Shown here piece after piece: positions 1 through 64,000 of a stretch of DNA of 64,000 nt (position 1 is the stretch's first letter; each line of letters opens with the position of its first letter). The DNA lies in NCBI GenBank assembly GCA_951828385.1, contig OX639973.1, positions 3,091,200 through 3,155,199 on the forward strand, written 5' to 3'. The position numbers and the translations under genes are program-made. The notes under the pieces are model-generated. The model worked only from the letters and a program-made list of their open reading frames with translations. It had not been told where the DNA came from and searched no databases. The DNA is from an uncultured Poribacteria bacterium (GTDB taxonomy: Bacteria > Poribacteria > WGA-4E > WGA-3G).

Positions 1-666
1 ATCTCTGTCGGATCGCTTATTTTCACTTATGTAGTCGCTATCCCGCTCGGGATTTATTCCGCAACGCATCAATACAAATGGTCTGATCACCTCCTCACCT
101 TCCTCAGCTTCGTCGGGATGTCGATACCGGCGTTTCTCTTGGCACTCTCGTTGATGGTATTTGCGTTTGAAATCTTTGGTGTTCCGCTATTTGGGCTATT
201 CTCGGCTTACTATGAAGGCGCACCGTGGACGTGGGGTAAACTGAGCGACCTGATCACACACCTCTGGATTCCAGTGATTGTGGTCGGTATTAACGGGACC
301 GCGAGTTTAATGCGGATCATGCGCGGTAACCTCCTGGACGTGTTAGGGCAGCCGTTTGTGCAAACCGCGCGGGCAAAAGGGCTTAAAGAGATCGTCGTGG
401 TCAGTAAGCACGCGGTGCGAATTGCGATCAATCCACTCATCAGTATTTTAGGGATGAGTCTGCCCGGCATCCTCTCGGGTTCAGCGATTGTCTCAATTGT
501 ATTGGGATTACCGACAGTCGGTCCGATTTTGCTGAACAGTCTGCTGAACGAGGACATCTATCTTGCTGGCACACTGATTATGATGTTGAGTCTCCTTTTA
601 GTTATCGGCAATCTGATCGCAGATATAGCCTTAGCATGGGTAGATCCGAGGATTCGTTATGAATGA
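1..666 (+). CDS. ABC transporter permease, dipeptide/oligopeptide type (DppB/OppB family), 5' truncated by window edge
   Basis: The reading frame is open from base 1, so the true start lies upstream of the window; the visible part is about 221 residues. It is a multi-pass inner-membrane permease. The EAA-type cytoplasmic loop is visible as QTARAKGL followed about 14 residues later by AINPLISILG. The C-terminus ALAWVDPRIRYE is typical of the DppB/OppB branch of BPD_transp_1 permeases, which form the channel of ATP-driven peptide or solute importers. It is followed after 116 bp by a DppC-type permease, the usual partner. The ATPases and binding protein are not in view, so the substrate cannot be named. 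The 116-bp gap shows no recognisable signal. Confidence 0.93.
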   Translation: MSVGSLIFTYVVAIPLGIYSATHQYKWSDHLLTFLSFVGMSIPAFLLALSLMVFAFEIFGVPLFGLFSAYYEGAPWTWGKLSDLITHLWIPVIVVGINGTASLMRIMRGNLLDVLGQPFVQTARAKGLKEIVVVSKHAVRIAINPLISILGMSLPGILSGSAIVSIVLGLPTVGPILLNSLLNEDIYLAGTLIMMLSLLLVIGNLIADIALAWVDPRIRYE

Positions 667-782
667 TTTTTTATTTTTCCTTGCGGTTAAATGAAGTGGG
701 TTTGGTACTTAACGTGCTATTGTGTAATCCGCTCTCCATTTCATTACGAGCTACGTTTTTAGTTCTTTTCTTTTAAAAAAAC

Positions 783-1877
783 ATGAAACTTACAATCGAG
801 ACAACAGAAAATATTGAGGGTGCAGACGATCCTTGGACAGATGGGGGGCAGTTAAGTTATCGCCAATTGATCTGGCGGCGGTTCCGCAAGAATCGGATGG
901 GGGTTATCGCTGGCGCGCTCTTGCTTCTTTTTTACATGCTTGCGATCGGCGCAGACTTTTTCGCACCTTATCACTATAACGAAATCAACATGCGCCTGCG
1001 GCACGTACCGCCGCAACGCCTTCATTTCTCAGTCAGTGACGGGTTCTATGTTCACGGTTTGAAATCCGTCCGCAACCCAGAAAGTCTTGAGTTAGAGTTC
1101 ACGAAAGATATGGAGCAACGGCATCCGGTTGAATTCTTTTTCAAGGATGCCGACGGTAGGCGACACCTGTTCAGTTCCGCGGGTCCCATGTTCCTATTAG
1201 GCACTGATCGGATGGGGCGCGATCTGCTCTCACGGATCATGTTCGGTGCACGGGTGTCGATGACACTCGGCTTGGTCGGTGTCCTTTTGAGTATCGTTCT
1301 CGGTTCTATCCTCGGCACTGTATCTGGATACTGGGGGGGATGGGTCGATAACCTGATCCAACGGATTATTGAGATTCTATCGGCGTTCCCTGACATCCCG
1401 TTGTGGATGGCACTCGGGGCCGCACTCCCACCGGGGTGGTCAAGCATCCAAATATACTTCGGGATTACGATTATTTTGTCGATTATCCGTTGGGGTGGAT
1501 TGGCACGGCAGGTGCGTGGAAAGGTCTTGGCGTATCGGGAGAGCGATTTCGTGATGGCGGCGCGTGCCGCCGGTGCGGGACACTGGCACATTATCACCAA
1601 GCATCTATTGCCTGGATGTTATAGCCATATCATCGTTATCGCGACACTTGCGATCCCCGGCATGATTTTGGGGGAGACCGCGCTCAGTTTTTTAGGGCTG
1701 GGGATCCGTCCGCCGATGACGAGTTGGGGCGTACTTTTAGAAGAGGCACAGCGCGTCACCGTTCTACTCCATTATCCGTGGCTCATTTTCCCAGCGGTGC
1801 CGGTGCTTATCGTTGTCATCGCTTTTAACTTCTTAGGAGATGCCCTCCGAGATGCCGCAGATCCATATTCAGATTAA
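783..1877 (+). CDS. ABC transporter permease, dipeptide/oligopeptide type (DppC/OppC family)
   Basis: A 364-residue inner-membrane permease that pairs with the upstream DppB-like protein. An N-terminal cytoplasmic stretch with WRRFRKNRMGV precedes the first membrane helix, as in OppC/DppC. A long extracytoplasmic insertion follows, with the family signature FLLGTDRMGRDLLSRIMFGA. The EAA loop reads VMAARAAGAGHWHIITKHLLPG, and the C-terminal motif is FNFLGDALRDAADP. Its length is greater than the usual 290-310 residues because the insertion between helix 1 and the GTDRMGRD motif is about 100 residues. The start follows an A-rich stretch with no clear Shine-Dalgarno. The substrate is unknown. 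Confidence 0.94.
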   Translation: MKLTIETTENIEGADDPWTDGGQLSYRQLIWRRFRKNRMGVIAGALLLLFYMLAIGADFFAPYHYNEINMRLRHVPPQRLHFSVSDGFYVHGLKSVRNPESLELEFTKDMEQRHPVEFFFKDADGRRHLFSSAGPMFLLGTDRMGRDLLSRIMFGARVSMTLGLVGVLLSIVLGSILGTVSGYWGGWVDNLIQRIIEILSAFPDIPLWMALGAALPPGWSSIQIYFGITIILSIIRWGGLARQVRGKVLAYRESDFVMAARAAGAGHWHIITKHLLPGCYSHIIVIATLAIPGMILGETALSFLGLGIRPPMTSWGVLLEEAQRVTVLLHYPWLIFPAVPVLIVVIAFNFLGDALRDAADPYSD

Positions 1878-1879
1878 AA

Positions 1880-1990
1880 ATGGTTAACAGTTAACAGTTT
1901 TCAGTTACAAGAGTCCTCTTAACTGAGAACTGAGTACTGACAACTGAAAGATTTTTTCGCAGAAAAAATCGTACTGACAACTACTTAAAA
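1880..1990. repeat. Foldback intergenic repeat (CAGTTATCAGTT family), copy A
   Basis: The left arm repeats CAGTT-type words (1888-1909) and the right arm repeats the reverse complement AACTG-type words (1920-1946), with AGAG/CTCT near the centre. It is followed by a perfect hairpin GATTTTTTC-GCA-GAAAAAATC at 1950-1970 and a final CTGACAACT. Related copies occur near 6455, 7386, 17567, 19822, 22697, 23172 and 61915. Confidence 0.85.
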
Positions 1991-2000
1991 AGGAAATAAC

Positions 2001-2831
2001 ATGCCAACAGATACAAACCTCGGATTTTTCGCAACAGATGTTTCATTCACAGACAAATCCGCAATCGTGACGGGTTCCAGTCGCGGCATCGGACGCGCAA
2101 TCGCCATTGAATTAGCGCGCCAAGGTGCTGATGTGCTTATCAACTACAACCAAAATCGGGATGCCGCTGAATCCGTGCAGCAAGAGGTAGAAGCACTCGG
2201 CAGAAAAGCAGCGATTATCCAAGCAGACATCAGTGACCTTGATTCACACGAGAGACTGCTTAACACCGCGCACGATGCTTTCGGGAAGGTGGACATCCTC
2301 ATCAACAACGCCGGTATCACCCGTATCGCTGATATACTTGAGGAGACACCCGAACAGTTTGATTTGATTGTCAATACCAATCTCAAGGCGACCCATTTCC
2401 TCACGCAGCGCGTCGCAAAGGATATGGTAGCAAACGAGATTCGCGGGTGCATTATCTATACACTCTCAATCTCTGATACAGTGGCATCCGATAACCGCAC
2501 TGCCTATTGTATCTCGAAAGCAGGGTTGGAGATGAGTATGCGCGCCTACGCCGGACGCTTAGCACCCCACGGCATTAAAGTGAACGGCATCGCTGCCGGT
2601 GTAATTAATACAGATCTCTCGCGCGTCCGTATCCCGGATTATGAGGAGGCGGCGGAGAAGGGTTATATCTTTATGGTCCGCGCAGGCGCACCTGAAGATG
2701 TCGCACACGCCACGATTTCTGCGATGAAGCTCTACGATACTGGCGTAGTTATTCCCGCTGCAGGTGGCGTGATGACACCGCTATTGAATCTTAGGTCTAT
2801 GATAGAATTGGACATGAATAAAGAGAAGTAG
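2001..2831 (+). CDS. SDR family NAD(P)-dependent oxidoreductase (FabG-like)
   Basis: A 276-residue classical short-chain dehydrogenase with a Rossmann fold. The cofactor motif TGSSRGIGRA is near residue 22, the NNAG motif sits at the end of strand 4, and the catalytic pair is Y-C-I-S-K (YxxxK) preceded by a serine in LSISDT. The segment around GIAAGVINTDL matches the post-catalytic loop of FabG-type enzymes. The start has a good ribosome site (AAGGAAATAAC). The substrate cannot be inferred: SDRs of this type reduce 3-oxoacyl-ACP, sugars or small ketones. It sits after the ABC permeases but is separated from them by a foldback repeat, so cotranscription is uncertain. Confidence 0.92.
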   Translation: MPTDTNLGFFATDVSFTDKSAIVTGSSRGIGRAIAIELARQGADVLINYNQNRDAAESVQQEVEALGRKAAIIQADISDLDSHERLLNTAHDAFGKVDILINNAGITRIADILEETPEQFDLIVNTNLKATHFLTQRVAKDMVANEIRGCIIYTLSISDTVASDNRTAYCISKAGLEMSMRAYAGRLAPHGIKVNGIAAGVINTDLSRVRIPDYEEAAEKGYIFMVRAGAPEDVAHATISAMKLYDTGVVIPAAGGVMTPLLNLRSMIELDMNKEK

Positions 2832-2895
2832 GATAGGTTATCTTCCTGCAGATGGACTTTGATGTTAAGAGATTGACTGAAAATCGTTTTCGCAC

Positions 2896-2924
2896 TTGAA
2901 TTTAAGGGATTTCTGTCTTATAAT
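2896..2924 (+). promoter_or_regulatory. Sigma70-type promoter upstream of the DUF4325/PIN pair
   Basis: TTGAAT at 2896-2901, a 17-bp spacer and TATAAT at 2919-2924. The predicted transcription start near 2931 leaves a leader of about 84 bases before the ATG at 3015. Confidence 0.7.
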
Positions 2925-3014
2925 ATCAGAGCAGTCAATTTCGCACCCAGCGACAATTTTTCTTAACATTTATAAAGTTGATATTGATAAAATCCGTTTT
3001 TTAAGGAGATAATC

Positions 3015-3380
3015 ATGTCAGAAAACATTCAAATATCCATGTTTGAAGTCGTAGGCAGCCCTTTCTGTGTTGCCTCCGATGATGGGGAGAAGGTTCATAA
3101 ACACCTTGACGCTGCGCTGAGAGCGAATCAAGAGGTCGTTCTCTCATTTCACAATGTCACAGCATTAACAACGCCTTTTCTCACTGCTGCAGTTGGTGAA
3201 TTGTACGGAACATTCAGTGAAGAAGAAATTCGGTCTCTATTGAAAGTGGAAGATATAGCTCCAGACGACCTCGCTTTGTTGGAATCCGTCGTTCGCGATG
3301 TCAAATTATATTTTAAAGACCCCCAAAGATTCAATCAAATATTTCAAGAGGTCTTAGGGGATAACGACGATGAGGGATAA
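3015..3380 (+). CDS. STAS-like DUF4325 domain protein, candidate antitoxin
   Basis: A 121-residue acidic protein. The pattern VVLSFHNVTALTTPFLTAAVG, with a Phe-Leu-x-x-Ala segment after a hydrophobic strand, matches the DUF4325 'STAS-like' family as I know it. These are small proteins related to the anti-sigma-antagonist fold and often found beside kinases or other small genes. The start has a strong ribosome site (AAGGAG, 8 bp away). The last 11 bp overlap the PIN-domain gene downstream, which implies coupled translation. Small acidic protein first and PIN nuclease second is the layout of a type II toxin-antitoxin module. The antitoxin role is inference from position. Confidence 0.72.
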   Translation: MSENIQISMFEVVGSPFCVASDDGEKVHKHLDAALRANQEVVLSFHNVTALTTPFLTAAVGELYGTFSEEEIRSLLKVEDIAPDDLALLESVVRDVKLYFKDPQRFNQIFQEVLGDNDDEG

Positions 3381-3903
3381 AGCAGGCGAGATCCGTCACT
3401 ATAACTTCACCGCCCAAGACAAACTGTTTCTGGATACTAATATCTGGTTATATCTGTACGGTCCGCCGAAACCGAGATCTTATTGGCGGTCTATCTACGC
3501 AAGCGTCTTTAATCGTATGTTGAGAGTAAAAAGCCGAATTTATATTGATGTGCTTGTTGTTTCAGAATTTATTAATGCTTACGCTAGGTTGAAATGGAGA
3601 GATGCCTCGTCCTATCCGAACGCCTTCAAAACTTTTCGCAACAGCCCAGATTTCAAACCAGTGGCTCAAAATATTACCACTCATGTCAAGCAGATTATGA
3701 AGCATTGTACACGAGTAGAAAGTGACTTTGTAACGCTGCCAATAGATGATCTGCTCGCTGATTATATCAGCGGCGATTTCGATTTCAACGATCAGGTCAT
3801 AACTGAAATCTGCAAAAACAATGGATTCACTCTAATAACAAACGATGGCGATTTCAAGACTCAAGAAATATCTATTCTCACTGCGAACGCTAAGCTTCTT
3901 TAG
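3370..3903 (+). CDS. PIN-domain ribonuclease, candidate toxin
   Basis: A 177-residue protein with the four acidic positions of the PIN fold: FLDTNIW near residue 22, VVSEF near 70, DFNDQVI near 137 and TNDGDF near 157. PIN domains are Mg-dependent RNases and make up the toxins of VapBC-type modules. It is longer than a typical VapC (about 130-140) because of an insertion after strand 1 that carries YGPPKPRSYW. The gene starts inside the DUF4325 gene and ends 25 bp before the convergent formamidase gene. RNase activity is expected from intact acidic residues; toxicity is inference. Confidence 0.85.
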   Translation: MRDKAGEIRHYNFTAQDKLFLDTNIWLYLYGPPKPRSYWRSIYASVFNRMLRVKSRIYIDVLVVSEFINAYARLKWRDASSYPNAFKTFRNSPDFKPVAQNITTHVKQIMKHCTRVESDFVTLPIDDLLADYISGDFDFNDQVITEICKNNGFTLITNDGDFKTQEISILTANAKLL

Positions 3904-3928
3904 TCAAATAAGCGTCCCCCCAAACACA

Positions 3929-4849
3929 TCACATAATCCCAATATCGCGTAGAATCGACTTCTTGATTTTGCAGACCATCGTGTATGCCGGATCAAACAC
4001 GTTACCCATATCATACTCTACGGCTTGCCCTAATAGGATATGCGCTGCGCTTTTCTCCAAACCGAGCTCACCCAACCACCGCAGGAGTTCCGTCGTTGCG
4101 TGTTGCACCGCCTGATCTAACGGTCGTGCATTGCCCGCCGCGAGGATATAGTCGCTATTTTCCGCACGGGGCCAGTTGATGCTTTTTCCCTTGAGTACTT
4201 CAACCGTAAACTGCACATCAAAAGAGATTTCGATGCCAGTCCCGACGATCTCGCCATCACCCTGCACAGCGTGTCCATCACCAAGATGAAAAAGCCCACC
4301 GCGGACAAAAACAGGGAAGTAGACGGTAACACCCTCCTGAAAGCCGCGATAGTCCATATTGCCGCCGTGTGTAGAGGAGGTCGCTGTCGAAATCGCTTGA
4401 CCACGCGGTGGTGCGACACCGAAACACCCGACCATCGGTTCGAGCGGGAGCGTGAGTTGCCCTAACTGCGTCTCTGGTGTCATCAGCGTCGCTGTCCACT
4501 TCTCCACATCCACGTGCCACTCTGCCCGACCGTTTTCCGGCATCTCAGACGCTACATAGTGCGGATCGAGAACATTGGGGGCAACGACCATAGCCGTCCG
4601 CCCGATTGAACGATTCGGGACGATTCGGTCAAAGTAAACTGATAGCATATCACCGGGTTCAGCTGATTCTATGTAAAAAGGACCTGTTTGGGGATTTCCA
4701 CCGGGCGTAACTTGTGTATCCGTGGCATCGTAGCCAGCGTTATCCACCGTGGTCGTGAAAACGGTGTCGCCGCTCTCAACATGGAGTACTGGGTCGTGTG
4801 CGCCAATCGCTGTGTGGTAGACTGTCGGTTTAAAGTGATGTATTGCCAT
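3929..4849 (-). CDS. Acetamidase/formamidase family protein
   Basis: A 306-residue protein of the FmdA_AmdA family, hydrolases that release ammonia from formamide or short amides. Family landmarks are the early ESGDTVFTTTVDNAGYD, AEPGDMLSVYFD, GCFGVAPPRG, THGGNMDYR and GGLFHLGDGHAVQGDGEI. The HLGDxHAxQGDGE segment is the strongest diagnostic. It is monocistronic on the minus strand and converges on the PIN gene. Substrate preference cannot be read from sequence. No clear ribosome site is needed to decide the start because the ATG begins MAIHHFKP, a normal N-terminus for the family. Confidence 0.93.
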   Translation of the reverse strand: MAIHHFKPTVYHTAIGAHDPVLHVESGDTVFTTTVDNAGYDATDTQVTPGGNPQTGPFYIESAEPGDMLSVYFDRIVPNRSIGRTAMVVAPNVLDPHYVASEMPENGRAEWHVDVEKWTATLMTPETQLGQLTLPLEPMVGCFGVAPPRGQAISTATSSTHGGNMDYRGFQEGVTVYFPVFVRGGLFHLGDGHAVQGDGEIVGTGIEISFDVQFTVEVLKGKSINWPRAENSDYILAAGNARPLDQAVQHATTELLRWLGELGLEKSAAHILLGQAVEYDMGNVFDPAYTMVCKIKKSILRDIGIM

Positions 4850-4961
4850 TTGTAAATTCCTCTCTCATTTTCAGGGACTAAGGCAGTTTTGTGAACAATA
4901 TACCACGTTTAAAAAGCACCGTCAAGACAAGAACATTCGGTTTTAGGTTTCCAAAAAACAT

Positions 4962-4990
4962 TTGACATACCTAAACTGCTGTGTTAAACT
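4962..4990 (+). promoter_or_regulatory. Sigma70-type promoter of the trypsin/PDZ protease gene
   Basis: TTGACA at 4962-4967, a 17-bp spacer and TAAACT at 4985-4990, about 40 bases before the start codon. An AAGGA ribosome site precedes the ATG at 5031. Confidence 0.65.
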
Positions 4991-5030
4991 CTTAAAAAAT
5001 TAAAACAATCCAAACGGAAAAGGATATATT

Positions 5031-6458
5031 ATGAAACAAATTTTTAAACGCACAAATAGCGTGATTTTAGCAGTTATTGCGCTTTTTATTTTACTTGTGA
5101 ACGCCAATGCCGAACACGACTGGACAGATCAGATTGCCGCCTACAAACCGATGGTGGTGAATGTCGAAACCTCTTCAGAGGTTGTTTTTGAAACCGAAGT
5201 GAAAGGCACAAATTTTGCCACCGGCTTTGTCGTTGACGCGGAACACGGGATTATCGCCACGAACCGCCATGTCACCGGCAGTAGCCCCTCTTACGTCAAA
5301 ATTAACTTCCACGACGGTAGTTTTACGGAGGCACGGATTCTCTACTACGATCCGACACACGACTTCGGGTTCTATCAGATTGATCCCGCCGAGGTTGATT
5401 TTGAACTGCAAGCCGTTGAACTCGGCGAATGGGATGCACTCGCCCTTGGCGATGAACTCCTACTTATCGGTAACAACGAGAAAGAGGAATATACAATCAA
5501 ATTCGGAAGGATCACGAACCTCAACGTTAACAAAGGCGACCGGCACTCCAGTTACATTCACACCACATTCGACCGAACAGGCGGCTCAAGCGGAAGTCCG
5601 GTGTGGAATACCGCGGGGCAAGTGATCGCTATCCATGCCCGCGGGACGGATACCTCCAGCTTTGAACTCCCGATTGATTATCTCTACGATGCCCTTGAAT
5701 TGATTCGGAACAAGATGGCGATCCAACGCGGCGAAATCGGCGTAGATCTGGAACTCATCTCTATCGGCGAAGCCATTAAACACTTTAACTTTCCCGCGGA
5801 GTTGCGGAAAGAGATTGGACCTTCTAAGGCAGGAACGCCAAAGGTCATCCAAATTGAATCCATTGTACCGAGAACAACGGGTGAAGCTGACCTGCGCGCA
5901 TCCGATATTATCTATCGCATCAATAACAAACCCATCAAGGACGACCTCTATACCTTCGATGCTGTCCTGAATCAGAATGTTGGGAAAAGCGTCAATTTGG
6001 ACATCTATCGGAACGGAGAAAACCTGAGTATTGATGTGCCTGTGGAGGATTTGGAGGCGAAGAAGGTGACCCGGTTCGTCAGGTTTGGCGGTGCAATCTT
6101 TCACGATATTACGCCGCAATTGCGCCGCATCCTCTTCTTGGAAGCCGACGGTGTCTATCTACCGCATGCCGTTGCGGGGAGCAGTTTTTCGCGTGTCGGT
6201 GTGCAAGAACGAAATGGGAATTCTAAGATAGTCATTCTCGATATAAACGGAAAACAGATCCGTAATCTCGATGACTTCATTGAGGCGTGCCAAGCGATTA
6301 CGGATGGGCAGCATACTTATGTTGTTGTCCGAGATTTCAATCTGTTCGACAGCTCACCAACACCGAAAAGTTTAACGCTCAACCTCAAATTCGGTCCCTT
6401 GCAGCAGTTTGAGTGGAATCAAGAGGCGTTGGACTGGAAAGAGGTAGGTGGTGAATAG
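5031..6458 (+). CDS. Secreted trypsin-like serine protease with PDZ domains (Deg/HtrA-like)
   Basis: A 475-residue protein beginning with a signal peptide (about residues 1-27, ending NANA). The protease domain follows with an intact triad: His80 in ATNRHVTG, Asp111 in DPTHDFGF and Ser187 in GGSSGSPVW. A first PDZ domain spans roughly residues 250-340 (DLRASDIIYRINNKP) and a second, weaker one lies near 360-460 (ILDINGKQIRNLDDF). Deg proteases act in the periplasm on misfolded proteins. The active-site strand is GSSGSP rather than GNSGGP, as in a divergent branch that resembles the fungal Nma111-type Deg proteins. It stands alone under its own promoter. Confidence 0.9.
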   Translation: MKQIFKRTNSVILAVIALFILLVNANAEHDWTDQIAAYKPMVVNVETSSEVVFETEVKGTNFATGFVVDAEHGIIATNRHVTGSSPSYVKINFHDGSFTEARILYYDPTHDFGFYQIDPAEVDFELQAVELGEWDALALGDELLLIGNNEKEEYTIKFGRITNLNVNKGDRHSSYIHTTFDRTGGSSGSPVWNTAGQVIAIHARGTDTSSFELPIDYLYDALELIRNKMAIQRGEIGVDLELISIGEAIKHFNFPAELRKEIGPSKAGTPKVIQIESIVPRTTGEADLRASDIIYRINNKPIKDDLYTFDAVLNQNVGKSVNLDIYRNGENLSIDVPVEDLEAKKVTRFVRFGGAIFHDITPQLRRILFLEADGVYLPHAVAGSSFSRVGVQERNGNSKIVILDINGKQIRNLDDFIEACQAITDGQHTYVVVRDFNLFDSSPTPKSLTLNLKFGPLQQFEWNQEALDWKEVGGE

Positions 6459-6553
6459 TTGTCAGTCATCAGTTATCGGTTGTCAGTTAAAAAAATCTTG
6501 ACTTGGGCGTAGCACATCTTAACTGAAAACTGACTACTGAAAACTGATAACTA
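6456..6553. repeat. Foldback intergenic repeat (CAGTTATCAGTT family), copy B
   Basis: The left arm (6460-6489) is built of CAGT words and the right arm (6519-6553) of AACTG words. The right arm runs into the 3' end of the minus-strand gene at 6534 and encodes its last residues and stop codon. Confidence 0.82.
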
Positions 6554-7349
6554 ATCCAATAAAATCCGATGCGGCGGGTTTCTCAAAAATTCGGGCATAG
6601 TCGATATGGATGCCTTTCCACGCAACCCCTATTCCGACTGTGCATGCCCCGTTTGAAAAACCGAGTCGGATAGGAACAATAGGGAACCGATCCCACTCGG
6701 CACCGATGTACACCTCTGGTGTTGTCCGGTCAGTAGGGAAGGCAACATCTACCGAGAATTGGTACGCAGTGTAGCGGTAGGCGGTGCCGAGTGTCAGCCA
6801 TTGGATACCATAACCTTCGAGGTTTTGTGCAAGGCATCCGAATTTGAGGTTTCGGCGCGGTTTGACAAGCAAGCCAATGTCGTAGTTTGTCTGATACCCA
6901 AAGAATTGATAGACATCAGAGGGGTGTCTTCTCTTAAATTTGAAACTGAGTCCTGCGGCGGCATAGGGACCGAGTTGGCGCGCGATGCTATAATAGTTGA
7001 AATCGGGAACACCACTGTCAACGCCGATAGCGATTTTGTTGCCCCAGAAAAGACTGTAACCGCGGTAGCTATAACCGATCCCTTTCGGGTCAAACCGGTA
7101 ATCTTCTCGGTTATAAAACTTATTGACACCGAACAGTTTTACACCTTGCCACTGAATGAGTCCGGCAGGATTCCAAAAACCCGCGGTGGCATCGTCAGCG
7201 ACAGCGGTGAAGGCGTTTCCTATTCCCAACGCACGCGCACCGACGTAGAGCGGACGCGCCGATTCATAAGGTTTTTTGTCAGAGACTGTCTGCGCAAATA
7301 CCGGTGTTACCAACCATAGGAAACATAGGATAGCGTAGGTAGTTTTCAT
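6534..7349 (-). CDS. Exported outer-membrane-type beta-barrel protein (PorV/UPF0164-like)
   Basis: I place the start at 7349 because the protein then opens with a clean signal peptide (MKTTYAILCFLWLVTPVFAQ); an in-frame upstream ATG would put 12 residues before it. The mature part has GARALGIGNAFTAVADDATA followed by FWNPAGL, the hallmark of the PorV/UPF0164 group of OM barrels. The rest alternates short aromatic-rich strands. The exact role is unknown; relatives act as type IX secretion shuttles or generic porins. The last six codons and the stop come from foldback repeat copy B, so the C-terminus (LVISFQ) is repeat-derived. Confidence 0.78.
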   Translation of the reverse strand: MKTTYAILCFLWLVTPVFAQTVSDKKPYESARPLYVGARALGIGNAFTAVADDATAGFWNPAGLIQWQGVKLFGVNKFYNREDYRFDPKGIGYSYRGYSLFWGNKIAIGVDSGVPDFNYYSIARQLGPYAAAGLSFKFKRRHPSDVYQFFGYQTNYDIGLLVKPRRNLKFGCLAQNLEGYGIQWLTLGTAYRYTAYQFSVDVAFPTDRTTPEVYIGAEWDRFPIVPIRLGFSNGACTVGIGVAWKGIHIDYARIFEKPAASDFIGLVISFQ

Positions 7350-7385
7350 CGTCGGTAATTTAGCACGAAACGCCCAATATAGCAA

Positions 7386-7552
7386 GGGTTATCAGTTATC
7401 AGAGGGAATAGTTACCAGTTTCCAGTTACGAGTTACCAGTTAAGAGGGCAATCTGGTTCATCTCTTTAACTGGCAACTGGCGACTGGCCACTGACAACTG
7501 CTAACCGAAAGATTTTTCGCAGAAAAATCGTACTGATAACTGACAACTAATA
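7386..7552. repeat. Foldback intergenic repeat (CAGTTATCAGTT family), copy C
   Basis: The longest copy seen. The arms use both CAGTTATC and CCAGTTACC variants. A perfect hairpin GATTTTTC-GCA-GAAAAATC lies at 7511-7529, followed by GTACTGATAACTGACAACT. The repeat ends a few bases before the rsmI start codon, leaving no Shine-Dalgarno. Confidence 0.87.
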
Positions 7553-7555
7553 AAC

Positions 7556-8257
7556 ATGCAAAACACGCCATCTGGCACGCTTTACCTCGTTAGTACACCG
7601 ATCGGAAATTTAGAGGACATCACCCTGCGCGCGCTCCGTATCCTTAAAGAGGTAGACCTCATCGCTGCTGAGGACACACGTCAAACACGCCGTCTCCTAA
7701 CGCACTACAACATTCAGACCCCGCTCACAAGCTACTTTGAAGGCAACCAGCAAATGAAATGCGACAAACTGATTGATCGCATGAAGATAGGTGAGGCGAT
7801 TGCCCTTGTTTCAGATGCTGGCACGCCTATCATTTCAGACCCAGGGTATCCACTCCTGCGCGGCTGTATCACCTCAGAAATCCCGATTGTCCCGATTCCC
7901 GGCGCGTCAGCAGTCATCACAGCAGCATCCGTTTCTGGGTTACCCTTGCATAACTTTACCTTTGAAGGCTTTCTCTCCCCAAAATCCGGAAAAAGAAAGC
8001 GTCAATTAAGTGTACTCACGGAAGAAGAAAGGACGTTAATTTTCTTTGAATCTCCGCATCGTCTCTGTCGCTTCCTTGAAGATGTCTTTGAAGTGATCGG
8101 TGAACGCGACATTGTCGTTACACGCGAGTTGACCAAAAAATTTGAAGAGATATTCCGTGGGAATGTGAGTGAAGCGTTGGAGAAATTCCGAGAGACCGAA
8201 CCGCGCGGGGAGTTTACGATCCTTATTGCTGGAAAACGGAGGAAAAATGACAGTTGA
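7556..8257 (+). CDS. rsmI: 16S rRNA (cytidine(1402)-2'-O)-methyltransferase
   Basis: A 233-residue SAM-dependent tetrapyrrole-methylase-fold enzyme that 2'-O-methylates C1402 in the decoding centre of 16S rRNA. Diagnostic motifs run in order: LYLVSTPIGNLEDITLRAL, AAEDTRQTRRLL, VSDAGTPIISDPGYPL, PIPGASAVITA, FEGFLSPKSGKRK and FFESPHRL, with VVTRELTKKFEE near the end. All are canonical RsmI. The last 11 bp overlap the next gene. The leader is made of foldback repeat C, so no ribosome site is visible; leaderless or weak initiation is possible. Confidence 0.97.
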   Translation: MQNTPSGTLYLVSTPIGNLEDITLRALRILKEVDLIAAEDTRQTRRLLTHYNIQTPLTSYFEGNQQMKCDKLIDRMKIGEAIALVSDAGTPIISDPGYPLLRGCITSEIPIVPIPGASAVITAASVSGLPLHNFTFEGFLSPKSGKRKRQLSVLTEEERTLIFFESPHRLCRFLEDVFEVIGERDIVVTRELTKKFEEIFRGNVSEALEKFRETEPRGEFTILIAGKRRKNDS

Positions 8258-9185
8258 TGAAATCTCACAGATCGCCGTTATCGGTGCAGGACTGATGGGC
8301 CACGGCATCGCGCAGGAGTTTGCATGCGCAGGCTACCATGTACGTATGCACGATGTCACCGACGAAACCCTTGAAACAGCACGCACTCAGATTGAGAGCA
8401 ACCTCAGTGTGCTTGCTGAAAACAGGGTTATCGCAAAAGAGAATATCGCGCCGACGGTACAACGCATTCAGACTGCCACCGAACTGTCCGCAGTCGCCGA
8501 AAACGCCGATTTTGTTGTTGAAGCCGTCACCGAGAATTTGGTACTAAAACAGCAGATATTTGAGGAATTAGATGCAATCTGTCCATCCCATACAATTTTG
8601 GCGAGCAATACGACCGCATTGATGCCGAGCCAGATCGGTGTGAAGGCAAAGCGCAAGGATAAGATACTCAACACACATTATTTTAATCCACCCTACTTGA
8701 TTCCATTGGTCGAACTCATTCGTAGTCCTGACACCTCTGATGAAACCGTTACGGTGACGTTCAATCTCTTGACAGCTATCGGGAAAACGCCCGCGATTAT
8801 TGAAAAAGAAGCACTCGGTTTCGTCGGACCGAGGTTGCAAGCCGCCCTCATTCGAGAAGCGTTCGCTATTGTAGAGCAAGGCATCGCCAGTGCTGAGACC
8901 GTTGACCTTGTCGTCCGGAATAGCTTCGGACGCAGGCTCAGTGTCGCCGGTCCCTTTGAGGTCTTTGAACTCGCAGGATGGGACCTCGTGCTTGCCGCCT
9001 TTGAAGCACTTTATAAAGATCTCAACAGTTCGTCTGACATCAATCCGCTGCTCCGACAAATGGTTGAATCCGGTAAACTCGGTGTAAAATCTAAGGAAGG
9101 TTTCTACAATTGGACAGACGACAAAATACAAGAACTTCGAGACCGGATGAATCGCGCATTGATACAGCAAGCAAAAGATGTCTAA
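8247..9185 (+). CDS. 3-hydroxyacyl-CoA / 3-hydroxybutyryl-CoA dehydrogenase
   Basis: I choose the ATG at 8247: it has GGAGG 7 bp upstream and gives MTVDEISQIAVIGAGLMG, placing the NAD-binding GAGLMGHGIAQ correctly at the N-terminus. The 312-residue protein has the N-terminal Rossmann domain (3HCDH_N) and the C-terminal helical domain (3HCDH). The active-site motif is THYFNPPYLIPLVELI, matching HFFNPxxxMxLVE, and the C-terminal GFYNW closes the family pattern. It oxidises (S)-3-hydroxyacyl-CoA with NAD+ in beta-oxidation or butanoate metabolism. It overlaps rsmI by 11 bp and the VTT gene by 8 bp, so the three are probably cotranscribed. Confidence 0.93.
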   Translation: MTVDEISQIAVIGAGLMGHGIAQEFACAGYHVRMHDVTDETLETARTQIESNLSVLAENRVIAKENIAPTVQRIQTATELSAVAENADFVVEAVTENLVLKQQIFEELDAICPSHTILASNTTALMPSQIGVKAKRKDKILNTHYFNPPYLIPLVELIRSPDTSDETVTVTFNLLTAIGKTPAIIEKEALGFVGPRLQAALIREAFAIVEQGIASAETVDLVVRNSFGRRLSVAGPFEVFELAGWDLVLAAFEALYKDLNSSSDINPLLRQMVESGKLGVKSKEGFYNWTDDKIQELRDRMNRALIQQAKDV

Positions 9186-9894
9186 GGTATTAGATAGACT
9201 CCGCTCAGTTGCCATCCGCAACAAGTATCGCATTATAATATTACTATTTGTGATACTAATAGGTTTAATCTTGCTCGGAGTCTACCATAAACGGGTTTGG
9301 ACATATCTCCTCGAACTCACTGCTGTTTTTCAGAGTATTGAAACTGCACGCGCGTATATCGCGGGTTATGGTGCACTTGCGCCTGTTGTATCAGCGATGC
9401 TCATGATCTTCCAGAGTGTGATTGCGCCGCTGCCAGCGTTCCTGATTACCTTTGCAAACGGCACACTTTTTGGTTTCTGGTGGGGTTCGCTCCTGTCTTG
9501 GAGCAGTTCAATGGTCGGCGCGGCACTCTGCTTTTATATTGCCCGCTATCTCGGTATCCAACGCGTGACACGGTTCATCAGCCAGCCGGTAGTTGACAAA
9601 ACGAATGATTTCTTTGAAAAATATGGCACTTATGCTATCCTTATTGCTCGCTTGATGCCGTTTATCTCTTTTGATGTTGTCAGTTATTTTGCGGGAGTGA
9701 CCCGGATGCGGTTTCTCGGTTTTTGGATTGCCACCGGCATCGGTCAACTGCCCGCGACCTTGGTTTACTCCTACCTTGGGGACAGAATTTCTGCACACAT
9801 CAAACTGATATTGTGGAGTTTCTGTATTTTAATTTCGTTATCAATTATAATATGGCTCGTGAAAACTCGCACCCGAGGGAGAGAAACTTTGTAA
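9178..9894 (+). CDS. TVP38/TMEM64 family (VTT/DedA-like) inner-membrane protein
   Basis: A 238-residue protein with about five or six membrane helices. The VTT core is visible: FANGTLFGFWWGSLLSW, then GAALCFYIARYLG, and later ARLMPFISFDVVSYFAGVTR. This half-helix re-entrant pattern is typical of TVP38/DedA proteins, which are linked to lipid flipping and membrane homeostasis. The start overlaps the preceding dehydrogenase stop by 8 bp (ATGTCTAAG), implying coupled translation. The specific substrate is not inferable. Confidence 0.9.
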   Translation: MSKVLDRLRSVAIRNKYRIIILLFVILIGLILLGVYHKRVWTYLLELTAVFQSIETARAYIAGYGALAPVVSAMLMIFQSVIAPLPAFLITFANGTLFGFWWGSLLSWSSSMVGAALCFYIARYLGIQRVTRFISQPVVDKTNDFFEKYGTYAILIARLMPFISFDVVSYFAGVTRMRFLGFWIATGIGQLPATLVYSYLGDRISAHIKLILWSFCILISLSIIIWLVKTRTRGRETL

Positions 9895-9950
9895 GCCGGA
9901 TTTATTAAAACAGGCATCCGGGTTAGAAACCCTTCACACAATATGAGGTT

Positions 9951-10721
9951 ATGAAACTATACATCGTCCTTTCCCTCACCTTTACGATGATCTGCGCTTG
10001 TCAGTCAACGGACCCACAAAATTTCGCGGACAAACAGCGAAGATACCCTCGCGTCCGGGCAGCGTTTCAAGAAAAAGACGGTCCACTTCGCAGCCTATTC
10101 GCAGACCAGGGTATCCCCTATCCGCCACAGAAACTCTTTATCCGAGTTTTCAAACAGGAGAAAATCTTGGAAGTCTGGGCATCTTCAACATCTGATGCCG
10201 TCTTCAAACTTGCGAAACGCTACGCTATCTGCCGCACATCAGGAAATTTGGGACCCAAAAGACGCGAAGGCGACTTGCAAATTCCAGAAGGCTTTTATGT
10301 TATCGATAGATTTAACCCCAAAAGCAACTTTTACCTATCACTTGGGGTTAATTATCCGAACCAAGCGGATAAGATTTTGGGCGAAAAAGGCGAACTCGGG
10401 GGTGATATATTTATACACGGCGGATGTGTCACGATCGGTTGTGTTCCAATCACTGATGAATATATTAAGGAAGTCTATTGGTTGGCAGTACAGGCGAAAT
10501 CAAACGGACACGCAAAAATCCCTGTGCATATTTTTCCAACAAAATTGGACGATCATACAATGACGCGCTTAAAAAGCACTTTTCCAAATAACGATACGCT
10601 GATAAACTTTTGGAAAAATCTGAAAATCGGATATAATTGGTTTGAACAGTCCCAGAAATTGCCGACGATCTCAATAAATCGGGACGGCACATATCAGTTC
10701 TCGGATTCTTCAGAGAAATAA
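9951..10721 (+). CDS. L,D-transpeptidase (YkuD domain, YafK-like), probable lipoprotein
   Basis: A 256-residue protein with a lipoprotein-type leader: a short hydrophobic stretch ending MICACQST, with a lipobox cysteine near residue 17. The catalytic YkuD motif is clear as FIHGGCVTIGCVPITDE, where the second cysteine (IGC) is the nucleophile and the His of IHGG is its partner. The double-glycine HGGCxxxGC form resembles E. coli YafK (DpaA), which trims Lpp-linked peptidoglycan rather than making 3-3 crosslinks. Family membership is solid; crosslinking versus hydrolysis is uncertain. It ends 13 bp before the Gfo/Idh gene. Confidence 0.9.
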   Translation: MKLYIVLSLTFTMICACQSTDPQNFADKQRRYPRVRAAFQEKDGPLRSLFADQGIPYPPQKLFIRVFKQEKILEVWASSTSDAVFKLAKRYAICRTSGNLGPKRREGDLQIPEGFYVIDRFNPKSNFYLSLGVNYPNQADKILGEKGELGGDIFIHGGCVTIGCVPITDEYIKEVYWLAVQAKSNGHAKIPVHIFPTKLDDHTMTRLKSTFPNNDTLINFWKNLKIGYNWFEQSQKLPTISINRDGTYQFSDSSEK

Positions 10722-10734
10722 GAGGAGATTTAAA

Positions 10735-11712
10735 ATGGTTCGTATAGGTGTAGTTGGAGTCGGTGGCATGGGAAACGGCCATTGCAACGCGCTCCCTAAC
10801 GTTGAAAATTGTGAATTTGTAGGTGTAGCGGATCTTCGATTGGAAGCGGCGGAAGCCGTTGCTGAACGGCATCAGATTCGCGCCTTCCAAGACTATCAAG
10901 AATTATTTGCTGTCGTGGACGCTGTCGTCGTCGCGACACCGCCCATAGCGCATACACAAGTCATCGTTGATGCAGCGGAGGCGGGGGTGCATGCTTTCTG
11001 CGAAAAACCGCTCTCCTTGACGCTCGCTGAGGCAGATGCGATGATCGAAGCATCGGATAAGGCAGGAACGCATCTGATGGTCGGGCAGGTGTTACGCTTC
11101 TATCCTGTCCATGAACTCGGTAGACAGATGGTGGACAATGGCGACATCGGAGACATCACCTACATCGAAACCGACTATTCGGGTCCATATAACGCCCCAC
11201 GCGGTAGACCCGAAAGTTGGTACGGCACTGTTGGCGGACTCTTGGAGAACGGTATCCACAAATCCGATCTGATTAACTGGTTCGGTGGCACTGCGCTGAC
11301 CGTCGCCGCTGAAGTAGGAAGTTTCTCCGGACACGACGATTGGGAGGATTATACGATCTCACTCATCCGTTACGATTCGGGCGCGGTCGGTATTTTAAGG
11401 TGGGGCGGTTTCCTCGGCGCGCGCGGGACCAACGATACGATTATCGACGGAACCGAAGGATCACTCCGTCTGAATATGTCAGCCGATCTCGCCTATCTCA
11501 AAAAACGCGGCGGCGACTGGGAGGAAATCGTTCCCAATCGTGAGGGACCGCATGGTGTCGTCGGCGAATTGACGCATTTTGTTGACTGCGTCCGAGAAGA
11601 TAGAACACCGATGATTGACGGTCGAGGTGGAAAACACGCCGTAGAGGTTGTTTTGGCTACCTACCAATCCGCGAAAGAGAAAACTAAGGTCGCACTGCCG
11701 ATGGAGGAATAG
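10735..11712 (+). CDS. Gfo/Idh/MocA family oxidoreductase
   Basis: A 325-residue NAD(P)-dependent sugar or polyol dehydrogenase-like protein. The nucleotide motif VGVGGMGNGH is at the N-terminus, and the family EKP signature is in FCEKPLSLTLAEAD near residue 90. The C-terminal substrate domain contains GGLLENGIHKSDLINW, where the His is the expected catalytic residue. A GAGGAG ribosome site precedes the ATG. Substrates in this family include myo-inositol, glucose-fructose and amino sugars; none can be chosen here. Two further family members lie at 18757 and 37422. Confidence 0.93.
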   Translation: MVRIGVVGVGGMGNGHCNALPNVENCEFVGVADLRLEAAEAVAERHQIRAFQDYQELFAVVDAVVVATPPIAHTQVIVDAAEAGVHAFCEKPLSLTLAEADAMIEASDKAGTHLMVGQVLRFYPVHELGRQMVDNGDIGDITYIETDYSGPYNAPRGRPESWYGTVGGLLENGIHKSDLINWFGGTALTVAAEVGSFSGHDDWEDYTISLIRYDSGAVGILRWGGFLGARGTNDTIIDGTEGSLRLNMSADLAYLKKRGGDWEEIVPNREGPHGVVGELTHFVDCVREDRTPMIDGRGGKHAVEVVLATYQSAKEKTKVALPMEE

Positions 11713-11713
11713 A

Positions 11714-11797
11714 AGGGTTTGAGTGGAAGGCTGGAAGGGAGGAGGGATGGAACAGAGACTCAACCTTCCAATCTTCCAACCTTCCAACCTTTAAAGC
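11714..11797. repeat. Foldback intergenic repeat (GGAAG/CTTCC family), copy 1
   Basis: The left arm is built of GGAAG words (11722-11751) and the right arm of TTCCAA words (11764-11790), forming an imperfect inverted repeat. A longer relative is at 36556-36720. Confidence 0.72.
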
Positions 11798-11799
11798 CT

Positions 11800-12669
11800 A
11801 TGTTGTTCCTCGTACTCAACATCATCCTGCTCTCAGGCTTTGGGCTTTTCCTCAAGCACGCCAAAAACAACCAACAACGCCTCAACCCTATCGGTTTTGT
11901 CAACTACCTCACTGCGTTCTTTATCAGCGTCTGGGTACTCTCTCAGGAACAGGATTTTGAATTCTCAAGGCTGACCTTCGCATTAGGCATTTCAAATGGC
12001 GTGACGTATGCTGTTGGGTTTGAACTGTTCACTATCGGTATCCGGCTCAGTGGGATTGTCGTCACGGCTGCACTCGTCAGATTGTCGATCGTGCTACCGA
12101 TTCTGGTGGCGATGATATTCTGGCAAGAGATTCCAAACCTCTGGCAAACCATAGGACTTCTCTTAACCTTCGTAGCAATTCCACTCCTCAGCCAGCGGGA
12201 GAAAGAGCCGACTTATGCGTTCACACCTGACAAGCCGGAAGTGCCTCAAGGTTTAGGGTTCGCTATTGCTATTACGATCCTGTTGGTCACCGGTATCTCA
12301 CGGCTCACTATGAAAGCCTTCAACGAAATGTGTCCTATTGACGAGAAATCGCTTTATATGAGTCTACTTTTCGGTGTCGCCACAGTCATCTATTTGGGGA
12401 TATGCTTCTATCAGAAAATATGGCCGAATTGGTGGGAAGTCTTCTACGGCGTGCTGATAGGTGTCTGTAATGTCGGTGGGAGTTGGGCACTGCTCATCGC
12501 TTTGGATCAAGTGAGTGCGTTAATCGCTTTTCCGATGTCAAGTTCCGGTGGCGTATTGTTCACGATGTTTGTGGGTATGGTATTTCTCCATGAACGGCTG
12601 AGCCGAACCTCTCTCATCGGTGCGCTGCTGGCAGTAATTGCATTGATTTTCGTCAATCTGAAAACGTGA
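11800..12669 (+). CDS. DMT/EamA-like transporter family membrane protein
   Basis: I start at 11800 (MLFLVLNIILLSGFG) because upstream in-frame codons fall in a foldback repeat and translate to repeat-like sequence. The 289-residue protein has about ten predicted helices arranged as two halves, and each half ends in a segment resembling EamA (PILVAMIFWQEIPNLWQTIGLLLTF and VLFTMFVGMVFLHERLSRTSLIGALLAVIALIF). EamA/DMT members export or import metabolites. The substrate is unknown. The second half is the more convincing match. Confidence 0.82.
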   Translation: MLFLVLNIILLSGFGLFLKHAKNNQQRLNPIGFVNYLTAFFISVWVLSQEQDFEFSRLTFALGISNGVTYAVGFELFTIGIRLSGIVVTAALVRLSIVLPILVAMIFWQEIPNLWQTIGLLLTFVAIPLLSQREKEPTYAFTPDKPEVPQGLGFAIAITILLVTGISRLTMKAFNEMCPIDEKSLYMSLLFGVATVIYLGICFYQKIWPNWWEVFYGVLIGVCNVGGSWALLIALDQVSALIAFPMSSSGGVLFTMFVGMVFLHERLSRTSLIGALLAVIALIFVNLKT

Positions 12670-13002
12670 TGCAGCTTTTTGAATTTATTCAATTTGATGG
12701 ATATTTCTTTTTCTGTATAATGTCAACAAATTTGATTCCTATGTTTTGCGTTAATCGCTATCTAACGTAAATTCACTCAAACGGATGACAAGAACACTGG
12801 GACGGCGGAACAGATACTGCCCTCTTCTCAAGCAGCGAGTGCTGCGATGATGATGAAGGAAATCCAAATTGTCCGTGCTTAAGTGATGATCCTGAGTGCT
12901 GTGAGTGGGGGGAGATGGATTGCGGCAGCAGTACTCGTTCCTGCTCTCGGATATGAAAGCGCGGATAGACTCTTAATCCGTTCAAACTGATTTGGGTGTG
13001 GC
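12670..13002. other. Intergenic region with a cysteine-rich open frame
   Basis: No convincing gene. A stop-free + strand frame at 12789-12956 would encode an acidic, cysteine-rich stretch (SECCDDDEG, PNCPC, DPECCEWGEMDCG) but lacks a usable start codon. No clear promoter or terminator was seen. Confidence 0.4.
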
Positions 13003-14271
13003 ATGAAATTCTCTGGTGCAATTGCTGCCGGTATACGGCATATCCAGGAAAATAGGCTCCGTGCTGGGTTATCCATTCTCGGGATTTCCATTGGGATTGC
13101 CAGTGTGCTGTGCATGATGGCTATCGGCGATGGCGCGAAACAAATCATTGCCGATGACATTGAAAAACTCGGGGGAGCCAACCAAGTGCAACTCTGGATA
13201 CGCCAATCCGTGAGGAGACGCGGCCGGCGATATCCAACAACGGAGCGATATACTTTGGGCGACGCTTATGCAATTGAGGCAGAATGCCCGGAGGTCACAG
13301 GTGTCCTTCCCCGGAATCGAAGATCTCGAATATTTGTCACCAGCCCCCAAGGTGGAGAATTCAGATCCGCCTCGCTAGAGGGTGTAACATCTGACTATGC
13401 ACAACTTATGCGATATGATTTGCAAGAAGGTAGATTTCTCTCCGAGAACGATATTAACAACGCCACGCAGGTCTGCGTCTTGGGTGCTAACGTTGCGGTA
13501 GAATTGTTCGGAAATACCTCCGCAATCGGTCAAGAGGTAAAACTTCGGAACCATTGGCGGCAAGCCCCCGTTCGGATGCGCGTTGTCGGTACCATGGCAC
13601 CGAAAGGGAGAAATCTCAGTGTTACCTGGGGGAGTTTAGATAACCTGATATGCGTTCCAATAACAACGTATCAACAACGTATTACAGGCATCCGCTATGT
13701 TGAAAGGATTAATATATTTTTTCAAAAAGACGCAGAGGCTTACGATGTGGTTAAATCCGCCCGGAAGGTGATTAGGCAAAGGCATAGGGGTATCGATAAC
13801 TTTACGAGTTACTGGAGGCCCAAACGAACTGTCGAACAACTTGAACACCTTGAAAAGGTGATGAAAATTGCGTTAGGGGGCGTTGCAGGCTTCTCGTTGT
13901 TTGTCAGTGGTATCGGCATTATGAATATCTGTCTCGTTTCTGTCGGCGAAAAGACGCGGGAAATAGGGTTGCGGAAATCCGTTGGAGCAAGACGGATTGA
14001 TATTTTCTGGCAATTTCTGACCGAATCCATCTGTCTCTGCCTCTGCGGTGGGGTATTCGGCATTGCAGGGGGCTGGTTAGCAGCGCACGGCATGGCGAGG
14101 ATTGCTATACGCATTGTACCGATTGTGCCAGAGTGGCCCGTCGTCCTTTCTTTATATTGGATGCTAACTTCCGTTCTTTTTTCGGTTTTCATGGGCGTTT
14201 GTTTCGGAGTCTACCCTGCGATGCGAGCGGCACGGCTTTCACCTATTGATGCGCTCCGCGCCGAGAATTAA
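13003..14271 (+). CDS. MacB/FtsX-type ABC permease
   Basis: A 422-residue permease of the type VII ABC group. It has an N-terminal cytoplasmic/helix-1 segment (IQENRLRAGLSILGISIGIASV), a periplasmic MacB_PCD domain (about residues 45-285) and an FtsX domain with three C-terminal helices. The conserved coupling element is VGEKTREIGLRKSVGARR, and the protein ends SPIDALRAEN. Such permeases work with a MacB/LolD-type ATPase in lipoprotein handling, efflux or mechanotransmission. No ATPase gene is adjacent, so it is an orphan here. Periplasmic substrate unknown. Confidence 0.93.
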   Translation: MKFSGAIAAGIRHIQENRLRAGLSILGISIGIASVLCMMAIGDGAKQIIADDIEKLGGANQVQLWIRQSVRRRGRRYPTTERYTLGDAYAIEAECPEVTGVLPRNRRSRIFVTSPQGGEFRSASLEGVTSDYAQLMRYDLQEGRFLSENDINNATQVCVLGANVAVELFGNTSAIGQEVKLRNHWRQAPVRMRVVGTMAPKGRNLSVTWGSLDNLICVPITTYQQRITGIRYVERINIFFQKDAEAYDVVKSARKVIRQRHRGIDNFTSYWRPKRTVEQLEHLEKVMKIALGGVAGFSLFVSGIGIMNICLVSVGEKTREIGLRKSVGARRIDIFWQFLTESICLCLCGGVFGIAGGWLAAHGMARIAIRIVPIVPEWPVVLSLYWMLTSVLFSVFMGVCFGVYPAMRAARLSPIDALRAEN

Positions 14272-14374
14272 GGAGGAATTTCTGAAAAGCTGCTGTTTAC
14301 CTTTATCCCAAATCAAATTTGACTTTGAACGCGGAATGTGGTATCATTTATCAAAAATCGGGATTCTAAAAAAA

Positions 14375-14857
14375 ATGCGGGAGAGCGTAGAACTTCTCAT
14401 CCGAAGCGTCCACCTGATAGCAGCGATCATCTGGTTCGGAGGCGTCCTCTTTTCTACCTTCATCGCAATGCCAATCCTGCAGCGAAATTTATCAACGGAA
14501 AACCTATTAGCAGTTCACAACCGTTTTCGGACTTGGATACGATTGATGATTCATGTGCTCCTGACAACGGGCGCGATGGTGTTCTTTATCGTTGCATGGA
14601 ATAACGGATTTTTTGCGCAGCAGAGTGGTAGCGATTTCAAAGTCTATATGTTAACGTTCGTCGCAAAACTTACGGCGTTCGGTGTGATGGCACTTTTTTG
14701 GGGGTTATACAGTTCGCTCTATCGACGACACCTTGAAGGTACTCCGCCCGATAGCGATGCACATCTCAACCAGAGTCCTTATATCAATGTGTGGAAATGG
14801 TTAACGCTGGTTGCAGGCTTAATCGTTTTCGTACTCGCATTGCTGGTAAAGCACTAA
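14375..14857 (+). CDS. CopD/DUF4149-like integral membrane protein
   Basis: I choose the ATG at 14375 (MRESVELLIRSVHLIAAIIW), which opens directly with the first helix; an upstream in-frame ATG at 14336 would add a 13-residue polar tail. The 160-residue protein has four predicted membrane helices. SVHLIAAIIWFGGVLFSTFI resembles the first helix of CopD and related four-helix proteins, with His and Trp in the membrane as in heme- or copper-handling relatives. Function is not established. It precedes the radical SAM gene by 45 bp. Confidence 0.68.
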   Translation: MRESVELLIRSVHLIAAIIWFGGVLFSTFIAMPILQRNLSTENLLAVHNRFRTWIRLMIHVLLTTGAMVFFIVAWNNGFFAQQSGSDFKVYMLTFVAKLTAFGVMALFWGLYSSLYRRHLEGTPPDSDAHLNQSPYINVWKWLTLVAGLIVFVLALLVKH

Positions 14858-14902
14858 TTTTAAAACATCATATCTTTTTCTCTTCTCAATCATCTAAGAA
14901 AC

Positions 14903-16294
14903 ATGCAAAATACCAAAGTTCAGGCAGTCTCATGGAATATCACCCGATTGTGTAATCTGAAATGTACGCACTGCTACCTCCCAGCAGGATTCGTAGACAC
15001 AAACGAATTAGGAAACGGAAATTTTCAATTATCTGATATTCAAGATTCTACGGAATACGCACGGGACGCGGAATTAAGCCAATCGCAATGTTTCCGCGTC
15101 ATTGATGAGATCGCCGAAATCAATCCGCATATCCTCCTCATCCTTACCGGTGGAGAACCGTTATTACGCCCGGATATCTTGGAGATATCGAAATATGCCT
15201 CCGATACCGGGTTTCTTGTTGTTATGGGAACAAACGGTGTCCTGCTCAACGACGCAGTTGTTGAGAAGATGCAACAGCATGGTGTCACTGGTGCAGGTGT
15301 GAGTCTCGACTCTATCCAACCTACAGACCATGATAAGTTCCGGGGTATGGAGGGCGCGTGGAAAGCGACGATGAACGGTGTTGAGGCACTCAAACGCGCA
15401 CAAATGGATTTCCTCGTTCAGACCTCCGTGACGCAGTGGAATTACGACGAAATTCCAAGAATCGTAGAGTTCGCCTATCAACTCGGTGCGAAGGTACTAA
15501 ACCTCTATTTTCTCGTCCGAACCGGCAGAGGCAAGACGGTGATGGACCTTACGCCTACGCAATATGAAAAGATGCTTGAGACAATGTTCGAGTTGCAAGC
15601 AGCTTATACGGGGAAGATGCTCATTGCTGCGAAATGCGCCCCGCACTATAAGCGCGTTATCTATGGGCAACAGTCTGATTCCGCCTTCCTTCAAGGGTAT
15701 CCCAGCGGTACGTGTCCGTGTGGTATCTACTACTGCCGTATCACGCCTGAGGGTGAACTGACCCCCTGTCCCTATCTACCCGTGAGTGTTGGAAACCTCA
15801 AAGACGAAAGTTTTGTTAAACTCTGGAACGAATCAAAAACTTTTCAGGATCTACGGAACCGGAATCTACTTGAAGGGAAGTGCGGTGCATGTGAATTCAG
15901 AGAGGTGTGTGGCGGTTGTAGAGCGCGCGCTTATGCGACGACTGGCAACTACCTCGCCGAAGATGCATCGTGTGAATATGAGCCGGGGTCCCAGTTAGTT
16001 AATGGGAAGAATGAACTGAAAAGCGAGGTTTCAAATCTCACCAGCGACACGTCACCTGTTCAAATTGAGAAAAGAGTCGCTTTTGCAACGGAAACGGATT
16101 ACGAATTGCAGTGGACGGAAGCCGCAGAAAAAAGGTTAAAACGCGTGCCATCATTTGCGCGCGGTATGGTCGTCAAAAGCGTTGAGAAATACGCACGTGA
16201 ACACGGCTATCGGGAGGTTACGCCCGAACTGATGCAAGCCGTCAAGAAACGATTTGATGAAACTGGCATCCCATCTTTCCGACCGAAACGCTAA
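14903..16294 (+). CDS. Radical SAM/SPASM protein with C-terminal PCP_red domain
   Basis: A 463-residue fusion. The radical SAM core has the cluster motif CNLKCTHCY at residues 14-22 and the GGEP motif in LILTGGEPLLRPDI. The SPASM region binds extra FeS clusters: cysteines in GTCPCGIYYCRITPEG and later in CGACEFREVCGGCRARAYA. This core resembles the heme-maturation NirJ/AhbC/AhbD branch. The last 60 residues (LQWTEAAEKRLKRVPSFARG, then MVVKSVEKYAREHGY) match PCP_red, a small helical domain first named in light-independent protochlorophyllide reductase. The combination suggests tetrapyrrole or peptide modification; no photosynthesis gene is nearby. Exact reaction unknown. Confidence 0.92.
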   Translation: MQNTKVQAVSWNITRLCNLKCTHCYLPAGFVDTNELGNGNFQLSDIQDSTEYARDAELSQSQCFRVIDEIAEINPHILLILTGGEPLLRPDILEISKYASDTGFLVVMGTNGVLLNDAVVEKMQQHGVTGAGVSLDSIQPTDHDKFRGMEGAWKATMNGVEALKRAQMDFLVQTSVTQWNYDEIPRIVEFAYQLGAKVLNLYFLVRTGRGKTVMDLTPTQYEKMLETMFELQAAYTGKMLIAAKCAPHYKRVIYGQQSDSAFLQGYPSGTCPCGIYYCRITPEGELTPCPYLPVSVGNLKDESFVKLWNESKTFQDLRNRNLLEGKCGACEFREVCGGCRARAYATTGNYLAEDASCEYEPGSQLVNGKNELKSEVSNLTSDTSPVQIEKRVAFATETDYELQWTEAAEKRLKRVPSFARGMVVKSVEKYAREHGYREVTPELMQAVKKRFDETGIPSFRPKR

Positions 16295-16300
16295 TGCAAA

Positions 16301-16330
16301 GTAGCAGGCACACGCCGTTGTGCCGTAGCA
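16301..16330. repeat. Short palindromic element (GGCACACGCCGTGTGCC family), copy 1
   Basis: GGCACA-CGCCGT-TGTGCC at 16307-16324, flanked by GTAGCA on the left and GTAGCA on the right, 7 bp after the radical SAM stop codon. No T-tract follows, so it is not a standard terminator. Relatives are at 18258 and 44051. Confidence 0.7.
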
Positions 16331-16351
16331 ACAAACGTAGAGGTAACTTGT

Positions 16352-17071
16352 ATGCTAACAACGGAACAGATTGCATATTTTCAGGAACATGGATACCTTA
16401 TCCTTGAAAATTTTATTGATTCGGAGATAATTGACCGATGGCGAGAACAGATCTGGACGCATTTTAATTCCAGTCTGGAAACACAGGAGACATGGCCCAA
16501 CGACTATGTAGTCCAAAACTTCAGTTTTTCGCCACTGTTCGGACAGCTGCCTGTGATGCAAGAGATAACTCAGCAACTCGGTGGTGGACAATTTAGCGGC
16601 GGTGGCGGTTCACCGCTCGTCAAATGGCCCAACCCCGAAGAAAAATGGGCAATGCCCGGCAGCGGACATATTGATGCTTATGGTCCCGGCGGTTGGAGTC
16701 CGTTTATGCTCGGCGCGACAACCTATCTCTACGATGTTGAACCCAATGGCGGCGCGTTTGTCTTTTGGCCCGGAAGCCACCAGTCAACACATAAATATTT
16801 TCTTCAATATCCTGAGCAGATTGATGGCAGTTTCTACGATATTGAAGATTGGGGATGGCATGTACTTTCGGATTTATCGCCAGACGGACCTCGCGAATTT
16901 ATAGGTGCTGCGGGTGACGTTGTCCTGTGGCACGCGTTTTTGTGCCATACCGGGTCAGCGAACATAAGAGACATTCCACGTTTTGGGATCTTTGCGCGCT
17001 ACTCCCATCAAAAGCGGGAAGAGATCAAACACGAAATCCCAGAAGACCTCTGGAAATATTGGGCAATTTAA
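16352..17071 (+). CDS. Phytanoyl-CoA dioxygenase (PhyH) family protein
   Basis: A 239-residue Fe(II)/2-oxoglutarate-dependent oxygenase. The metal triad is visible as H-I-D in SGHIDAYGPG and the distal His in LWHAFLCHTGSA; the 2-oxoglutarate-binding Arg is likely in PRFGIFARYS. The N-terminus (TTEQIAYFQEHGYLILENFI) is the typical PhyH opening. The family hydroxylates diverse small molecules. The gene lies between a radical SAM-PCP_red fusion and a second PCP_red-like protein, which suggests it acts in the same pathway. The downstream gene starts 10 bp after its stop. Confidence 0.93.
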   Translation: MLTTEQIAYFQEHGYLILENFIDSEIIDRWREQIWTHFNSSLETQETWPNDYVVQNFSFSPLFGQLPVMQEITQQLGGGQFSGGGGSPLVKWPNPEEKWAMPGSGHIDAYGPGGWSPFMLGATTYLYDVEPNGGAFVFWPGSHQSTHKYFLQYPEQIDGSFYDIEDWGWHVLSDLSPDGPREFIGAAGDVVLWHAFLCHTGSANIRDIPRFGIFARYSHQKREEIKHEIPEDLWKYWAI

Positions 17072-17081
17072 GGAGAAACAC

Positions 17082-17495
17082 ATGAACGAACAAAACAGTG
17101 AAAACCAACGACTTACAGATGTAGAAGAACGCTTGACGCGAGTCGAAAATCTACTTGTTAGTATCAACGAGAAGTTGGACCAACGTCCTGGTACCAGTGA
17201 AGTAGACACCGAGAAGGCGGAAGCGTTCAAGGAGTGGGTAACCGATTACGTCTCAATGCGGTTACAGCAACTCGTGCCAGAGACATGCGATCACCCCGAT
17301 GCAGCCGTGCTTCACGACGGTCCCTATCTTGACAACACCACAGTGCCTTGCACCGAGGAAGTCGAACACCGGGTCAAACGGATACCGATCCCGTTTGTCC
17401 GCGAGATGGTTGTTCAGCGCGTCGCTGAAAACGCGCGCGAAGCTGGGATCGAACGTGTAGATATTGATTTCTTCGAGAAAGCCGCAACATTTTGA
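17082..17495 (+). CDS. Small protein with N-terminal coiled coil and PCP_red-like C-terminal domain
   Basis: The start at 17082 has AGGAG 6 bp upstream, inside the stop region of the PhyH gene, so translation is probably coupled. The 137-residue protein begins with a heptad-like coiled coil (LTDVEERLTRVENLLVSINE), followed by a central region with two Cys-containing segments (PETCDHPD and TVPCTEE). The last 50 residues (EVEHRVKRIPIPFVREMVVQ, then RVAENAREAGIERV) follow the same pattern as PCP_red in the radical SAM gene two genes upstream: basic-Pro, Phe-x-Arg-x-x-Val, Ala-x-x-x-Gly. Function unknown; a partner role to the radical SAM or PhyH protein is inference. Confidence 0.75.
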   Translation: MNEQNSENQRLTDVEERLTRVENLLVSINEKLDQRPGTSEVDTEKAEAFKEWVTDYVSMRLQQLVPETCDHPDAAVLHDGPYLDNTTVPCTEEVEHRVKRIPIPFVREMVVQRVAENAREAGIERVDIDFFEKAATF

Positions 17496-17860
17496 CAATG
17501 CAAAGCCACAGAGGAGTTCCCTCTGCCTAATTTCGATTGGAAGGAATTCTTAAAGGCACCGCTGTAATAGCTGTCAGTTATCAGTTCGGTTTTTCTCCGA
17601 AAAACCTTTCAGTTAACAGTTAAAGAGGTTTCCTGATGAAGTTTAATAAAATATTTGGGTAATTCTATGTTCCTCCAAACCCGGTAGGTGCGGTTTGGAA
17701 CCGGGGTCCCCACCCGTTACTGGGAAGGGGCACCGGATTTCCGCAAGAAATTACCCGATTAAATTCTTAATTTTCATGTGGAAACCTTCACAGAGAACGG
17801 AACCGTTCCAAGAACCCTCTTAACTTATAACTTATAACCAATAACCAATAACCACTCACT
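17496..17860. repeat. Intergenic region with split foldback repeat (copy D) and a second nested element
   Basis: The left part (17570-17625) carries CAGTT words and a perfect hairpin GGTTTTTC-TCC-GAAAAACC at 17588-17606. The right part (17816-17855) carries CCTCTTAAC and TTATAACC words. Between them, about 17630-17810, lies different sequence with GGTAGGTGCGGTTTGGAACC and a tail CCGATTAAATTCTTAATTTT that recurs near 35633, so one element seems inserted in another. No gene seen. Confidence 0.7.
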
Positions 17861-18250
17861 ATGGACTGGGTTTTTAATACCTTCTCAGAATATCTGGAGA
17901 ACGACTTCAAAAAACGGGTCGGGAATCCGAACCCGACGGTTGCCGACCTTTGGCAAGCTTTTCAGCTCCTCTTTCCTGCAACCTCAGCACAACTCCTTGT
18001 GCAGGAACCAGTGGGTAATACAGTGCGGTTTAAAGCACTTGCGTTCTATCATGCCGACGAAATGGGGCCTTTGATTGAAGCCCCATTGGAATATCTCAGA
18101 CAGAATTTCGGGGGCGGCAAATTCAAAATCAACTTCTATCACGGTATGCAATTCATAGCGACGATTAATTTCAAGCCAGAGGGTCCCGAAATCTGGCGCG
18201 AACTCCCAGAAATGGAAGGAAATCCCGCGATTGACGAAGTTGCGACTTAA
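17861..18250 (+). CDS. Hypothetical protein
   Basis: A 129-residue soluble protein I do not recognise. It has no signal peptide, membrane helix or cysteine. The N-terminus (MDWVFNTFSEYLENDFKKRV) is predicted helical; the middle is mixed alpha/beta with FGGGKFKINFYHGMQF. The end of the upstream foldback repeat lies within 10 bp of the start and there is no ribosome site. It is followed by a palindromic element and the HEAT-repeat gene, both on the same strand. It is called a gene from length, composition and position only. Confidence 0.65.
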   Translation: MDWVFNTFSEYLENDFKKRVGNPNPTVADLWQAFQLLFPATSAQLLVQEPVGNTVRFKALAFYHADEMGPLIEAPLEYLRQNFGGGKFKINFYHGMQFIATINFKPEGPEIWRELPEMEGNPAIDEVAT

Positions 18251-18284
18251 AGCAGTAGGCACACGCCGTGTGCCGTAACCGGGA
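18251..18284. repeat. Short palindromic element (GGCACACGCCGTGTGCC family), copy 2
   Basis: Perfect GGCACAC-GCC-GTGTGCC at 18258-18274, preceded by GCAGTA and followed by GTAACC, just after a stop codon and 26 bp before the next ATG. The stem is one pair longer than in the copy at 16307. Confidence 0.72.
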
Positions 18285-18299
18285 ACAATAGACAAAATC

Positions 18300-18734
18300 A
18301 TGAGTCAACAACAGGAATTTGAGGGATGTCCCTCGTGTGGAAATACGAATCTCCGACGGTTGGATGGAAATTCATGGTTCTGCTTGGATTGTGACTGGGA
18401 TAACCTCAGCATTATTCCGAAAGGTAATGACGAACTCCTCACCTCCCTTCGCCACGGAGATGTCCATTCGCGGCGGATCGCCGCACAAGCGTTGATTAAT
18501 ATCGGTGATGCCGATCGCCACCTCGCCACCATGATGGATTCAAACGCGCTACTCGAAGCGTTAGATGACGAAGATGCCGATGTCCGTTACTTCGTCGCTG
18601 TCGCTCTTGGCAAACTCGAAGCCAGCCTTAGCCTCGGCAAACTCAAGCAGCTTGCTCGGGATGATGCTTCTGCCCTGGTTCGCGAGGGTGCTAAATCGGC
18701 GGTTGAACAGATAGAATCACGCCAGTTGTCTTAG
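18300..18734 (+). CDS. Zinc-ribbon/HEAT-repeat protein
   Basis: A 144-residue protein with an N-terminal zinc ribbon (CPSCGNTNL, then FCLDCDWDN, two CxxC knuckles about 18 residues apart). The rest holds two to three HEAT-type helical repeats (LLTSLRHGDVHSRRIAAQAL, LLEALDDEDADVRYFVAVAL and a third, ARDDASALVREGAKSAVEQI). HEAT repeats make protein-binding scaffolds. Similar short HEAT proteins assist phycobilin lyases or act as adaptors, but no partner is evident here. Cytoplasmic. Function unknown. Confidence 0.82.
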   Translation: MSQQQEFEGCPSCGNTNLRRLDGNSWFCLDCDWDNLSIIPKGNDELLTSLRHGDVHSRRIAAQALINIGDADRHLATMMDSNALLEALDDEDADVRYFVAVALGKLEASLSLGKLKQLARDDASALVREGAKSAVEQIESRQLS

Positions 18735-18756
18735 GGGCTAAAGGAAAATTAAAAAC

Positions 18757-19821
18757 ATGGAAAAAATTCGACTCGGTTATATCGGCTGTGGATTCATGGC
18801 ACAGAAGGTCCATATCCCGAATTTTGTGAGCATCCCGAACTGTGAACTCATCGGACTCGCAGAGGTGCGTTCTGAACTTGGGAAAGTCGTTCAAAATCGG
18901 TTCGGTATCCCCCAACTTTACAGCGACCACAGTGAACTCGCACAAAATGCCGATATCGAAGCGGTGGCAGTCTCCGCTGATTTCGCCTTACAGGGCGAAA
19001 TCGCCAAAGACCTCCTTTTGGCGGGGAAGCACGTCTTCATGGAAAAACCGATGGCCGTCTCTACTGAACAGGCTGAGGCTATTGTGGCAGCATCGCAGAA
19101 GTCCGGCAAAAAGTTGATGGTCGGCTACATGAAACGCTACGATGCCGGAAACGAGATTGTCAAGGCGAAGGTAACGCAATTCCGAGAGACCGACGAACTC
19201 GGACGTTTGACGTATGCCAGAAATCACGGTTTTGGCGGGGATTGGGTCTGCAATCTTGATACCCACATGGATGGAACTAACGAACCAAAACCGAGCGCGC
19301 CTGTCAAAACCCCAGAATGGATACCTGATCAGTATAAAGGCTCGTATTTGGGATACCTCCAGCAGTATACACACAACATCAATCTGATGCGCTGGTTCCT
19401 TGATGCAGGTGATAAAGTCACCGTCAAAGCCGTCGATTTAGATGCGAACGGATATTCCGGTGTCGTCATCTTTGATATGGACGGTATTCGTGTAACGCTG
19501 GAGACTGGGCATGTTTCACACTATCGTTGGGACGAGCATAGCCAAATCTATTTTGAGAATGGCTGGGTTCACACCTGGGCACCGCCGTTGCTCTTGAAGA
19601 ACACCCCCGCAGAGGTTGAAATCTATCGCGCTGGCGAAGCACAGGAAATCACGCGCCCGATTCCGAGACCGAGTTGGACGTGGGCATATCACAGAGAGGC
19701 AGAATACTTTGTCGCGAATGTCCGCAACGATGAACCGTTCCGATCTTCAGCCGAAGATACGCTCACAGATGTCAGACTCTTTGAGGACATCTACCGAATC
19801 TTTATCGAACAGCAGGCGTAG
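18757..19821 (+). CDS. Gfo/Idh/MocA family oxidoreductase
   Basis: A 354-residue NAD(P)-dependent dehydrogenase. The N-terminal motif is LGYIGCGFMAQ and the EKP signature is in VFMEKPMAVSTEQAE near residue 95. The C-terminal domain contains YLQQYTHNINLMRWFLDAGD, with the catalytic-position His. A GGAAAAT ribosome site lies upstream. It has little resemblance in the substrate domain to the copy at 10735, so the two probably use different sugars. It follows the HEAT gene by 22 bp and may be cotranscribed. Confidence 0.92.
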   Translation: MEKIRLGYIGCGFMAQKVHIPNFVSIPNCELIGLAEVRSELGKVVQNRFGIPQLYSDHSELAQNADIEAVAVSADFALQGEIAKDLLLAGKHVFMEKPMAVSTEQAEAIVAASQKSGKKLMVGYMKRYDAGNEIVKAKVTQFRETDELGRLTYARNHGFGGDWVCNLDTHMDGTNEPKPSAPVKTPEWIPDQYKGSYLGYLQQYTHNINLMRWFLDAGDKVTVKAVDLDANGYSGVVIFDMDGIRVTLETGHVSHYRWDEHSQIYFENGWVHTWAPPLLLKNTPAEVEIYRAGEAQEITRPIPRPSWTWAYHREAEYFVANVRNDEPFRSSAEDTLTDVRLFEDIYRIFIEQQA

Positions 19822-19921
19822 TTATCAGTTGTCAGTTATCGGTTGTTAGTAAAAGGTGATTCGCAACCGATAACCGTTATCGTTTAACTGATAACTGTGT
19901 ACTAACAACTGACAACTAATG
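19822..19921. repeat. Foldback intergenic repeat (CAGTTATCAGTT family), copy E
   Basis: The left arm (19822-19850) carries TATCAGTTGTCAGTTATCGG and the right arm (19865-19918) carries CGATAACC, AACTGATAACTG and CTGACAACT. It lies between convergent genes and may fold in both transcripts. Confidence 0.85.
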
Positions 19922-19924
19922 AAG

Positions 19925-22168
19925 CTATTTCCGCATCAGAATCTCCGTGCCGTTGATGTTTATCGCGGGTTCGTAATTTTCTTGTAGGTATGCCGCAACC
20001 AATGCGTGTCGCTCCTCAACTCGGATACCATCAACAGCATCAAACCAACCCCCTGTTTTAAAGATCACCAAACGCGTTTCGTCCCGTTCAAGAGCCTCAA
20101 CAACCTCTTCCTGCATTGAAGGTGTCGATGCGTATGAGACCTGATGAAAACGGGTGACACCGGGTCGGTTCGCGAAAAAATAATAAGCACCCTGACTCGT
20201 AAAGTCGAAGATATTTTCATTCGGCTCAGTATTTTCGTGAATATAGGCGACGACTTTTTGGATCTGTTCAACTTGCTCATCCGGGATGTCCACCGCGCCC
20301 GCGCGTGCCAATTCCTCTGACACAACGTTTTGTGTGAACGGATTCTGACGCAACCGTTGCCATTTCCCATTGAAACCTGAGATTGGATTGTGTACCTCTC
20401 CAACGTACCAGCAGAATATAACCGTTGGAATCAGCACCCATGTTGCCTTCAGTGCGACATGCCATGGGGTTCTACCTCTGAATGACGATAAAATGACACG
20501 GAACATGCTGAGAATACCACCCTCCAATGGAAATAGACAGAGCAGCCATAAGAAAGTCGCACCGAACGTCAGGTGTCCGCCGTCTGAACGTCCCAAGGCG
20601 GTACGGAAGAAGGCAACGCCACCGAGGAGTAAGAGGAGAAGTTTCATCGTATTGGTGGAGCGCGTGCCGGATAACCCACGATAGGTTAGGTAACCCACGA
20701 TAATCAGAAAAATACAGATCGGTAGATACCACCGAAATCCTACGCTGAAGATGAAGGCAGACCATCCGTCAGACGACAATAGCGTCAGTGTTTTCGACAG
20801 AGACGGAAAAGCGAGTCCCCACGTCGCCAGTTGATACCGACACTGGATATAGGAATTCCAGATCGCATCGTCTAAGGCACCGTGAGATAGGAAATATAAC
20901 CCCACCGGCAGGAAACCTAACAGCACACCGCAACTATAACTGATAACCGGAAATAGCCGTTCCTTCACACCGTTTTCTTGCACCTGTTCGTTTGCTGCGC
21001 CAATACCCTTTTGTAGGAAGGCGTATATGACCAGAAAAAGTCCGATTGCACCTAACGAATATAACCCAATTTCAGTGCTGTACCAGAAGGCTAAACTCGT
21101 GAAAATCCCACCGAAGAGGAGTTTCCACGAAAGGACGCTGCGCTTTGACCTACCTTGCGAAAACGTCAGGAAATTAGCAACGAAGGCGAAACTAATTAAA
21201 CCGAGACTATGCCGTGCCGATACGGAGAAATTTGTCCCAGAAGCGATAAGCATACATAAGAAGGCAGTCAGGAATCTACCCCGAAAAACTTGTAAACCGA
21301 GCAGATAGAGCGCGACATAACCGAGCGGATTTAGAACACGCTCCATTGTACGCAAACCGAACAGCGTCGGCTCAAAGATTTGACCACCGACCCACGCCAA
21401 GTACGCGTTTTGGAAGAGTCCGTGTTGGACATATACATCCCGAAACGGGATACCACCGTGCAGCATTTCATTCAGCGGTGCAAGCCGTTCACCTTCATGG
21501 AATAGGTCTATACCGCCGTGGATATTCCCAGAATAGGTCAGGAGATAGATAAAAACCGGAAGGACGATGTACTCGAGTCCAATACGCCAGAACTTCGGAG
21601 ACCTATAGCGACCCGTCGCGGTTTCCTCACGCTCTTCGCTGTTGAGGTTTTCAACATCGCTTTTTGAAGTCCATAGTCCCGGAAAGTATTGCCTATTCAG
21701 TAGCACCAACTTCAGCAGGACCGACAAAACGAGCGGCAAGGCTAAACCTATCAGCATGTTCTGACCGATAGAGTAGACCTGTAGCCAGCAAAGCCATAAC
21801 GGTATGGATGCCAACGCATTCGCTTTAAGCACCCGTACGATCAGTTGTCCCGTTCGCTTAGCACACCAGCGTGAATAGACACACCATCCGAGCCAATACA
21901 GACATATTGCTACGGGAATACCGAGCAGTGCCAGCAGATAGAAAAAGTATTCTTGTTGTTTCGGGTACGCATTAGCACTGAGCCAGCCGACAACACCGGC
22001 GTTTGAGTGGTATTCAAAAGTAATGTATTTTTGGAGCGTTATCCCTAAGGCAATTGCAAGGGAGGCAGCGGAAAAAGTGAGGAGCCCAACGTAGGGCTTG
22101 ACGGCAGGGACTTTGACAACGCGCATGTCCGGCATAAATTGCTGAAGGTAGACTCGCCAGCGTTGCAT
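19925..22168 (-). CDS. Multi-pass membrane protein, GT-C glycosyltransferase-like
   Basis: A 747-residue inner-membrane protein with a dozen or more predicted helices and a C-terminal extracytoplasmic domain of about 150 residues. An acidic motif in the large loop (GGIDLFHEGERLAPLNEMLH) and DVYVQHGLFQNAYLAW resemble the first external loop of GT-C enzymes, which use polyprenyl-phosphate sugars. The resemblance is in architecture, so the assignment is tentative. It lies 82 bp downstream of the JAMM gene in the same direction, but shares no obvious pathway with the cysteine cluster. Confidence 0.6.
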   Translation of the reverse strand: MQRWRVYLQQFMPDMRVVKVPAVKPYVGLLTFSAASLAIALGITLQKYITFEYHSNAGVVGWLSANAYPKQQEYFFYLLALLGIPVAICLYWLGWCVYSRWCAKRTGQLIVRVLKANALASIPLWLCWLQVYSIGQNMLIGLALPLVLSVLLKLVLLNRQYFPGLWTSKSDVENLNSEEREETATGRYRSPKFWRIGLEYIVLPVFIYLLTYSGNIHGGIDLFHEGERLAPLNEMLHGGIPFRDVYVQHGLFQNAYLAWVGGQIFEPTLFGLRTMERVLNPLGYVALYLLGLQVFRGRFLTAFLCMLIASGTNFSVSARHSLGLISFAFVANFLTFSQGRSKRSVLSWKLLFGGIFTSLAFWYSTEIGLYSLGAIGLFLVIYAFLQKGIGAANEQVQENGVKERLFPVISYSCGVLLGFLPVGLYFLSHGALDDAIWNSYIQCRYQLATWGLAFPSLSKTLTLLSSDGWSAFIFSVGFRWYLPICIFLIIVGYLTYRGLSGTRSTNTMKLLLLLLGGVAFFRTALGRSDGGHLTFGATFLWLLCLFPLEGGILSMFRVILSSFRGRTPWHVALKATWVLIPTVIFCWYVGEVHNPISGFNGKWQRLRQNPFTQNVVSEELARAGAVDIPDEQVEQIQKVVAYIHENTEPNENIFDFTSQGAYYFFANRPGVTRFHQVSYASTPSMQEEVVEALERDETRLVIFKTGGWFDAVDGIRVEERHALVAAYLQENYEPAININGTEILMRK

Positions 22169-22250
22169 GGTTCTTGCCTCAGTCCAAGCACAAACTCACT
22201 GTGCTTTTTAACGGCATAATTTGAAGATTGGAGAAAATCAACCGATGGTG

Positions 22251-22706
22251 TTAAGTTTCCCCAAGCGGTACCTCAACTTCAAGAAAATCTCGCGCCGTTG
22301 CGTCCCACACGAAAGCCTTCACAGCGCGTATCTCACTGCCGTAAACGGAGATTACCAGATAAGTGGTCCCCGGATAGGTGGGTTCATCCCACAGCATCGC
22401 GTCTGCTTTGTCTTTTTCCGAGAAATATGCTTCGTGGTTCGGGTGCGAATGGTAGAACGCCTTAATCTGCTGTGTTTCAGATGCTTTGGTAACCTTGAAC
22501 AAGTCATCAGGGTGTATCACGTAAGCCGTACGGGCATCACGCGGATATCTGTCAGGATCCTCCTGATGCAATTGGTTCTGTATATTACGGCATTTCCAGA
22601 CAAATTCCTGCGTCCCGTCACTCAAAATGGCACCACAGCATTCATCGGGAAACTCCGATTTCGCGTGGTCAAAAATCTGGTTGAGGGTTTCTGGTTTTAC
22701 AGTCAT
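22251..22706 (-). CDS. JAMM/MPN+ metalloprotease (Mec/QbsD-like), sulfur-carrier processing
   Basis: A 151-residue zinc protease of the M67/Mov34 family. The JAMM residues are intact: Glu in FPDECCGAIL and the motif HSHPNHEAYFSEKD (HxHx7Sx2D). Small bacterial JAMM proteins beside ThiS-like carriers are known from M. tuberculosis Mec, which releases cysteine from CysO, and Pseudomonas QbsD, which trims QbsE. Here the carrier gene upstream encodes GGSLS at its end, so trimming to GG is the natural role. The ATG lies inside foldback repeat F and has no ribosome site. Confidence 0.9.
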   Translation of the reverse strand: MTVKPETLNQIFDHAKSEFPDECCGAILSDGTQEFVWKCRNIQNQLHQEDPDRYPRDARTAYVIHPDDLFKVTKASETQQIKAFYHSHPNHEAYFSEKDKADAMLWDEPTYPGTTYLVISVYGSEIRAVKAFVWDATARDFLEVEVPLGET

Positions 22707-22857
22707 CAGTTTTTGTTAGTTATCAGTTATCAATCTTAGAAAGCGAAAAAAGTTCCAAAGTGTACTAAAATTGCGAAGTTGATAACTTTACGGACTTTAG
22801 AACACTTCACGGACTTTACGGACTTCTTTAACTGACGACTGATAACTGATAACGGAC
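22697..22857. repeat. Foldback intergenic repeat (CAGTTATCAGTT family), copy F
   Basis: The outer arms (22697-22733 and 22828-22854) are CAGTTATC / GATAACTG words. The interior holds a separate segment with repeated ACGGACTTTA(G/C) units at 22790-22824. The left arm provides the start codon of the JAMM gene. Confidence 0.8.
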
Positions 22858-22862
22858 AGCCA

Positions 22863-23147
22863 TTAAGATAAACTTCCACCAGCAATCGCTGGAATAATCG
22901 AGATTTCAGCACCATCTGCGACAGCTGTCTCTTTTCCGTCAAGGAAGCGGATGTCTTCATCATTAAGATAAATATTCACAAACCGACGGATATTTCCGCC
23001 TTCATCACAGAGACGTTCTTTCATCCCCGGATAGTTCGCTTCAAGATTTTCAATAATGCCTTCAATATTGGCACCTTCTGTTTCAACTTCCGCCATGTTT
23101 TGCGTCAAGCGTCTCAGCGGGGTTGGAATACGGACTATTACAGCCAT
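22863..23147 (-). CDS. ThiS/MoaD family sulfur carrier protein (CysO-like) with C-terminal extension
   Basis: A 94-residue beta-grasp protein. The fold opens MAVIVRIPTPLRRLTQNMAE, has the middle motif RFVNIYLNDEDIRFLDGKET (typical of CysO/MoaD) and ends SIIPAIAGGSLS. Sulfur carriers need a terminal Gly-Gly for thiocarboxylation; here three residues (SLS) follow, so the product is a pro-form. CysO-type carriers donate sulfide to a dedicated cysteine synthase. A synthase, reductase and JAMM protease surround it in one direction. The ATG has AAGGAG upstream. Confidence 0.93.
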   Translation of the reverse strand: MAVIVRIPTPLRRLTQNMAEVETEGANIEGIIENLEANYPGMKERLCDEGGNIRRFVNIYLNDEDIRFLDGKETAVADGAEISIIPAIAGGSLS

Positions 23148-23171
23148 AGAATATATTCTCCTTTTTTTAAT

Positions 23172-23290
23172 AGTTATCGGTTTTTAGTTACCAGTTATCG
23201 GTTACAAGAGGTTTTTGATAATCTTAAAGTCTTTTTCTGACAACCGAAAGGTTTTTCGTAGAAAAACCGTCCTGACAACTGATAACTACT
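23172..23290. repeat. Foldback intergenic repeat (CAGTTATCAGTT family), copy G
   Basis: The left arm is 23172-23205, then a perfect hairpin GGTTTTTC-GTA-GAAAAACC at 23250-23268, followed by CCTGACAACTGATAACTACT. The final CTA is the stop codon (TAG) of the minus-strand cysH gene. Confidence 0.86.
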
Positions 23291-24053
23291 AAATCGAATA
23301 ATGTAATCCACACTCTTTAGCGTTTTCATCTGCGTCAGCGTCTTCTAATGCGGCGGTTGCGTTTTGCCAGCGCCACCGGCCCGCGCGATTCGGTTCTCCG
23401 GGTTTGATGGGTGTCGTGCAGATGATACATCCGATGGATTCATAATAGTGACCTTGTGCGTCCGCTTCAAGCAGCGGATTCACAGGAATTTCGTTTTCAC
23501 GGACAAACTGCCATACGTCATCCGTGCTCCACTGCAGCAGCGGACTCACCTTTAGCACGGGGTGGGTCGCGGATGAGAGGATCTCCGCCTTGCGGTGCTG
23601 TTTTCTCGCATCGGACTGGTCGTGACGTATACCGGTTATCCAGACATCTAATGTTTCCAGCAGTCGTTGCATCGGTCGGACTTTCCGGATGCTACAACAG
23701 TATTCCTGCTTCGTTTTACTGTCGAAAAACAGGTATTCGCCATGTTGTGCGACCATCTCCTCAACTTCTTGCGGATCAGGTTGAATCTGTTCGATGTGGA
23801 TACCATAACGCGCCTCCACCTGCTCAAAGAAGGTGTATGTTTCCGGGAAGAGACGCAGCGTGTCGAGTGTACAGACCCTGAACGGCAACTGGTTTTCGGC
23901 AGCTATATGAATCATCACCATACCCGAAAGTTGCCCACTCGTGACAATCGCGGCGCGTTCTTTGAACCGTTTGAAGAGAGAGAAAAGAATTTCTTGCGGA
24001 CTCTCCGTCAACAGAATTTCTTGGCAGAGCGTCTGATCTACTGTATAGTTCAA
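23289..24053 (-). CDS. cysH: Phosphoadenylyl/adenylyl-sulfate reductase
   Basis: A 254-residue PAPS-reductase-fold enzyme. The paired-cysteine motifs CCSIRKVRPM and GCIICTTP show it binds a [4Fe-4S] cluster, so it is the bacterial APS-reductase type rather than the cluster-free E. coli PAPS reductase. The terminal motif ECGLHYSI carries the nucleophilic cysteine. It converts activated sulfate to sulfite, using thioredoxin. The gene sits between the cysteine synthase (31 bp away) and the sulfur carrier, consistent with an assimilatory sulfate to cysteine pathway. The stop codon lies in foldback repeat G. Confidence 0.95.
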   Translation of the reverse strand: MNYTVDQTLCQEILLTESPQEILFSLFKRFKERAAIVTSGQLSGMVMIHIAAENQLPFRVCTLDTLRLFPETYTFFEQVEARYGIHIEQIQPDPQEVEEMVAQHGEYLFFDSKTKQEYCCSIRKVRPMQRLLETLDVWITGIRHDQSDARKQHRKAEILSSATHPVLKVSPLLQWSTDDVWQFVRENEIPVNPLLEADAQGHYYESIGCIICTTPIKPGEPNRAGRWRWQNATAALEDADADENAKECGLHYSI

Positions 24054-24084
24054 TGTTTTAATCGTGTTCCCTTAGTTAAAAAAC

Positions 24085-25035
24085 TTACGGAAGCGTATCC
24101 ATGATATCCGATTCGATTTCAAAATAACGACTCAAACTGAAATAGCGTTCGCCGGTGTCCGGGAGAATGGTAACAACCGTTTTATCGGGTCCCTGTGCCT
24201 TTGCAACCTGTAATGCGGCATAGACATTCGCACCTGAGGACATCCCAACCAACAATCCCTCGGCTGTTGAAATTGACTTCATCATTTCGTAAGCCTCTTT
24301 TTCGGAGACTGTGATGACCTCGTCAATAACATCTACATTGAGCACTTCGGGGACCATCCCTGCGCCGAGTCCATCAATCCGAGTAGGGCCCGGTTGACCG
24401 CCGGAAAGCACGGCTGAAACACGCGGTTCCACGGCAACCACTTTCACATTCGGACACGCTGTCTTCAGTACTTCTCCCACACCTGTTAATGTGCCGCCTG
24501 TGCCGACCCCTATAACGCAAAAATCGATGTCGGTGCCGATTGCCTTGAGAATTTCCACTGCTGTCGTGCGTCGATGAATTTCGGGGTTTGCGGGGTTCGT
24601 GAACTGGTTCGGCATATAGTGGCGTGGGTTTTGCCTAACAATCGCTTCTGCCTCCCAGATAGCACTCGCCATGCCACCGTGTTCCGGCGTAAGCACAATT
24701 TTCGCACCGAAAGCGGAGAGGAGTTCATATTTCTCGCGGCTCACGTTTTCTGGCATCGTCAAAGTGACAGGATAGCCTCTCGCTATGCCGACAATAGAAA
24801 GCCCCAAACCCGTATTACCAGCGGTAGGTTCGACGATAGTATCCCCTTTTCTGAGGATGCCGCGTTCTTCAGCGTCAACGACCATTGCATAGCTAATCCG
24901 GTCCTTGATACTGCCGCCGGGATTGTAAGCCTCCAACTTTGCGAAGATCGTCGCATCGTCCTTACCGGGCAGAGTATTCAAGCGAATCGTCGGCGTATTC
25001 CCGATGAGGTCTGTCAGATTTTTAGCGATTTTCAT
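24085..25035 (-). CDS. Cysteine synthase (PLP-dependent, CysK/CysM family)
   Basis: A 316-residue fold-type II PLP enzyme. The PLP lysine is in NPGGSIKDRISYAM, the phosphate-binding loop in GVGTGGTLTGVGEVLK and the substrate loop in EPTAGNTGLGLSIVG. The C-terminus VTILPDTGERYFS is canonical. It makes cysteine from O-acetylserine, or from O-phosphoserine in CysM relatives. EPTAGNTG replaces the common EPTSGNTG, and YFSLSRYFE replaces YLST. Which activated serine and which sulfur donor it uses are unsettled; the adjacent carrier gene favours thiocarboxylated carrier. First gene of the cluster on the minus strand. Confidence 0.94.
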   Translation of the reverse strand: MKIAKNLTDLIGNTPTIRLNTLPGKDDATIFAKLEAYNPGGSIKDRISYAMVVDAEERGILRKGDTIVEPTAGNTGLGLSIVGIARGYPVTLTMPENVSREKYELLSAFGAKIVLTPEHGGMASAIWEAEAIVRQNPRHYMPNQFTNPANPEIHRRTTAVEILKAIGTDIDFCVIGVGTGGTLTGVGEVLKTACPNVKVVAVEPRVSAVLSGGQPGPTRIDGLGAGMVPEVLNVDVIDEVITVSEKEAYEMMKSISTAEGLLVGMSSGANVYAALQVAKAQGPDKTVVTILPDTGERYFSLSRYFEIESDIMDTLP

Positions 25036-25202
25036 TTCCGTTCTGCTCGTGTGTTTTAGACAATTGCCATTTTAAAGTATACCATAAACACCGCGAAAAG
25101 TCAAATTTTCAGGGTGATTCAGTCAGGGTCATTTAGTTTTCCATACTTTCGCTTGTTTTTTGAAACGCCGCTTCTGTAGGAGCAACTCGGCTCGCGTTTT
25201 TT

Positions 25203-25228
25203 TGTAGCATAGGCTGTTAGCCTGTGGC
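25203..25228 (+). repeat. GTAGCATA hairpin element, single unit, stem AGGCT/AGCCT
   Basis: TGTAGCATAGGCTGTTAGCC continues to TGTGG. CAT-AGGCT / AGCCT-GTG pairs around loop GTT. It matches the unit of the array at 61553 except that both stem arms differ in a complementary way. Confidence 0.8.
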
Positions 25229-25329
25229 TGTGGTCGTGAAAAAAGAGGCGAAATCCAATAATTTCTTAAAACTAAATAGACATATCACACACTTGGCATG
25301 AGAAATTCATGACCTCTCAGCAAATCTCT

Positions 25330-25395
25330 TTGCTCCAGCGGAGCAACATGTCTATAGAAAAAGACGGGCACTTCTCCCGCACTCCAGCGGAGTGC
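25330..25395. repeat. Two CTCC-AGC-GGAG hairpins with different flanking stems
   Basis: TTGCTCC-AGC-GGAGCAA at 25330-25346 and GCACTCC-AGC-GGAGTGC at 25379-25395. The loop and inner stem are shared; the outer pairs change on both arms together. Confidence 0.75.
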
Positions 25396-25545
25396 TATGT
25401 AAACAAACCTGCGCTATGAAAAAAATAATCCTTTGACAAAAACTTTACACACCCACATAGATGAGCAGGGGTGTATAAACATTTTGTCAATTGTCGTGTA
25501 AATCACGGATTTTCTCGAATTTCGGGGATTGGGAAATACTGGTTC

Positions 25546-25573
25546 TCCACAGACTAACAGTCTATGCTACAGG
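25546..25573 (-). repeat. GTAGCATA hairpin element, single unit, stem AGACT/AGTCT
   Basis: On the minus strand it reads TGTAGCATAGACTGTTAGTC, then TGTGG. CAT-AGACT / AGTCT-GTG pairs around loop GTT. Third stem version of the same element. Confidence 0.8.
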
Positions 25574-25830
25574 ACCGCACTTTTATTAATCCGCGCGTCA
25601 AAAACTTTACACACCCACCTGAAACTGACTGCTGTCTGTGTACCTTGACCGAAAAAACGGACTGGCGGTGTCTACCAGCCCCCTACCCTTTCCAACTATT
25701 GAACAACTGTCCTCAATCCGAGTTTAACTTTTAACCGATGCTTTAAAACAACATCGCGGTAGATGTTCCATCCAAGCGATAAAAGGCTATACCTGCTGGT
25801 ATTGCACTAACAATTATCGAAACTGTTGCT

Positions 25831-28800
25831 TTATCCATCCTGTCTTACCTTTTCCAAAAAGCCTTTTACCTCTTCTATTTTATATGGAGGTTTGCGGCGG
25901 TGAATAACAGCATGGCAATTCGGGCAAACGGGTCGTAAGTCTGCAATCGGATTTACTTGATAATCTTCTTTAATTTCGCTCAACGGTTTGAGATGATGAA
26001 CGTGAATCAGACCCGCGGCTACAGGCCCATAGATTTCTGACATATCTTTTTCACATACTGCACAACTTGTACCGTGGTGCTGCAAGCACTTATCACGAGC
26101 AGTCCGGTCGCGCTCATAAGTATTTACTGAAATTTGCTTACGCGCGCCCTCGTAGGACCCCTCGGTTTCACTAATTTCCTCCGGCAACAAAATATCCATG
26201 CTATCACCGTCTTCTCCGTGCTGATCACTCCCACTGCGAGTCTCCGTGTGAGATGTTTCCCCTTGAGAACTATCTCGCGAACTTGGAGCACTCACACTTG
26301 GGCGTGAAGAAGTATGAGGTGTTGATTTATTTTCTACTGAATCAGCATATCTACTGCCTTCGGGTGTTTCACTATCCTTCACAGTCGAGCTACTGTTCTC
26401 TTCACTAACATCCGACAAAGACTCAGGTGGTGTTGAGAACGTATCAACTGGAGTCTTATCGTAAGGAGTATTTTCCTCCTGAACAGGTTGTTCTGGAATT
26501 TCCTTCTCTTTCTGCTCATGGGCTGTTTTGGCAGCCTGCCACTTCTTAAAGTCCGCGTATTCTTCAGGATTTCGCCTGATTTCTTCAATCATCTCTTTTG
26601 GAATGCCAATTTCCTCTGCCAGTGCAGCTGCTTTATCATTTTTCATACCAAGTTGACTTTCGAGTTGATCATCACGTTGAAATGATTCTGGGAGTTCTAC
26701 GAGGCTAATCTCACTTGGTTTGTACATGTTTCCATCAATATCCGGAAGCCACGCCTTGGTAAATAATAAATTGCCAAAAGAATCAGATCGGACAACCTCA
26801 CACGAATTTTTACCGTCGTAATTGTCGTAATTCTGCCTCCTTGATTTCTCCACGAACCCTCTAATATAATTAACATAAGGAAGGGCAATACGATTCCATA
26901 TAAAAGCACTTTTCTCAGGTGTAGGATAGTCGAGTGCATGGCCCAATCCATCAACCTGTATGTCAGGATCAAACCCATTAAGTCCTCTTTGATGATCTCC
27001 ATACCGGCTTACAACAGTAACATGACCTTGTCTATTCTTTTCTTTTTTTCTCATTCTTACAACATCCACAATTCCCAAATCCTCAAAGAATGCATGGGCA
27101 GCACGCGGATACTTATCAAGATCAACAAAAGCACCAGTAGTTGGCCCATTTAAAGAAAAGGAATCAGACGCAAACTTCTCCCACAATCCAGTAAGGTCAT
27201 CACCATTATCCTGATAAATCTGAAGCCAATGCACTAAGTTGTTCCCTTCAAAATACATGTGCAGATCATCCATTCGAAAATAGAGTCGACTCGGTTTAAG
27301 ATAAATTGGAAAGTTTGCATTCGGGTTTTCCGCGAGAATAAAATGTGTGTTTTGCAATTCAGTTTTAAGTTTCATTTTTCTGAATGGCTTGTCAATTTTA
27401 TACGCGCGGACAATTTTCTTGAAATCATTCATGTGCTCTTTGATGGGAACTCTCGGCGGATTCCCTTCGTATTTTGGAAGTATAGTTTCGATTACTTCGT
27501 CAACAATATCCCATTGAGGAATTTTCAACTTCTGCAAAAACTCACGAACCTTTTTAGTGACAGTCACAGAGGAATAAGTGCTGGGAGGATTTTTATGCCA
27601 CAACACCTCTTCGACTCCAAAATAGAGCCGATCCGGTTTGAGATAGATCGGGTTACTTGGACGTGAGTCCTTTGTAAGAATAAACGGCACTGTCATCAAC
27701 GCTTCCTGCAACTGTTGTTTTTTCTTTTGGGAATCTGTCCTGTACGCCTTCACTATTTTTGTAAAATCTCTATTGTACTCTGTTCTTGAAATGTCAGGTG
27801 AACTATTCTGATACTGTGGGAGAATATAGTCAAGAACTTCAGCGACAATATCCCATTCAGAAACGCCAATCTTGTCAAGGAACATACGTGCCTTTTCTTG
27901 TTGAGACTTATTCTTACCATACGAATAGACACTTGTAGCAACGAAGTGGAAACCGTTCTCCTGTGTCCCGTCTTTTGGAGGATCAGATTCCATATCATCG
28001 TTGAAAAAGCGACATTCACTGCCAATTCTGTAGGTTTTATCGTTACAACGAACAACGCAAAGTTTGGATAATTGGTCTTTGCGTTCTTGAACAACCGAAT
28101 CTGACCGGGCCGATGATAGAAAATCGCCAAGGAACGCATATAGTTTTTGGTGCTTCGCATTCGATTTTTTCTCCAACCACTTTGTTATATCTTCAAAGGT
28201 CCCTAGAGCCTCTACCAAATCTTCAATAGTCCACTCAGAAATATCCAACATGGATAGAAAATTGTCGTCCTGTTGGTTTTTCTGTTGCGGATTCGCAATC
28301 CACAACGGCTGAGAACAACATTTACCCAAGAGTGTTGCTAAATCCTCATCGTCGATTAGATCGGATAAATCCCTACGCCCTCGATAGCACCCTGACGCTG
28401 GAGCATACCCTCCCTGTTTCATCGGTGTCAGTTTCGTCTGATTAAATTCTTCAATTAATCTCTCACGGATAGGATCACAAAAAAGAGACAACTTGTCTTT
28501 GTCATTAGGCAAAGTTGCCAGGAATCTCACATCTAACAATCCTTGGTCGCGGATAGAATGCATTGATTCAGCAACTAAATCTGCAATGTGATCGCGCAAT
28601 TTGTCGTTAGCCGGACAATCTCGAATACTATCACGCGCAACGGTCGAGGCAAATGGGGCGTGTATGTGAAATCGTAGATTGCAAGGTTCCTTTACTGCTG
28701 GAAAATAGATGCAGACCTGACCAGGATTTAGTGGCACGATTTTCCAATTCCCGCTTTTAGTTTTATCCATACCAAAAGCAATCGCAATTTCACAGCATTT

Positions 28801-29535
28801 AGGTTTATCGTCTTCGTCTTGAACATCAACCTTTTTCGTAAATCGGAGATAGTGTGTGGACTTGGGTGATACACCTTCTGGGTGCTTGACAGAAATTTCA
28901 ATCCTGTTTCCATCATCAGCATTTTTTTTTCGCTCCAGAGATCCCTTCTTTGAATTGGGTAGATTGTAATTTATCTGCTGGATATTGTTCAAAAACAGTA
29001 ATGTATTTTCGCTTAACTCTCGGAGATTCTTTTCTATTTCAGCCACTGCTTTTTCGGGTGGTTTTTCGGGGTTGTCAAAAGGAAAGACAAAGCGAGTCCG
29101 CCGCGCCCCGAGTGCTCCTGGGACCAGGCCTTCCGTATCGGGTACAACCATGTTGCGAATGCGGAAGTGGAATTCGTCAGATTCAATTTCCGGTGTGTTG
29201 GTGTAGGCAAATACAGCCTTGAAGCCGATACCAAATTTACCGATGTTAGTAGGATCATCTACCTTAGTACTCGTACCAATACTTGTTATGGACTTTATGT
29301 CATCTATTTTGAACAGTTTATCACCGTTATGTTCAAATTCCAGTCTGTCAGTATTTAGAATAAAGTGAACCTTTGATGCACACGCGTCCTCAGCATTCTG
29401 GAGAAGTTCATAGATAAAGTGGGCATTGTCTGGGTACAAATCAGTAAGCAAACGTTTGAAACCTTCAAACCATTCGTTGTCAATAAGTGCTTGGAGCCCA
29501 TTTTTACGCATTTCAGATAATTGATTAATCGTCAT
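25831..29535 (-). CDS. Sacsin-like GHKL ATPase with C-terminal HNH endonuclease domain, putative defence protein
   Basis: A 1234-residue protein. The N-terminal Hsp90/sacsin-type ATPase has the N-box in FIYELLQNAEDACA (near residue 45) and the glycine motif GKFGIGFKAVFAY (near 99-111). Residues 551-640 and 664-753 are two copies of one module (IGVSEWDIVAEVLDYILPQY and LKIPQWDIVDEVIETILPKY, both later reaching YLKPxRLYF). A low-complexity Ser/Glu-rich linker covers about 1030-1130. The last 95 residues are an HNH nuclease: CAVCEKDM, HVHHLKPLSEI, DLRPVCPNCHAVIHRR. ATPase-nuclease fusions of this sort resemble restriction-type defence proteins. Activity and target are unproven. Confidence 0.85.
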   Translation of the reverse strand: MTINQLSEMRKNGLQALIDNEWFEGFKRLLTDLYPDNAHFIYELLQNAEDACASKVHFILNTDRLEFEHNGDKLFKIDDIKSITSIGTSTKVDDPTNIGKFGIGFKAVFAYTNTPEIESDEFHFRIRNMVVPDTEGLVPGALGARRTRFVFPFDNPEKPPEKAVAEIEKNLRELSENTLLFLNNIQQINYNLPNSKKGSLERKKNADDGNRIEISVKHPEGVSPKSTHYLRFTKKVDVQDEDDKPKCCEIAIAFGMDKTKSGNWKIVPLNPGQVCIYFPAVKEPCNLRFHIHAPFASTVARDSIRDCPANDKLRDHIADLVAESMHSIRDQGLLDVRFLATLPNDKDKLSLFCDPIRERLIEEFNQTKLTPMKQGGYAPASGCYRGRRDLSDLIDDEDLATLLGKCCSQPLWIANPQQKNQQDDNFLSMLDISEWTIEDLVEALGTFEDITKWLEKKSNAKHQKLYAFLGDFLSSARSDSVVQERKDQLSKLCVVRCNDKTYRIGSECRFFNDDMESDPPKDGTQENGFHFVATSVYSYGKNKSQQEKARMFLDKIGVSEWDIVAEVLDYILPQYQNSSPDISRTEYNRDFTKIVKAYRTDSQKKKQQLQEALMTVPFILTKDSRPSNPIYLKPDRLYFGVEEVLWHKNPPSTYSSVTVTKKVREFLQKLKIPQWDIVDEVIETILPKYEGNPPRVPIKEHMNDFKKIVRAYKIDKPFRKMKLKTELQNTHFILAENPNANFPIYLKPSRLYFRMDDLHMYFEGNNLVHWLQIYQDNGDDLTGLWEKFASDSFSLNGPTTGAFVDLDKYPRAAHAFFEDLGIVDVVRMRKKEKNRQGHVTVVSRYGDHQRGLNGFDPDIQVDGLGHALDYPTPEKSAFIWNRIALPYVNYIRGFVEKSRRQNYDNYDGKNSCEVVRSDSFGNLLFTKAWLPDIDGNMYKPSEISLVELPESFQRDDQLESQLGMKNDKAAALAEEIGIPKEMIEEIRRNPEEYADFKKWQAAKTAHEQKEKEIPEQPVQEENTPYDKTPVDTFSTPPESLSDVSEENSSSTVKDSETPEGSRYADSVENKSTPHTSSRPSVSAPSSRDSSQGETSHTETRSGSDQHGEDGDSMDILLPEEISETEGSYEGARKQISVNTYERDRTARDKCLQHHGTSCAVCEKDMSEIYGPVAAGLIHVHHLKPLSEIKEDYQVNPIADLRPVCPNCHAVIHRRKPPYKIEEVKGFLEKVRQDG

Positions 29536-29950
29536 TATCGTCCATCCTTTTCATGAAATATTCTAACTAATTTGTACTGCCATCGGAAATTCGGGCCACT
29601 TTCTAAGCCAAAATTGTGATATGATAACAATCACATTTGATATGGAAAGGTATAAAGATACTCTATTGCTTTGTCCTTCTTGAAATGATGGGTTGAAAAA
29701 TATTTCTTTCACATACCGATTCCGAGACACACCCTCTTTGGTAAGAGCGAGCTGTGCTCGCGATCTTTGTACTTTATACACTCTCATCTACTTCAGAGTC
29801 ATCCAATTGTCGCGAAACACTCTCGTGGGAGTGAATCAATGTCAAGTGCGCGTGTGATATTCAATAAGTTTTTCGTCTCTGGGTAGGACGTGTAATGATA
29901 CCTATTTTTGTCACAGATATTATAAATGACTCCACCAGATAGGGTGTTAA
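29536..29950. other. Intergenic region upstream of the sacsin-HNH gene
   Basis: No gene. A perfect small hairpin GCGAGC-TGT-GCTCGC at 29747-29761 is the only clear structure. The region is AT-rich near the HNH-gene start and probably carries its promoter, but I cannot assign one. Confidence 0.5.
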
Positions 29951-30820
29951 CTATTCTGACTGAATGAAGTTTTCAATCATATTTTTTAAGCCTCCTGGAT
30001 CCAATTGTTCAAAAAATTTTGCGTCCTTAATGCCCATAGTATTTAACCATGTCTCCCAATACGCTCGAATAATGTCAAAATCTTGGAAATGTTTCACTCC
30101 ATCATCTTCGCGTAGTCGTATTTCAAGCATCAAGAATTTGATATTGAAATCACTGAAGTGTCCGACCGGACGTAACCCCTCACTTCCGTCCTTTATTTTA
30201 TTCACAGCTTCTGGATCATCACGCAATGCTCCAACCCTCATATACGTTCCTTTGGGACGCTTACGTTCAATATCAATATCAAAATTGAGATAGCCATCAG
30301 AAAGACAGATTATACGGTTCTGGTGATCTGTTGAAAGGGGAGACCTGGCTTGCGACCTAAACCAATTCCAGATATCTGAACCAGTTTGCGGGTGTTGCTG
30401 AATATGATCGTATAGCTCAGAAATAGCATTAATTAATTCATTTTTCTTTTGTTGGAATGCAGGATTTCCACTACGTCTCCTTGGTGCCTCAATTGTCAGT
30501 TTATTTATGATTTCATTCGAGGGACCCGGAACTCTAGGTTGTTCTGGAACTACGAAAGCAAGTCTATGTGGAGGAATTATGCCACCTTTTTTAATGTAGG
30601 GATCAACAAAATTATAAAACTGCTTAACAATCTCTTCTATAATGCGGATGTCCTTTTCTCTTTGCGTCTCTTGGGAAATACGATCCGATGTGTCGAGTAT
30701 CACGATGATATTCAGAGGTTTTGGTTGAGGTGATTGCGCTTTTGGAGCATTTGGTGAACACCCGTTTAAAATCCATACGAATACCAGACACAAAACACTA
30801 ACGATTTTCATTTTTATCAT
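29951..30820 (-). CDS. VWA-like lipoprotein
   Basis: I start at 30820 (MIKMKIVSVLCLVF): AGAGG lies 8 bp upstream and the upstream gene ends 10 bp before; a longer in-frame start would run through that gene. The 289-residue protein has a lipoprotein leader ending LNGCSPN. Next comes LNIIVILDTSDRIS, a beta strand with a DxS start like the metal site (MIDAS) of von Willebrand A domains, followed by helix-strand alternation with RIICLSDGYL. The MIDAS is incomplete as far as I can see. Likely anchored outside the inner membrane. Partner role to the coiled-coil protein is inference. Confidence 0.72.
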   Translation of the reverse strand: MIKMKIVSVLCLVFVWILNGCSPNAPKAQSPQPKPLNIIVILDTSDRISQETQREKDIRIIEEIVKQFYNFVDPYIKKGGIIPPHRLAFVVPEQPRVPGPSNEIINKLTIEAPRRRSGNPAFQQKKNELINAISELYDHIQQHPQTGSDIWNWFRSQARSPLSTDHQNRIICLSDGYLNFDIDIERKRPKGTYMRVGALRDDPEAVNKIKDGSEGLRPVGHFSDFNIKFLMLEIRLREDDGVKHFQDFDIIRAYWETWLNTMGIKDAKFFEQLDPGGLKNMIENFIQSE

Positions 30821-30830
30821 ATAAAAACCT

Positions 30831-32363
30831 CTAAACTGTTTTAAGAGTTGTTTTGAAATTCTCAAGGGTCTGCTTGGCAAGTTCTTGGATCTCAATGATT
30901 TGGCTCGAGACTTCCTGCGGTTGAAAATCGGTTCTACATTGTGCGACATACCGACACCATCCCGTCACGAATTCATTAGCCTGTGCTTCCATCTTCTTTA
31001 TGTCAATAACCCTTTCACGTTGTCCCTTTAAGTGTGTACCAATCTCAGATTCACAACGATCAATCTCCATTTGAAGGCTGTCAACCTGCTCGTTGAGCAA
31101 TTGAATTTCGTCTTGAATACTTTGGATTTCAGCATCTAAGCCGGCAATTTGACTTTCAATCGGATGCCTATATGTTTTCACAAGTGAATCTGAATAGGCT
31201 TGTTTGTCTTTATGGACTCTACTCAAACCCTCTTCTAAATTTTGGATTTCAGTGTTTAAAGCAGATAGTTCAACCAGTTTATCCTTCTTTTCTGCTCTAA
31301 TCTGTATTTCCATCTGCTTAGATGTATCGGTTTGTGGGCGGGGGTTTTCCCATAATCCTAATATCCAATGTAAACCTAATCCTAACAGGACTGAAGGACC
31401 AAAGCCTAAAAAAAGAAAAAGTAAGAATAGCAGTCTAAAACTATCTTGACTCTGCCCGTCTGCGGATGCTGCTTTCTGTGCCTCAACTATGTTATGGGCA
31501 ATTCTCCATCCAATTGTCGCTTCGATTAATAAAGTTGCTGCCAAAAAAACACCGAAATATATCCATCTTGTCTTTTTTTCATATTCCAGACTGAGATGCG
31601 TTACAATTGCAAGGACTATGAAAATAAAGGGAAACATAAGAATCAACCAATTCCGCGGATCATCCTCGCTGAATTGCAATGCTCTATCTAACGCTTTGTA
31701 ATCAATAAGTGCTGTTAAATCCATTTCATCACTTGATTTAACAGTCTTTTCACCTGCGGATACATAGAAAAGATAGAGATAGCCAAATAGCCCAATAACC
31801 GCAGCTGTGGCGAAAATCGCGAAAATCAACTTAGGGAACCCCGTAAATAATTTAGAAAACCCGTGTCGTAATTTAGAGAACCAATGTTCTGAGGATTGAT
31901 GAATTGCTCCTTTAGTATTTAAAGCATCTAATTCAACCTGGGTTGGTGATTCTAACTCGATTTTGACCTTAGCTTTTTCTGCTTTCTTGGATTCAATCTC
32001 TGAAATCTTCTCTTCAATTTTCTCGTTTAGTTCTACAATACGTGAACCTTCCGATGTTTCCAAGACTTCTATTGGGGATTCCACTTTCACTTTCAGCTCG
32101 GCTAATTCTACTCCCTTCGTTTCAAATTGTTTAGTTGCCTCACTGATGGCATTTTGCCGCTGAGCCTTCTGTGCCTCAAGTTCCTTTTTATCCTCAACTA
32201 AACCCTCTATTTCTGCTTGATAATAATCGTGGTTAAATGCGATTTCAAGATTCTCATCACGGACAATAACATTAAGATGTTCTTGTAGTGCCTCTGTTAC
32301 TCCTCTGCCTGCAGCCGCGGAAGCAAAACCACTGTCCGCACTATAATAAGGTTTACCGTTCAA
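30831..32363 (-). CDS. Membrane protein with N- and C-terminal coiled coils
   Basis: A 510-residue protein that starts at a TTG (32361-32363), overlapping the TGA stop of the upstream GIY-YIG gene by 4 bp, with GAGGGGGA upstream. Residues about 50-140 and 345-455 are strongly heptad-like and charged (ELEAQKAQRQNAISEATKQF; ELNEKIEEKISEIESKKAEK). Between them lie four or five hydrophobic helices (near residues 178-200, 240-262, 270-290 and 310-335). It matches no family I can name. The layout could link a cytoplasmic sensor to the lipoprotein outside. Not a MotA-type protein. Confidence 0.7.
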   Translation of the reverse strand: MNGKPYYSADSGFASAAAGRGVTEALQEHLNVIVRDENLEIAFNHDYYQAEIEGLVEDKKELEAQKAQRQNAISEATKQFETKGVELAELKVKVESPIEVLETSEGSRIVELNEKIEEKISEIESKKAEKAKVKIELESPTQVELDALNTKGAIHQSSEHWFSKLRHGFSKLFTGFPKLIFAIFATAAVIGLFGYLYLFYVSAGEKTVKSSDEMDLTALIDYKALDRALQFSEDDPRNWLILMFPFIFIVLAIVTHLSLEYEKKTRWIYFGVFLAATLLIEATIGWRIAHNIVEAQKAASADGQSQDSFRLLFLLFLFLGFGPSVLLGLGLHWILGLWENPRPQTDTSKQMEIQIRAEKKDKLVELSALNTEIQNLEEGLSRVHKDKQAYSDSLVKTYRHPIESQIAGLDAEIQSIQDEIQLLNEQVDSLQMEIDRCESEIGTHLKGQRERVIDIKKMEAQANEFVTGWCRYVAQCRTDFQPQEVSSQIIEIQELAKQTLENFKTTLKTV

Positions 32364-32788
32364 AGATGTTCCCCCTCTTTAGGTACTGATTTTTTCCTAT
32401 TGGAAAGCTTACTGAAACGTGTCAAAAATTGTGATGTCCATTTTCTCCAAAGGCTGTCAGAACTAACGCAATTGGCATGTGATGGCTCACGTTTATGAAC
32501 TTCTTTAAGTCTTTGTATCACTTCTGATAGCTCCGGAAATGTGAAAAACTCACGATCTTTGTTAAAACGCAATTCATCAAGTTCTTGATGAATCAAGGTT
32601 TCAAGTTCCTTTGGATTGTCACAGAATTCCTCGTGAGCGACATCAAAACGCGTTGGCACACCAGTTATAGCCCTACCGTTTCTGTCTCTATAAAGTTCCT
32701 CTGCTCGTTCTTTAGCAGTTCTTGTCGTATAGCCGATTTTTACTAAGTTCGGCATACCCTTGTTCGTCAGGATATAAACGCTTCCCAT
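32360..32788 (-). CDS. GIY-YIG nuclease family protein (T5orf172/MUG113-type)
   Basis: I start at 32788 (MGSVYILTNKGMPNLVKIGY), with AAGGA upstream; a longer frame exists upstream (to 32920) and cannot be excluded. The 142-residue protein shows the T5orf172 pattern: VYILTN, then VKIGYTTRTAKERAEEL with the Arg after the second strand, and later HQELDELRFNKDREFF with the likely Glu. These small GIY-YIG proteins occur in phages and in defence or mobile regions. It is first in a three-gene operon with 4-bp overlap to the next gene. Confidence 0.82.
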   Translation of the reverse strand: MGSVYILTNKGMPNLVKIGYTTRTAKERAEELYRDRNGRAITGVPTRFDVAHEEFCDNPKELETLIHQELDELRFNKDREFFTFPELSEVIQRLKEVHKREPSHANCVSSDSLWRKWTSQFLTRFSKLSNRKKSVPKEGEHL

Positions 32789-32966
32789 AAAATTCCTTTC
32801 ATAAATGTAAGCGGATTTAGCGTCTCCGCGCTGTCGGAAGGTTTCCGCGCCGAACATGCTGAGTTTTTCGTATTCCGTTACTTCTGATTCTCGCGCCATT
32901 TTGCGAAAGACGATGCACAACCTAACAGGTTATGCGACACCACCTATAACAGCAGCACGATTTCCA

Positions 32967-33248
32967 TTACCGGTTTTCGAGTTGTCGGCGGAGTTGTTCT
33001 AATTCACGTTCCAATGCCTGCCGCCGCTCCGTCTCTGCTACAGCCCGGGCTTCCGCTTCTGCGCGAAGGTCCTGTTCTGCTTCCACACGGAGTTCCGCTG
33101 CTTCCACACGCTTTTTTGCTGCAGCGTGAAGGTTTCGCGCCTCTATAGCTGTCGTGATTGGGGTACCATCGGGCAAGTATGGACGTAACAACCGGACATG
33201 ACTATGGTGTTGATTTGTTAGTAGCAACTTGGGGTAATATTGTATCAC
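32967..33248 (-). pseudogene. Uma2-family endonuclease remnant (C-terminal part only)
   Basis: 93 codons from a GTG. RLLRPYLPDGTPITT followed by a long Ala/Glu/Arg coiled coil (AETERRQALERELEQLRRQL) matches the C-terminal end of Uma2 (DUF820) proteins. The nuclease domain that should precede it is absent and there are no upstream codons for it in frame, so I regard it as a truncated gene. Confidence 0.7.
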
Positions 33249-33412
33249 ATTATACTAAATGCAAGTCTGAATTACAACTTTTTTCTCAAATTATCATGCC
33301 CATGCGTAAATCCTATTAGTATAGCAGCAATACTGTTGCCAAAAAATAGTTGGATAAATTTGAGTGTTGTCGCGACTCAGGAACGCGTTAAAATTTACCG
33401 TTTTTTGTTTTT

Positions 33413-33441
33413 TTGACTTTTATTTCGTTTTATCGTATAAT
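33413..33441 (+). promoter_or_regulatory. Sigma70-type promoter
   Basis: TTGACT at 33413-33418, a 17-bp spacer and TATAAT at 33436-33441, about 60 bp before the ATG at 33500. Confidence 0.72.
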
Positions 33442-33499
33442 ACCATTAACCAGTTTAAAAAGAAGATAATTTTGGTTCTGAATCCTTAAGGAGACACTC

Positions 33500-33713
33500 A
33501 TGGCAAATAACACACTAATGACTCACGAAGACCATTGGAGTCACCCAGTGGCTATGACCCCTGATGGTCAATGGATTTCTTTACGAGAAATGGTAGAAGA
33601 AGCACGCCATTGACGAAGTGCAGAAACGAACATCTATAGGACGCGCCTTAATTGACGTTGAGCAGCGCATGATTAGAATGTTAATCAAACGTGCACTTGC
33701 CGGAACCCTTTAA
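33500..33713 (+). pseudogene. Short frameshifted gene with intact promoter and ribosome site
   Basis: ATG at 33500 with AAGGAG 7 bp upstream. The first frame (37 codons) reads MANNTLMTHEDHWSHPVAMT, then PDGQWISLREMVEEARH, and stops. The +1 frame continues from GCCATTGAC as AIDEVQKRTSIGRALIDVEQ to a TAA at 33711-33713. Together they look like one 70-residue helical protein split by a single-base shift. It could be a sequencing error, a mutation or real frameshifting. Family not recognised. Confidence 0.45.
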
Positions 33714-33780
33714 CTAACAAAAAATAACAAAAGGCAAAACGTGTCTCAAACAAAAAACGACGCGTTGAATTGAACCTGAT

Positions 33781-34045
33781 TTGAAAATTCTCGCTATTGA
33801 TTCCAGTCACGATAGGATTACACAAGCCTCCTACGACTATCGAAATCGGTATGTTTATCCGTATTTGGAAGCCAGAGGGTTTGAAATTGTACGTTGTCAG
33901 GGCAAATTGGCGCGTCGTTTTCACGTTAAACCGAAAGCATATGAAAAGTCAAGGATGGACGTGTGAGATTTTTGACATGGAGCGACCCATATCGTCTTCC
34001 CATCTTGAGGCGGACCGCTCATCCTGCGAATCCCGCAAATCCTGA
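33781..34045 (+). pseudogene. Fragment of an unrecognised protein (TTG start, frame broken)
   Basis: From TTG at 33781 the frame gives MKILAIDSSHDRITQASYDY and GFEIVRCQGKLARRF, which looks like the start of a Rossmann-like domain, and stops at 33966. A second frame (33797-34045) overlaps it. There is no intact continuation before the convergent RraA gene. Confidence 0.35.
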
Positions 34046-34057
34046 TTCAGACCTACC

Positions 34058-34864
34058 TCATTCCTGATTCTCACACCATTTCGCAAAATCTGCCTCAATC
34101 TCCTCCGACCATTTGCGGTCTATCTCGCCGGGAGTGTAGACCCCTTCCCGTAGCCGTTGATGTCCAAACTGGTCTCGGAGGGCGACCTCTTCGCCTTGTT
34201 CGACGACCTGCTGTGCGAAGTGCGGTGGAATAAAGATAACGCCGCCACGTCTGCCTAAAACGATGTCGCCGGGTAAAACCGTCGCCTCCGCAATACGGAT
34301 CGGGATGTTGATACCGGTCAAGGTGACGTTTGCAATCCCTGTCGGATCTACACCGCGCACGAACGTTGCGAAATCAGGTAACTCGTAGATGCCGTCCAAA
34401 TCTCGGATACCACCATCGATGACCATACCTGTTCCTGTTTTCGCATAGATAGAATTGCCGAGGTTATCGCCAGCGAAAGTACCGTCTTTCACCTTACCAA
34501 ACAGGTCAACAACGATAACATCGTCGCGAACAAGTGTATCAATTACCCACGAGTTTTGACCGCCGACGCGTTCCTCTTTTTCGCCTTGGGCAGAGATAGC
34601 ATCGTTGAAATCGGGACGGATCGGCACAAACGCGCATGTTACTGCTCTACCGACGAGAATCCGATCTGGATGAAGGTTCATCCAATCGCCAGCGAATTGG
34701 AACTTATAATTGTTGCCGTTGAGAACACCCCACGCCTGTTCAATACTGATCGCCTTCATTCGCCGAATAATATCATCGGGAACGCGCGGTCGTCCATCAG
34801 GAAACCGCTCGCCTTCCCACAGATGCGTCATCGCGAGGATACTCTCTTTATCAATGAGTTGCAC
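34058..34864 (-). CDS. RraA-like / HMG-KHA aldolase family protein
   Basis: A 268-residue protein, longer than typical RraA (about 160-230). The family motif DGGIRDLDGI (for DGxxRD) and the segment TGTGMVIDGG surround the metal/substrate site; GIANVTLTGINIPIRIAEAT and GDIVLGRRGGVIFIPP follow as in 4-hydroxy-4-methyl-2-oxoglutarate aldolase/oxaloacetate decarboxylase relatives. The N-terminal 100 residues are an extension, including PRVPDDIIRRMKAISIEQAW. It may cleave a 2-oxo acid, or act as a regulator like RraA. It converges on the + strand remnants. Confidence 0.85.
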   Translation of the reverse strand: MQLIDKESILAMTHLWEGERFPDGRPRVPDDIIRRMKAISIEQAWGVLNGNNYKFQFAGDWMNLHPDRILVGRAVTCAFVPIRPDFNDAISAQGEKEERVGGQNSWVIDTLVRDDVIVVDLFGKVKDGTFAGDNLGNSIYAKTGTGMVIDGGIRDLDGIYELPDFATFVRGVDPTGIANVTLTGINIPIRIAEATVLPGDIVLGRRGGVIFIPPHFAQQVVEQGEEVALRDQFGHQRLREGVYTPGEIDRKWSEEIEADFAKWCENQE

Positions 34865-34948
34865 TTTGCGTTATTCTCCTATACTTACTTCCGACAATAG
34901 TGTAGTGGGCAAATGGGACAAGCACCACGAAAAACAACAGGACGCTTA

Positions 34949-35200
34949 TCAAATCCGTCTTTCGTATTCGCTATGTGTTCCAACCCAAAACCAGATGAAA
35001 TCCCCTGCTTCTTCACGGGCTAAAGCCCTATAACCTCTACTCACTCGGATTGCCCAAAGGTTTCCAACCTTTTTAAAACGGAGAGAAGGATGTCTGGAAT
35101 TTTGCCGAAGGAGTTGAAATTTCTGAGGGACGCGTCTTTGGACATTGGGTGGAAGTTCGGCGTAGGCATCCCAAAAATCGTCATCAAGAATATGTTCCAT
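34949..35200 (-). CDS. RelE/ParE-superfamily toxin
   Basis: An 83-residue small basic protein with the RelE-like core: FWDAYAELPPNVQRRVPQKF, then HPSLRFKKVGNLWAIRVSRGYRALAREE, and a C-terminal DFIWFWVGTHSEYER. This matches the HigB/RelE type, in which Arg and the terminal His/Tyr cleave mRNA on the ribosome. It begins 2 bp after the stop of the antitoxin gene upstream. The order antitoxin-then-toxin is usual for RelBE-like modules. Confidence 0.87.
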   Translation of the reverse strand: MEHILDDDFWDAYAELPPNVQRRVPQKFQLLRQNSRHPSLRFKKVGNLWAIRVSRGYRALAREEAGDFIWFWVGTHSEYERRI

Positions 35201-35201
35201 A

Positions 35202-35525
35202 CTACAATAATTTCTGTAGTTCGTCTATGCTTCGGTATTTGCCTTCTCGATAATTTTTAATGGCTTTCTCGGCAAGGTGATCCAGCCGTCCGGCTTTCAC
35301 GTCTTCCTCAAATTGCTCCTCCCAAACTTCTTCTTCGGCGACGAGTGCCTCATGAAGTTTTTTTTCGAGAGTTTTCAGGAGTACGGCTTCTGTAGGTGCC
35401 TCGCACTTGACTTTTGGAACGTCTGGTATCCGTCCAAGCCAGTTCGCACCGTTCCTTTGGATGTGAGCGGTATAGGTCTCCTCAAAGACTTTGTCATGAA
35501 TGTCAACAGTCTTTATTTGTTCCAT
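35202..35525 (-). CDS. Antitoxin of the RelE-type module
   Basis: A 107-residue acidic protein. AHIQRNGANWLGRIPDVPKV resembles a HicB-like N-terminal half-fold, and the second half is a charged helix (EEVWEEQFEEDVKAGRLDHL) ending YREGKYRSIDELQKLL, typical of the toxin-wrapping tail of type II antitoxins. It has a conventional short leader. It is identified mainly by its tight coupling to the RelE gene; the antitoxin class is uncertain. Confidence 0.78.
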   Translation of the reverse strand: MEQIKTVDIHDKVFEETYTAHIQRNGANWLGRIPDVPKVKCEAPTEAVLLKTLEKKLHEALVAEEEVWEEQFEEDVKAGRLDHLAEKAIKNYREGKYRSIDELQKLL

Positions 35526-35683
35526 GAATTTTCTCCGTAATCATAGAAGGATAATTTTCAAACAAGGGCATCCATAATCCGTCAATCCTTGAATCCTGTG
35601 AATCCCGGTCCAGACAATGACACACCACATTACCGAACTAAATGCTTAATCTTCATGCAGCGCGCCTATGGTAGACTGAAAAC

Positions 35684-36538
35684 TTACAGTCCCGCGTTTT
35701 CCCAGACCTGATCAAGGGATTCCGCGGTGGCTTTTGCCGCGTCTACGGGTTCCATGCTGGCCACTTTTTTGCTGAACGGTTCGGGTGTCACAGGTCCGTC
35801 GTAACCGAGCACTGTCAAAATTTGCATCAATTCGGCGAGTGGGATTACGCCGGTCTCCGCAGGAAGGCATCTGATGTTATCAATCTGATCGTCAGGATCA
35901 ATCCCGGCAGGCGCATCGTTGATGTGGACGTAAACGACATCCGATGCAGAGAGTTTTCGTACATCGTCAACTGTGGAACGGCAGGTGTACCAGTGCCATG
36001 TATCAAAGAGGAGTCCGACGTTTCCAGTGCCGACAGCAGCAGCGAGTCCTAACATGGCATCCATTGAATAGGCGAAGAGGTACTTGGAACCTTTGCGGCT
36101 CGTTGCAGGCCCAATAAACTCAAGCCCGATGGAGTGTCCGTGATCTTTGAGAATCTCAGCAACAGAACGGAGCCGTTTGACGGAGAAATCCCAATTCTCC
36201 TGATACGTCATATCGTTTGAGGCGGGACCGACAACAGTAGTCGTCCGAAAGCAACCGAGTTCCGCAGCGAGTGCCGCACGTTCTGGCAGTTGTGCTAAAC
36301 CGGCGTAGTAGTCGGCATCGGGCCCGCGCCAATTGACACCGAAACCCCAGCCACCCATAGTAATCCCCGCTTCCGACCAGAGGTCTTTGACGTGCTGGAC
36401 AGAGTGTTCTTGTGCAAGTTGGTTGGCTTCATCGATGCTCAGATCGAGACCTTCAAAACCAGCGTTTTTGGCGAGGTCTAAACCTTCTTTCATGTTCGCC
36501 CGGATGCCGATTGCACCGGTACTTAGGTTCTTAAACAT
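35684..36538 (-). CDS. Sugar phosphate isomerase/epimerase (TIM barrel, AP endonuclease 2-like)
   Basis: A 284-residue (beta/alpha)8 protein of the xylose-isomerase-like superfamily. Landmarks are the early GFEGLDLSIDEAN, LGCFRTTTVVGPASND, SIGLEFIGPATSRK, LLFDTWHWYTCRS with the metal-ligand Asp and His, and VVYVHINDAP. These TIM barrels bind a divalent metal and interconvert ketoses, inosose or hydroxypyruvate. It heads no tight operon; the next minus-strand gene upstream starts after a repeat. Substrate unknown. Confidence 0.88.
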   Translation of the reverse strand: MFKNLSTGAIGIRANMKEGLDLAKNAGFEGLDLSIDEANQLAQEHSVQHVKDLWSEAGITMGGWGFGVNWRGPDADYYAGLAQLPERAALAAELGCFRTTTVVGPASNDMTYQENWDFSVKRLRSVAEILKDHGHSIGLEFIGPATSRKGSKYLFAYSMDAMLGLAAAVGTGNVGLLFDTWHWYTCRSTVDDVRKLSASDVVYVHINDAPAGIDPDDQIDNIRCLPAETGVIPLAELMQILTVLGYDGPVTPEPFSKKVASMEPVDAAKATAESLDQVWENAGL

Positions 36539-36555
36539 AACTTCTCCTTTTTCCT

Positions 36556-36720
36556 TTATACGGAAGGATGGAAGATTGGAAGCGAATTCCTTCCATTCCT
36601 ATTCACCTTTTTCAGTTATCACGGAAGATTAGGGAGTTGGAAGATTGGAGGGGCGGAAGTGAATCCCTTCCATCCTTCCGACCTTCCATCCCAACGCCTT
36701 CTATCCTTCCATCATCTTCT
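36556..36720. repeat. Foldback intergenic repeat (GGAAG/CTTCC family), copy 2
   Basis: GGAAGGATGGAAGATTGGAA at 36561-36580 and more GGAAG words near 36624-36655 face CTTCCATCCTTCCGACCTTC at 36666-36685 and a further CTATCCTTCCATC. The right end overlaps the 3' end of the PhyH gene and supplies its last codons and stop. Confidence 0.75.
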
Positions 36721-37432
36721 TCTCTTCCGTTAATTTTTCACCACGTAAGACTTTCGCAGCGACAGCCCACGGATAGTCGGTGTCTTCAGCATTTGCGTCG
36801 CGATACGTCGGAATCCAGACCCAACGCTCTTCGCCAGAACGGTTCGGATGGCTGGAGTGGAGCGTCAAATCGTGGAAAAAGACGGCACCGCCCGCTTCTA
36901 ACTCCGCAGTAACGGCGAGGTTTTCGTCAACTGCACCGGGACGCAACCGATTGCCGAAACCGTGTCCGTCACTGGCATCGCCATCGTGGACAATCGCGGA
37001 TTTGTGGGAACCCGGAAATAACTTGAGGCACCCGTTTTCAACAGTCACGTCGTCAAGAGCGACCCAAATCGAGACTTTGTGTGCACCGTGCCAGTAGTGC
37101 CAATCTTGGTGCCAAGGACTCGCAAAGGTCATCTCATCACTCTTGAAAACCACCTTATCGCTCAGGAACTCGATATCTGGAGCGAGAATGCCTTCTAAGA
37201 TGTCCAGTATTCGTGCATTACCGACTGCGGTTTGGAAGACTGGACTCCGCGCGGCTAAACCCACATAAACACCGTGTCCAGCGACTGCCCCGGTCTCCAC
37301 TTTAACGGTTTCCAAGATGTCGATGCATTCTAATTTAAGCCGTTGAACTTCGTCTCGTGTAAACAGGTTCGGTGCGATAGCAAAACCGGTTTGATCGAAA
37401 TCGTTGCGCAGGATTGTTATATCAAAGGTCAT
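36701..37432 (-). CDS. Phytanoyl-CoA dioxygenase (PhyH) family protein
   Basis: I start at 37432 (MTFDITILRNDFDQTGFAIA); 13 upstream in-frame codons belong to the neighbouring gene. The 243-residue Fe(II)/2-oxoglutarate oxygenase has HQD in PWHQDWHYW, the distal His in FFHDLTLHSSHPNRS and a nearby Arg in EERWVWI. The N-terminal DFDQTGFAIAPNLFT is the standard PhyH opening. The start overlaps the Gfo/Idh stop by 11 bp, indicating coupling and a shared pathway. The last four residues and stop (MMEG) come from the repeat. Confidence 0.92.
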   Translation of the reverse strand: MTFDITILRNDFDQTGFAIAPNLFTRDEVQRLKLECIDILETVKVETGAVAGHGVYVGLAARSPVFQTAVGNARILDILEGILAPDIEFLSDKVVFKSDEMTFASPWHQDWHYWHGAHKVSIWVALDDVTVENGCLKLFPGSHKSAIVHDGDASDGHGFGNRLRPGAVDENLAVTAELEAGGAVFFHDLTLHSSHPNRSGEERWVWIPTYRDANAEDTDYPWAVAAKVLRGEKLTEEKKMMEG

Positions 37433-38510
37433 TTGATGCCTCAATGTGAACTTCGCGTCCCGTCTCAGCACTTCGGAGCAGCCCTTCCATCATCTGCTGG
37501 ACAACCAGCCCATGACGGAGCGGTGCCTTACAGGTTACGTCATCTAAGATACATTCGATAAAGTGGTCAGCGATAGCGTCCCACGTCGCCGCATGCTTAC
37601 TCTTCGGCGGCTTCCCATCTATGTCCTGAAATTCACCTTTTTTATCCGTTCGATAGAGGCGTAGCGGTTTCAGCGTCGCCCCCGCCTCTGTGCCGAAGAG
37701 CTCGATCTGAAACTCGTCGGGTTGGTGTGATGCCCAGAAACTTTCCACCTGCAACCCGACACCCCCTTCAAAGGTAATAAATCCACCCGCGTAATCATCG
37801 GAATCATATTTCTCGTAGATCTCTTTAGGGGCTTTCGTCCCCCTCCAATAGCCAAGTCCTCGAGGTCCGAACTTCGCGCCAGCAGCACCTAACACTGCAA
37901 TTGGCTTCGGTAATCCAAGAATCCACCATGCCGAGTCAAGCACATGGACACCCATGTCGCGAAATGCGCCGCCGCCTTTCTGGATGAAACCGAGGTTCCA
38001 TGCGGGGATACCGCTTCTACGCACGCTCCGTGCCCGCGCGTAATAGAGTTCTCCGAAATAATCATCGCGTGCAAGATTGCCGAGGTACTGGCAATCATTG
38101 CCAAAGCGCGTAGAGAGCGACATCATATTGACGACACCCGCGGCTTCCGCTGCTGTGACCAACTTTTGTGCCGCTGCCTCAGAATCCGCGAGCGGTTTCG
38201 TTACCATCACGTGTTTGCCGTTCCGCACGGCTTCCAACGCGATCGGGACATGCCACTGATTCGGCGTGCCGACAAATACCGCATCAATATCAGAGGCTTT
38301 ACACATCTCTTTGTAATCCGTGTAGAATTTAACTTTACCGGGCAAGTCCTTGGCGAAGTCTTTCATCCGATCTTCAAGTAAATCGCAGAGTGCGACAACA
38401 GTGCCGCGTGGGTTTCTGGCGAGCGCCGCGCCATTAGGTTTACCGATCCCCATACCGACGACACAGATGCGGACCTGTTTTTTTGCTGATGCCATAAAGT
38501 CTATCTCCAA
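37422..38510 (-). CDS. Gfo/Idh/MocA family oxidoreductase
   Basis: A 362-residue NAD(P)-dependent dehydrogenase. The cofactor motif is VVGMGIGKPNGAALARN. The family signature is MVTKPLADSEA, where Thr replaces the usual Glu before Lys-Pro; the catalytic Lys is kept. The C-terminal domain contains GAFRDMGVHVLDSAWWILGL, with the expected His. It is upstream of and overlaps the PhyH gene. This is the most divergent of the three Gfo/Idh members in the window. Confidence 0.92.
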   Translation of the reverse strand: MEIDFMASAKKQVRICVVGMGIGKPNGAALARNPRGTVVALCDLLEDRMKDFAKDLPGKVKFYTDYKEMCKASDIDAVFVGTPNQWHVPIALEAVRNGKHVMVTKPLADSEAAAQKLVTAAEAAGVVNMMSLSTRFGNDCQYLGNLARDDYFGELYYARARSVRRSGIPAWNLGFIQKGGGAFRDMGVHVLDSAWWILGLPKPIAVLGAAGAKFGPRGLGYWRGTKAPKEIYEKYDSDDYAGGFITFEGGVGLQVESFWASHQPDEFQIELFGTEAGATLKPLRLYRTDKKGEFQDIDGKPPKSKHAATWDAIADHFIECILDDVTCKAPLRHGLVVQQMMEGLLRSAETGREVHIEASNDL

Positions 38511-38525
38511 ATTTTAAATCTATTA

Positions 38526-39089
38526 TTATTTTGGTTTCCCTTGGATATCCAAGGCAGGATTAACTTCATTTCTGACCGGCTTAACCGTCCGAAGGTACGC
38601 CCAAATCGCCTTCAAATCTTCATCGTTCATCTGCGCGTAGTGTTTCGTCGGCATCGGCGGAAAAATCTTCCGGTTGCTTTCAACACCTTGATGGCGTCCA
38701 GTCCGCATCGCTCCGATGAACATCTCCTCTGTCCATTCGCCTAACCCGGTTTCTTTATCAGGGGTCAGGTTTGAGGCGAAACTGGTTCCAAACGCGCCTG
38801 AGAAAGCACTTAGCTGCGGCGCAGTTACCATAAAAATGCCCTGTTGGATTGTACGGAGATTATAGCGTGGGGAAGGCTGCCCAGCAGGATGCCCAGCGAG
38901 ATACAGGTCCATATTATACTCGGCACCCACGCGCGGCGTATGACAATATCCGCACGCAGCGACTGCCTCCACGAGATATTTGCCGCGCTGGACCATGTCA
39001 CTCTGGCTCTCAACAGCGCGGATGCTTAGCGCAATAATGGCACCCACAAAAAGCACCATGACACAAAAGATTATAAGATTACGACGCAT
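38526..39089 (-). CDS. Membrane-anchored or secreted c-type cytochrome
   Basis: A 187-residue protein with an N-terminal hydrophobic helix (about residues 5-27) that anchors or exports it. One heme-binding CxxCH is clear (CGYCH, near residue 46). The distal ligand is probably a Met in the last third (FPPMPTKHYAQMNDEDLKAI), as in monoheme cytochromes with PMP segments. KAIWAYLRTVKPV is the typical end of a class I cytochrome c domain. Expected to carry electrons in the periplasm. It sits just upstream of the Gfo/Idh gene in the same direction. Confidence 0.88.
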   Translation of the reverse strand: MRRNLIIFCVMVLFVGAIIALSIRAVESQSDMVQRGKYLVEAVAACGYCHTPRVGAEYNMDLYLAGHPAGQPSPRYNLRTIQQGIFMVTAPQLSAFSGAFGTSFASNLTPDKETGLGEWTEEMFIGAMRTGRHQGVESNRKIFPPMPTKHYAQMNDEDLKAIWAYLRTVKPVRNEVNPALDIQGKPK

Positions 39090-39165
39090 TCAATTTTTCT
39101 CCTTTAGTTTCAAATCTCGGACAAAATTTAGCACATCCTGCAAATAGATGCAATAGAAATTACGT

Positions 39166-39190
39166 AAAAAGCGCGGTTTAAAACCGCGCC
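39166..39190 (-). terminator. Rho-independent terminator downstream of the TonB-dependent receptor gene
   Basis: Perfect 9-bp stem GCGCGGTTT/AAACCGCGC at 39171-39189 with one loop base; on the minus strand it is followed by TTTTT. Confidence 0.8.
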
Positions 39191-39225
39191 TATATTGCAA
39201 TTTTTTAAGTGAGATCACAACTATC

Positions 39226-42021
39226 TTAGAAACGATAGGATAACTTCGCGTAGTAAAGTCCGCCGTTGAAACCGAAAGGTGCCGATCTTCTCGAATACGT
39301 GAACACACCGGGGGAGTCAACAATGACATTGCCCGTGCTGTCCTTTAAAGCACCCGCACGCGACTGACCAATCTCGTTCAAGTCAGGCATCTGATCGAAC
39401 AGGTTGTTCGCACCGATAGTCAGTGAAAGCCCTTCGTTCAACTGATAATTGCTCTGGATGTCGGTGAGCCATTTCCCGCCATACGTCTGACGTGCCGGAT
39501 CGTCGCCACTTCCCTCTTGGACGGTGTAACTCCCGAAGTAGCGCAGAGCACCACCAATAGTGAGACCGCCAATAATGTAATCCGCACTGATATTCACGCG
39601 AGTGTTCGGCTGCCACTCTTCAATCATAGAACGCTCCTGCGACGGGAAAAGCGTATCCTCAAGCCCAACGAGGATTTCCGGTGCATCCACGTCACCGATA
39701 ACTTCAGTGTCTGCCCACGTCAACGCAACCTTCAAATTGAGGAGGGATTCGTTGTCGAAAGCAAGCAAGTAGCCCGCTGCGACATCAACGCCTTGGGTGC
39801 GTGTCTGCGCAACATTTGTGAATACCTGTGCGCTGCTCGCCCCTGCAGCAACTAAGGCAGGGATTTTATCAGCACTGAAGCTGCCACTGAGCACAATACG
39901 ATCATCGATTTGAATGAGGAAGCCATCAACCGTGAACCACAGCTTTTCAAGCGGTTTCAACACGAAACCACCGGAGACGTTGAATGCGGTCTCTTCTTTG
40001 AGTTCAGGGATACCGAGTGCCCCCGCAGCATCGCTATCATTGCGAAAGGTGCCGACTTCAAGTGCTATCAGTTCATCCGTATTTCCGTCCTGATCAATAT
40101 CGTCAGCATCTACTTTGAATTGCGTGCTAATGTTATTGAAGTAGAGTTGCTGCAGCGACGGTGCCCGAAAACCAGTGCTACCGGCTGCACGGACCGCAAC
40201 CTGTTTCGTCAGGTCGTAGCGAGCCGTTGCTTTTCCTGTGACGGTCGTCCCGAAGTCACTATACTGTTCACCGCGCACCGCTGCGCCGACGAGGAGTCCG
40301 GCACCCGGTTGCCCACTGAGATAAGATTCAAAGTCGGCATACCCTGCGATATTCGTCCGACTTTCGTCCACTTCGTTGTCGGGTCGGAAACCGGGGAAGA
40401 CTTGGATACCGCTCGCAGCACCGTCTACGCCGAGTCCAGCATCAATCCATGAAAGCGGTTCGCCCGCATGGATGCCATAACCTTCTCTACGGAATTCAAT
40501 ACCGCCCGCAAGGTTGATGAGCGAGGACTGATAATCCAACGGATAAGTGACATCTAAATTGAACGCTGTTTGTGAGAGTTCAAAGCCGCCAGCATCTGCG
40601 GAGGTTGGACTGCTCACACCATAAGAGGCATTCAAGGAGTTGGAAATGAGAAAGTCGAATGTGTTCAAACCGTGGTTGATGCTAACATCAACATTCAGGT
40701 CAGTCGATTCATGTGTCCATGCCATGCCTAAGGCAAGAGAGGTATCACCGATGTCGGTGTTAATTTCTGGCAAGAATCCATCGGGGTAAATTTCTGTGAC
40801 GGTTCTGGATGCCTGATTCGCTCTGCGATAGAAACCTGCACTATTGTTTTGGCGTGAGGAGTATCCACCAAAAGAATAGAGTTCTAAACCTTCAGCAAGC
40901 GGGAGTCCGAAGTTATAAAATCCGACTTTCTGTGACGAATCGGCATCCCCGATGCGGAAGTTCTGACGCTCAAAAGTGTATTCGCGCCGGTCGAACCAGA
41001 CCGGTTTTTCTGTCACAGTACCATCATCATTTTCGGTTTCAAGCATCTCATCTGCCGGTCTGCCTGGATCTACATCCACCCAATCATATTGGCGTTCGCC
41101 TGTAAGTCCTGCGCGGTTTGTGCGGTATCTGTCGCGCCATTCGGCGGTCAGATTCAAGAAGCCGGATTCGCCGACTTTCATACCGTAGTTCGCGTTACCA
41201 TTCCATGTATCGCCATCACCTTCGTAGGTTTGCCCCCAATAGATGTCAGCATTGCCCGCATCTACATCGTCTTTGAGTACGATATTGATAACACCGGCGA
41301 TAGCATCGGAGCCGTATTGCGCCGCCGCACCATCCCGCAGGACTTCAATCCGCTCAATCGCCGCTGACGGAATCGCATTGAAGTCTGTTCCGGCAGTACC
41401 ACGACCGACCGACGTATTAACGTGTAGCAAAGCACTTTTGTGGCGACGTTTGCCGTTGACAAGCACAAGCGTTTGGTCAGGACCCAAGCCACGCAGCGTT
41501 GCAGGACGTAGCGCATCTGTACCGTCACTAATCGTTGAACTTGAGAAATTGAAGGAAGGGACTAACATCTGAAGCACACGACCGGTCTCGGATTGACCAG
41601 TCAGGTTTAGCTGTTCCCTGTTAACGACTTCTATCGGCACGGGTGCCTGCAGTGCCCTTCTGCCTATGCTACGAGTACCCACCACTACAACCGCATCAAC
41701 GGTTTGGATCGGGGCAAGCACCACTGTCACTTCGGTCTGTCCAGCAGTCGTATTCAGTCGTTTACTCGAAAATCCGATGGCTACTACGGTCAGCGACTGT
41801 GCACCTGTCACGTCGCTAAACATCGTCCTTCCAGATGCATCTGTTGTCTGTTCTTGATTTCCAATTTGCACTTTTGCTTCCGGGATAGCGTTCCCACTTT
41901 GATCTTGAACGACGACCTTCAAGGTTTCAGCACTCGCAATCATTGGCATTGCTGATGCAAGTCCTAATAAAATCGCGACAACGCACCAGAAATATCGTTT
42001 ATTACCTGAAATTGACATCAT
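39226..42021 (-). CDS. TonB-dependent outer-membrane receptor
   Basis: A 931-residue receptor. It starts with a signal peptide (ending MIASA), then a carboxypeptidase-regulatory-like Ig domain (about 32-110), then the plug domain with the hallmark ATLRGLGPDQTLVLVNGKRR and IERIEVLRDGAAAQYGSDAI, and a 22-strand barrel ending in Phe (AKLSYRF). The region around ADYIIGGLTIGGALRYFG is the last barrel repeat. It imports an unidentified large ligand, powered by TonB. The first of two ATGs has AAGGA upstream. It is followed by a terminator, and the cytochrome gene is on the same strand. Confidence 0.95.
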   Translation of the reverse strand: MMSISGNKRYFWCVVAILLGLASAMPMIASAETLKVVVQDQSGNAIPEAKVQIGNQEQTTDASGRTMFSDVTGAQSLTVVAIGFSSKRLNTTAGQTEVTVVLAPIQTVDAVVVVGTRSIGRRALQAPVPIEVVNREQLNLTGQSETGRVLQMLVPSFNFSSSTISDGTDALRPATLRGLGPDQTLVLVNGKRRHKSALLHVNTSVGRGTAGTDFNAIPSAAIERIEVLRDGAAAQYGSDAIAGVINIVLKDDVDAGNADIYWGQTYEGDGDTWNGNANYGMKVGESGFLNLTAEWRDRYRTNRAGLTGERQYDWVDVDPGRPADEMLETENDDGTVTEKPVWFDRREYTFERQNFRIGDADSSQKVGFYNFGLPLAEGLELYSFGGYSSRQNNSAGFYRRANQASRTVTEIYPDGFLPEINTDIGDTSLALGMAWTHESTDLNVDVSINHGLNTFDFLISNSLNASYGVSSPTSADAGGFELSQTAFNLDVTYPLDYQSSLINLAGGIEFRREGYGIHAGEPLSWIDAGLGVDGAASGIQVFPGFRPDNEVDESRTNIAGYADFESYLSGQPGAGLLVGAAVRGEQYSDFGTTVTGKATARYDLTKQVAVRAAGSTGFRAPSLQQLYFNNISTQFKVDADDIDQDGNTDELIALEVGTFRNDSDAAGALGIPELKEETAFNVSGGFVLKPLEKLWFTVDGFLIQIDDRIVLSGSFSADKIPALVAAGASSAQVFTNVAQTRTQGVDVAAGYLLAFDNESLLNLKVALTWADTEVIGDVDAPEILVGLEDTLFPSQERSMIEEWQPNTRVNISADYIIGGLTIGGALRYFGSYTVQEGSGDDPARQTYGGKWLTDIQSNYQLNEGLSLTIGANNLFDQMPDLNEIGQSRAGALKDSTGNVIVDSPGVFTYSRRSAPFGFNGGLYYAKLSYRF

Positions 42022-42396
42022 AATTTATTCCTTTTATATTCATAAAAACTTTTATATTCATAAAAAATAGATGAGCAGATTATAATAGTCTGTAACATCT
42101 ACGGTTGTTTCCGATTAAAATACGCTTTAATTATGCGTTATTTCTTTGGTAAAATGCAAATTAAAGTCGAAAAATAACACAGGGAATGATTTTTTTAACA
42201 ACAAACTCGGTTTTTGTGCTAAAATAGGTAAAAATTGCCACAATTTATGCGCTGATAGGCAGAATTTTTGTATAGCGTTCAATTTTCGTATCCTTGAGTG
42301 CATTAAAAACCCGTCTTTGGCAGGATTTCCACCTGTTACTTGGGGAAAAGACCGAAAAACGGAGTGAACCCAATCGTTAGAAAGCATACACGACTC
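42022..42396. other. Divergent intergenic region, TonB receptor / acyl-CoA synthetase
   Basis: Contains two copies of TTTTATATTCATAAAAA near 42030-42068, just upstream of the receptor gene on the minus side, which look like a duplicated regulatory site. Near 42335 the words CACCTGTTACTTGGGGAAAA resemble part of the 17700 region. No gene seen. Confidence 0.5.
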
Positions 42397-44049
42397 ATGA
42401 TGAACTATCCATTGACACTCGCGCAGATTTTAGAACACGCACACCGTATACATGGAGATAAGCAGGTCACCACACTGCTGCCCGACGGAACACTGCATCG
42501 TTATAACTATATTGCGTTATACGAGCGTGTGAAACGATTGGCAAACGCTATCACCCAATTCGGGATTCAGCGCGGCGATAGAGTTGCAACCTACGCTTCT
42601 AATACCTATCAACACTTAGAACTCTACTACGCGATTCCGTGCATCGGTGCCGTGCTACATCCGCTCAATGTCCGTCTCTCGCCTTTGCAATTGGCACAAA
42701 TTGTGGGCGAAGCAGAAGACAAACTCATCTTTGTTGATAGCGGGTTTACGGCGCAATTTAAGGCGTTTCAGCACAAGATTGCATGTCAACAGGTTATCTA
42801 CTTTGACCCGACAGCTGCGGATGCCGATGTACCTTATGAGCGGCTACTCTCTGAAGCCACACCTGTAGCTTCATGGGATATCCGAGATGAAAACTGGGCG
42901 ATGGGACTCTGCTATACCAGCGGCACACAAGGTGAACCGAGAGGCGTTCTCTACACACACCGCTCTATGTTTCTCCACACGCTGGCAGCGAACCAAGCCG
43001 ATGTCTTCGGATTGACGGAGGCGGATGTCGTCTTGCCACTCGTCCCGATGTTCCATGCAATGGCGTGGGGATTGCCCTACGCAACCATGTTTGCTGGCGC
43101 AGATATGGTGCTACCGGGTGCTAAACCGCCATGTATAGCCAACCTTATTGCCGAGACGGGTGTCACTGTCGCTGCAGGCGTACCGACAGTTTGGGCAAAG
43201 GCGTATCCCGAATTACGCAAAAGGCGAAAGGATATCGGCGGATTGCGGCGATTGATTGTCGGTGGAGAAGCGATGCCACTGCCCCTCATAGAAGCCTACG
43301 AAAAGGAACTCGGCGTTGAGATCTGCCACGCCTGGGGAATGACAGAGATGTCCCCGACTGGGACGTTCTCGAAACTACGCGGCGCGCACCGGAGTTTGTC
43401 GGATGCCGAGAAATGGCGAATCAAGGCAAAACAGGGGCGACCTATACCGGGCGTTGAACTCCGTCTCGCAGCGGAAACATCTAACGGTTTCACGGAGCTT
43501 CCTTGGGATGGCAAGACCATCGGAGAACTACAGGTGCGAAGCCCTTGGACAGCGAATAACTACTATAAAGTTAAACCGACTCCGGAACATTTCACAACCG
43601 ACAAATGGTTACGCACCGGAGATATGGCTACGATTGATGCCGATGGCTACATGCAAATTGTTGACCGCGCGAAGGCACTCATCCGAAGCGGTGGAGAGTC
43701 TATTTCAAGCATCGCCTTGGAGACTGTACTGCTGAAGCATCCTTATGTACATGAGGCAGCGGTTGTTGGCATACCTGATGAGAAGTGGGGAGAACGGCCG
43801 TTCGCTGTCGTTGTACTCACAGAACAAACAACCGAGAATATCTCTGATATCCTCAGACAGCAACTCGCATCTGAATTCCCTAAGTTCTGGATTCCGGACA
43901 AGTTTGTTTTTGTTGATGAAATCCCGAAAACGAGCGTTGGAAAATCTGATAAGCGGGCCCTTTTAGCGCAGCTTGCCAGCCAAAACTTACTCGACAAAAG
44001 TAGCACTGTTTGCAAAAACCAAATAGTAGAGCCAGCGCATAAAAAGTAG
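42397..44049 (+). CDS. AMP-dependent acyl-CoA synthetase (long/medium chain)
   Basis: I take the ATG at 42397 (MMNYPLTLAQILEHAHRIHG). Upstream in-frame GTG/TTG codons (42364, 42340) could extend it by 11-19 residues. The 550-residue enzyme has the AMP-binding loop YTSGTQGEPRGVLYTH, the ATP-grasp WGMTEMSPTGTFS, the hinge DRAKALIRSGGE and the adenylation Lys in PKTSVGKSDKRAL. The RTGDMATIDADGYMQI segment is standard. It activates fatty or aromatic acids. Closest in style to medium/long-chain FadD-like enzymes of degradative pathways. It may be cotranscribed with the downstream alcohol dehydrogenase. Confidence 0.9.
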   Translation: MMNYPLTLAQILEHAHRIHGDKQVTTLLPDGTLHRYNYIALYERVKRLANAITQFGIQRGDRVATYASNTYQHLELYYAIPCIGAVLHPLNVRLSPLQLAQIVGEAEDKLIFVDSGFTAQFKAFQHKIACQQVIYFDPTAADADVPYERLLSEATPVASWDIRDENWAMGLCYTSGTQGEPRGVLYTHRSMFLHTLAANQADVFGLTEADVVLPLVPMFHAMAWGLPYATMFAGADMVLPGAKPPCIANLIAETGVTVAAGVPTVWAKAYPELRKRRKDIGGLRRLIVGGEAMPLPLIEAYEKELGVEICHAWGMTEMSPTGTFSKLRGAHRSLSDAEKWRIKAKQGRPIPGVELRLAAETSNGFTELPWDGKTIGELQVRSPWTANNYYKVKPTPEHFTTDKWLRTGDMATIDADGYMQIVDRAKALIRSGGESISSIALETVLLKHPYVHEAAVVGIPDEKWGERPFAVVVLTEQTTENISDILRQQLASEFPKFWIPDKFVFVDEIPKTSVGKSDKRALLAQLASQNLLDKSSTVCKNQIVEPAHKK

Positions 44050-44050
44050 C

Positions 44051-44067
44051 GGACACGCTGTGTTCCT
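44051..44067. repeat. Short palindromic element (GGCACACGCCGTGTGCC family), copy 3
   Basis: GGACAC-GCT-GTGTTCC at 44051-44066, two bases after the synthetase stop; one bulged base on the right arm. It has the same position relative to a stop codon as the copies at 16307 and 18258. Confidence 0.55.
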
Positions 44068-44171
44068 TAAAGACTTAATCGCAAACAATGCTGTTGAAAC
44101 CTGTCGGAAACCCGATTTTGACAACGGAAAAATCGGAGCGAAAACCTAATCGTTAAAAAAGGGAGATTCCC

Positions 44172-45209
44172 ATGAAAATGAAAGCCGCCATCTATACAGG
44201 CATCGAACAAATCGCTATTCGTGAGGTTGAACGCAACGAACCGCCGCCGGGCTTTGTCCTCGTTGACACCAAACAGACAGGTATTTGTGGCAGCGATCTG
44301 CACAGTTATTTCGGGCATTGGGGACAATCACATGAAAACGCAGCAGGGCATGAAACATGTGGCGTTGTCACAGCTCTTGGCGATGACGTAACTGAATTTG
44401 ATATCGGTGACAAAGTTGCTGTAGAATGTTTCTCCCATTGTGGCACCTGCAAGTATTGTGAAACAGGACAGTATAACCTCTGCTTCAATAGAGCCTGGAT
44501 TTCTCCGAACATGCACGGCGGGTTCTCAGAATACACAGCGACGCACCATTCAGGGCTCTTCAAATTACCAAAAAGGATGACGTTTGAACAGGGTGCACTC
44601 GTTGAACCACTGGCTGTCTCACACCGAGCTGTCGCACGTTCGGGTGCCAACGCCCGAGACACAATCGCTATTATCGGTGGCGGCACCATTGGGCAGTTCT
44701 GTTTGGCGGATGCAGTTGCCGCAGGTATTAAGGAGACCTTGATTACCGTTAAATACGAACAGCAAGCAGAATTGGCAAAAGCTCTCGGCGCAGATCACAT
44801 CGTCAACGTTGGCGATACCGATGTTCAGGAATACGTTAAGGATGTCACAAACGGCATCGGTTTTGACGCAGTCATCGAAACAGTGGGCGGTGCGGAGAAC
44901 TTTAACACCGCAACCACTATCGTTCGGAAACAAGGCGCTGTTGTTCTCGTCGCTGGGTACTATAAACCACTTGAAGTGAACCTCTCTACTATTGTCTGGT
45001 CAGAGGCATCTATTACAGGTTCCAACTGTTACGGTTATAGCGGGATGGAGACAGATTTTGAAGCAGCGATTGAGTTAATAGACTCCGGCAAAGTGGATGC
45101 CACAAAATTGGTGACGCACTACTATCCACTTGACGAGATCAGCGAAGCCTTCCGCGTGTCTGCCGATAAAACTTCCGGTGCGATTAAGGTACATGTCTGT
45201 CAGGAGTAG
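44172..45209 (+). CDS. Zinc-dependent alcohol dehydrogenase family protein
   Basis: A 345-residue medium-chain dehydrogenase. Catalytic zinc ligands: GICGSDLHSYFGHWG (Cys), GHETCGVV (His-Glu). The structural zinc site is present with four cysteines in CGTCKYCETGQYNLC. The NAD(P) loop is AIIGGGTIGQFCLADAVAAG. It resembles sorbitol or threonine dehydrogenases and related sugar-alcohol enzymes. The start has GGGAGA upstream. Neighbours (PhyH, medium-chain reductase, 2-hydroxyacid dehydrogenase) indicate a small-molecule catabolic block. Confidence 0.94.
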   Translation: MKMKAAIYTGIEQIAIREVERNEPPPGFVLVDTKQTGICGSDLHSYFGHWGQSHENAAGHETCGVVTALGDDVTEFDIGDKVAVECFSHCGTCKYCETGQYNLCFNRAWISPNMHGGFSEYTATHHSGLFKLPKRMTFEQGALVEPLAVSHRAVARSGANARDTIAIIGGGTIGQFCLADAVAAGIKETLITVKYEQQAELAKALGADHIVNVGDTDVQEYVKDVTNGIGFDAVIETVGGAENFNTATTIVRKQGAVVLVAGYYKPLEVNLSTIVWSEASITGSNCYGYSGMETDFEAAIELIDSGKVDATKLVTHYYPLDEISEAFRVSADKTSGAIKVHVCQE

Positions 45210-45276
45210 CGTTACACAATTGACTGACAAGATTTCAGTTCTATCCGTCAAAATAATAATATGAGGATTTTATACA

Positions 45277-46002
45277 ATGCAAAACGGAAACCATATATTG
45301 TGTACTGAAGAAAGGGAGCAGTTTTGGCGGCAGGGCTACCTCGGTCCTTACACGCTCTGTAGTGCCGAAGATATGCTCGACATGCAACCAGAAATCGAAA
45401 GAGTGCTTGAAACCGACGCGCCTGACCATAAAAATAGGGTGCATAACCGCCACCTTGATTCTCCGGTAATCCATCATCTTGCCACGCACCCGACGATTAT
45501 CAAACGGATGGCATCCCTGTACGGACCAGACCTGCTACTCTGGCGGACGAACTTTTTCGTCAAAGAACCGGGAGCAAAGGAGATTCCGTGGCACCAAGAC
45601 TTCAACTACTGGCCCCTTGAGCCACCCATTATTATCTCCGCATGGATCGCTATCGATTCAGCAACGTTGGAAAATAGCTGCCTCCAGATCGTACCCGGTT
45701 CACACCGCAAAGTTATACCGCACGTGAAAGCAACCGCCGACATGGCCTTCAATCAGATGGGTGACCTCGGGTTCGTCGATACAAGTAATGTTGTCAACTT
45801 GGAGATGCAACCCGGCGAATTTGTACTCTTTAATGAACGCACGTTGCATCACTCGGAGGCGAATCGCTCTGACAAACGGCGAATCGGTTTGGCGGTTCGC
45901 GTCATCCTGCCTATTGTTAAAGTTTTCGATTGGGACGCACCACAACACGAACTCATTGTCATTCATGGTGAAGATCCCGTTCAATTCAATAAGAGAGGTT
46001 AA
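45277..46002 (+). CDS. Phytanoyl-CoA dioxygenase (PhyH) family protein
   Basis: A 241-residue Fe(II)/2-oxoglutarate oxygenase. HQD in PWHQDFNYWPLEPP, distal His in LFNERTLHHSEANRS and Arg in KRRIGLAVR are all present. The core CLQIVPGSHRKV is typical of PhyH. The substrate is unknown. It follows the alcohol dehydrogenase by 67 bp and precedes the quinone-oxidoreductase-like gene by 22 bp, so the three may form an operon. Third PhyH gene in the window. Confidence 0.93.
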   Translation: MQNGNHILCTEEREQFWRQGYLGPYTLCSAEDMLDMQPEIERVLETDAPDHKNRVHNRHLDSPVIHHLATHPTIIKRMASLYGPDLLLWRTNFFVKEPGAKEIPWHQDFNYWPLEPPIIISAWIAIDSATLENSCLQIVPGSHRKVIPHVKATADMAFNQMGDLGFVDTSNVVNLEMQPGEFVLFNERTLHHSEANRSDKRRIGLAVRVILPIVKVFDWDAPQHELIVIHGEDPVQFNKRG

Positions 46003-46024
46003 TTATTTATAAGGAGTATTATTG

Positions 46025-47035
46025 ATGAATCGTCAAATTACCCTCGCCTCGCGGCCCGCAGGTTACCCGAAAGAATCAGATTTCAATTTGGTGGAAGCCC
46101 CCATACCGAAACCGGAAGACGGTCAAGTATTAGTGAAAACTATCTACCTCTCCGTTGATCCGTACATGCGCGGACGGATCAACGCATCAAAATCTTATGC
46201 CGCCAACGTCGAAATCGATGAAGTGATGGTGGGCAGTGTTATTGCTCAAGTGATTGAATCAAAGCATCCCAATTTTGAGGTCGGTGACATTGTCAATGCG
46301 AATATCGGGTGGCAGGAATACGGGGTTACTGCAGGCGATGGGTTGCGGACAATTGATCCGACAATCGCGCCGATCTCAACAGGCGCAGGGATCCTCGGTA
46401 TGCCCGGGTTAACAGCATATTTTGGCCTGCTTAAAATTGGACAACTCCAAACGCGCGAGACGGTCTTTGTCTCCGGTGCCGCAGGTGCAGTCGGCTCTGT
46501 CGTCGGACAGATTGCGAAAATTAAAGGCTGTCGGGTTGTCGGCTCCGCTGGCACCGATGAGAAGGTCGATTATATCGTCAATGAACTCGGTTTTGATGCG
46601 GCTTTTAATTACAAAGAGATTTCGGATTATCACACCGAACTCCAGACGCTTCTGCCTGATGGTATTGATGTCTATTTTGACAACGTCGGCGGCGAGATCA
46701 CGGATGCTGTCTTCCCCAATTTAAGAATCAAGGGACGTGTTGTTATATGCGGACAAATTTCTCAGTATAATTTAGAAAAGCCGGAGTCAGGTCCGCGGTT
46801 CCTCTGGCACATGATTACCAAACGCGCAAGAATCGAAGGGTTCCTCGTCTCTGAGTACGCCGACCAGCACGCGGAGGCACTCGTTGAGATGTCAGAATGG
46901 TTGCGGCAAGGCAAACTGAAATATCGGGAGACGATCGAAGAAGGCGGCATCGAAAACGCACCCGCAGCGTTCATCAGCATGCTAAAAGGGGGTAATATCG
47001 GGAAACAACTCGTCAAGATTGCTGAGTTAGATTGA
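46025..47035 (+). CDS. Medium-chain NADP-dependent oxidoreductase (CurA/LTB4-dehydrogenase-like)
   Basis: The real start is the ATG at 46025; AAGGAG lies 9 bp upstream. The 336-residue protein lacks zinc-binding cysteines and has the loop VFVSGAAGAVGSVVGQIAKI. The segment VYFDNVGGEITDAVFPNLRI is diagnostic of the CurA / prostaglandin reductase branch. These enzymes reduce alpha,beta-unsaturated carbonyls with NADPH. It lies after the PhyH gene and may remove its product. It is followed by a convergent 2-hydroxyacid dehydrogenase. Confidence 0.92.
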   Translation: MNRQITLASRPAGYPKESDFNLVEAPIPKPEDGQVLVKTIYLSVDPYMRGRINASKSYAANVEIDEVMVGSVIAQVIESKHPNFEVGDIVNANIGWQEYGVTAGDGLRTIDPTIAPISTGAGILGMPGLTAYFGLLKIGQLQTRETVFVSGAAGAVGSVVGQIAKIKGCRVVGSAGTDEKVDYIVNELGFDAAFNYKEISDYHTELQTLLPDGIDVYFDNVGGEITDAVFPNLRIKGRVVICGQISQYNLEKPESGPRFLWHMITKRARIEGFLVSEYADQHAEALVEMSEWLRQGKLKYRETIEEGGIENAPAAFISMLKGGNIGKQLVKIAELD

Positions 47036-47221
47036 AGACTACGGTCAATTCGGACGTGGTTTCTGAACCTTTTGCGGGATAGTCTCCCTATTTTGCCGCG
47101 CTAGGTTGGTAATTCATTACCCGTACAACCCTTAAATAAGATGGCTGTGACGTGGGGCGCAATTAAAAATTCAGAGAACTAATCCGATCGAGTTACGCCC
47201 GCGCACAACCCAAATTCGCTG

Positions 47222-48166
47222 CTAATATCCTTTCTCTTTATCAATTACGCTGAGAAGCGGTTTACCAACGAGCAGTCGTTCTAAGTTATCACAGAACAGC
47301 CCAACCGACCGATCCAAGCGGATAGGCGACCCCCCAGCGACGTGCGGTGTAACGATGACATTCGGCAGATCCCATAACGGGCTGTCAGCAGGCAGTGGCT
47401 CTTCCGGTGTAACATCCAACCCCGCACCACCGATGCTTCCCGAAGTGAGTGCACGCAGCAGTGCAGGCCCGTCTACAATCTTGCCGCGCGTGACGTTGAT
47501 CAGCAACGCGTGCGATTGCATCTGTTCAAATGCTGCATCGTCAAACATACCGTGCGTCTCCGGGGTTAGTGGCGCGCAGATAGAGACAACATCTGATTCC
47601 GAGAGAAGTTCATGGAACCGATCCATCTGCCAAACTTGATGGACAAATGACGGGGCTTCCACCGCTTCCGGATCGACAGCGATAACGCGCATATCAAACC
47701 CTTGTGCCCGGCGCGCAACGTCAATCCCCGTTCCGCCGAGTCCAACAATACCAAGCGTGCATTCACTCAATTCCCAAGTCGCGTGACGGATTGACATCCG
47801 GTTATCCCACGTCCGCTCGCGTACGGAGCGTCCGATGCCTCGCAATAGTCCGAGGAGTAATGCCCACGTCTGGTCTGCCAAATGCGGTCCAACGAAACCT
47901 TTCGCACTCGTCAGGGTAACATCGCTCTTAACAAATTCGGGAAAGAGCAAGCCGTCAACGCCTGCAGAGAGTACTTGCACCCATTTCAACTGCTCTGCTT
48001 TTTCAAAAAGCGAACGATTAAACCCACCGAACACAATGTCAGTATCCACAATTTCGCGTAGGGCATCTTCCGAATTCTTCGGTCTCACAAGCGAAAGTTT
48101 GTCAGAAACCCTTTCAATCTGGTGCTGCTGTTCTGCCGTAACATCGGTGTTAATCAAAATTTTCAA
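47222..48166 (-). CDS. D-isomer-specific 2-hydroxyacid dehydrogenase
   Basis: I choose the TTG at 48166: GAGGAG lies 8 bp upstream and the product starts with the expected first strand (KILINTDV). A longer in-frame ATG at 48232 would add 22 residues not typical of the family. The 314-residue enzyme has the NAD loop GIVGLGGTGIDVARRA, the catalytic Arg near CAPLTPETHGMF, Glu in VTPEEPLP and His in VTPHVAGGSP. It oxidises D-2-hydroxyacids or reduces 2-oxo acids. Convergent with the reductase gene. Confidence 0.92.
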   Translation of the reverse strand: MKILINTDVTAEQQHQIERVSDKLSLVRPKNSEDALREIVDTDIVFGGFNRSLFEKAEQLKWVQVLSAGVDGLLFPEFVKSDVTLTSAKGFVGPHLADQTWALLLGLLRGIGRSVRERTWDNRMSIRHATWELSECTLGIVGLGGTGIDVARRAQGFDMRVIAVDPEAVEAPSFVHQVWQMDRFHELLSESDVVSICAPLTPETHGMFDDAAFEQMQSHALLINVTRGKIVDGPALLRALTSGSIGGAGLDVTPEEPLPADSPLWDLPNVIVTPHVAGGSPIRLDRSVGLFCDNLERLLVGKPLLSVIDKEKGY

Positions 48167-48258
48167 TTTGACATCTCCTCTATATAGTGGTATTCTATAT
48201 ACAAAATAAGCGAAATTTCTGCTAAAAAACACATTTCTCAGAAAAGGAGAATTCTATT

Positions 48259-48774
48259 GTGACTGATTCATCTTCTATGCGTCCGCGTAATCGCCGGACC
48301 CATATTATCTCTATTCCCATTTTGGCAATTAGCATACTGCTTGCTACAATCTTCATCGCGAGTTGTGGCGACGAAGGCGACACTCCTGAAGACACCACCG
48401 GTATGACAGATGTCCTACAACCCACAACAACACCTTCTGAAACGCCGCCTCCAGTAGAAGAGCCACAGGCAGATGAGGTCGTTGAAGAACCGGGGGTCTC
48501 TTTTCAAGAGGACATTCAACCTATCATCGCTTCGGAATGTGCTATTGCAGGGTGTCACGCCGCACCGGGTGCTGCCGGACTTGACCTCAGCAACTACGAC
48601 ACCTTCAAAAAAGGCGGAAACACTGCTCCCGGATTCATTGCTGGCGACGGCAAGGGTAGCCATGTGGTCAAGCGCATTGATGGTGGCGGCATGCCCTTTG
48701 GCAGACCACCGTTGGATGGAGACCAAATCCAACTCTTCATTGACTGGATTGATGAAGGTGCCGAAAATAACTAA
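48259..48774 (+). CDS. c-type cytochrome domain lipoprotein (CxxxxCH heme motif)
   Basis: A 171-residue protein starting at GTG with AAGGAG upstream. It has a lipoprotein leader ending FIASCGDEGD, a Pro/Thr/Glu-rich linker (ETPPPVEEPQADEV) and a cytochrome-like domain beginning VSFQEDIQPIIASECAIAGC. The heme site is CAIAGCH, with four residues between the cysteines instead of two. This is the arrangement found in planctomycete-type cytochrome C domains. The ending GGGMPFGRPPLDGDQI matches the distal Met region. Probably a surface electron carrier. Confidence 0.83.
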   Translation: MTDSSSMRPRNRRTHIISIPILAISILLATIFIASCGDEGDTPEDTTGMTDVLQPTTTPSETPPPVEEPQADEVVEEPGVSFQEDIQPIIASECAIAGCHAAPGAAGLDLSNYDTFKKGGNTAPGFIAGDGKGSHVVKRIDGGGMPFGRPPLDGDQIQLFIDWIDEGAENN

Positions 48775-48852
48775 AATTTAGCGACAGCATACCATTCTTG
48801 TCCTTCTGTGTCAAGCTGAAAAAATTGTCAATCCTTGGCACTCTCCATCTAA

Positions 48853-48882
48853 AAGACGCATCTGCGATGCGTCTTCTTTTTT
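48853..48882 (+). terminator. Rho-independent terminator after the cytochrome gene
   Basis: Perfect 10-bp stem AAGACGCATC/GATGCGTCTT with TGC loop, followed by CTTTTTT. Confidence 0.92.
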
Positions 48883-48926
48883 AACACGGTAAAGGCGATA
48901 TGTTTATAGCAGTAAATCGGACGCAT

Positions 48927-48962
48927 TGCATTTTATGCAACCTTTTAGGTTCACGGACGCGT
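48927..48962 (+). promoter_or_regulatory. ECF-type promoter upstream of the LamG cluster
   Basis: Palindrome TGCATTTTATGCA at 48927-48939, continuing to ACC; after TGCAACC, 16 bp, then GCGT at 48959-48962. Same architecture as the promoters of the four sigma-propeller genes. It lies about 300 bp before the first LamG gene; no ORF occupies that gap. Confidence 0.72.
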
Positions 48963-49127
48963 TTTTAATATTATAATATTATAAAGATGGAAGTTATACT
49001 GAGTAAAACATGCGGATGTGGCGAAATAGGGGAAGAAGGGAGATAATTTGTGTCCTTTTCTTTCCGCCTTAGATCCCTATTTACTTTACATTCTTAGCCC
49101 TTACTCGCTATGAGTTCATGCTATATC

Positions 49128-49156
49128 TTGACCTTTGTTTGAAAATTGGGTATACT
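49128..49156 (+). promoter_or_regulatory. Sigma70-type promoter of LamG gene 1
   Basis: TTGACC at 49128-49133, a 17-bp spacer and TATACT at 49151-49156. The same promoter is found before LamG gene 3 (51252-51280) but not before gene 2. Confidence 0.7.
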
Positions 49157-49264
49157 TTTCTCATTGATTGCGGCATAATGTGTTCAAGAGGGTTTCCATC
49201 CAGCCCTGCAATAACATGAATTGGTTAGAACCCCCCTTACTATATTTGCTGGAGGTAAATCATT

Positions 49265-50182
49265 GTGAAAACACTCATGAATGTGCTGATACTCCCTGTG
49301 GTTATCGTTGGGTTGTGTGGCATTACAGACGCAGAGAATATCATAACCGATGGACTTGTGAGCTACTGGACCTTTGATCGTGAGGACATTATTGATAACA
49401 CTGTCAAAGATGTTTGGGGCGAAAACAATGCAACAATTGTAGGAACCCCAACGATTATCAACGGACACCTGAAAGATGCACTCAAATTTGATGGTATCAA
49501 GGATTATGTGAACCTAACGACTCTCGGCGATTTTGGTGCTAAACTTGATTTTTTTACCGTTGAAGTGTGGATTAAAACAGATTACAAAGAAACATGGACA
49601 ACAATCTTCAAAACTATAGGCACTTGCCAGAATCAGGCAACTATGATTTGGGGAATAGATATTAACAGAAAAACAGCTGATCTTGAGGATATTCAGAACG
49701 ATCCTTTTGGTCCTCAGATTATTTTTGCAGAGGATTTCATTCAACTTTACTTAGCATCTTTTTTCAAGAATAAAGGTGGATGTTCACTTTCCTTTCTTAG
49801 AGGTGAATTTCCGATTTCAGATGGCGAATGGCATCACCTCGTCTATACTAATAAGACTGTAGATGAAAACGGTACAGACTGGAGGGAACGCGCGCTTTTT
49901 ATAGATGGAACACTGAATCGGATTTTAAAGTTTCATCCATTATTGATAGCTCCGAACACTCGGTACAAATATGCGCCATTCTCTGAACCTGTGTATCTCG
50001 GCGCAGGAAATAATCAAGGTAGAGCCGAAGGCTTTTTCAACGGACTTATCGATGAAGTCCGCATTTACGATCGACCCCTAACTGAAGCAGAAATCATGCA
50101 CAATTATCAATCTACTACGGGCCTCACCGTTGACCGGACAGATAAGTTACCAACGGTTTGGGGTGCCCTGAAGAAAAAATAG
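49265..50182 (+). CDS. Secreted LamG-domain protein 1 of 3
   Basis: A 305-residue protein with a signal peptide (ending GITDAEN) and a LamG/concanavalin-like domain over the rest. Landmarks are LVSYWTFDRED, KDVWGENNATIVGTP, EALKFDGIKDYVNL-type segments, FTVEVWIKTDYKETWT, ISDGEWHHLVYTNKT and FFNGLIDEVRIYDRPLTEAE. LamG domains bind glycans or proteins at the cell surface. The start is GTG, whereas the sister genes use ATG at the same place; GGAGG precedes all. It differs from the two copies downstream by roughly one residue in ten. Confidence 0.9.
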   Translation: MKTLMNVLILPVVIVGLCGITDAENIITDGLVSYWTFDREDIIDNTVKDVWGENNATIVGTPTIINGHLKDALKFDGIKDYVNLTTLGDFGAKLDFFTVEVWIKTDYKETWTTIFKTIGTCQNQATMIWGIDINRKTADLEDIQNDPFGPQIIFAEDFIQLYLASFFKNKGGCSLSFLRGEFPISDGEWHHLVYTNKTVDENGTDWRERALFIDGTLNRILKFHPLLIAPNTRYKYAPFSEPVYLGAGNNQGRAEGFFNGLIDEVRIYDRPLTEAEIMHNYQSTTGLTVDRTDKLPTVWGALKKK

Positions 50183-50349
50183 GTATCCATCCGATTCTAT
50201 GGCTGCAGATCACACCGCTTCTGAATTTTACATACAAGGTAGATAGACATTGATTGCGGCGCGACGTGTTCAAGAGGGTTCCATCCAGCCCTGCAATAAC
50301 ATGAGTTGGTTAGAACTCTCCTTACTATATTTGCTGGAGGTAAATCATT

Positions 50350-51231
50350 ATGAAAACACTCATGAATGTGCTGATGCTCCTTGTGGTTATCGTTGGGTTG
50401 TGTGGTATTGCAGACGCGGAGAATATCGTAACCGATGGACTTGTGAGCTACTGGACCTTTGATCGTGAGGACATTATTGATAACACTGTCAAAGATGTTT
50501 GGGGCGAAAACAACGCAACAATTGTAGGAACCCCAAAAATTGTCAACGGACACCTCAAAGAGGCACTTAAATTTGATGGTATCAAGGATTATGTGAACCT
50601 AACGACTCTCGGCGATTTTGGTGCTAAACTCGATTTTTCTACCGTTGAAATGTGGATTCAAACGGATTACAAAGAAACATGGACAACAATTTTCAAAACT
50701 ATAGGCACTTGCAATAATCGGGCAACTATGTTTTGGGGAATAGATATTAACAGAAGGATGGTTGATGCCGAGGAGCGTAAGAACGATCCTTTTGGTCCTC
50801 AGATCATTTTTGCAGAGGATTTCATTCAACTTTACTTAGCATCTTTTTTCAAGAATAAAGATGGGTGTTCACTCGTCTTTCTTCGGGGCGAATTTCCGAT
50901 TTCAGATGGCGAATGGCATCACCTCGTCTATACTAATAAGACTGTAGACGAAAAAGGTGCAGAATCGAGGGAACGCGCGCTTTTTATAGATGGGACACTG
51001 AATCGGATTTCAAAGTTTAATCCAACAGTTCCGGACGCTCAGTACAAATATGCGCCATTCTCTGAACCTGTGTATCTTGGCGCAGGAAATAATCGTGGTA
51101 GAGCCGAAGGCTTTTTCAACGGACTTATTGATGAAGTCCGCATTTACGATCGAACCCTAACTGAAGCAGAAATCATGCGCAATTATCAATCTACCACGGG
51201 GCTCGCTTTGGGTTCGCGGACGCGTTTTTAA
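50350..51231 (+). CDS. Secreted LamG-domain protein 2 of 3
   Basis: A 293-residue sister of the LamG proteins at 49265 and 51304. Signal peptide, then the same LamG core (VEMWIQTDYKETWTTIFKTI, RGEFPISDGEWHHLVYTNKT). The C-terminus differs: instead of TVDRTDKLPTVWGALKKK it ends LALGSRTRF, because the reading frame runs into a copy of the -10 half of the ECF promoter. It lacks the shared sigma70 promoter. A 100-bp leader (50248-50349) is nearly identical to that of gene 1. It looks like a copy with a recombined 3' end. Confidence 0.88.
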   Translation: MKTLMNVLMLLVVIVGLCGIADAENIVTDGLVSYWTFDREDIIDNTVKDVWGENNATIVGTPKIVNGHLKEALKFDGIKDYVNLTTLGDFGAKLDFSTVEMWIQTDYKETWTTIFKTIGTCNNRATMFWGIDINRRMVDAEERKNDPFGPQIIFAEDFIQLYLASFFKNKDGCSLVFLRGEFPISDGEWHHLVYTNKTVDEKGAESRERALFIDGTLNRISKFNPTVPDAQYKYAPFSEPVYLGAGNNRGRAEGFFNGLIDEVRIYDRTLTEAEIMRNYQSTTGLALGSRTRF

Positions 51232-51235
51232 TATT
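51209..51235 (+). promoter_or_regulatory. Promoter fragment: -10 half without palindrome
   Basis: GGTTCGCGGACGCGTTTTTA matches the -10 side of the ECF promoter before LamG gene 1 (48949-48968), but the -35 palindrome is missing. It marks a recombination joint. Confidence 0.6.
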
Positions 51236-51251
51236 ATGAAGGTGCTATATC

Positions 51252-51280
51252 TTGACCCCTGTTTGAAAATTGGGTATACT
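51252..51280 (+). promoter_or_regulatory. Sigma70-type promoter of LamG gene 3
   Basis: TTGACC at 51252-51257, a 17-bp spacer and TATACT at 51275-51280, 24 bp before the start codon. Confidence 0.72.
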
Positions 51281-51303
51281 TTATTTGCTGGAGGTAAATC
51301 ATC

Positions 51304-52215
51304 ATGAAAACACTCATGAATGTGCTGATGCTCTCTGTGGTTATCGTTGGGTTGTGTGGCATTACAGACGCAGAGAATATCGTAACCGATGGACTTGTGA
51401 GTTACTGGACCTTTGATCGTGAGGACATCATTGGGAACACTGTCAAAGATGTTTGGGGCGAAAACAACGCAACAATTGTAGGAACCCCAACGATCATCAA
51501 CGGACACCTCAAAGAGGCACTTAAATTTGATGGTATCAAGGATTATGTGAACCTAACGACTCTCGGCGATTTTGGTGCCAAACTCGATTTTTCTACCGTT
51601 GAAGTGTGGATTCAAACGGATTACAAAGAAACGTGGACAACAATCTTCAAAACTATAGACACTTGCCAGAATCGGGCAACTATGATTTGGGGAATAGATA
51701 TTAACAGAAAGACAGCTGATCTTGAAGATATTCAGAACGATCCTTTTGGTCCTCGGATTATTTTTGCAGAGGATTTCATTCAACTTTACTTAGCATCTTT
51801 TTTCAAGAATAAAGGTGGGTGTTCACTTTCCTTTCTTAGAGGTGAATTTCCGATTTCAGATGGCGAATGGCATCACCTCGTCTATACTAATAAGACTGTA
51901 GATGAAAACGGTACAGAATGGAAGGAACGCGCGCTTTTTATAGATGGAACACTGAATCGGATTTCAGAGTTCATTCCAATAGGTCCGAAAGCTCAGTACA
52001 AATATGTGCCATTCTCTGAACCTGTGTATCTTGGCGCAGGAAATAACCGTGGTAAAGCAGAAGGCTTTTTCAACGGGATTATTGATGAAGTCCGCATTTA
52101 CGATCGAACCCTAACTGAAGCAGAAATCATGCACAATTATCAATCTACTACGGGCCTCACCGTTGACCGGACAGATAAGTTACCAACGGTTTGGGGTGCC
52201 TTAAAGAAAAAATAG
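51304..52215 (+). CDS. Secreted LamG-domain protein 3 of 3
   Basis: A 303-residue protein, closest to copy 1. Signal peptide (ending TDAEN), LamG core (VEVWIQTDYKETWTTIFKTI, DGEWHHLVYTNKTVDENGTE) and the full tail VDRTDKLPTVWGALKKK. The DNA just after the stop (GTATCCATCCGATTCTATGG) is the same as after copy 1, so the duplicated unit includes the 3' flank. It is the last LamG gene before the sigma-propeller series and shares its direction. Confidence 0.9.
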   Translation: MKTLMNVLMLSVVIVGLCGITDAENIVTDGLVSYWTFDREDIIGNTVKDVWGENNATIVGTPTIINGHLKEALKFDGIKDYVNLTTLGDFGAKLDFSTVEVWIQTDYKETWTTIFKTIDTCQNRATMIWGIDINRKTADLEDIQNDPFGPRIIFAEDFIQLYLASFFKNKGGCSLSFLRGEFPISDGEWHHLVYTNKTVDENGTEWKERALFIDGTLNRISEFIPIGPKAQYKYVPFSEPVYLGAGNNRGKAEGFFNGIIDEVRIYDRTLTEAEIMHNYQSTTGLTVDRTDKLPTVWGALKKK

Positions 52216-52270
52216 GTATCCATCCGATTCTATGGCTGCAGAACTTGTCTCATTCTTACATCGGACACAT

Positions 52271-52306
52271 TGCATTTTATGCAACCTTTTGGTCACGCAG
52301 ACGCGT
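52271..52306 (+). promoter_or_regulatory. ECF-type promoter of sigma-propeller gene 1
   Basis: Palindrome TGCATTTTATGCA at 52271-52283, then ACC, 16 bp, GCGT at 52303-52306. The -35 side is TGCAACC, as at the LamG promoter. Gene start 38 bp later, with GGGGGA as ribosome site. Confidence 0.78.
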
Positions 52307-52343
52307 TTATAAGTTACAAAAGTGTTATTTTTGGGGGAGATAT

Positions 52344-55328
52344 ATGAAAACCAGTGATTTCGCGCTGATCCAGCGCACTTTAGACGGTGATCAGAACGCC
52401 TTCACGACGCTCGTGACCAAATACCAGAAATGGGTCCACACGCTTGTCTGGCGGAAGACCGGTGATTTTCACATCGCTGAGGAGATCACACAAGATGTTT
52501 TCCTGAAAGTTTACAAAAAGTTATCAACGTTGAAACCCTCGGATCATTTTACGGGGTGGCTCTATGTGATTGCAACGCGACGCTGTATCGCATGGTTCCG
52601 AAAGAAACGGATCCCGATGACTTCACTCGACGCAACGCCAGTATCAGAGTTAGAGGAGCTCTGCTATACACAATATGAGACGGAACGCAGTGAACAAATC
52701 TCTCTTGAACGCCAACGCGACATTGTCAAGCGTCTCCTCGAAAAATTGCCAGAGAGCGAGCGCACCGTCGTAACGCTGCACTATCTGGCAGAAATGTCTT
52801 GCGAAAAGATTAGCGAATTCTTGGGTGTATCCCCGAACACAGTTAAGAGTCGGCTCCATCGGGCTCGGAAGCGATTGGCGAACCAGGAGCATCTCCTCCG
52901 CGATGCCTCAAGTGTTTTCCAAGTGCCACCAACGCTAACCGAGAACATCATGCGCGAAATCGCCAATCTTAAACCGACATCGCCTTCCGCGAGCAAACCG
53001 TGGCTACCGTGGGGACTCTCTTTCGTATCAACGGTTTTGGTTATCCTGATGATCGGATTCGGCACGCTTGCATTGTCCCGCTTTCAGCAACCCTATAACT
53101 TAGATGCCACATCGGAGATGACAATAGAACTCGTTGACACACCGGTTGTCCTTGAATTGGCACGTAAATCCGACGCGCTGACCCAATTCGGGAATACCGA
53201 TACACCGGGTAAAAACCGTGGATCTGGATTCCAAGCGGAACCTCTGCTCATCGCAGCTGCGCAAGCAGACGAAATCGACCTTTCAACAACAGAACCGCAG
53301 TGGATTCAAGCAAAGGGACCGAGCGGCGTTTCAAGTGCCGGGCTCTTTCTAACATCCGATCAAACCCTTTATGCCATTACCAAAACAGACCTCTATCGAC
53401 TCACAGAAGAAAGGGACGCGTGGATGTTTGTCAGTGCCAGCGGTCCGAATCGGGAATTTGATCCGATCATGGCAGAGCGCGACGACACCCTCTATCTCCT
53501 CACACCCAATGAACTCTTGGTCTCCGTTGATAACGGTAAGACGTGGAATAGCCTCGGCGCACGCCCCGAAGGCAATGCAGTTGCGTTGGTTATCACGGAT
53601 ACGGCGATGTACCTCATCCACAAAACAGAGGTATTTCGGTCCGAGGATGTCGGTAAGCAGTGGGAGCCTATCGGAGAGCACTTGCGAGCCTTAGCCTCGC
53701 AAGTCTTAGCCGATAACAAACTCGAAGAGGTCCGTCCCAATGTTCCTGCTCTTGGGGACTTCCACGCCATTCAGAACATGGTTTTCCGTATATGGGATGC
53801 GCTCGCTATTGACAACACCCTATTTATAGGTACAAGTCAGGGACTTTTCCGACTGACCGATGACTGGGAAAAATTGCCGGTGCCGACATTAGACGGTATC
53901 AAATCGTTGGCAGCCATCGAAGATAGACTCTACGTCGGAACAATCCTCCCGCACGGGCTGCCATCACCGGAGCTCGGGCCCGAACCGTCGGCATCTACAA
54001 CAGTTTTCGCTTCAACCGACCTCGGCGATTCCTGGACCGATATCACGCCGATTAGCCGCGGACATTTTATACGCACTGCTGAGGTCGTTACAGTCGGAGA
54101 CACACTGATATTGACGGGCTACGGTTTACGCTCTCAAGATGGTGGTGAAACATGGATGACGCTTGGCGGAGACCTAAACACGATTAGCGTGTCTCCTGCT
54201 ATCGCGTTAGACGAAAACAATCTTTACACCAGTAGCATCGGAATAAGACGTTCCACTGATGGCGGTGTCACGTGGCACCCCTTTATGACCGGAATCGTGA
54301 ATTCCCGTGTTCCGAATCTGGTTGTATTTAAAAATGTTCTCTACGCACTAACACCTACGAAAATGCTCAAATCCGCAGATGGTGGCGAGTCATGGGAATC
54401 CGACGGCTTAATAAATGCTAATACAAAAGCTCGGCATCCTTCTCGACCTTTTTTTCGTGAAAGTTTTAATGCCTTGGCAACGAAATTTGCCACAGCCGAC
54501 GGTGTTCTTTATATCAGCAATAGTGAACATGATGGTGTCACGCTCTATCGCCTCGCTGATGCTGGCAATGTGTTTCTACCGGTTGAAGATGCCCCAGATT
54601 TTGAAGAAGATACCTTATACACGGAATTGGAGAAAAAGCGGAATGCGGCAATAAGAAGCCGTTACCGGGCCGATATTGACAGAGTGATGAATCAGTGGAA
54701 TGCCCAACAAAAGCGAATCCAAGAAGAACAGGAGACAAATGGAACGTTTACGGTTACTAACGACACCGTCTTCATGGAATACAGACATAAACTTTACAGA
54801 TGGCAGTTCGACGAAACGGGGTGGCACGACACAGGTTTGGAAGATCACGCAGAAATCTCACCGATCGGCAGAAAAGGGCTCGCCCTCGCCGCTTCTGGAA
54901 ACACCGTCTATGCCGGGAAACGGGAAGGTGATCTTTTCCTATCCCAAGACAACGGGGACACTTGGCGCGATGTCACCAAGAAACTCGCCTTTCAGTATGG
55001 ATATTTCAAGGAGATACTGTTTGCAGGATCAACCGTCTACGTCTCAACGGATATGGGTGTCACGAGTTCACATGATGGTGAGACATGGCACGGACTTACC
55101 GATATTGATGCCAACAGGCTTATCATGGATCGGATCGCAGTTGATGGTATGAAGGTTTACGGTGTCTGTGATAGTGGTATCTATGAGGTAGATAGCCAAA
55201 CAAGCACATGGGAACAGATTATCCCAGAACTACCCCATACAGCAATCTCCTTTGCCATTGATGGCAATACGTTTTACATCGGCACAAAGCAAAACGGTGT
55301 GCTCCGTTTTCAACGTGACGGTCAATAA
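52344..55328 (+). CDS. Membrane-tethered ECF sigma factor with extracytoplasmic Asp-box propeller, copy 1
   Basis: The ATG at 52344 has GGGGGA 6 bp upstream; 51 in-frame codons before it come from intergenic DNA. The 994-residue protein has sigma2 (about 8-80: RTLDGDQNAFTTLV, AEEITQDVFLKVYKKL), sigma4 (about 130-180: LPESERTVVTLHYLAEM, LGVSPNTVKSRLHRARKRL), a short conserved linker (NIMREIANL), one membrane helix (about 222-244: LPWGLSFVSTVLVILMIGFG), and from about 330 a chain of Asp-box repeats (SxDxGxTW type: VSVDNGKTW, ASTDLGDSW, RSTDGGVTW, LSQDNGDTW). Fused sigma and sensor in one chain suggests that release or bending of the sigma part depends on what the propeller binds. Signal unknown. 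Confidence 0.9.
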   Translation: MKTSDFALIQRTLDGDQNAFTTLVTKYQKWVHTLVWRKTGDFHIAEEITQDVFLKVYKKLSTLKPSDHFTGWLYVIATRRCIAWFRKKRIPMTSLDATPVSELEELCYTQYETERSEQISLERQRDIVKRLLEKLPESERTVVTLHYLAEMSCEKISEFLGVSPNTVKSRLHRARKRLANQEHLLRDASSVFQVPPTLTENIMREIANLKPTSPSASKPWLPWGLSFVSTVLVILMIGFGTLALSRFQQPYNLDATSEMTIELVDTPVVLELARKSDALTQFGNTDTPGKNRGSGFQAEPLLIAAAQADEIDLSTTEPQWIQAKGPSGVSSAGLFLTSDQTLYAITKTDLYRLTEERDAWMFVSASGPNREFDPIMAERDDTLYLLTPNELLVSVDNGKTWNSLGARPEGNAVALVITDTAMYLIHKTEVFRSEDVGKQWEPIGEHLRALASQVLADNKLEEVRPNVPALGDFHAIQNMVFRIWDALAIDNTLFIGTSQGLFRLTDDWEKLPVPTLDGIKSLAAIEDRLYVGTILPHGLPSPELGPEPSASTTVFASTDLGDSWTDITPISRGHFIRTAEVVTVGDTLILTGYGLRSQDGGETWMTLGGDLNTISVSPAIALDENNLYTSSIGIRRSTDGGVTWHPFMTGIVNSRVPNLVVFKNVLYALTPTKMLKSADGGESWESDGLINANTKARHPSRPFFRESFNALATKFATADGVLYISNSEHDGVTLYRLADAGNVFLPVEDAPDFEEDTLYTELEKKRNAAIRSRYRADIDRVMNQWNAQQKRIQEEQETNGTFTVTNDTVFMEYRHKLYRWQFDETGWHDTGLEDHAEISPIGRKGLALAASGNTVYAGKREGDLFLSQDNGDTWRDVTKKLAFQYGYFKEILFAGSTVYVSTDMGVTSSHDGETWHGLTDIDANRLIMDRIAVDGMKVYGVCDSGIYEVDSQTSTWEQIIPELPHTAISFAIDGNTFYIGTKQNGVLRFQRDGQ

Positions 55329-55375
55329 ATATTCTCTCTGTCTTCCATTTATATTTCCTTGATTTTCCTTTTGCT

Positions 55376-55396
55376 GGCGAGGTTTATAACCTCGCC
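55376..55396 (+). terminator. Hairpin downstream of sigma-propeller gene 1, probable terminator
   Basis: Perfect 9-bp stem GGCGAGGTT-TAT-AACCTCGCC at 55376-55396, followed only by TTTG, so a weak T-tract. It may act as terminator or be one of the palindromic intergenic elements. Confidence 0.6.
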
Positions 55397-55431
55397 TTTG
55401 CATCATTAAAACACACAATCTTCCGAAAAAT

Positions 55432-55466
55432 TGCATTTTATGCACCATTTTGATTTCTATATGCGT
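55432..55466 (+). promoter_or_regulatory. ECF-type promoter of sigma-propeller gene 2
   Basis: Palindrome TGCATTTTATGCA at 55432-55444, CC, 16 bp, GCGT at 55463-55466. Conservation with gene 3 also covers the upstream TCTTCCGAAAA. Confidence 0.8.
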
Positions 55467-55509
55467 CACTATATCATGAAGCCACTATTCTTTCTCAGGA
55501 GATATGATA

Positions 55510-58464
55510 ATGAAAACAAATGATGTAGAACTCATTCAACGTATTTTAGATGGGGATCAAGGCGCATTTACCGTGCTCGTCAATAAATATCAGAAATCCG
55601 TCCACGCCCTGGTCTGGCGAAAGATAGGTGATTTCCATATCGCCGAAGAACTCACACAGGATGTCTTTCTGAAGGTTTACAAAAGGCTATCGACGTTGAA
55701 ACGTCCTGAACTTTTTCCGGGATGGCTCTACGTCATTGCCACGCGGCACTGTGTGTCATGGCTACGCAAAAAGGAACTACCGACAAAATCTCTGGATGCC
55801 ATGTCCACAGTCGAACTCGAAGAAGCCTGCTACGCGCAATATGAAACGAACCGTGGTGAGGCAGCAGCCATTGAACACCAGCGCGAATTCGTCAAACGCC
55901 TCCTCCAAAAGCTGCCGGAGAGTGAACGCACTGTTGTAACGCTCTATTATCTCGCAGAAATGAAGAGTGAGGAGATTAGTATGTTTTTGGGTGTATCGTC
56001 AAACACAGTCAGGAGTCGGCTCCGCCGCGCCCGTGAGCGATTAGAAAAAGAAGAATTTATAGTTCAAGAAGTGCTGGGCAACTTCCAGATACCTACGAAT
56101 CTAACAGAGAATATCATGCGCGAAATTGCACGCATCAAACCGGTATCTACTTCTGTGAGTAAGCCGTGGCTACCGTGGGGACTCTCACTCGCGTCAACCT
56201 TTTTGGTTATCCTGATGGTCGGGATGGGACCTCAGGCATTGTCGCGTTTTCAACAACCCTACAACTTGGACGCGACATCGGAGATGACAGTTGAGTTGGT
56301 TGACGCACCCGTTGTGTTTGAATTGAAACGAGAACCGGATATAAAAAATCAGTTCGGAAAGCGTAATACACCGGGGAAAGGCAGTGGTGCAGGTCCGAGA
56401 ACCGATGCCGGACTGTTGGCAGCAGCACAGGCAGATACCGTAGAGAGACGACAGAGCAAACCGCAGTGGATTCAGAAAAAGGGACCCGTAGGTGGGAACA
56501 TCAGAAGCTTTTTCGTATCATCTCAAAAGGAGGTCTATGCGATTGGAGACGTTGGACTCTACCGATTAACAGGTGATGACAAGAGCGAATGGACCCTTAT
56601 TAACGACTCACTTTCGCCTATTTATGCTGCTAAATCAATGGCAGAACGACGGGATACCCTATATCTTGCCGATAAAACGCATGTGTTAAAGTCGACGGAT
56701 CGCGGCGTGACATGGGAGCCGCTCGGTGAACGGCCACAAGGATATACCGTCGCGCTGCTCATCACAGATCCAATGCAAATGCACCATCCACAGGATGCCC
56801 AGTATGAAATGTACCTTATCCTTTCAAATGGTGTATTTCGTTCGACAGATACTGGCAACACATGGCAAGCGTTTAACAACGGTTTGACGGCACCTAAAAT
56901 ACACGATGCTGCCGCTATTGAAAATGCACTTTTTTTGGGAACGCGCAACGGACTCTATCGGCTTAATTCTGGTGTCTGGGAGAAATTGCCTGTCGCACCC
57001 CAATTTATTGACGCTTTAACAGTCGCTGGCGATAGAATTTACCTCAGGAGCCGAAGGCATTCGCTGTTTACTTCAGATGACTTCGGAGACTCCTGGACTG
57101 ATATAACACCGGCGGAGAGTCAATCATGGGAAACGTCTGTATTATCGCCCAACCTTGTAGCGATAGATGACACCGTTTTAGTTTTCCATGCTGGTCGGTC
57201 ATTACGCTCTACGGATGCTGGCGATACATGGGAGGACCTCGGTTGGAATAACCATACACTTACGTCCAGCAGGTCCCCAGTTGTCGCCTTAAATAAGGAT
57301 ACTTTTCTTATAGCCAACCTAATCAGAATTGGACGCTCCACTCTCGTATCGAAAACAGGCAGTGTCGGACGCTCCACTGATGGAGGCTACACCTGGCATC
57401 CATTTTCAATAGGCATAGCAGAAACCCACGTCCTCCAACTTGCACAAGTTAACGATGTACTCTACGCCATAACTGATGATGGTATCACGAAATCTACTGA
57501 TGGCGGGGAAAGGTGGACGTATATCTTGACCGAGTTATCTCTTCCAAAGCCTCCAAAAAAACCGATCAGTGCACTCGGATTATCAAATATAACAGCGATA
57601 GGAGACTCGCTTTACATGAGAGCGAAACACGGTGGAAGCACAAACTGCCTACTCCGCTTATCTCCAAATATGGATACATTGAGGCATATTGAAGGCATGC
57701 CAGTTTATGTCAACTGGCGCCACGGCGAAAAGTTGGAGAACATAGCAGACACCAGCGTTGCACTTGAACCCAATGAGATAGATCAGACGGAATCGACTCG
57801 CTATCTACTCGGTATCGAAGAAGCCACTACAAGAACAACTGGTGAGTTCGCTATCACTGGTAGCACGTTCTATATTGAATACGAACGCAAACTCTACCGA
57901 TGCTCACACGGCGATCGTAAATGGTACGACACAGGCATGCAAGACACCCCTGTCTCCGACGGCTTTTACGCGACTACGGGTTTCCAAGTCGCTGCCTCGG
58001 GAAAAGTTGTTTACCTTGGCAAAAGTGACGGCAGCCTCTTTCAATCGTTGGATAGTGGTAACACTTGGAAAGACATCACCGCGAATTTTCCGTTGCTACT
58101 TGATAGAACAATATCGCGTACCGAGCTGCTGGAGAAATTACCGCACTTCAAAGAGATCCTATTTGTGGGTAGCACAGTGTATGTGTCAACAAGTGATGGA
58201 GTCGCCATGTCAAACGATGGCGAAAATTGGCGTGTGCTTACCGATGCAGAACAGACACCGATCACAATGCCTCACTTAGCAATTGATGGCACAACCCTCT
58301 ATGGTGTTAACCAAACAAGTGCCTATCAATTACAGAAGAACACGGGAACTTGGATTCAAATTGCACCAGAAATACCTGAACGGGTAACTTCTCTCGTTGC
58401 TGCGGAAAATATTCTCTATGTCGGCACAGAGCACCGTGGAGTCTTGGGGTTACCACTGCAATGA
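55510..58464 (+). CDS. Membrane-tethered ECF sigma factor with Asp-box propeller, copy 2
   Basis: I take the ATG at 55510 because AGGAG is 8 bp from it and too close to the ATG at 55504. The 984-residue protein repeats the layout of copy 1: sigma2 (AEELTQDVFLKVYKRL), sigma4 (FLGVSSNTVRSRLRRARERL), the NIMREIARIKP linker, one membrane helix in LPWGLSLASTFLVILMVGMG, then Asp-box repeats (RSTDTGNTW, RSTDAGDTW, KSTDGGERW, QSLDSGNTW). Up to about residue 310 it is almost identical to copy 4; beyond that it diverges, so the sensor has changed while the sigma part was kept. Confidence 0.9.
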   Translation: MKTNDVELIQRILDGDQGAFTVLVNKYQKSVHALVWRKIGDFHIAEELTQDVFLKVYKRLSTLKRPELFPGWLYVIATRHCVSWLRKKELPTKSLDAMSTVELEEACYAQYETNRGEAAAIEHQREFVKRLLQKLPESERTVVTLYYLAEMKSEEISMFLGVSSNTVRSRLRRARERLEKEEFIVQEVLGNFQIPTNLTENIMREIARIKPVSTSVSKPWLPWGLSLASTFLVILMVGMGPQALSRFQQPYNLDATSEMTVELVDAPVVFELKREPDIKNQFGKRNTPGKGSGAGPRTDAGLLAAAQADTVERRQSKPQWIQKKGPVGGNIRSFFVSSQKEVYAIGDVGLYRLTGDDKSEWTLINDSLSPIYAAKSMAERRDTLYLADKTHVLKSTDRGVTWEPLGERPQGYTVALLITDPMQMHHPQDAQYEMYLILSNGVFRSTDTGNTWQAFNNGLTAPKIHDAAAIENALFLGTRNGLYRLNSGVWEKLPVAPQFIDALTVAGDRIYLRSRRHSLFTSDDFGDSWTDITPAESQSWETSVLSPNLVAIDDTVLVFHAGRSLRSTDAGDTWEDLGWNNHTLTSSRSPVVALNKDTFLIANLIRIGRSTLVSKTGSVGRSTDGGYTWHPFSIGIAETHVLQLAQVNDVLYAITDDGITKSTDGGERWTYILTELSLPKPPKKPISALGLSNITAIGDSLYMRAKHGGSTNCLLRLSPNMDTLRHIEGMPVYVNWRHGEKLENIADTSVALEPNEIDQTESTRYLLGIEEATTRTTGEFAITGSTFYIEYERKLYRCSHGDRKWYDTGMQDTPVSDGFYATTGFQVAASGKVVYLGKSDGSLFQSLDSGNTWKDITANFPLLLDRTISRTELLEKLPHFKEILFVGSTVYVSTSDGVAMSNDGENWRVLTDAEQTPITMPHLAIDGTTLYGVNQTSAYQLQKNTGTWIQIAPEIPERVTSLVAAENILYVGTEHRGVLGLPLQ

Positions 58465-58543
58465 ACTGTAGTGACCAATATTCTTCACTAACCAGATTTT
58501 CGGATGCTCCGTTACCCCATTAAATCCTAAATCTTCCGAAAAT

Positions 58544-58579
58544 TGCATTTTATGCACCACTTCAACCTCCAAAGTGCGT
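58544..58579 (+). promoter_or_regulatory. ECF-type promoter of sigma-propeller gene 3
   Basis: Palindrome TGCATTTTATGCA at 58544-58556, CC, 17 bp (one longer than the others), GCGT at 58576-58579. Confidence 0.76.
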
Positions 58580-58625
58580 TACTATATAATGAAGTCTTAT
58601 TTTTTATTTTTTCGGAGGGAGACAG

Positions 58626-61544
58626 ATGAAAGAGAGTGATGCTGCATTAATTCAACGGACTTTGGATGGAGACGAGGGGGCGTTTACAACGCTCGTCAAG
58701 AAATACCAGAAATGGGTTCATACCCTGGTCTGGCGGAAGATCGGTGATTTTCATACCGCCGAAGAACTCACGCAGGATATTTTCCTCAAGGTTTACAAAA
58801 AGTTATCGACGCTGAAACCGCCAGACCGTTTTCCGGGGTGGCTCTATGTCATCACCACGCGGCACTGTATCACATGGCTCCGAAAGAAGCGCGTATCAAC
58901 GACATCCCTGAATACAATGCCCACAACCGAGCTAGAGGCACTATGTTATGCACGCTATGAGACAGCGCGTGGTGAAGAGGCATCTGCTGAACATCAGCGC
59001 GAACTCGTTAAACGCCTCCTCCAAAAACTACCGGAGAGCGAGCGCACCGTTGTAACGCTGTATTATCTCGCAGAAATGACCAGTGAGGAGATTGGTACAT
59101 TTTTAGGTGTCTCGCCGAACACAATTAGGAGCCGACTCCGCCGTGCTCGTAAGCGATTGAAGGCGCAAGCGCATTTGCTCCACAATGTCTCCAGTGTGTT
59201 CCAATTGCCGCCGACCTTAACCCAGGATGTCATGCGTGAAATCGCTCGTATCAAACCCGCATCGCCTTCCGTAAGCAAGCCTTGGCTACCGTGGGGACTC
59301 TCATTCGCGTCAACGTTCTTGGTTATCCTGATGATAGGGGCGGGCCCGCGTGCGTTGTCCCGTTTTCAGCAGCCCTACAGTTTGGACGCAACATCGGAAA
59401 TGACAATTGAATTAGTCGAGGATCCTGTTCTGCTCGCTTTGGAACTAAAACGGGATTTGAGAAACCAGCATGGGATAACTGGTAACATCGGAAGCAGCAG
59501 CAGTACAGGCACCAAAACCAACGCGAAACTGCTCGCAGCGGCGCAAGCAGATACGACAGCGCAGTTGGAAACAAAACCAAAATGGATACCTGCAAAGGGA
59601 CCGGCAGGCGGAACCGTCAGCAACCTCTTTGTAACATCTCAAAAGGATCTCTACGCTATTAGTGGTACCCGGCTTTATCGATTAGACAACAATAGCACTG
59701 AATGGATGCTTATGAACGCTGGGCTCTCTATATCCCATTGGCCACTAATAGCAGAACGGAACAATCGACTCTATATTGCCACCCAAAAACATCTGTTCGT
59801 CTCAACCGATCGCGGGGCGACGCTGATACTCGTCGGACCCCGGCCAGAGGGACGCGCTGTCGCGTTACTGATTACGGATCCGAGTCAAGTTCGCCGGCCA
59901 CAGGAGGCCCAGTATGGAATGTACCTCGTTCTCACTAAGGGCGTTTTCCGTTCAACGGATGCTGGTAAGACGTGGCACGCATTTAATGAAGGTTTGACCG
60001 CAGCAGAGATACAAGCTGCCGCCGTCATTGACAATGCACTTTTTTTAGGAACGAATCCTCTTTTTTTGGGAACGAACCAGGGACTCTATCGGCTCAATAC
60101 CGGTGTCTGGGAGAAATTGCCCATCGCACCGCCACAAACTATTGAATCGTTAGCAGTTGCTGACAATAAAATCTATTTCAATACCAGGGCGAGAAACGAA
60201 CTGTCCAGTTCGCTTTACGTCTCAAACGATTTCGGAGAGTCCTGGACAGACATAACACCACCGCAGCTGCCTCCGTTTTTTGCCAAACTTGCGGCGATAG
60301 ACGATACGCTCTGGGTAATCGGTGACAGCATCTTAAACTCAACGGATGCTGGCAATACATGGACAGACCTTGGACCCCATGGACGACATGGACAGGCATT
60401 CTCTGTCAACGGCTCCGCTGTCGTTTTGGACAAAGACACCCTTTTTCTCGGCAAGCCAGCGGGCCCGGGCGTTGCACGCTCAGACGACCGGGGCAAGAAT
60501 TGGCGTCCGCTCACAGCGGGCATCGCTGCAACCCGCATCCAAGATCTGGCACAGGTTAACAACGTCCTCTACGCCGTAACCTCTAACGGTATCGCTACAT
60601 CCACTGACGGCGGAACACAGTGGACATATATCCAGCAAGCACTACCATTTTCACCAACCTCCCTAACCGTGTTCGGAGATTCGCTCTATTTCAGAAGAAA
60701 CAAGGGCGACAGTGCAAACGGACTGTTCCACCTACAACCCCATACAGATACGCTGCACCCTGTTGAAGGGATGCCCGTTTACGTAGATGCGAACCCCGCC
60801 CCCCCCGACACAGCGTTGGAGAGAGTGCCAAATGCCGCAGCTGATCGCCCTCCTATCACAATTAAAATTCAAGAAGGAAAGATACGACGAGCCGGTAAAT
60901 TCACCATCAGCGGGGATACCTTCTACATTGAATACGAACGGAAACTCTATCGATGGACCCGCGGTGAACACAAATGGCACGATACTGGCATGCAAGATGC
61001 CCCCGCATTCGGCAACAACTACTTCAACGGTCTCCAATTCGCCGTCTCAGGGAAAGTTATCTACCTCGGAAAAAGCGACGGTAGCCTCTTTCAGTCATTG
61101 GATGGCGGAGACACCTGGCGCGATATTACTGCAACCTTTCCATTTCCACTCGATAGATCAAAATTACCCTTAATCAAATTGTCGGAGGTCCAGGAGATGA
61201 TGAGAAAATTGCCCCATTTCAAGGATATCGTCTACGTGGGGCGCACGGTGTATATCATAACAAACGACGGGAGTGCCATGTCAAACGATGGAGAGAATTG
61301 GCAGCCACTCAGAAATGAAAAATCCGTACCGATCACTCTCTCCGAGTTAGCCGTTAAAGGGACAACCCTCTATGGTGCCTCCAAAACAGGCGCGTATCGC
61401 TTAAACAACGAGACAAACACTTGGATACAGATTGCTCCAGAAGTACCCGGAGGCGTGACATCACTCGTGGTAGCGGACGATGTGCTCTATGTCGGCACAA
61501 ATTACCGTGGCATCCTACGTTTACCCCTACAGGGGCTCGAATAA
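58626..61544 (+). CDS. Membrane-tethered ECF sigma factor with Asp-box propeller, copy 3
   Basis: A 972-residue protein with GGAGGG just upstream of the ATG. It has sigma2 (AEELTQDIFLKVYKKL), sigma4 (LGVSPNTIRSRLRRARKRL), the NxxMREIARIKPASP-type linker (VMREIARIKP), one membrane helix (FASTFLVILMIGAGP) and Asp-box repeats such as RSTDAGKTW, NSTDAGNTW, TSTDGGTQW and QSLDGGDTW. An in-frame 21-bp tandem duplication at about 60039-60080 gives FLGTNP twice with a one-residue change. It ends only 10 bp before the 30-bp hairpin array. Confidence 0.9.
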   Translation: MKESDAALIQRTLDGDEGAFTTLVKKYQKWVHTLVWRKIGDFHTAEELTQDIFLKVYKKLSTLKPPDRFPGWLYVITTRHCITWLRKKRVSTTSLNTMPTTELEALCYARYETARGEEASAEHQRELVKRLLQKLPESERTVVTLYYLAEMTSEEIGTFLGVSPNTIRSRLRRARKRLKAQAHLLHNVSSVFQLPPTLTQDVMREIARIKPASPSVSKPWLPWGLSFASTFLVILMIGAGPRALSRFQQPYSLDATSEMTIELVEDPVLLALELKRDLRNQHGITGNIGSSSSTGTKTNAKLLAAAQADTTAQLETKPKWIPAKGPAGGTVSNLFVTSQKDLYAISGTRLYRLDNNSTEWMLMNAGLSISHWPLIAERNNRLYIATQKHLFVSTDRGATLILVGPRPEGRAVALLITDPSQVRRPQEAQYGMYLVLTKGVFRSTDAGKTWHAFNEGLTAAEIQAAAVIDNALFLGTNPLFLGTNQGLYRLNTGVWEKLPIAPPQTIESLAVADNKIYFNTRARNELSSSLYVSNDFGESWTDITPPQLPPFFAKLAAIDDTLWVIGDSILNSTDAGNTWTDLGPHGRHGQAFSVNGSAVVLDKDTLFLGKPAGPGVARSDDRGKNWRPLTAGIAATRIQDLAQVNNVLYAVTSNGIATSTDGGTQWTYIQQALPFSPTSLTVFGDSLYFRRNKGDSANGLFHLQPHTDTLHPVEGMPVYVDANPAPPDTALERVPNAAADRPPITIKIQEGKIRRAGKFTISGDTFYIEYERKLYRWTRGEHKWHDTGMQDAPAFGNNYFNGLQFAVSGKVIYLGKSDGSLFQSLDGGDTWRDITATFPFPLDRSKLPLIKLSEVQEMMRKLPHFKDIVYVGRTVYIITNDGSAMSNDGENWQPLRNEKSVPITLSELAVKGTTLYGASKTGAYRLNNETNTWIQIAPEVPGGVTSLVVADDVLYVGTNYRGILRLPLQGLE

Positions 61545-61552
61545 ATAGACAT

Positions 61553-61911
61553 CTTTGTAGCATAACCTTTTAGGTTGTGTCCCTTTGTAGCATAACCTTT
61601 TAGGTTGTGTCCCTTTGTAGCATAACCTTTTAGGTTGTGCCTCTTTGTAGCATAACCTTTTAGGTTGTGTCTCTTTGTAGCATAACCTTTTAGGTTGTGC
61701 CTCTTTGTAGCATAACCTTTTAGGTTGTGTCTCTTTGTAGCATAACCTTTTAGGTTGTGCCTCTTTGTAGCATAACCTTTTAGGTTGTGTCTCTTTGTAG
61801 CATAACCTTTTAGGTTGTGTCTCTTTGTAGCATAACCTTTTAGGTTGTGTCTCTTTGTAGCATAACCTTTTAGGTTGTGTCTCTTTGTAGCATAACCTGT
61901 TAGGTTGTGCC
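61553..61911 (+). repeat. 30-bp hairpin tandem array, 12 units
   Basis: Unit TTTGTAGCATAACCTTTTAG continues GTTGTG(T/C)(C/T)C. Each unit holds CATAACCT-TTT-AGGTTGTG, an 8-bp stem allowing one U-G pair. Units differ only at one or two positions near the end; the last has loop GTT. They are contiguous, with no spacer sequence. Confidence 0.95.
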
Positions 61912-61912
61912 A

Positions 61913-62028
61913 GGTAGTTATAAGTTATAAATTAACTTACTTGTGGCAGTCCAGTTCATTGTAACTGCTCCACAAACCCTCTTAACTGACAATGACAACT
62001 CTCACTGCGAGGCAAACTGACAACTAAT
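61913..62028. repeat. Foldback intergenic repeat (CAGTTATCAGTT family), copy H, degraded
   Basis: TATAAGTTATAA words on the left and CTTAACTGACAATGACAACT, CTGACAACTAATT on the right. No strong stem-loop in the middle; the copy is less regular than A, C or G. Confidence 0.6.
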
Positions 62029-62030
62029 TA

Positions 62031-62065
62031 TGCATTTTATGCACCATTTTGATTTCTATATGCGT
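62031..62065 (+). promoter_or_regulatory. ECF-type promoter of sigma-propeller gene 4
   Basis: Palindrome TGCATTTTATGCA at 62031-62043, CC, 16 bp, GCGT at 62062-62065. Nearly identical to the gene 2 promoter. Confidence 0.8.
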
Positions 62066-62105
62066 CACTATATCATGAAGCCCCTATTCTTTCTCAGGAG
62101 ATATG

Positions 62106-64000
62106 ATGAAAACAAACGACGTTGACCTCATTCGACGTGTTTTAGATGGCGATCAAGGCGCATTTACCGCACTCGTCAATAAATATCAGAAATCGGTGCA
62201 CGCCCTCGTCTGGCGAAAGATAGGCGATTTCCATATCGCCGAAGAACTCACACAGGATGTCTTTCTGAAGGTCTACAAAAGACTCTCCACGTTGAAACGT
62301 CCTGAACTTTTTCCGGGATGGCTCTACGTCATTGCCACGCGGCACTGTGTGTCATGGCTGCGCAAAAAGGAACTACCGACAAAATCTCTGGATGCCATGT
62401 CCACAGTCGAACTCGAAGAAGCCTGCTACGCACAATATGAAGCGAACTGTGGTGAAGAAGCAGCCATTGAACATCAGCGCGAATTCGTCAAACGCCTCCT
62501 CCAAAAGCTGCCGGAGAGCGAACGCACTGTTGTAACCCTGTATTATCTCGCAGAAATGAAGAGTGAAGAGATTAGCATGTTTTTGGGGGTATCGTCAAAC
62601 ACAGTAAGGAGTCGGCTCCGCCGCGCCCGTGAGCGATTAGAAAAGGAAGAATTTATAGTTCAAGAAGTGCTGGGTAACTTCCAGATACCTACGAATCTAA
62701 CCGAGAATATCATGCGCGAAATTGCACGCATCAAACCGGTATCTACTTCCGTGAGTAAGCCGTGGCTACCGTGGGGACTCTCACTCGCGTCAACCTTTTT
62801 GGTTATCCTGATGGTCGGGATGGGACCTCAGGCGTTGTCGCGTTTTCAACAACCCTACAACTTGGACGCAACCTCGGAGATGACAGTTGAGTTGGTTGAT
62901 GCACCCGTTGTGTTTGAATTGAAACGAGAACTGGATGTCAGAAATCAGTTTGGAAAGCGTAATACGCCAGGGAAAGGCAGCGGTGCGGGTCCGAGAACCG
63001 ATGCCGGACTGTTGGCAGCAGCACAGGCAGATACCGTAGAGAGACAGGAGACAGAACCGCAATGGATGCCAACAAGGGGACCGGAAGGCGGCGGTGTCAA
63101 GAACCTGTTTGCCACATCTCAGAAAGAGGTCTACGCGATTGGAGGCACTCGACTCTACCAGTTAGCAGATGACAATACTGGATGGACACTCATTAACGCC
63201 GCACTCCCCTTTACACCTTATAGCACGCCGATGGCAGAAGGGAAAGATACCCTCTATATTGTTACTGAGACTGACCTGCTCGCATCAACGGATCGTGGCC
63301 TAACGTTGCATTTCCTCGGTCCACGGCCACGCGGGCGCGCCATCGCCCTGCTTATCCCCAGCAGATTACGCTGGTCGAAGGATGCACAGATCGAAATGTA
63401 CCTCGTCCTCGCAGACGGTGTGTTTCGTTCAACAGATACTGGCGGCACCTGGCACGCCTTTAACGATGGTTTGACCGCACCAAAGATACATACTGCTGCT
63501 GCCGTTGAAAACGCACTCTTTTTGGGGACAAAGCACGGACTCTATCGACGCAATTCAGGGGTATGGGAGAAATTACCCGTCGCACAGTCACAATCTATTG
63601 ACGCATTAGCAGTCGCTGGCGACACAATTTACATCAGTGCTCCAAGGCAGAAAGATCAGGAATCCGCTGTGCTCTTTGCCTCAAGCGACTTCGGAGCGTC
63701 TTGGATTGACATAACCCCCACGAATCTAAAAACAGGAATGTCACCACTCAAAATCGGGTCTGTCAAGCTTATCGCGGCAGGTGAAATGCTCTTAGTGCTC
63801 GGTGCGGGTGTGTTAGGTTCACGAGATGCTGGCGATACATGGGAATACCTCGGTTTTCACAGAGACGCGCTTGCAGTCGGCATTTTCTCAGCAGTCGCTT
63901 TAGATGAGAATACTTTTTTTATCGCAGGAGCGGATAAACTCGGACGTTCAACCGATGGCGGTCATAGTTGGCATCAGTTCACAGCAGGTATAGCGGAATC
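62106..64000 (+). CDS. Membrane-tethered ECF sigma factor with Asp-box propeller, copy 4, 3' truncated by window edge
   Basis: Start at 62106 (AGGAG 6-7 bp upstream; an ATG at 62103 is also possible). The frame is open to the end of the window, giving 631 residues. The sigma2/sigma4 part (AEELTQDVFLKVYKRL, LGVSSNTVRSRLRRARERL), the linker NIMREIARIKP and the membrane helix are virtually those of copy 2. After GDTVERQ-type sequence near base 63040 the proteins separate: this one continues with MPTRGPEGGGVKNLFATSQK, then Asp-box repeats ASTDRGLTL, RSTDTGGTW and ASSDFGASW. Confidence 0.92.
   Translation, partial: MKTNDVDLIRRVLDGDQGAFTALVNKYQKSVHALVWRKIGDFHIAEELTQDVFLKVYKRLSTLKRPELFPGWLYVIATRHCVSWLRKKELPTKSLDAMSTVELEEACYAQYEANCGEEAAIEHQREFVKRLLQKLPESERTVVTLYYLAEMKSEEISMFLGVSSNTVRSRLRRARERLEKEEFIVQEVLGNFQIPTNLTENIMREIARIKPVSTSVSKPWLPWGLSLASTFLVILMVGMGPQALSRFQQPYNLDATSEMTVELVDAPVVFELKRELDVRNQFGKRNTPGKGSGAGPRTDAGLLAAAQADTVERQETEPQWMPTRGPEGGGVKNLFATSQKEVYAIGGTRLYQLADDNTGWTLINAALPFTPYSTPMAEGKDTLYIVTETDLLASTDRGLTLHFLGPRPRGRAIALLIPSRLRWSKDAQIEMYLVLADGVFRSTDTGGTWHAFNDGLTAPKIHTAAAVENALFLGTKHGLYRRNSGVWEKLPVAQSQSIDALAVAGDTIYISAPRQKDQESAVLFASSDFGASWIDITPTNLKTGMSPLKIGSVKLIAAGEMLLVLGAGVLGSRDAGDTWEYLGFHRDALAVGIFSAVALDENTFFIAGADKLGRSTDGGHSWHQFTAGIAE

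Follow-up and report, generated by a model that had tools for sequence, protein, structure and literature searches.

A multigene family of predicted membrane-tethered ECF sigma factors with exchangeable C-terminal domains in Poribacteria

The window analysed here, a stretch of 64,000 nucleotides (G000:C1:3091200-3155199) in the 6.66 Mb single-contig genome of an uncultured Poribacteria bacterium, contains four tandem plus-strand genes, each encoding an ECF sigma factor followed by a linker, a predicted membrane helix, and an Asp-box double propeller. Gene 1 (52344..55328) encodes 994 aa when counted from the conserved ATG, the mechanical open reading frame beginning with a TTG at 52191, and is followed by gene 2 (55504..58464; 986 aa), gene 3 (58626..61544; 972 aa), and gene 4 (62103..64000), which runs past the window end and is an intact 986-aa frame when read in the genome beyond that edge. 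A fifth copy lies after gene 4, just past the window, at genome position 3156364-3159279. The initial annotation, made from the letters alone, had described four adjacent complete ECF sigma factors with one hydrophobic helix and an Asp-box C-terminal part, and all of this was borne out by profile searches and hydropathy. Sigma70_r2 (E 1e-11 to 8e-15) and Sigma70_r4_2 (E 8e-15 to 2e-17) match all four proteins, the C-terminal parts match the BNR, Sortilin-Vps10, and PSII_BNR models (Pfam), and TIGR02937 scores above its cut-off in every one. Domain matches and fold agree on an ECF sigma factor composed of sigma2 and sigma4 with no sigma3, and the fold matches of the sigma part are SigW, AlgU, and SigE. 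The membrane helix is predicted by hydropathy and an insertion-energy score at 53016..53072, 56170..56226, 59286..59342, and 62766..62822 on the plus strand in genes 1 to 4, respectively.

Between the sigma factor and the C-terminal domain lies a conserved cassette, of which the linker motif NIMREIA, correctly recognized in the initial annotation, is only one piece. The family alignment gives a linker of ∼40 residues (consensus LTENIMREIA...KPxxPW), then the helix, and then a conserved juxtamembrane segment (RFQxPYSFxAxSExTVEIIDAP), and this arrangement is kept across unrelated C-terminal domains. Among the 71 family members long enough to test, a strong hydrophobic helix follows the sigma factor in 57 and is absent in 14; the insertion-energy score, an uncalibrated home-made approximation, is at most 0.4 in the cassette of the former and at least 4.0 in the latter, with a clear gap between. 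K/R is 3.2 ahead of the helix vs. 1.7 behind it, which fits an N-in orientation. Searched against Pfam, the cassette matched no anti-sigma or FecR model and no family at all save one sub-threshold DUF3094, and no zinc-finger match was found in the linker; a fused full anti-sigma domain is thus ruled out, since ∼40 residues leave too little space for one. In its position immediately ahead of the membrane helix, the linker helix corresponds to helix 4 of class I anti-sigma domains, which binds sigma2 (PMC7406223); the linker helix may restrain the sigma factor. Coupling between linker and sigma was assessed by mutual information on an alignment with Neff ∼65 and clade effects. In the AlphaFold2 model, neither the linker nor the membrane helix is placed with confidence.

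The same structure prediction, which had been proposed as a check on the layout, is firm for the ectodomain, the gene 2 model being a confident double propeller with pLDDT mostly of 85–95. In a fold search with the full gene 2 model, the top 21 matches are all GH74 xyloglucanases (E 2e-22 to 8e-19), and the alignment extends over more than 800 columns and both seven-bladed propellers of GH74, a call that rests on fold alignment with a TM-score of ∼0.57 on the target and an identity of only 13–16%. The GH74 xyloglucanases are therefore the closest fold of the window ectodomain, with the extracellular sensor propellers of Bacteroides regulators as lower-ranked matches. An enzymatic reading of the ectodomain was set aside: the fold is that of GH74, yet a sequence search of the ectodomain against the PDB found no GH74. 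By eye, the first-blade position of the catalytic aspartates varies between paralogs. The genome also encodes two stand-alone Asp-box relatives that start with signal-peptide-like N-termini, and an extracellular role is therefore probable for this type of propeller.

The window series, which the initial annotation had treated on its own, is one patch of a family with interchangeable sensors, of which a genome-wide search with open reading frame analysis found 74 genes in this genome. The cassette was found in 68 of the 85 Poribacteria genomes searched, single-contig ones included, so the frames are not products of chimeric assembly, a possibility raised at the outset and ruled out by this recurrence. 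Within the taxonomic family, all 59 genomes carry the cassette in 1 to at least 53 copies, the sister families of the order carry it in 9 of 14 genomes with 1–3 copies, and among the same 85 genomes it was not found in the other Poribacteria classes searched. When 84,980 species genomes were scanned, the best 80 matches were all from Poribacteria, and by these sequence searches the family is Poribacteria-specific. Poribacteria live mainly in marine sponges. The C-terminal types behind the cassette include Asp-box, WD40, Kelch, LRR, Reg_prop, PD40, M16-like, and CarboxypepD_reg domains; Asp-box propellers form a cluster of 27, including two copies without the membrane helix, WD40 propellers make up most of a cluster of 18, and LRR members come with or without a glycosidase-like part. 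Some C-terminal parts have no Pfam match, including a type of ∼850 residues present in three copies (G000:C1:1557254, 1562628, and 1566607; locus L040). This ectodomain is built of a repeated beta-rich unit and by eye resembles LolA/RseB-like domains; the single copy that was scanned against Pfam gave no match.

Sensor and sigma modules have distinct histories within the family. On the sigma-domain tree, the C-terminal type, taken as four main classes, changes at least nine times and the presence of the helix at least eight times (raw counts). Between genes 2 and 4, the synonymous divergence (dS) is 0.23 in the sigma part and 1.09 in the ectodomain, while for the pair at 1526095 and 1532551 the values are 2.7 and 0.49, respectively, and this discordance shows that the modules recombine independently. 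In every module with unsaturated dS, dN/dS is below 1 (∼0.1–0.2 in the sigma part), and the parts are therefore maintained by selection. Both sigma2 and sigma4 carry residues that are invariant in the family alignment.

Not every member has a membrane helix. Two minus-strand genes at locus L041 (G000:C1:1676799-1679618 and 1684360-1687167) are Asp-box sigma fusions in which the helix and the juxtamembrane segment have been lost together and the linker helix kept. At least 26 of the 38 genus genomes conserve this TM-less sigma-propeller junction, and the membrane is therefore not required for every member. Other TM-less fusions (G000:C1:5432297, 5437858, 5483349, 5491338, 5663216, and 4027607) join sigma factors of the clade to TPR with AhpC/redoxin, methyltransferase, S9 peptidase with PD40, and M61 peptidase domains. 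In a further gene of ∼580 aa on the minus strand (locus L068, G000:C1:5525783-5527528), an ECF sigma factor of the same clade is fused in frame with a complete three-domain DnaN clamp, and a second, shorter copy lies at 5385257-5386642. The sigma-DnaN junction occurs in 32 of the 85 Poribacteria genomes, and with dN/dS of 0.04–0.15 in the sigma factor and 0.21–0.32 in the clamp, both halves are under purifying selection; three stand-alone dnaN genes are also present in the genome. In layout, the fusion is a covalent analogue of the late transcription of phage T4, in which a sigma-like factor is activated by a sliding clamp (PMC7892883; PMC2988020).

Each gene of the window series also has its own predicted promoter of a common type, a feature that the initial annotation had missed. 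The upstream regions carry a repeated two-part motif of ECF type (TGCAmC...GCGTC), and the pattern TGCAMCNNTTN{11,15}GCGTC has 27 sites genome-wide vs. 1 for the reversed control, about half of the 27 preceding family genes. With the threshold set at 1% of shuffled controls, a matrix trained on 13 sites, all away from the family, recognized the upstream regions of 55 of the 74 family members, all four window genes among them, and in the remaining 19 no promoter was detected above this threshold. Applied to the 64 kb window, the matrix found six sites, compared with 0–1 in shuffled windows. Four belong to the sigma genes, one of these scoring at two spacings; another lies at a LamG cluster, and a weaker one is on the minus strand. 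On the plus strand, the gene 1 site (TGCAACC...GCGTT) lies at 52280..52307 and the gene 3 site at 58553..58580, both detected by the matrix, and the sites of gene 2 (TGCACC...GCGTC; 55441..55467) and gene 4 (62040..62066) were detected by pattern and matrix alike. Promoter subtypes include GCATTTTATGCA and AAATTATGCA.

Directly upstream of the sigma array (49265-52215) are three tandem genes for secreted LamG paralogs, all on the plus strand and assigned to Laminin_G_3 by Pfam, at 49265..50182 (signal-peptide-like N-terminus; a candidate target), 50350..51231, and 51304..52215. The matrix site ∼300 bp upstream of this cluster (48936..48963, plus strand) is of the gene 1 subtype, GCATTTTATGCAACCTTTT...GACGCG, which recurs upstream of family genes in relatives, and five of the loci examined in relatives contain LamG genes. 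Judged by eye, ABC transporters, a STAS-domain protein, and another ECF gene also have such sites upstream, and the regulon could accordingly extend further or be shared. At G000:C1:1496778-1496805 (locus L202), the same promoter-like site lies upstream of a non-family ECF gene. The promoter may be read by, or form a link to, other ECF sigma factors.

The initial annotation knew of no described system with this exact layout, but in principle the layout is known, as single-chain membrane sigma factors (IutY, and by prediction ECF48, ECF52, and ECF53) and the WD40-ECF expansions of Gemmataceae have already been reported. IutY of Pseudomonas putida (ECF243), which is released by Prc and RseP, likewise is a single polypeptide in which an ECF sigma factor is followed by a membrane-bound regulatory part (PMC8999054). 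The Poribacteria proteins share with ECF243 the C-terminal transmembrane extension, but Pfam detects no fused anti-sigma or FecR-type domain in their cassette, and where the chain of IutY includes a fused anti-sigma, they have only the linker. IutY moreover serves iron-starvation cell-surface signalling, whereas the Poribacteria family has propellers and other sensors and dozens of paralogs per genome. The actinobacterial groups ECF48, ECF52, and ECF53, predicted to be activated by proteolysis (PMC8999054), similarly have C-terminal membrane helices, and SCO4117 also has an extracytoplasmic binding domain; these groups differ in that their one or two helices come with an anti-sigma domain of the zinc-finger type. 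The ECF57 and WD40-ECF proteins of Gemmataceae (Planctomycetes) resemble the family in their lineage-specific expansion and beta-propeller extensions (PMC8999054; PMC8567305), in contrast to the conserved single-helix cassette with many unrelated domain types found in Poribacteria. Two conserved cysteines are thought to link sigma2 and sigma4 in ECF57 (PMC8999054); in the family alignment (A1), C83 is invariant, and sigma4 shows no second invariant cysteine. In the Bacteroides hybrid two-component systems BT4663 and BT4673, too, a membrane protein that bears a large propeller ectodomain has a transcriptional output, but this output is a phosphorelay with a DNA-binding regulator rather than a sigma factor. 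A search of the literature on Poribacteria and sigma factors outside subscription journals found no paper on this family, and its scale, modularity, and shared promoter appear to be undescribed.

The reading that we favor, to which we assign a probability of roughly 0.55, is that these proteins are type II membrane sigma factors that sense a signal with their outer domain and, once released, probably through RseP-like proteolysis, activate their own gene and its neighbors. Each gene would encode a one-chain membrane receptor with an ECF sigma factor as its cytoplasmic output: the N-terminal sigma2-sigma4 pair would lie in the cytoplasm, possibly restrained by the linker helix (LTENIMREIA), the single helix would span the inner membrane N-in, and the juxtamembrane segment with a variable stalk would hold the exchangeable sensor outside, in the window genes the GH74-fold double propeller. 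Once the sensor recognized its signal, the protein would be cut within or close to the juxtamembrane region; intramembrane cleavage would follow, most likely by the RseP-like M50 protease, and the freed sigma factor would transcribe its own gene and neighbors such as those for secreted LamG proteins from TGCAmC-N(16-18)-CGTC promoters. The topology in vivo, the ligand, the cleavage, and the release are all steps that we infer, as is the use of the TGCAmC/CGTC promoter by the family sigma factors themselves. A tethered and proteolytically released sigma factor is favored because the order of parts matches that of known single-chain membrane ECFs, because the release of IutY depends on Prc and RseP and an RseP-like M50 protease is encoded in the genome, and because zf-HC2 domains, the type of separate anti-sigma searched for, occur only near other ECF genes. 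None adjoins any of the 74 family genes, as an anti-sigma gene would for a canonical ECF, which agrees with the original view that sensor, tether, and sigma factor are one polypeptide.

The sigma factor might instead stay tethered and be controlled by conformation, the sensor moving the juxtamembrane segment and linker so that the sigma factor opens and recruits RNA polymerase in the membrane. The TM-less Asp-box fusions keep this unlikely reading alive, since they show that no membrane helix is needed to join the propeller to a sigma factor, and their retained linker helix suggests an action on the sigma factor itself; control by C-terminal extensions is also known for ECF41- and ECF42-type factors (PMC8999054). 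On the other hand, IutY, the only experimentally characterized single-chain membrane ECF in that review, needs both Prc and RseP (PMC8999054).

Somewhat more doubtful is a reading in which the propellers are cytoplasmic interaction platforms, as proposed for ECF57 with its WD40 domains, with the hydrophobic stretch acting as no more than a loose membrane anchor or not being inserted. The bimodal hydrophobic segment, the asymmetric charges, the secreted Asp-box relatives, and the joint loss of helix and juxtamembrane segment in TM-less propeller copies all argue against such platforms, whereas the conservation of TM-less forms of the Asp-box propeller proteins, the redoxin, methyltransferase, or clamp domains of other TM-less members, and the fractionation with detergent of ECF sigma factors from a planctomycete rich in WD40-ECFs (PMC8567305) are in their favor. 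It is very improbable that the sigma part is an inactive relic serving as the membrane-entry module of amplified surface proteins; the extreme copy number and the 19 members lacking a promoter above threshold would suit such a relic, but the low dN/dS of the sigma part, the invariant residues of sigma2 and sigma4, and the ECF-type promoter preceding most members do not.

More broadly, and as a tentative proposal that we hold at somewhat below even odds, sigma factors, dozens in each cell and nearly alike in promoter recognition, would be the releasable outputs of receptors whose sensors are swapped by recombination, a system found only in Poribacteria in which many external inputs would converge on one promoter family, with soluble offshoots placed under cytoplasmic modules including a sliding clamp. 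In this proposed convergence of external inputs through a tethered factor, the family would resemble the membrane-tethered transcription factors of eukaryotes. Some of the many "GH74" and WD40 genes described from Poribacteria may then be regulator sensors, and such genes would be neither enzymes nor secreted proteins. The family also offers ready natural chimeras for experiments on the silencing and release of a tethered sigma factor. If the favored reading is true, these uncultured sponge symbionts would possess a large, modular, and lineage-specific system of transmembrane signalling in which the transcription factor is itself the receptor.

Follow-up and report, generated by a model that had tools for sequence, protein, structure and literature searches.

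The window, a stretch of 64,000 nucleotides from an uncultured Poribacteria bacterium, ends within a tandem of sigma factor genes. Positions 52191-64000 together with locus L119 hold five such genes in tandem, in each of which an ECF sigma domain is joined to a BNR/sortilin-like propeller domain. The sigma family is large and odd: a search with its propeller part gave 54 matches genome-wide. Separating genes 3 and 4 of this tandem, 12 bp past the stop codon of gene 3 and in the sense of that gene, lies an array of short hairpins. The features discussed below are as follows.

58626-61544, plus strand: sigma-propeller gene 3, an ECF sigma domain fused to a BNR/sortilin-like propeller, the upstream neighbour of the array.
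61540-61556, plus strand: remnant of the left part of a MITE, AATAAATAGACATCTTT, overlapping the stop codon of sigma gene 3 and the same, base for base, as the sequence to the left of the REP in complete 126-bp MITEs with terminal inverted repeats (TIR MITEs).
61553-61911, plus strand: hairpin array of 12 head-to-tail 30-bp units, each a 7-nt leader followed by GTAG and CATAACCT-(T/G)TT-AGGTTGTG.
61557-61579, plus strand: first REP core, 23 nt made up of the GTAG tag and a 19-nt hairpin; further cores follow at 30-bp steps up to 61887-61909.
61887-61913, plus strand: final REP core, whose GTT loop and CCAG 3′ edge are those of MITE-borne single copies; taken as a founder-like unit.
61914-61990, plus strand: right flank of the array, the later part of which aligns to sequence adjoining the right side of a TIR MITE at the corresponding junction of genome G013 (L334).
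62106-64000, plus strand: sigma-propeller gene 4, the downstream neighbour, which extends beyond the window end.
25204-25226, plus strand: single family REP of the CATAGGCT-GTT-AGCCTGTG type.
25548-25570, minus strand: single family REP of the CATAGACT-GTT-AGTCTGTG type.
32916-32938, minus strand: REP-like unit with GTCG replacing GTAG.

Tandem Repeats Finder reported the array at 61552-61909 (period 30, 11.9 copies, 97% matches, score 674), and GTAG cores start at 61557 + 30n in all 12 units, confirming the twelve 30-bp hairpin units originally noted at 61553-61911. The hairpins had been called identical. This holds for the stem, CATAACCT/AGGTTGTG, which is common to all units and contains one T.G pair, third from the base; the loop is TTT in units 1-11 and GTT in unit 12 only. 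The 7-nt leaders are pyrimidine-rich and variable, running from CATCTTT through two copies of TCCCTTT and three CCTCTTT/TCTCTTT alternations to three copies of TCTCTTT. The alternation is the trace of one- and two-unit duplications, and the array is indeed changeable DNA, as had been anticipated. Its regular spacing and palindromic units recall a CRISPR or some other functional repeat array, but the 7-nt spacers are nearly identical instead of unique and single copies are scattered genome-wide, leaving this reading a negligible chance.

Folded as single-stranded DNA, a single unit reached -4.0 kcal/mol, compared with -0.65 for shuffled sequences (z -4.3). The RNA of the whole array can fold in two ways. 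Besides the expected chain of 12 hairpins there is a single long fold-back, which is the minimum-free-energy structure (-159.5 kcal/mol vs -74.9 for shuffles, z -17) and forms because the units are near-palindromic.

The array had also been proposed as a recombination hot spot that could explain gene duplication nearby. It does separate two paralogues, and repeated units are able to recombine. We compared 17 other sigma-propeller loci (L330-L346), none of which carried a family REP; both the sigma3 and sigma4 genes were present in seven. In the close loci among these, the junction between the two genes is a short gap in L330 (G042) and L341 (G045), and in L334 (G013) it holds a TIR MITE without a REP, beside which the right flank of our array aligns. 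Since the sigma genes are already tandem in three relatives without the array, the array is not the cause of the gene duplication. The other three junctions of the five-gene tandem likewise contained no exact REP core, and we regard a hot-spot role as very improbable. Judging from these alignments, the array, seen in this genome only, is younger than the sigma-gene tandem.

Nor do arrays generally accompany sigma-propeller genes: a propeller gene end was present within 400 bp of only two of the 92 REP clusters examined in this genome. Both of these are arrays, so that two of the seven arrays of at least four units are near a propeller gene, compared with 0.6% of random positions, a coincidence noticed post hoc. 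The second one, at 2298953 (L109), consists of five units, which follow a sigma-propeller gene at a distance of ~130 bp and share its sense.

The array unit belongs to a dispersed family. The pattern GTAGCATANNCTNNNAGNNTGTG occurred in 187 exact copies in the 6,656,312-base single-contig chromosome, of which the window covers 3091200-3155199; the reversed control gave none. These copies form 113 same-strand clusters, 88 of which are single units. As had been noted, single units also occur elsewhere in the window, at 25204 (+), 25548 (-) and, with GTCG for GTAG, 32916 (-). Apart from the last, the GTAG foot is present in all window singles and in 12/12 array units; the census pattern is itself anchored on GTAG. 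Clusters are extragenic in 87 of 92 cases (ORFs of at least 120 aa). The exact pattern was found in 38/38 genomes of the genus, with 1 to 345 copies each, and class-wide in 54 of 82 genomes, comprising the genus, 16/20 genomes from other genera of the family and 0/24 from the remaining class. A contig scan returned at least 108 stretches with the pattern, all among records titled Poribacteria.

These properties resemble those of the GTAG-REPs, described as extragenic palindromes of 20-40 bp with an unpaired GTAG foot, a short loop and complementary stem subfamilies, which adjoin RAYT genes; loci combining a RAYT with its specific repeat were named REPtrons (PMC3733652, Di Nocera et al. 2013). 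The Poribacteria family shares the palindrome, GTAG foot, stem subfamilies, short loop, extragenic location and RAYT neighbours with that superfamily, as well as the tandem reiteration reported there for Pseudomonas GTAG-REPs (PMC3733652). It differs from the superfamily as described there in that many copies ride in a TIR MITE (PMC3733652). Poribacteria, known mainly as marine-sponge symbionts, are not mentioned in the main text of the GTAG-REP study (PMC3733652), and none of the Poribacteria papers retrieved by literature searches describes this REP family, judged by titles and the beginnings of abstracts.

The hairpin is conserved through compensatory changes. At 102 collapsed sites from the 2.09 Mb of this genome that were fetched, two variable stem pairs were Watson-Crick in 102/102 and 99/102 cases (shuffled means 51.6 and 38.9), with no G-U at either. 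Among 211 deduplicated sites from other genomes, part of which were found by a pattern fixing purine/pyrimidine at the first pair and leaving the second free, the values were 209/211 and 204/211 (shuffled means 106.5 and 65.4), with one G-U at each; the T.G pair at the third position of CATA types is fixed by the search pattern itself. Because G-U is so scarce at the covarying pairs, selection seems to act on a DNA hairpin more than on RNA.

To delimit the dispersed unit we kept the 140 of 418 sites, all in dissimilar contexts, that remained once copies resembling each other in their flanks had been removed. What these contexts have in common is confined to about -5 to +3 relative to the core, indicating that a unit of ~25-30 bp is itself dispersed. 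Pyrimidines prevailed at -5 to -1; position -1 was T in 89% of contexts, and position +1 was C in 77%. A CT dinucleotide lay within 10 nt upstream of the core in 110/140 contexts, compared with 73/140 in the next ten bases, a difference confounded by base composition. E. coli TnpA-REP cleaves at a CT adjoining the REP (PMC8266576), and by analogy the upstream CT excess is only a hint of a similar cleavage site.

The array might alternatively work as RNA, being transcribed from sigma gene 3, with hairpins that terminate the mRNA or make it more stable, uncoupling genes 3 and 4. Consistent with this, it begins 12 bp past the stop codon in the sense of the gene, its RNA fold is far more stable than shuffles, the family is extragenic with the downstream gene on the REP strand in 56/87 clusters (p 0.0097), and an RNA-level role has been put forward for other REPs (PMC3733652). 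Against it stand the three orthologous junctions that do without an array, the near lack of G-U at covarying pairs, the absence of a U-tract after the units and of any matching Rfam family, and the orientation of the upstream neighbour, which agreed with the REP in 50/87 clusters, not significantly. We therefore consider an RNA function unlikely, and the array may still have a side effect on the mRNA. Taken together, these results indicate that the array unit is very probably a GTAG-type REP, a dispersed mobile palindrome, and the array its local tandem expansion, not built for the sigma genes.

Two RAYT transposases of the genome exceed the curated score, and each adjoins different GTAG-REPs of its own; a third, longer RAYT group falls below the NF047646 cut-off. 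Among the 30 best-scoring RAYT loci (L121-L150) scanned with the core pattern, L149, a member of the long subfamily, carried three family REPs and L131 two, located ~200 and 430 bp beyond the matched stretch; the other 28 had none. The REPs of L111 and L149 were noticed first, and 20 further loci of the long subfamily (L151-L170) were then selected on score and length, ahead of any scan of their flanks. The fetched flank contained a family REP in 19/20 of these, compared with 1/20 loci of other RAYT groups (L171-L190), where the single REP was 2,079 bp away; in this comparison some stretches were cut short by contig ends. The sole miss in the long subfamily was L170; L150, a shorter version of the same gene, was also without a REP.

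Each RAYT subclade carries its own stem/loop variant. On a tree of 22 genes, with agreement judged by inspection, subclades corresponded to flanking REPs of the types CATAGGCT-GTT, CACAWACT-TCC, loop TTT and CACAAACT-GTT. Other candidates were rejected: of the IS200/IS605-type genes L009-L016 only L013 has family REPs, ~1 kb away, and the RAYTs of L101 and L102 each have a different REP of their own. The RAYT at L102:900-7000 has tandem and inverted REPs (GTAGTAGTGCGATTTATCGCAC). Its neighbours include a Cas2-like gene of 105 aa and a Cas6-like gene of 328 aa, which we take to be CRISPR-associated, as well as what is presumably a reverse-transcriptase-like ORF.

By sequence and by placement, the long group looks like RAYT. 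All 14 aligned members matched NF047646, with E-values up to 0.01, and the profile's best PDB match was 4er8 (TnpA-REP, E 6e-5). All 14 members have, without variation, the residues H129, H131, W190, R200, Y211 and N215 (numbering of L160), and with them the HuH motif and the tyrosine. By hand count on the alignment, W190, R200, Y211 and N215 correspond to W94, R104, Y115 (presumably the catalytic residue) and N119 of 4er8. In TnpA-REP, W94, Q95 and R104 were placed in the GTAG-contact region, the role of W94 being unclear, and N119 is essential (PMC6006769). The Poribacteria RAYTs thus share with the E. coli enzyme (NF047646; PDB 4er8) the HuH motif, the tyrosine and the W/R residues aligned to that region (PMC6006769). 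They differ in being longer (228-331 aa as called), in having an N-terminal YRRNLPHIQxPGATFFxTF region and in falling below the curated cut-off: L160 scored 66.8 against the 80 bits needed for formal equivalog membership, which weakens the RAYT-REP model.

The model is also weakened by the RAYTs of this genome. The two that belong to the long subfamily are both of the CACAWACT-TCC subclade, and neither matches the stem type of the array, whose own REP variant may be orphaned here. A strong long-group match (more than 200 bits) was found in 18 of 38 genomes of the genus, all 38 of which have REPs; either REPs outlast the RAYT, or draft genomes miss it. The drafts G040 and G018, for instance, gave no cognate RAYT match and have 345 and 118 exact REPs.

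We also found that several single REPs lie inside a longer repeat bounded by TATAGTGAA...TTTACTATA. The 2.09 Mb covered contained 60 such TIR-bounded elements, 38 of them exactly 126 bp long, and the orientation of the enclosed REP was always the same. TA-duplicating MITEs such as Correia elements have TATAGTG-type terminal inverted repeats, and the Poribacteria element resembles them in these repeats and in its length of ~126 bp; it differs in enclosing a REP and in that its transposase was not found. In the search for an autonomous partner, five long TIR pairs enclosed an ORF of more than 150 aa, and the two inspected contained host-type genes. The 126-bp MITE (e.g., L018, L021, L037-L039 and L041) encloses a second long hairpin besides the REP, and a second MITE-like element with ends TAGGACTTACGCA...TGCGTAAGTC has the same REP inside (L020, L024 and L045). 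Some MITEs contain 2, 3 or 5 REPs and are possible intermediates of array growth.

The REP family could thus be mere cargo of a DDE-type MITE, with RAYTs uninvolved. The 60 elements with their one REP orientation speak for this, as do MITE signs in 43 of 92 REP clusters (the window array included) and a hint, by eye, of a TA duplication in L340/L342 compared with L343. However, five clusters have a second MITE (TAGGACTTACG) and 44 have neither, and the REP flanks the RAYT subfamily in 19/20 loci and varies by RAYT subclade. Carriage by MITEs as the whole explanation is accordingly quite unlikely. Array growth is not confined to MITEs either, since MITE signs are present in only two of the seven arrays of at least four units (the window array and 3805306) and in none of the other five.

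A REPIN is a replicating unit made of paired inverted REPs, and the Poribacteria family uses the same sort of building block. Unlike REPINs, its neighbours within 80 bp in this genome are mainly direct (74 vs 6 inverted; relaxed pattern, 204 copies) and the array is head to tail, so that it does not qualify as one. Some of the six inverted pairs probably reflect a single asymmetric REP that the pattern matches on each strand, 4 bp apart, as at L111. In a sister-genus genome (G064, contigs C2, C10, C25, C33 and C42), REPIN-like inverted pairs were seen with starts 34-37 bp apart. In most GTAG-REP families inverted neighbours outnumber direct ones (PMC3733652); the mainly head-to-tail Poribacteria copies differ from these, which also weakens the RAYT-REP model.

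REP strands are, in addition, regionally clustered along the chromosome, with 27 runs where 47.7 were expected (113 clusters). This polarity was detected among copies in intact MITEs (6 runs vs 13.2 expected, n 28) and outside them (21 vs 29.9, n 64), and MITE-borne and free copies agreed locally in strand in 39/43 cases. TIR MITE strands are likewise polarised (15 runs vs 25.4). REP-B, another REP family of this genome, shows no polarity (31 runs vs 23 expected), and REP-A, with five copies, is too small for a strand test. GC skew looked promising as the cause in a sample of 40 windows and was rejected when local windows were available around 97 of the 113 clusters, as these showed no significant difference (p 0.14 by Mann-Whitney, p 0.49 by Fisher test).

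The flanks of the array bear on its origin. It lacks both terminal inverted repeats of a whole TIR MITE, with only 17 bp of the left interior remaining and the rest of the MITE missing on the right side. Because the array starts with these 17 bp, growth by slippage from one MITE-borne REP is the most likely course. A MITE bearing one REP would have landed behind sigma gene 3 and then decayed, and replication slippage or unequal exchange would have raised the 30-bp unit to 12 copies; we consider an origin by either of these two processes most likely. The MITE part of this scheme is weakened by the lack of an intact right part at the array and of MITE signs at five of the seven arrays. By analogy with studied REP systems, the RAYT would act on single-stranded DNA, recognising the hairpin with its GTAG foot and copying or moving the REP in that form. 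Under this scheme the array would be a side product of selfish DNA, and it has no proven role for the sigma genes.

The family is dispersed, adjoins RAYT genes, is carried in MITEs and has expanded locally. These observations extend the RAYT-REP system to sponge-associated Poribacteria, where hairpin variants follow transposase subclades with unusual clarity. The resulting set of natural RAYT-REP pairs could serve to test how transposases choose hairpins. The observations also show REPs travelling inside a MITE and expanding into arrays, and they remove a false lead, the array as a device of the sigma-propeller genes. Tentatively, and with considerable doubt, we suggest that the family might spread in two independent ways, by a cognate RAYT that acts on single-stranded DNA and as cargo of a TIR MITE, and that its polarity might mark a replication-coupled or orientation-selected placement which GC skew no longer shows. 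If so, REPs could outlive their matching RAYT, and tandem arrays would be seeded by MITE-borne copies.
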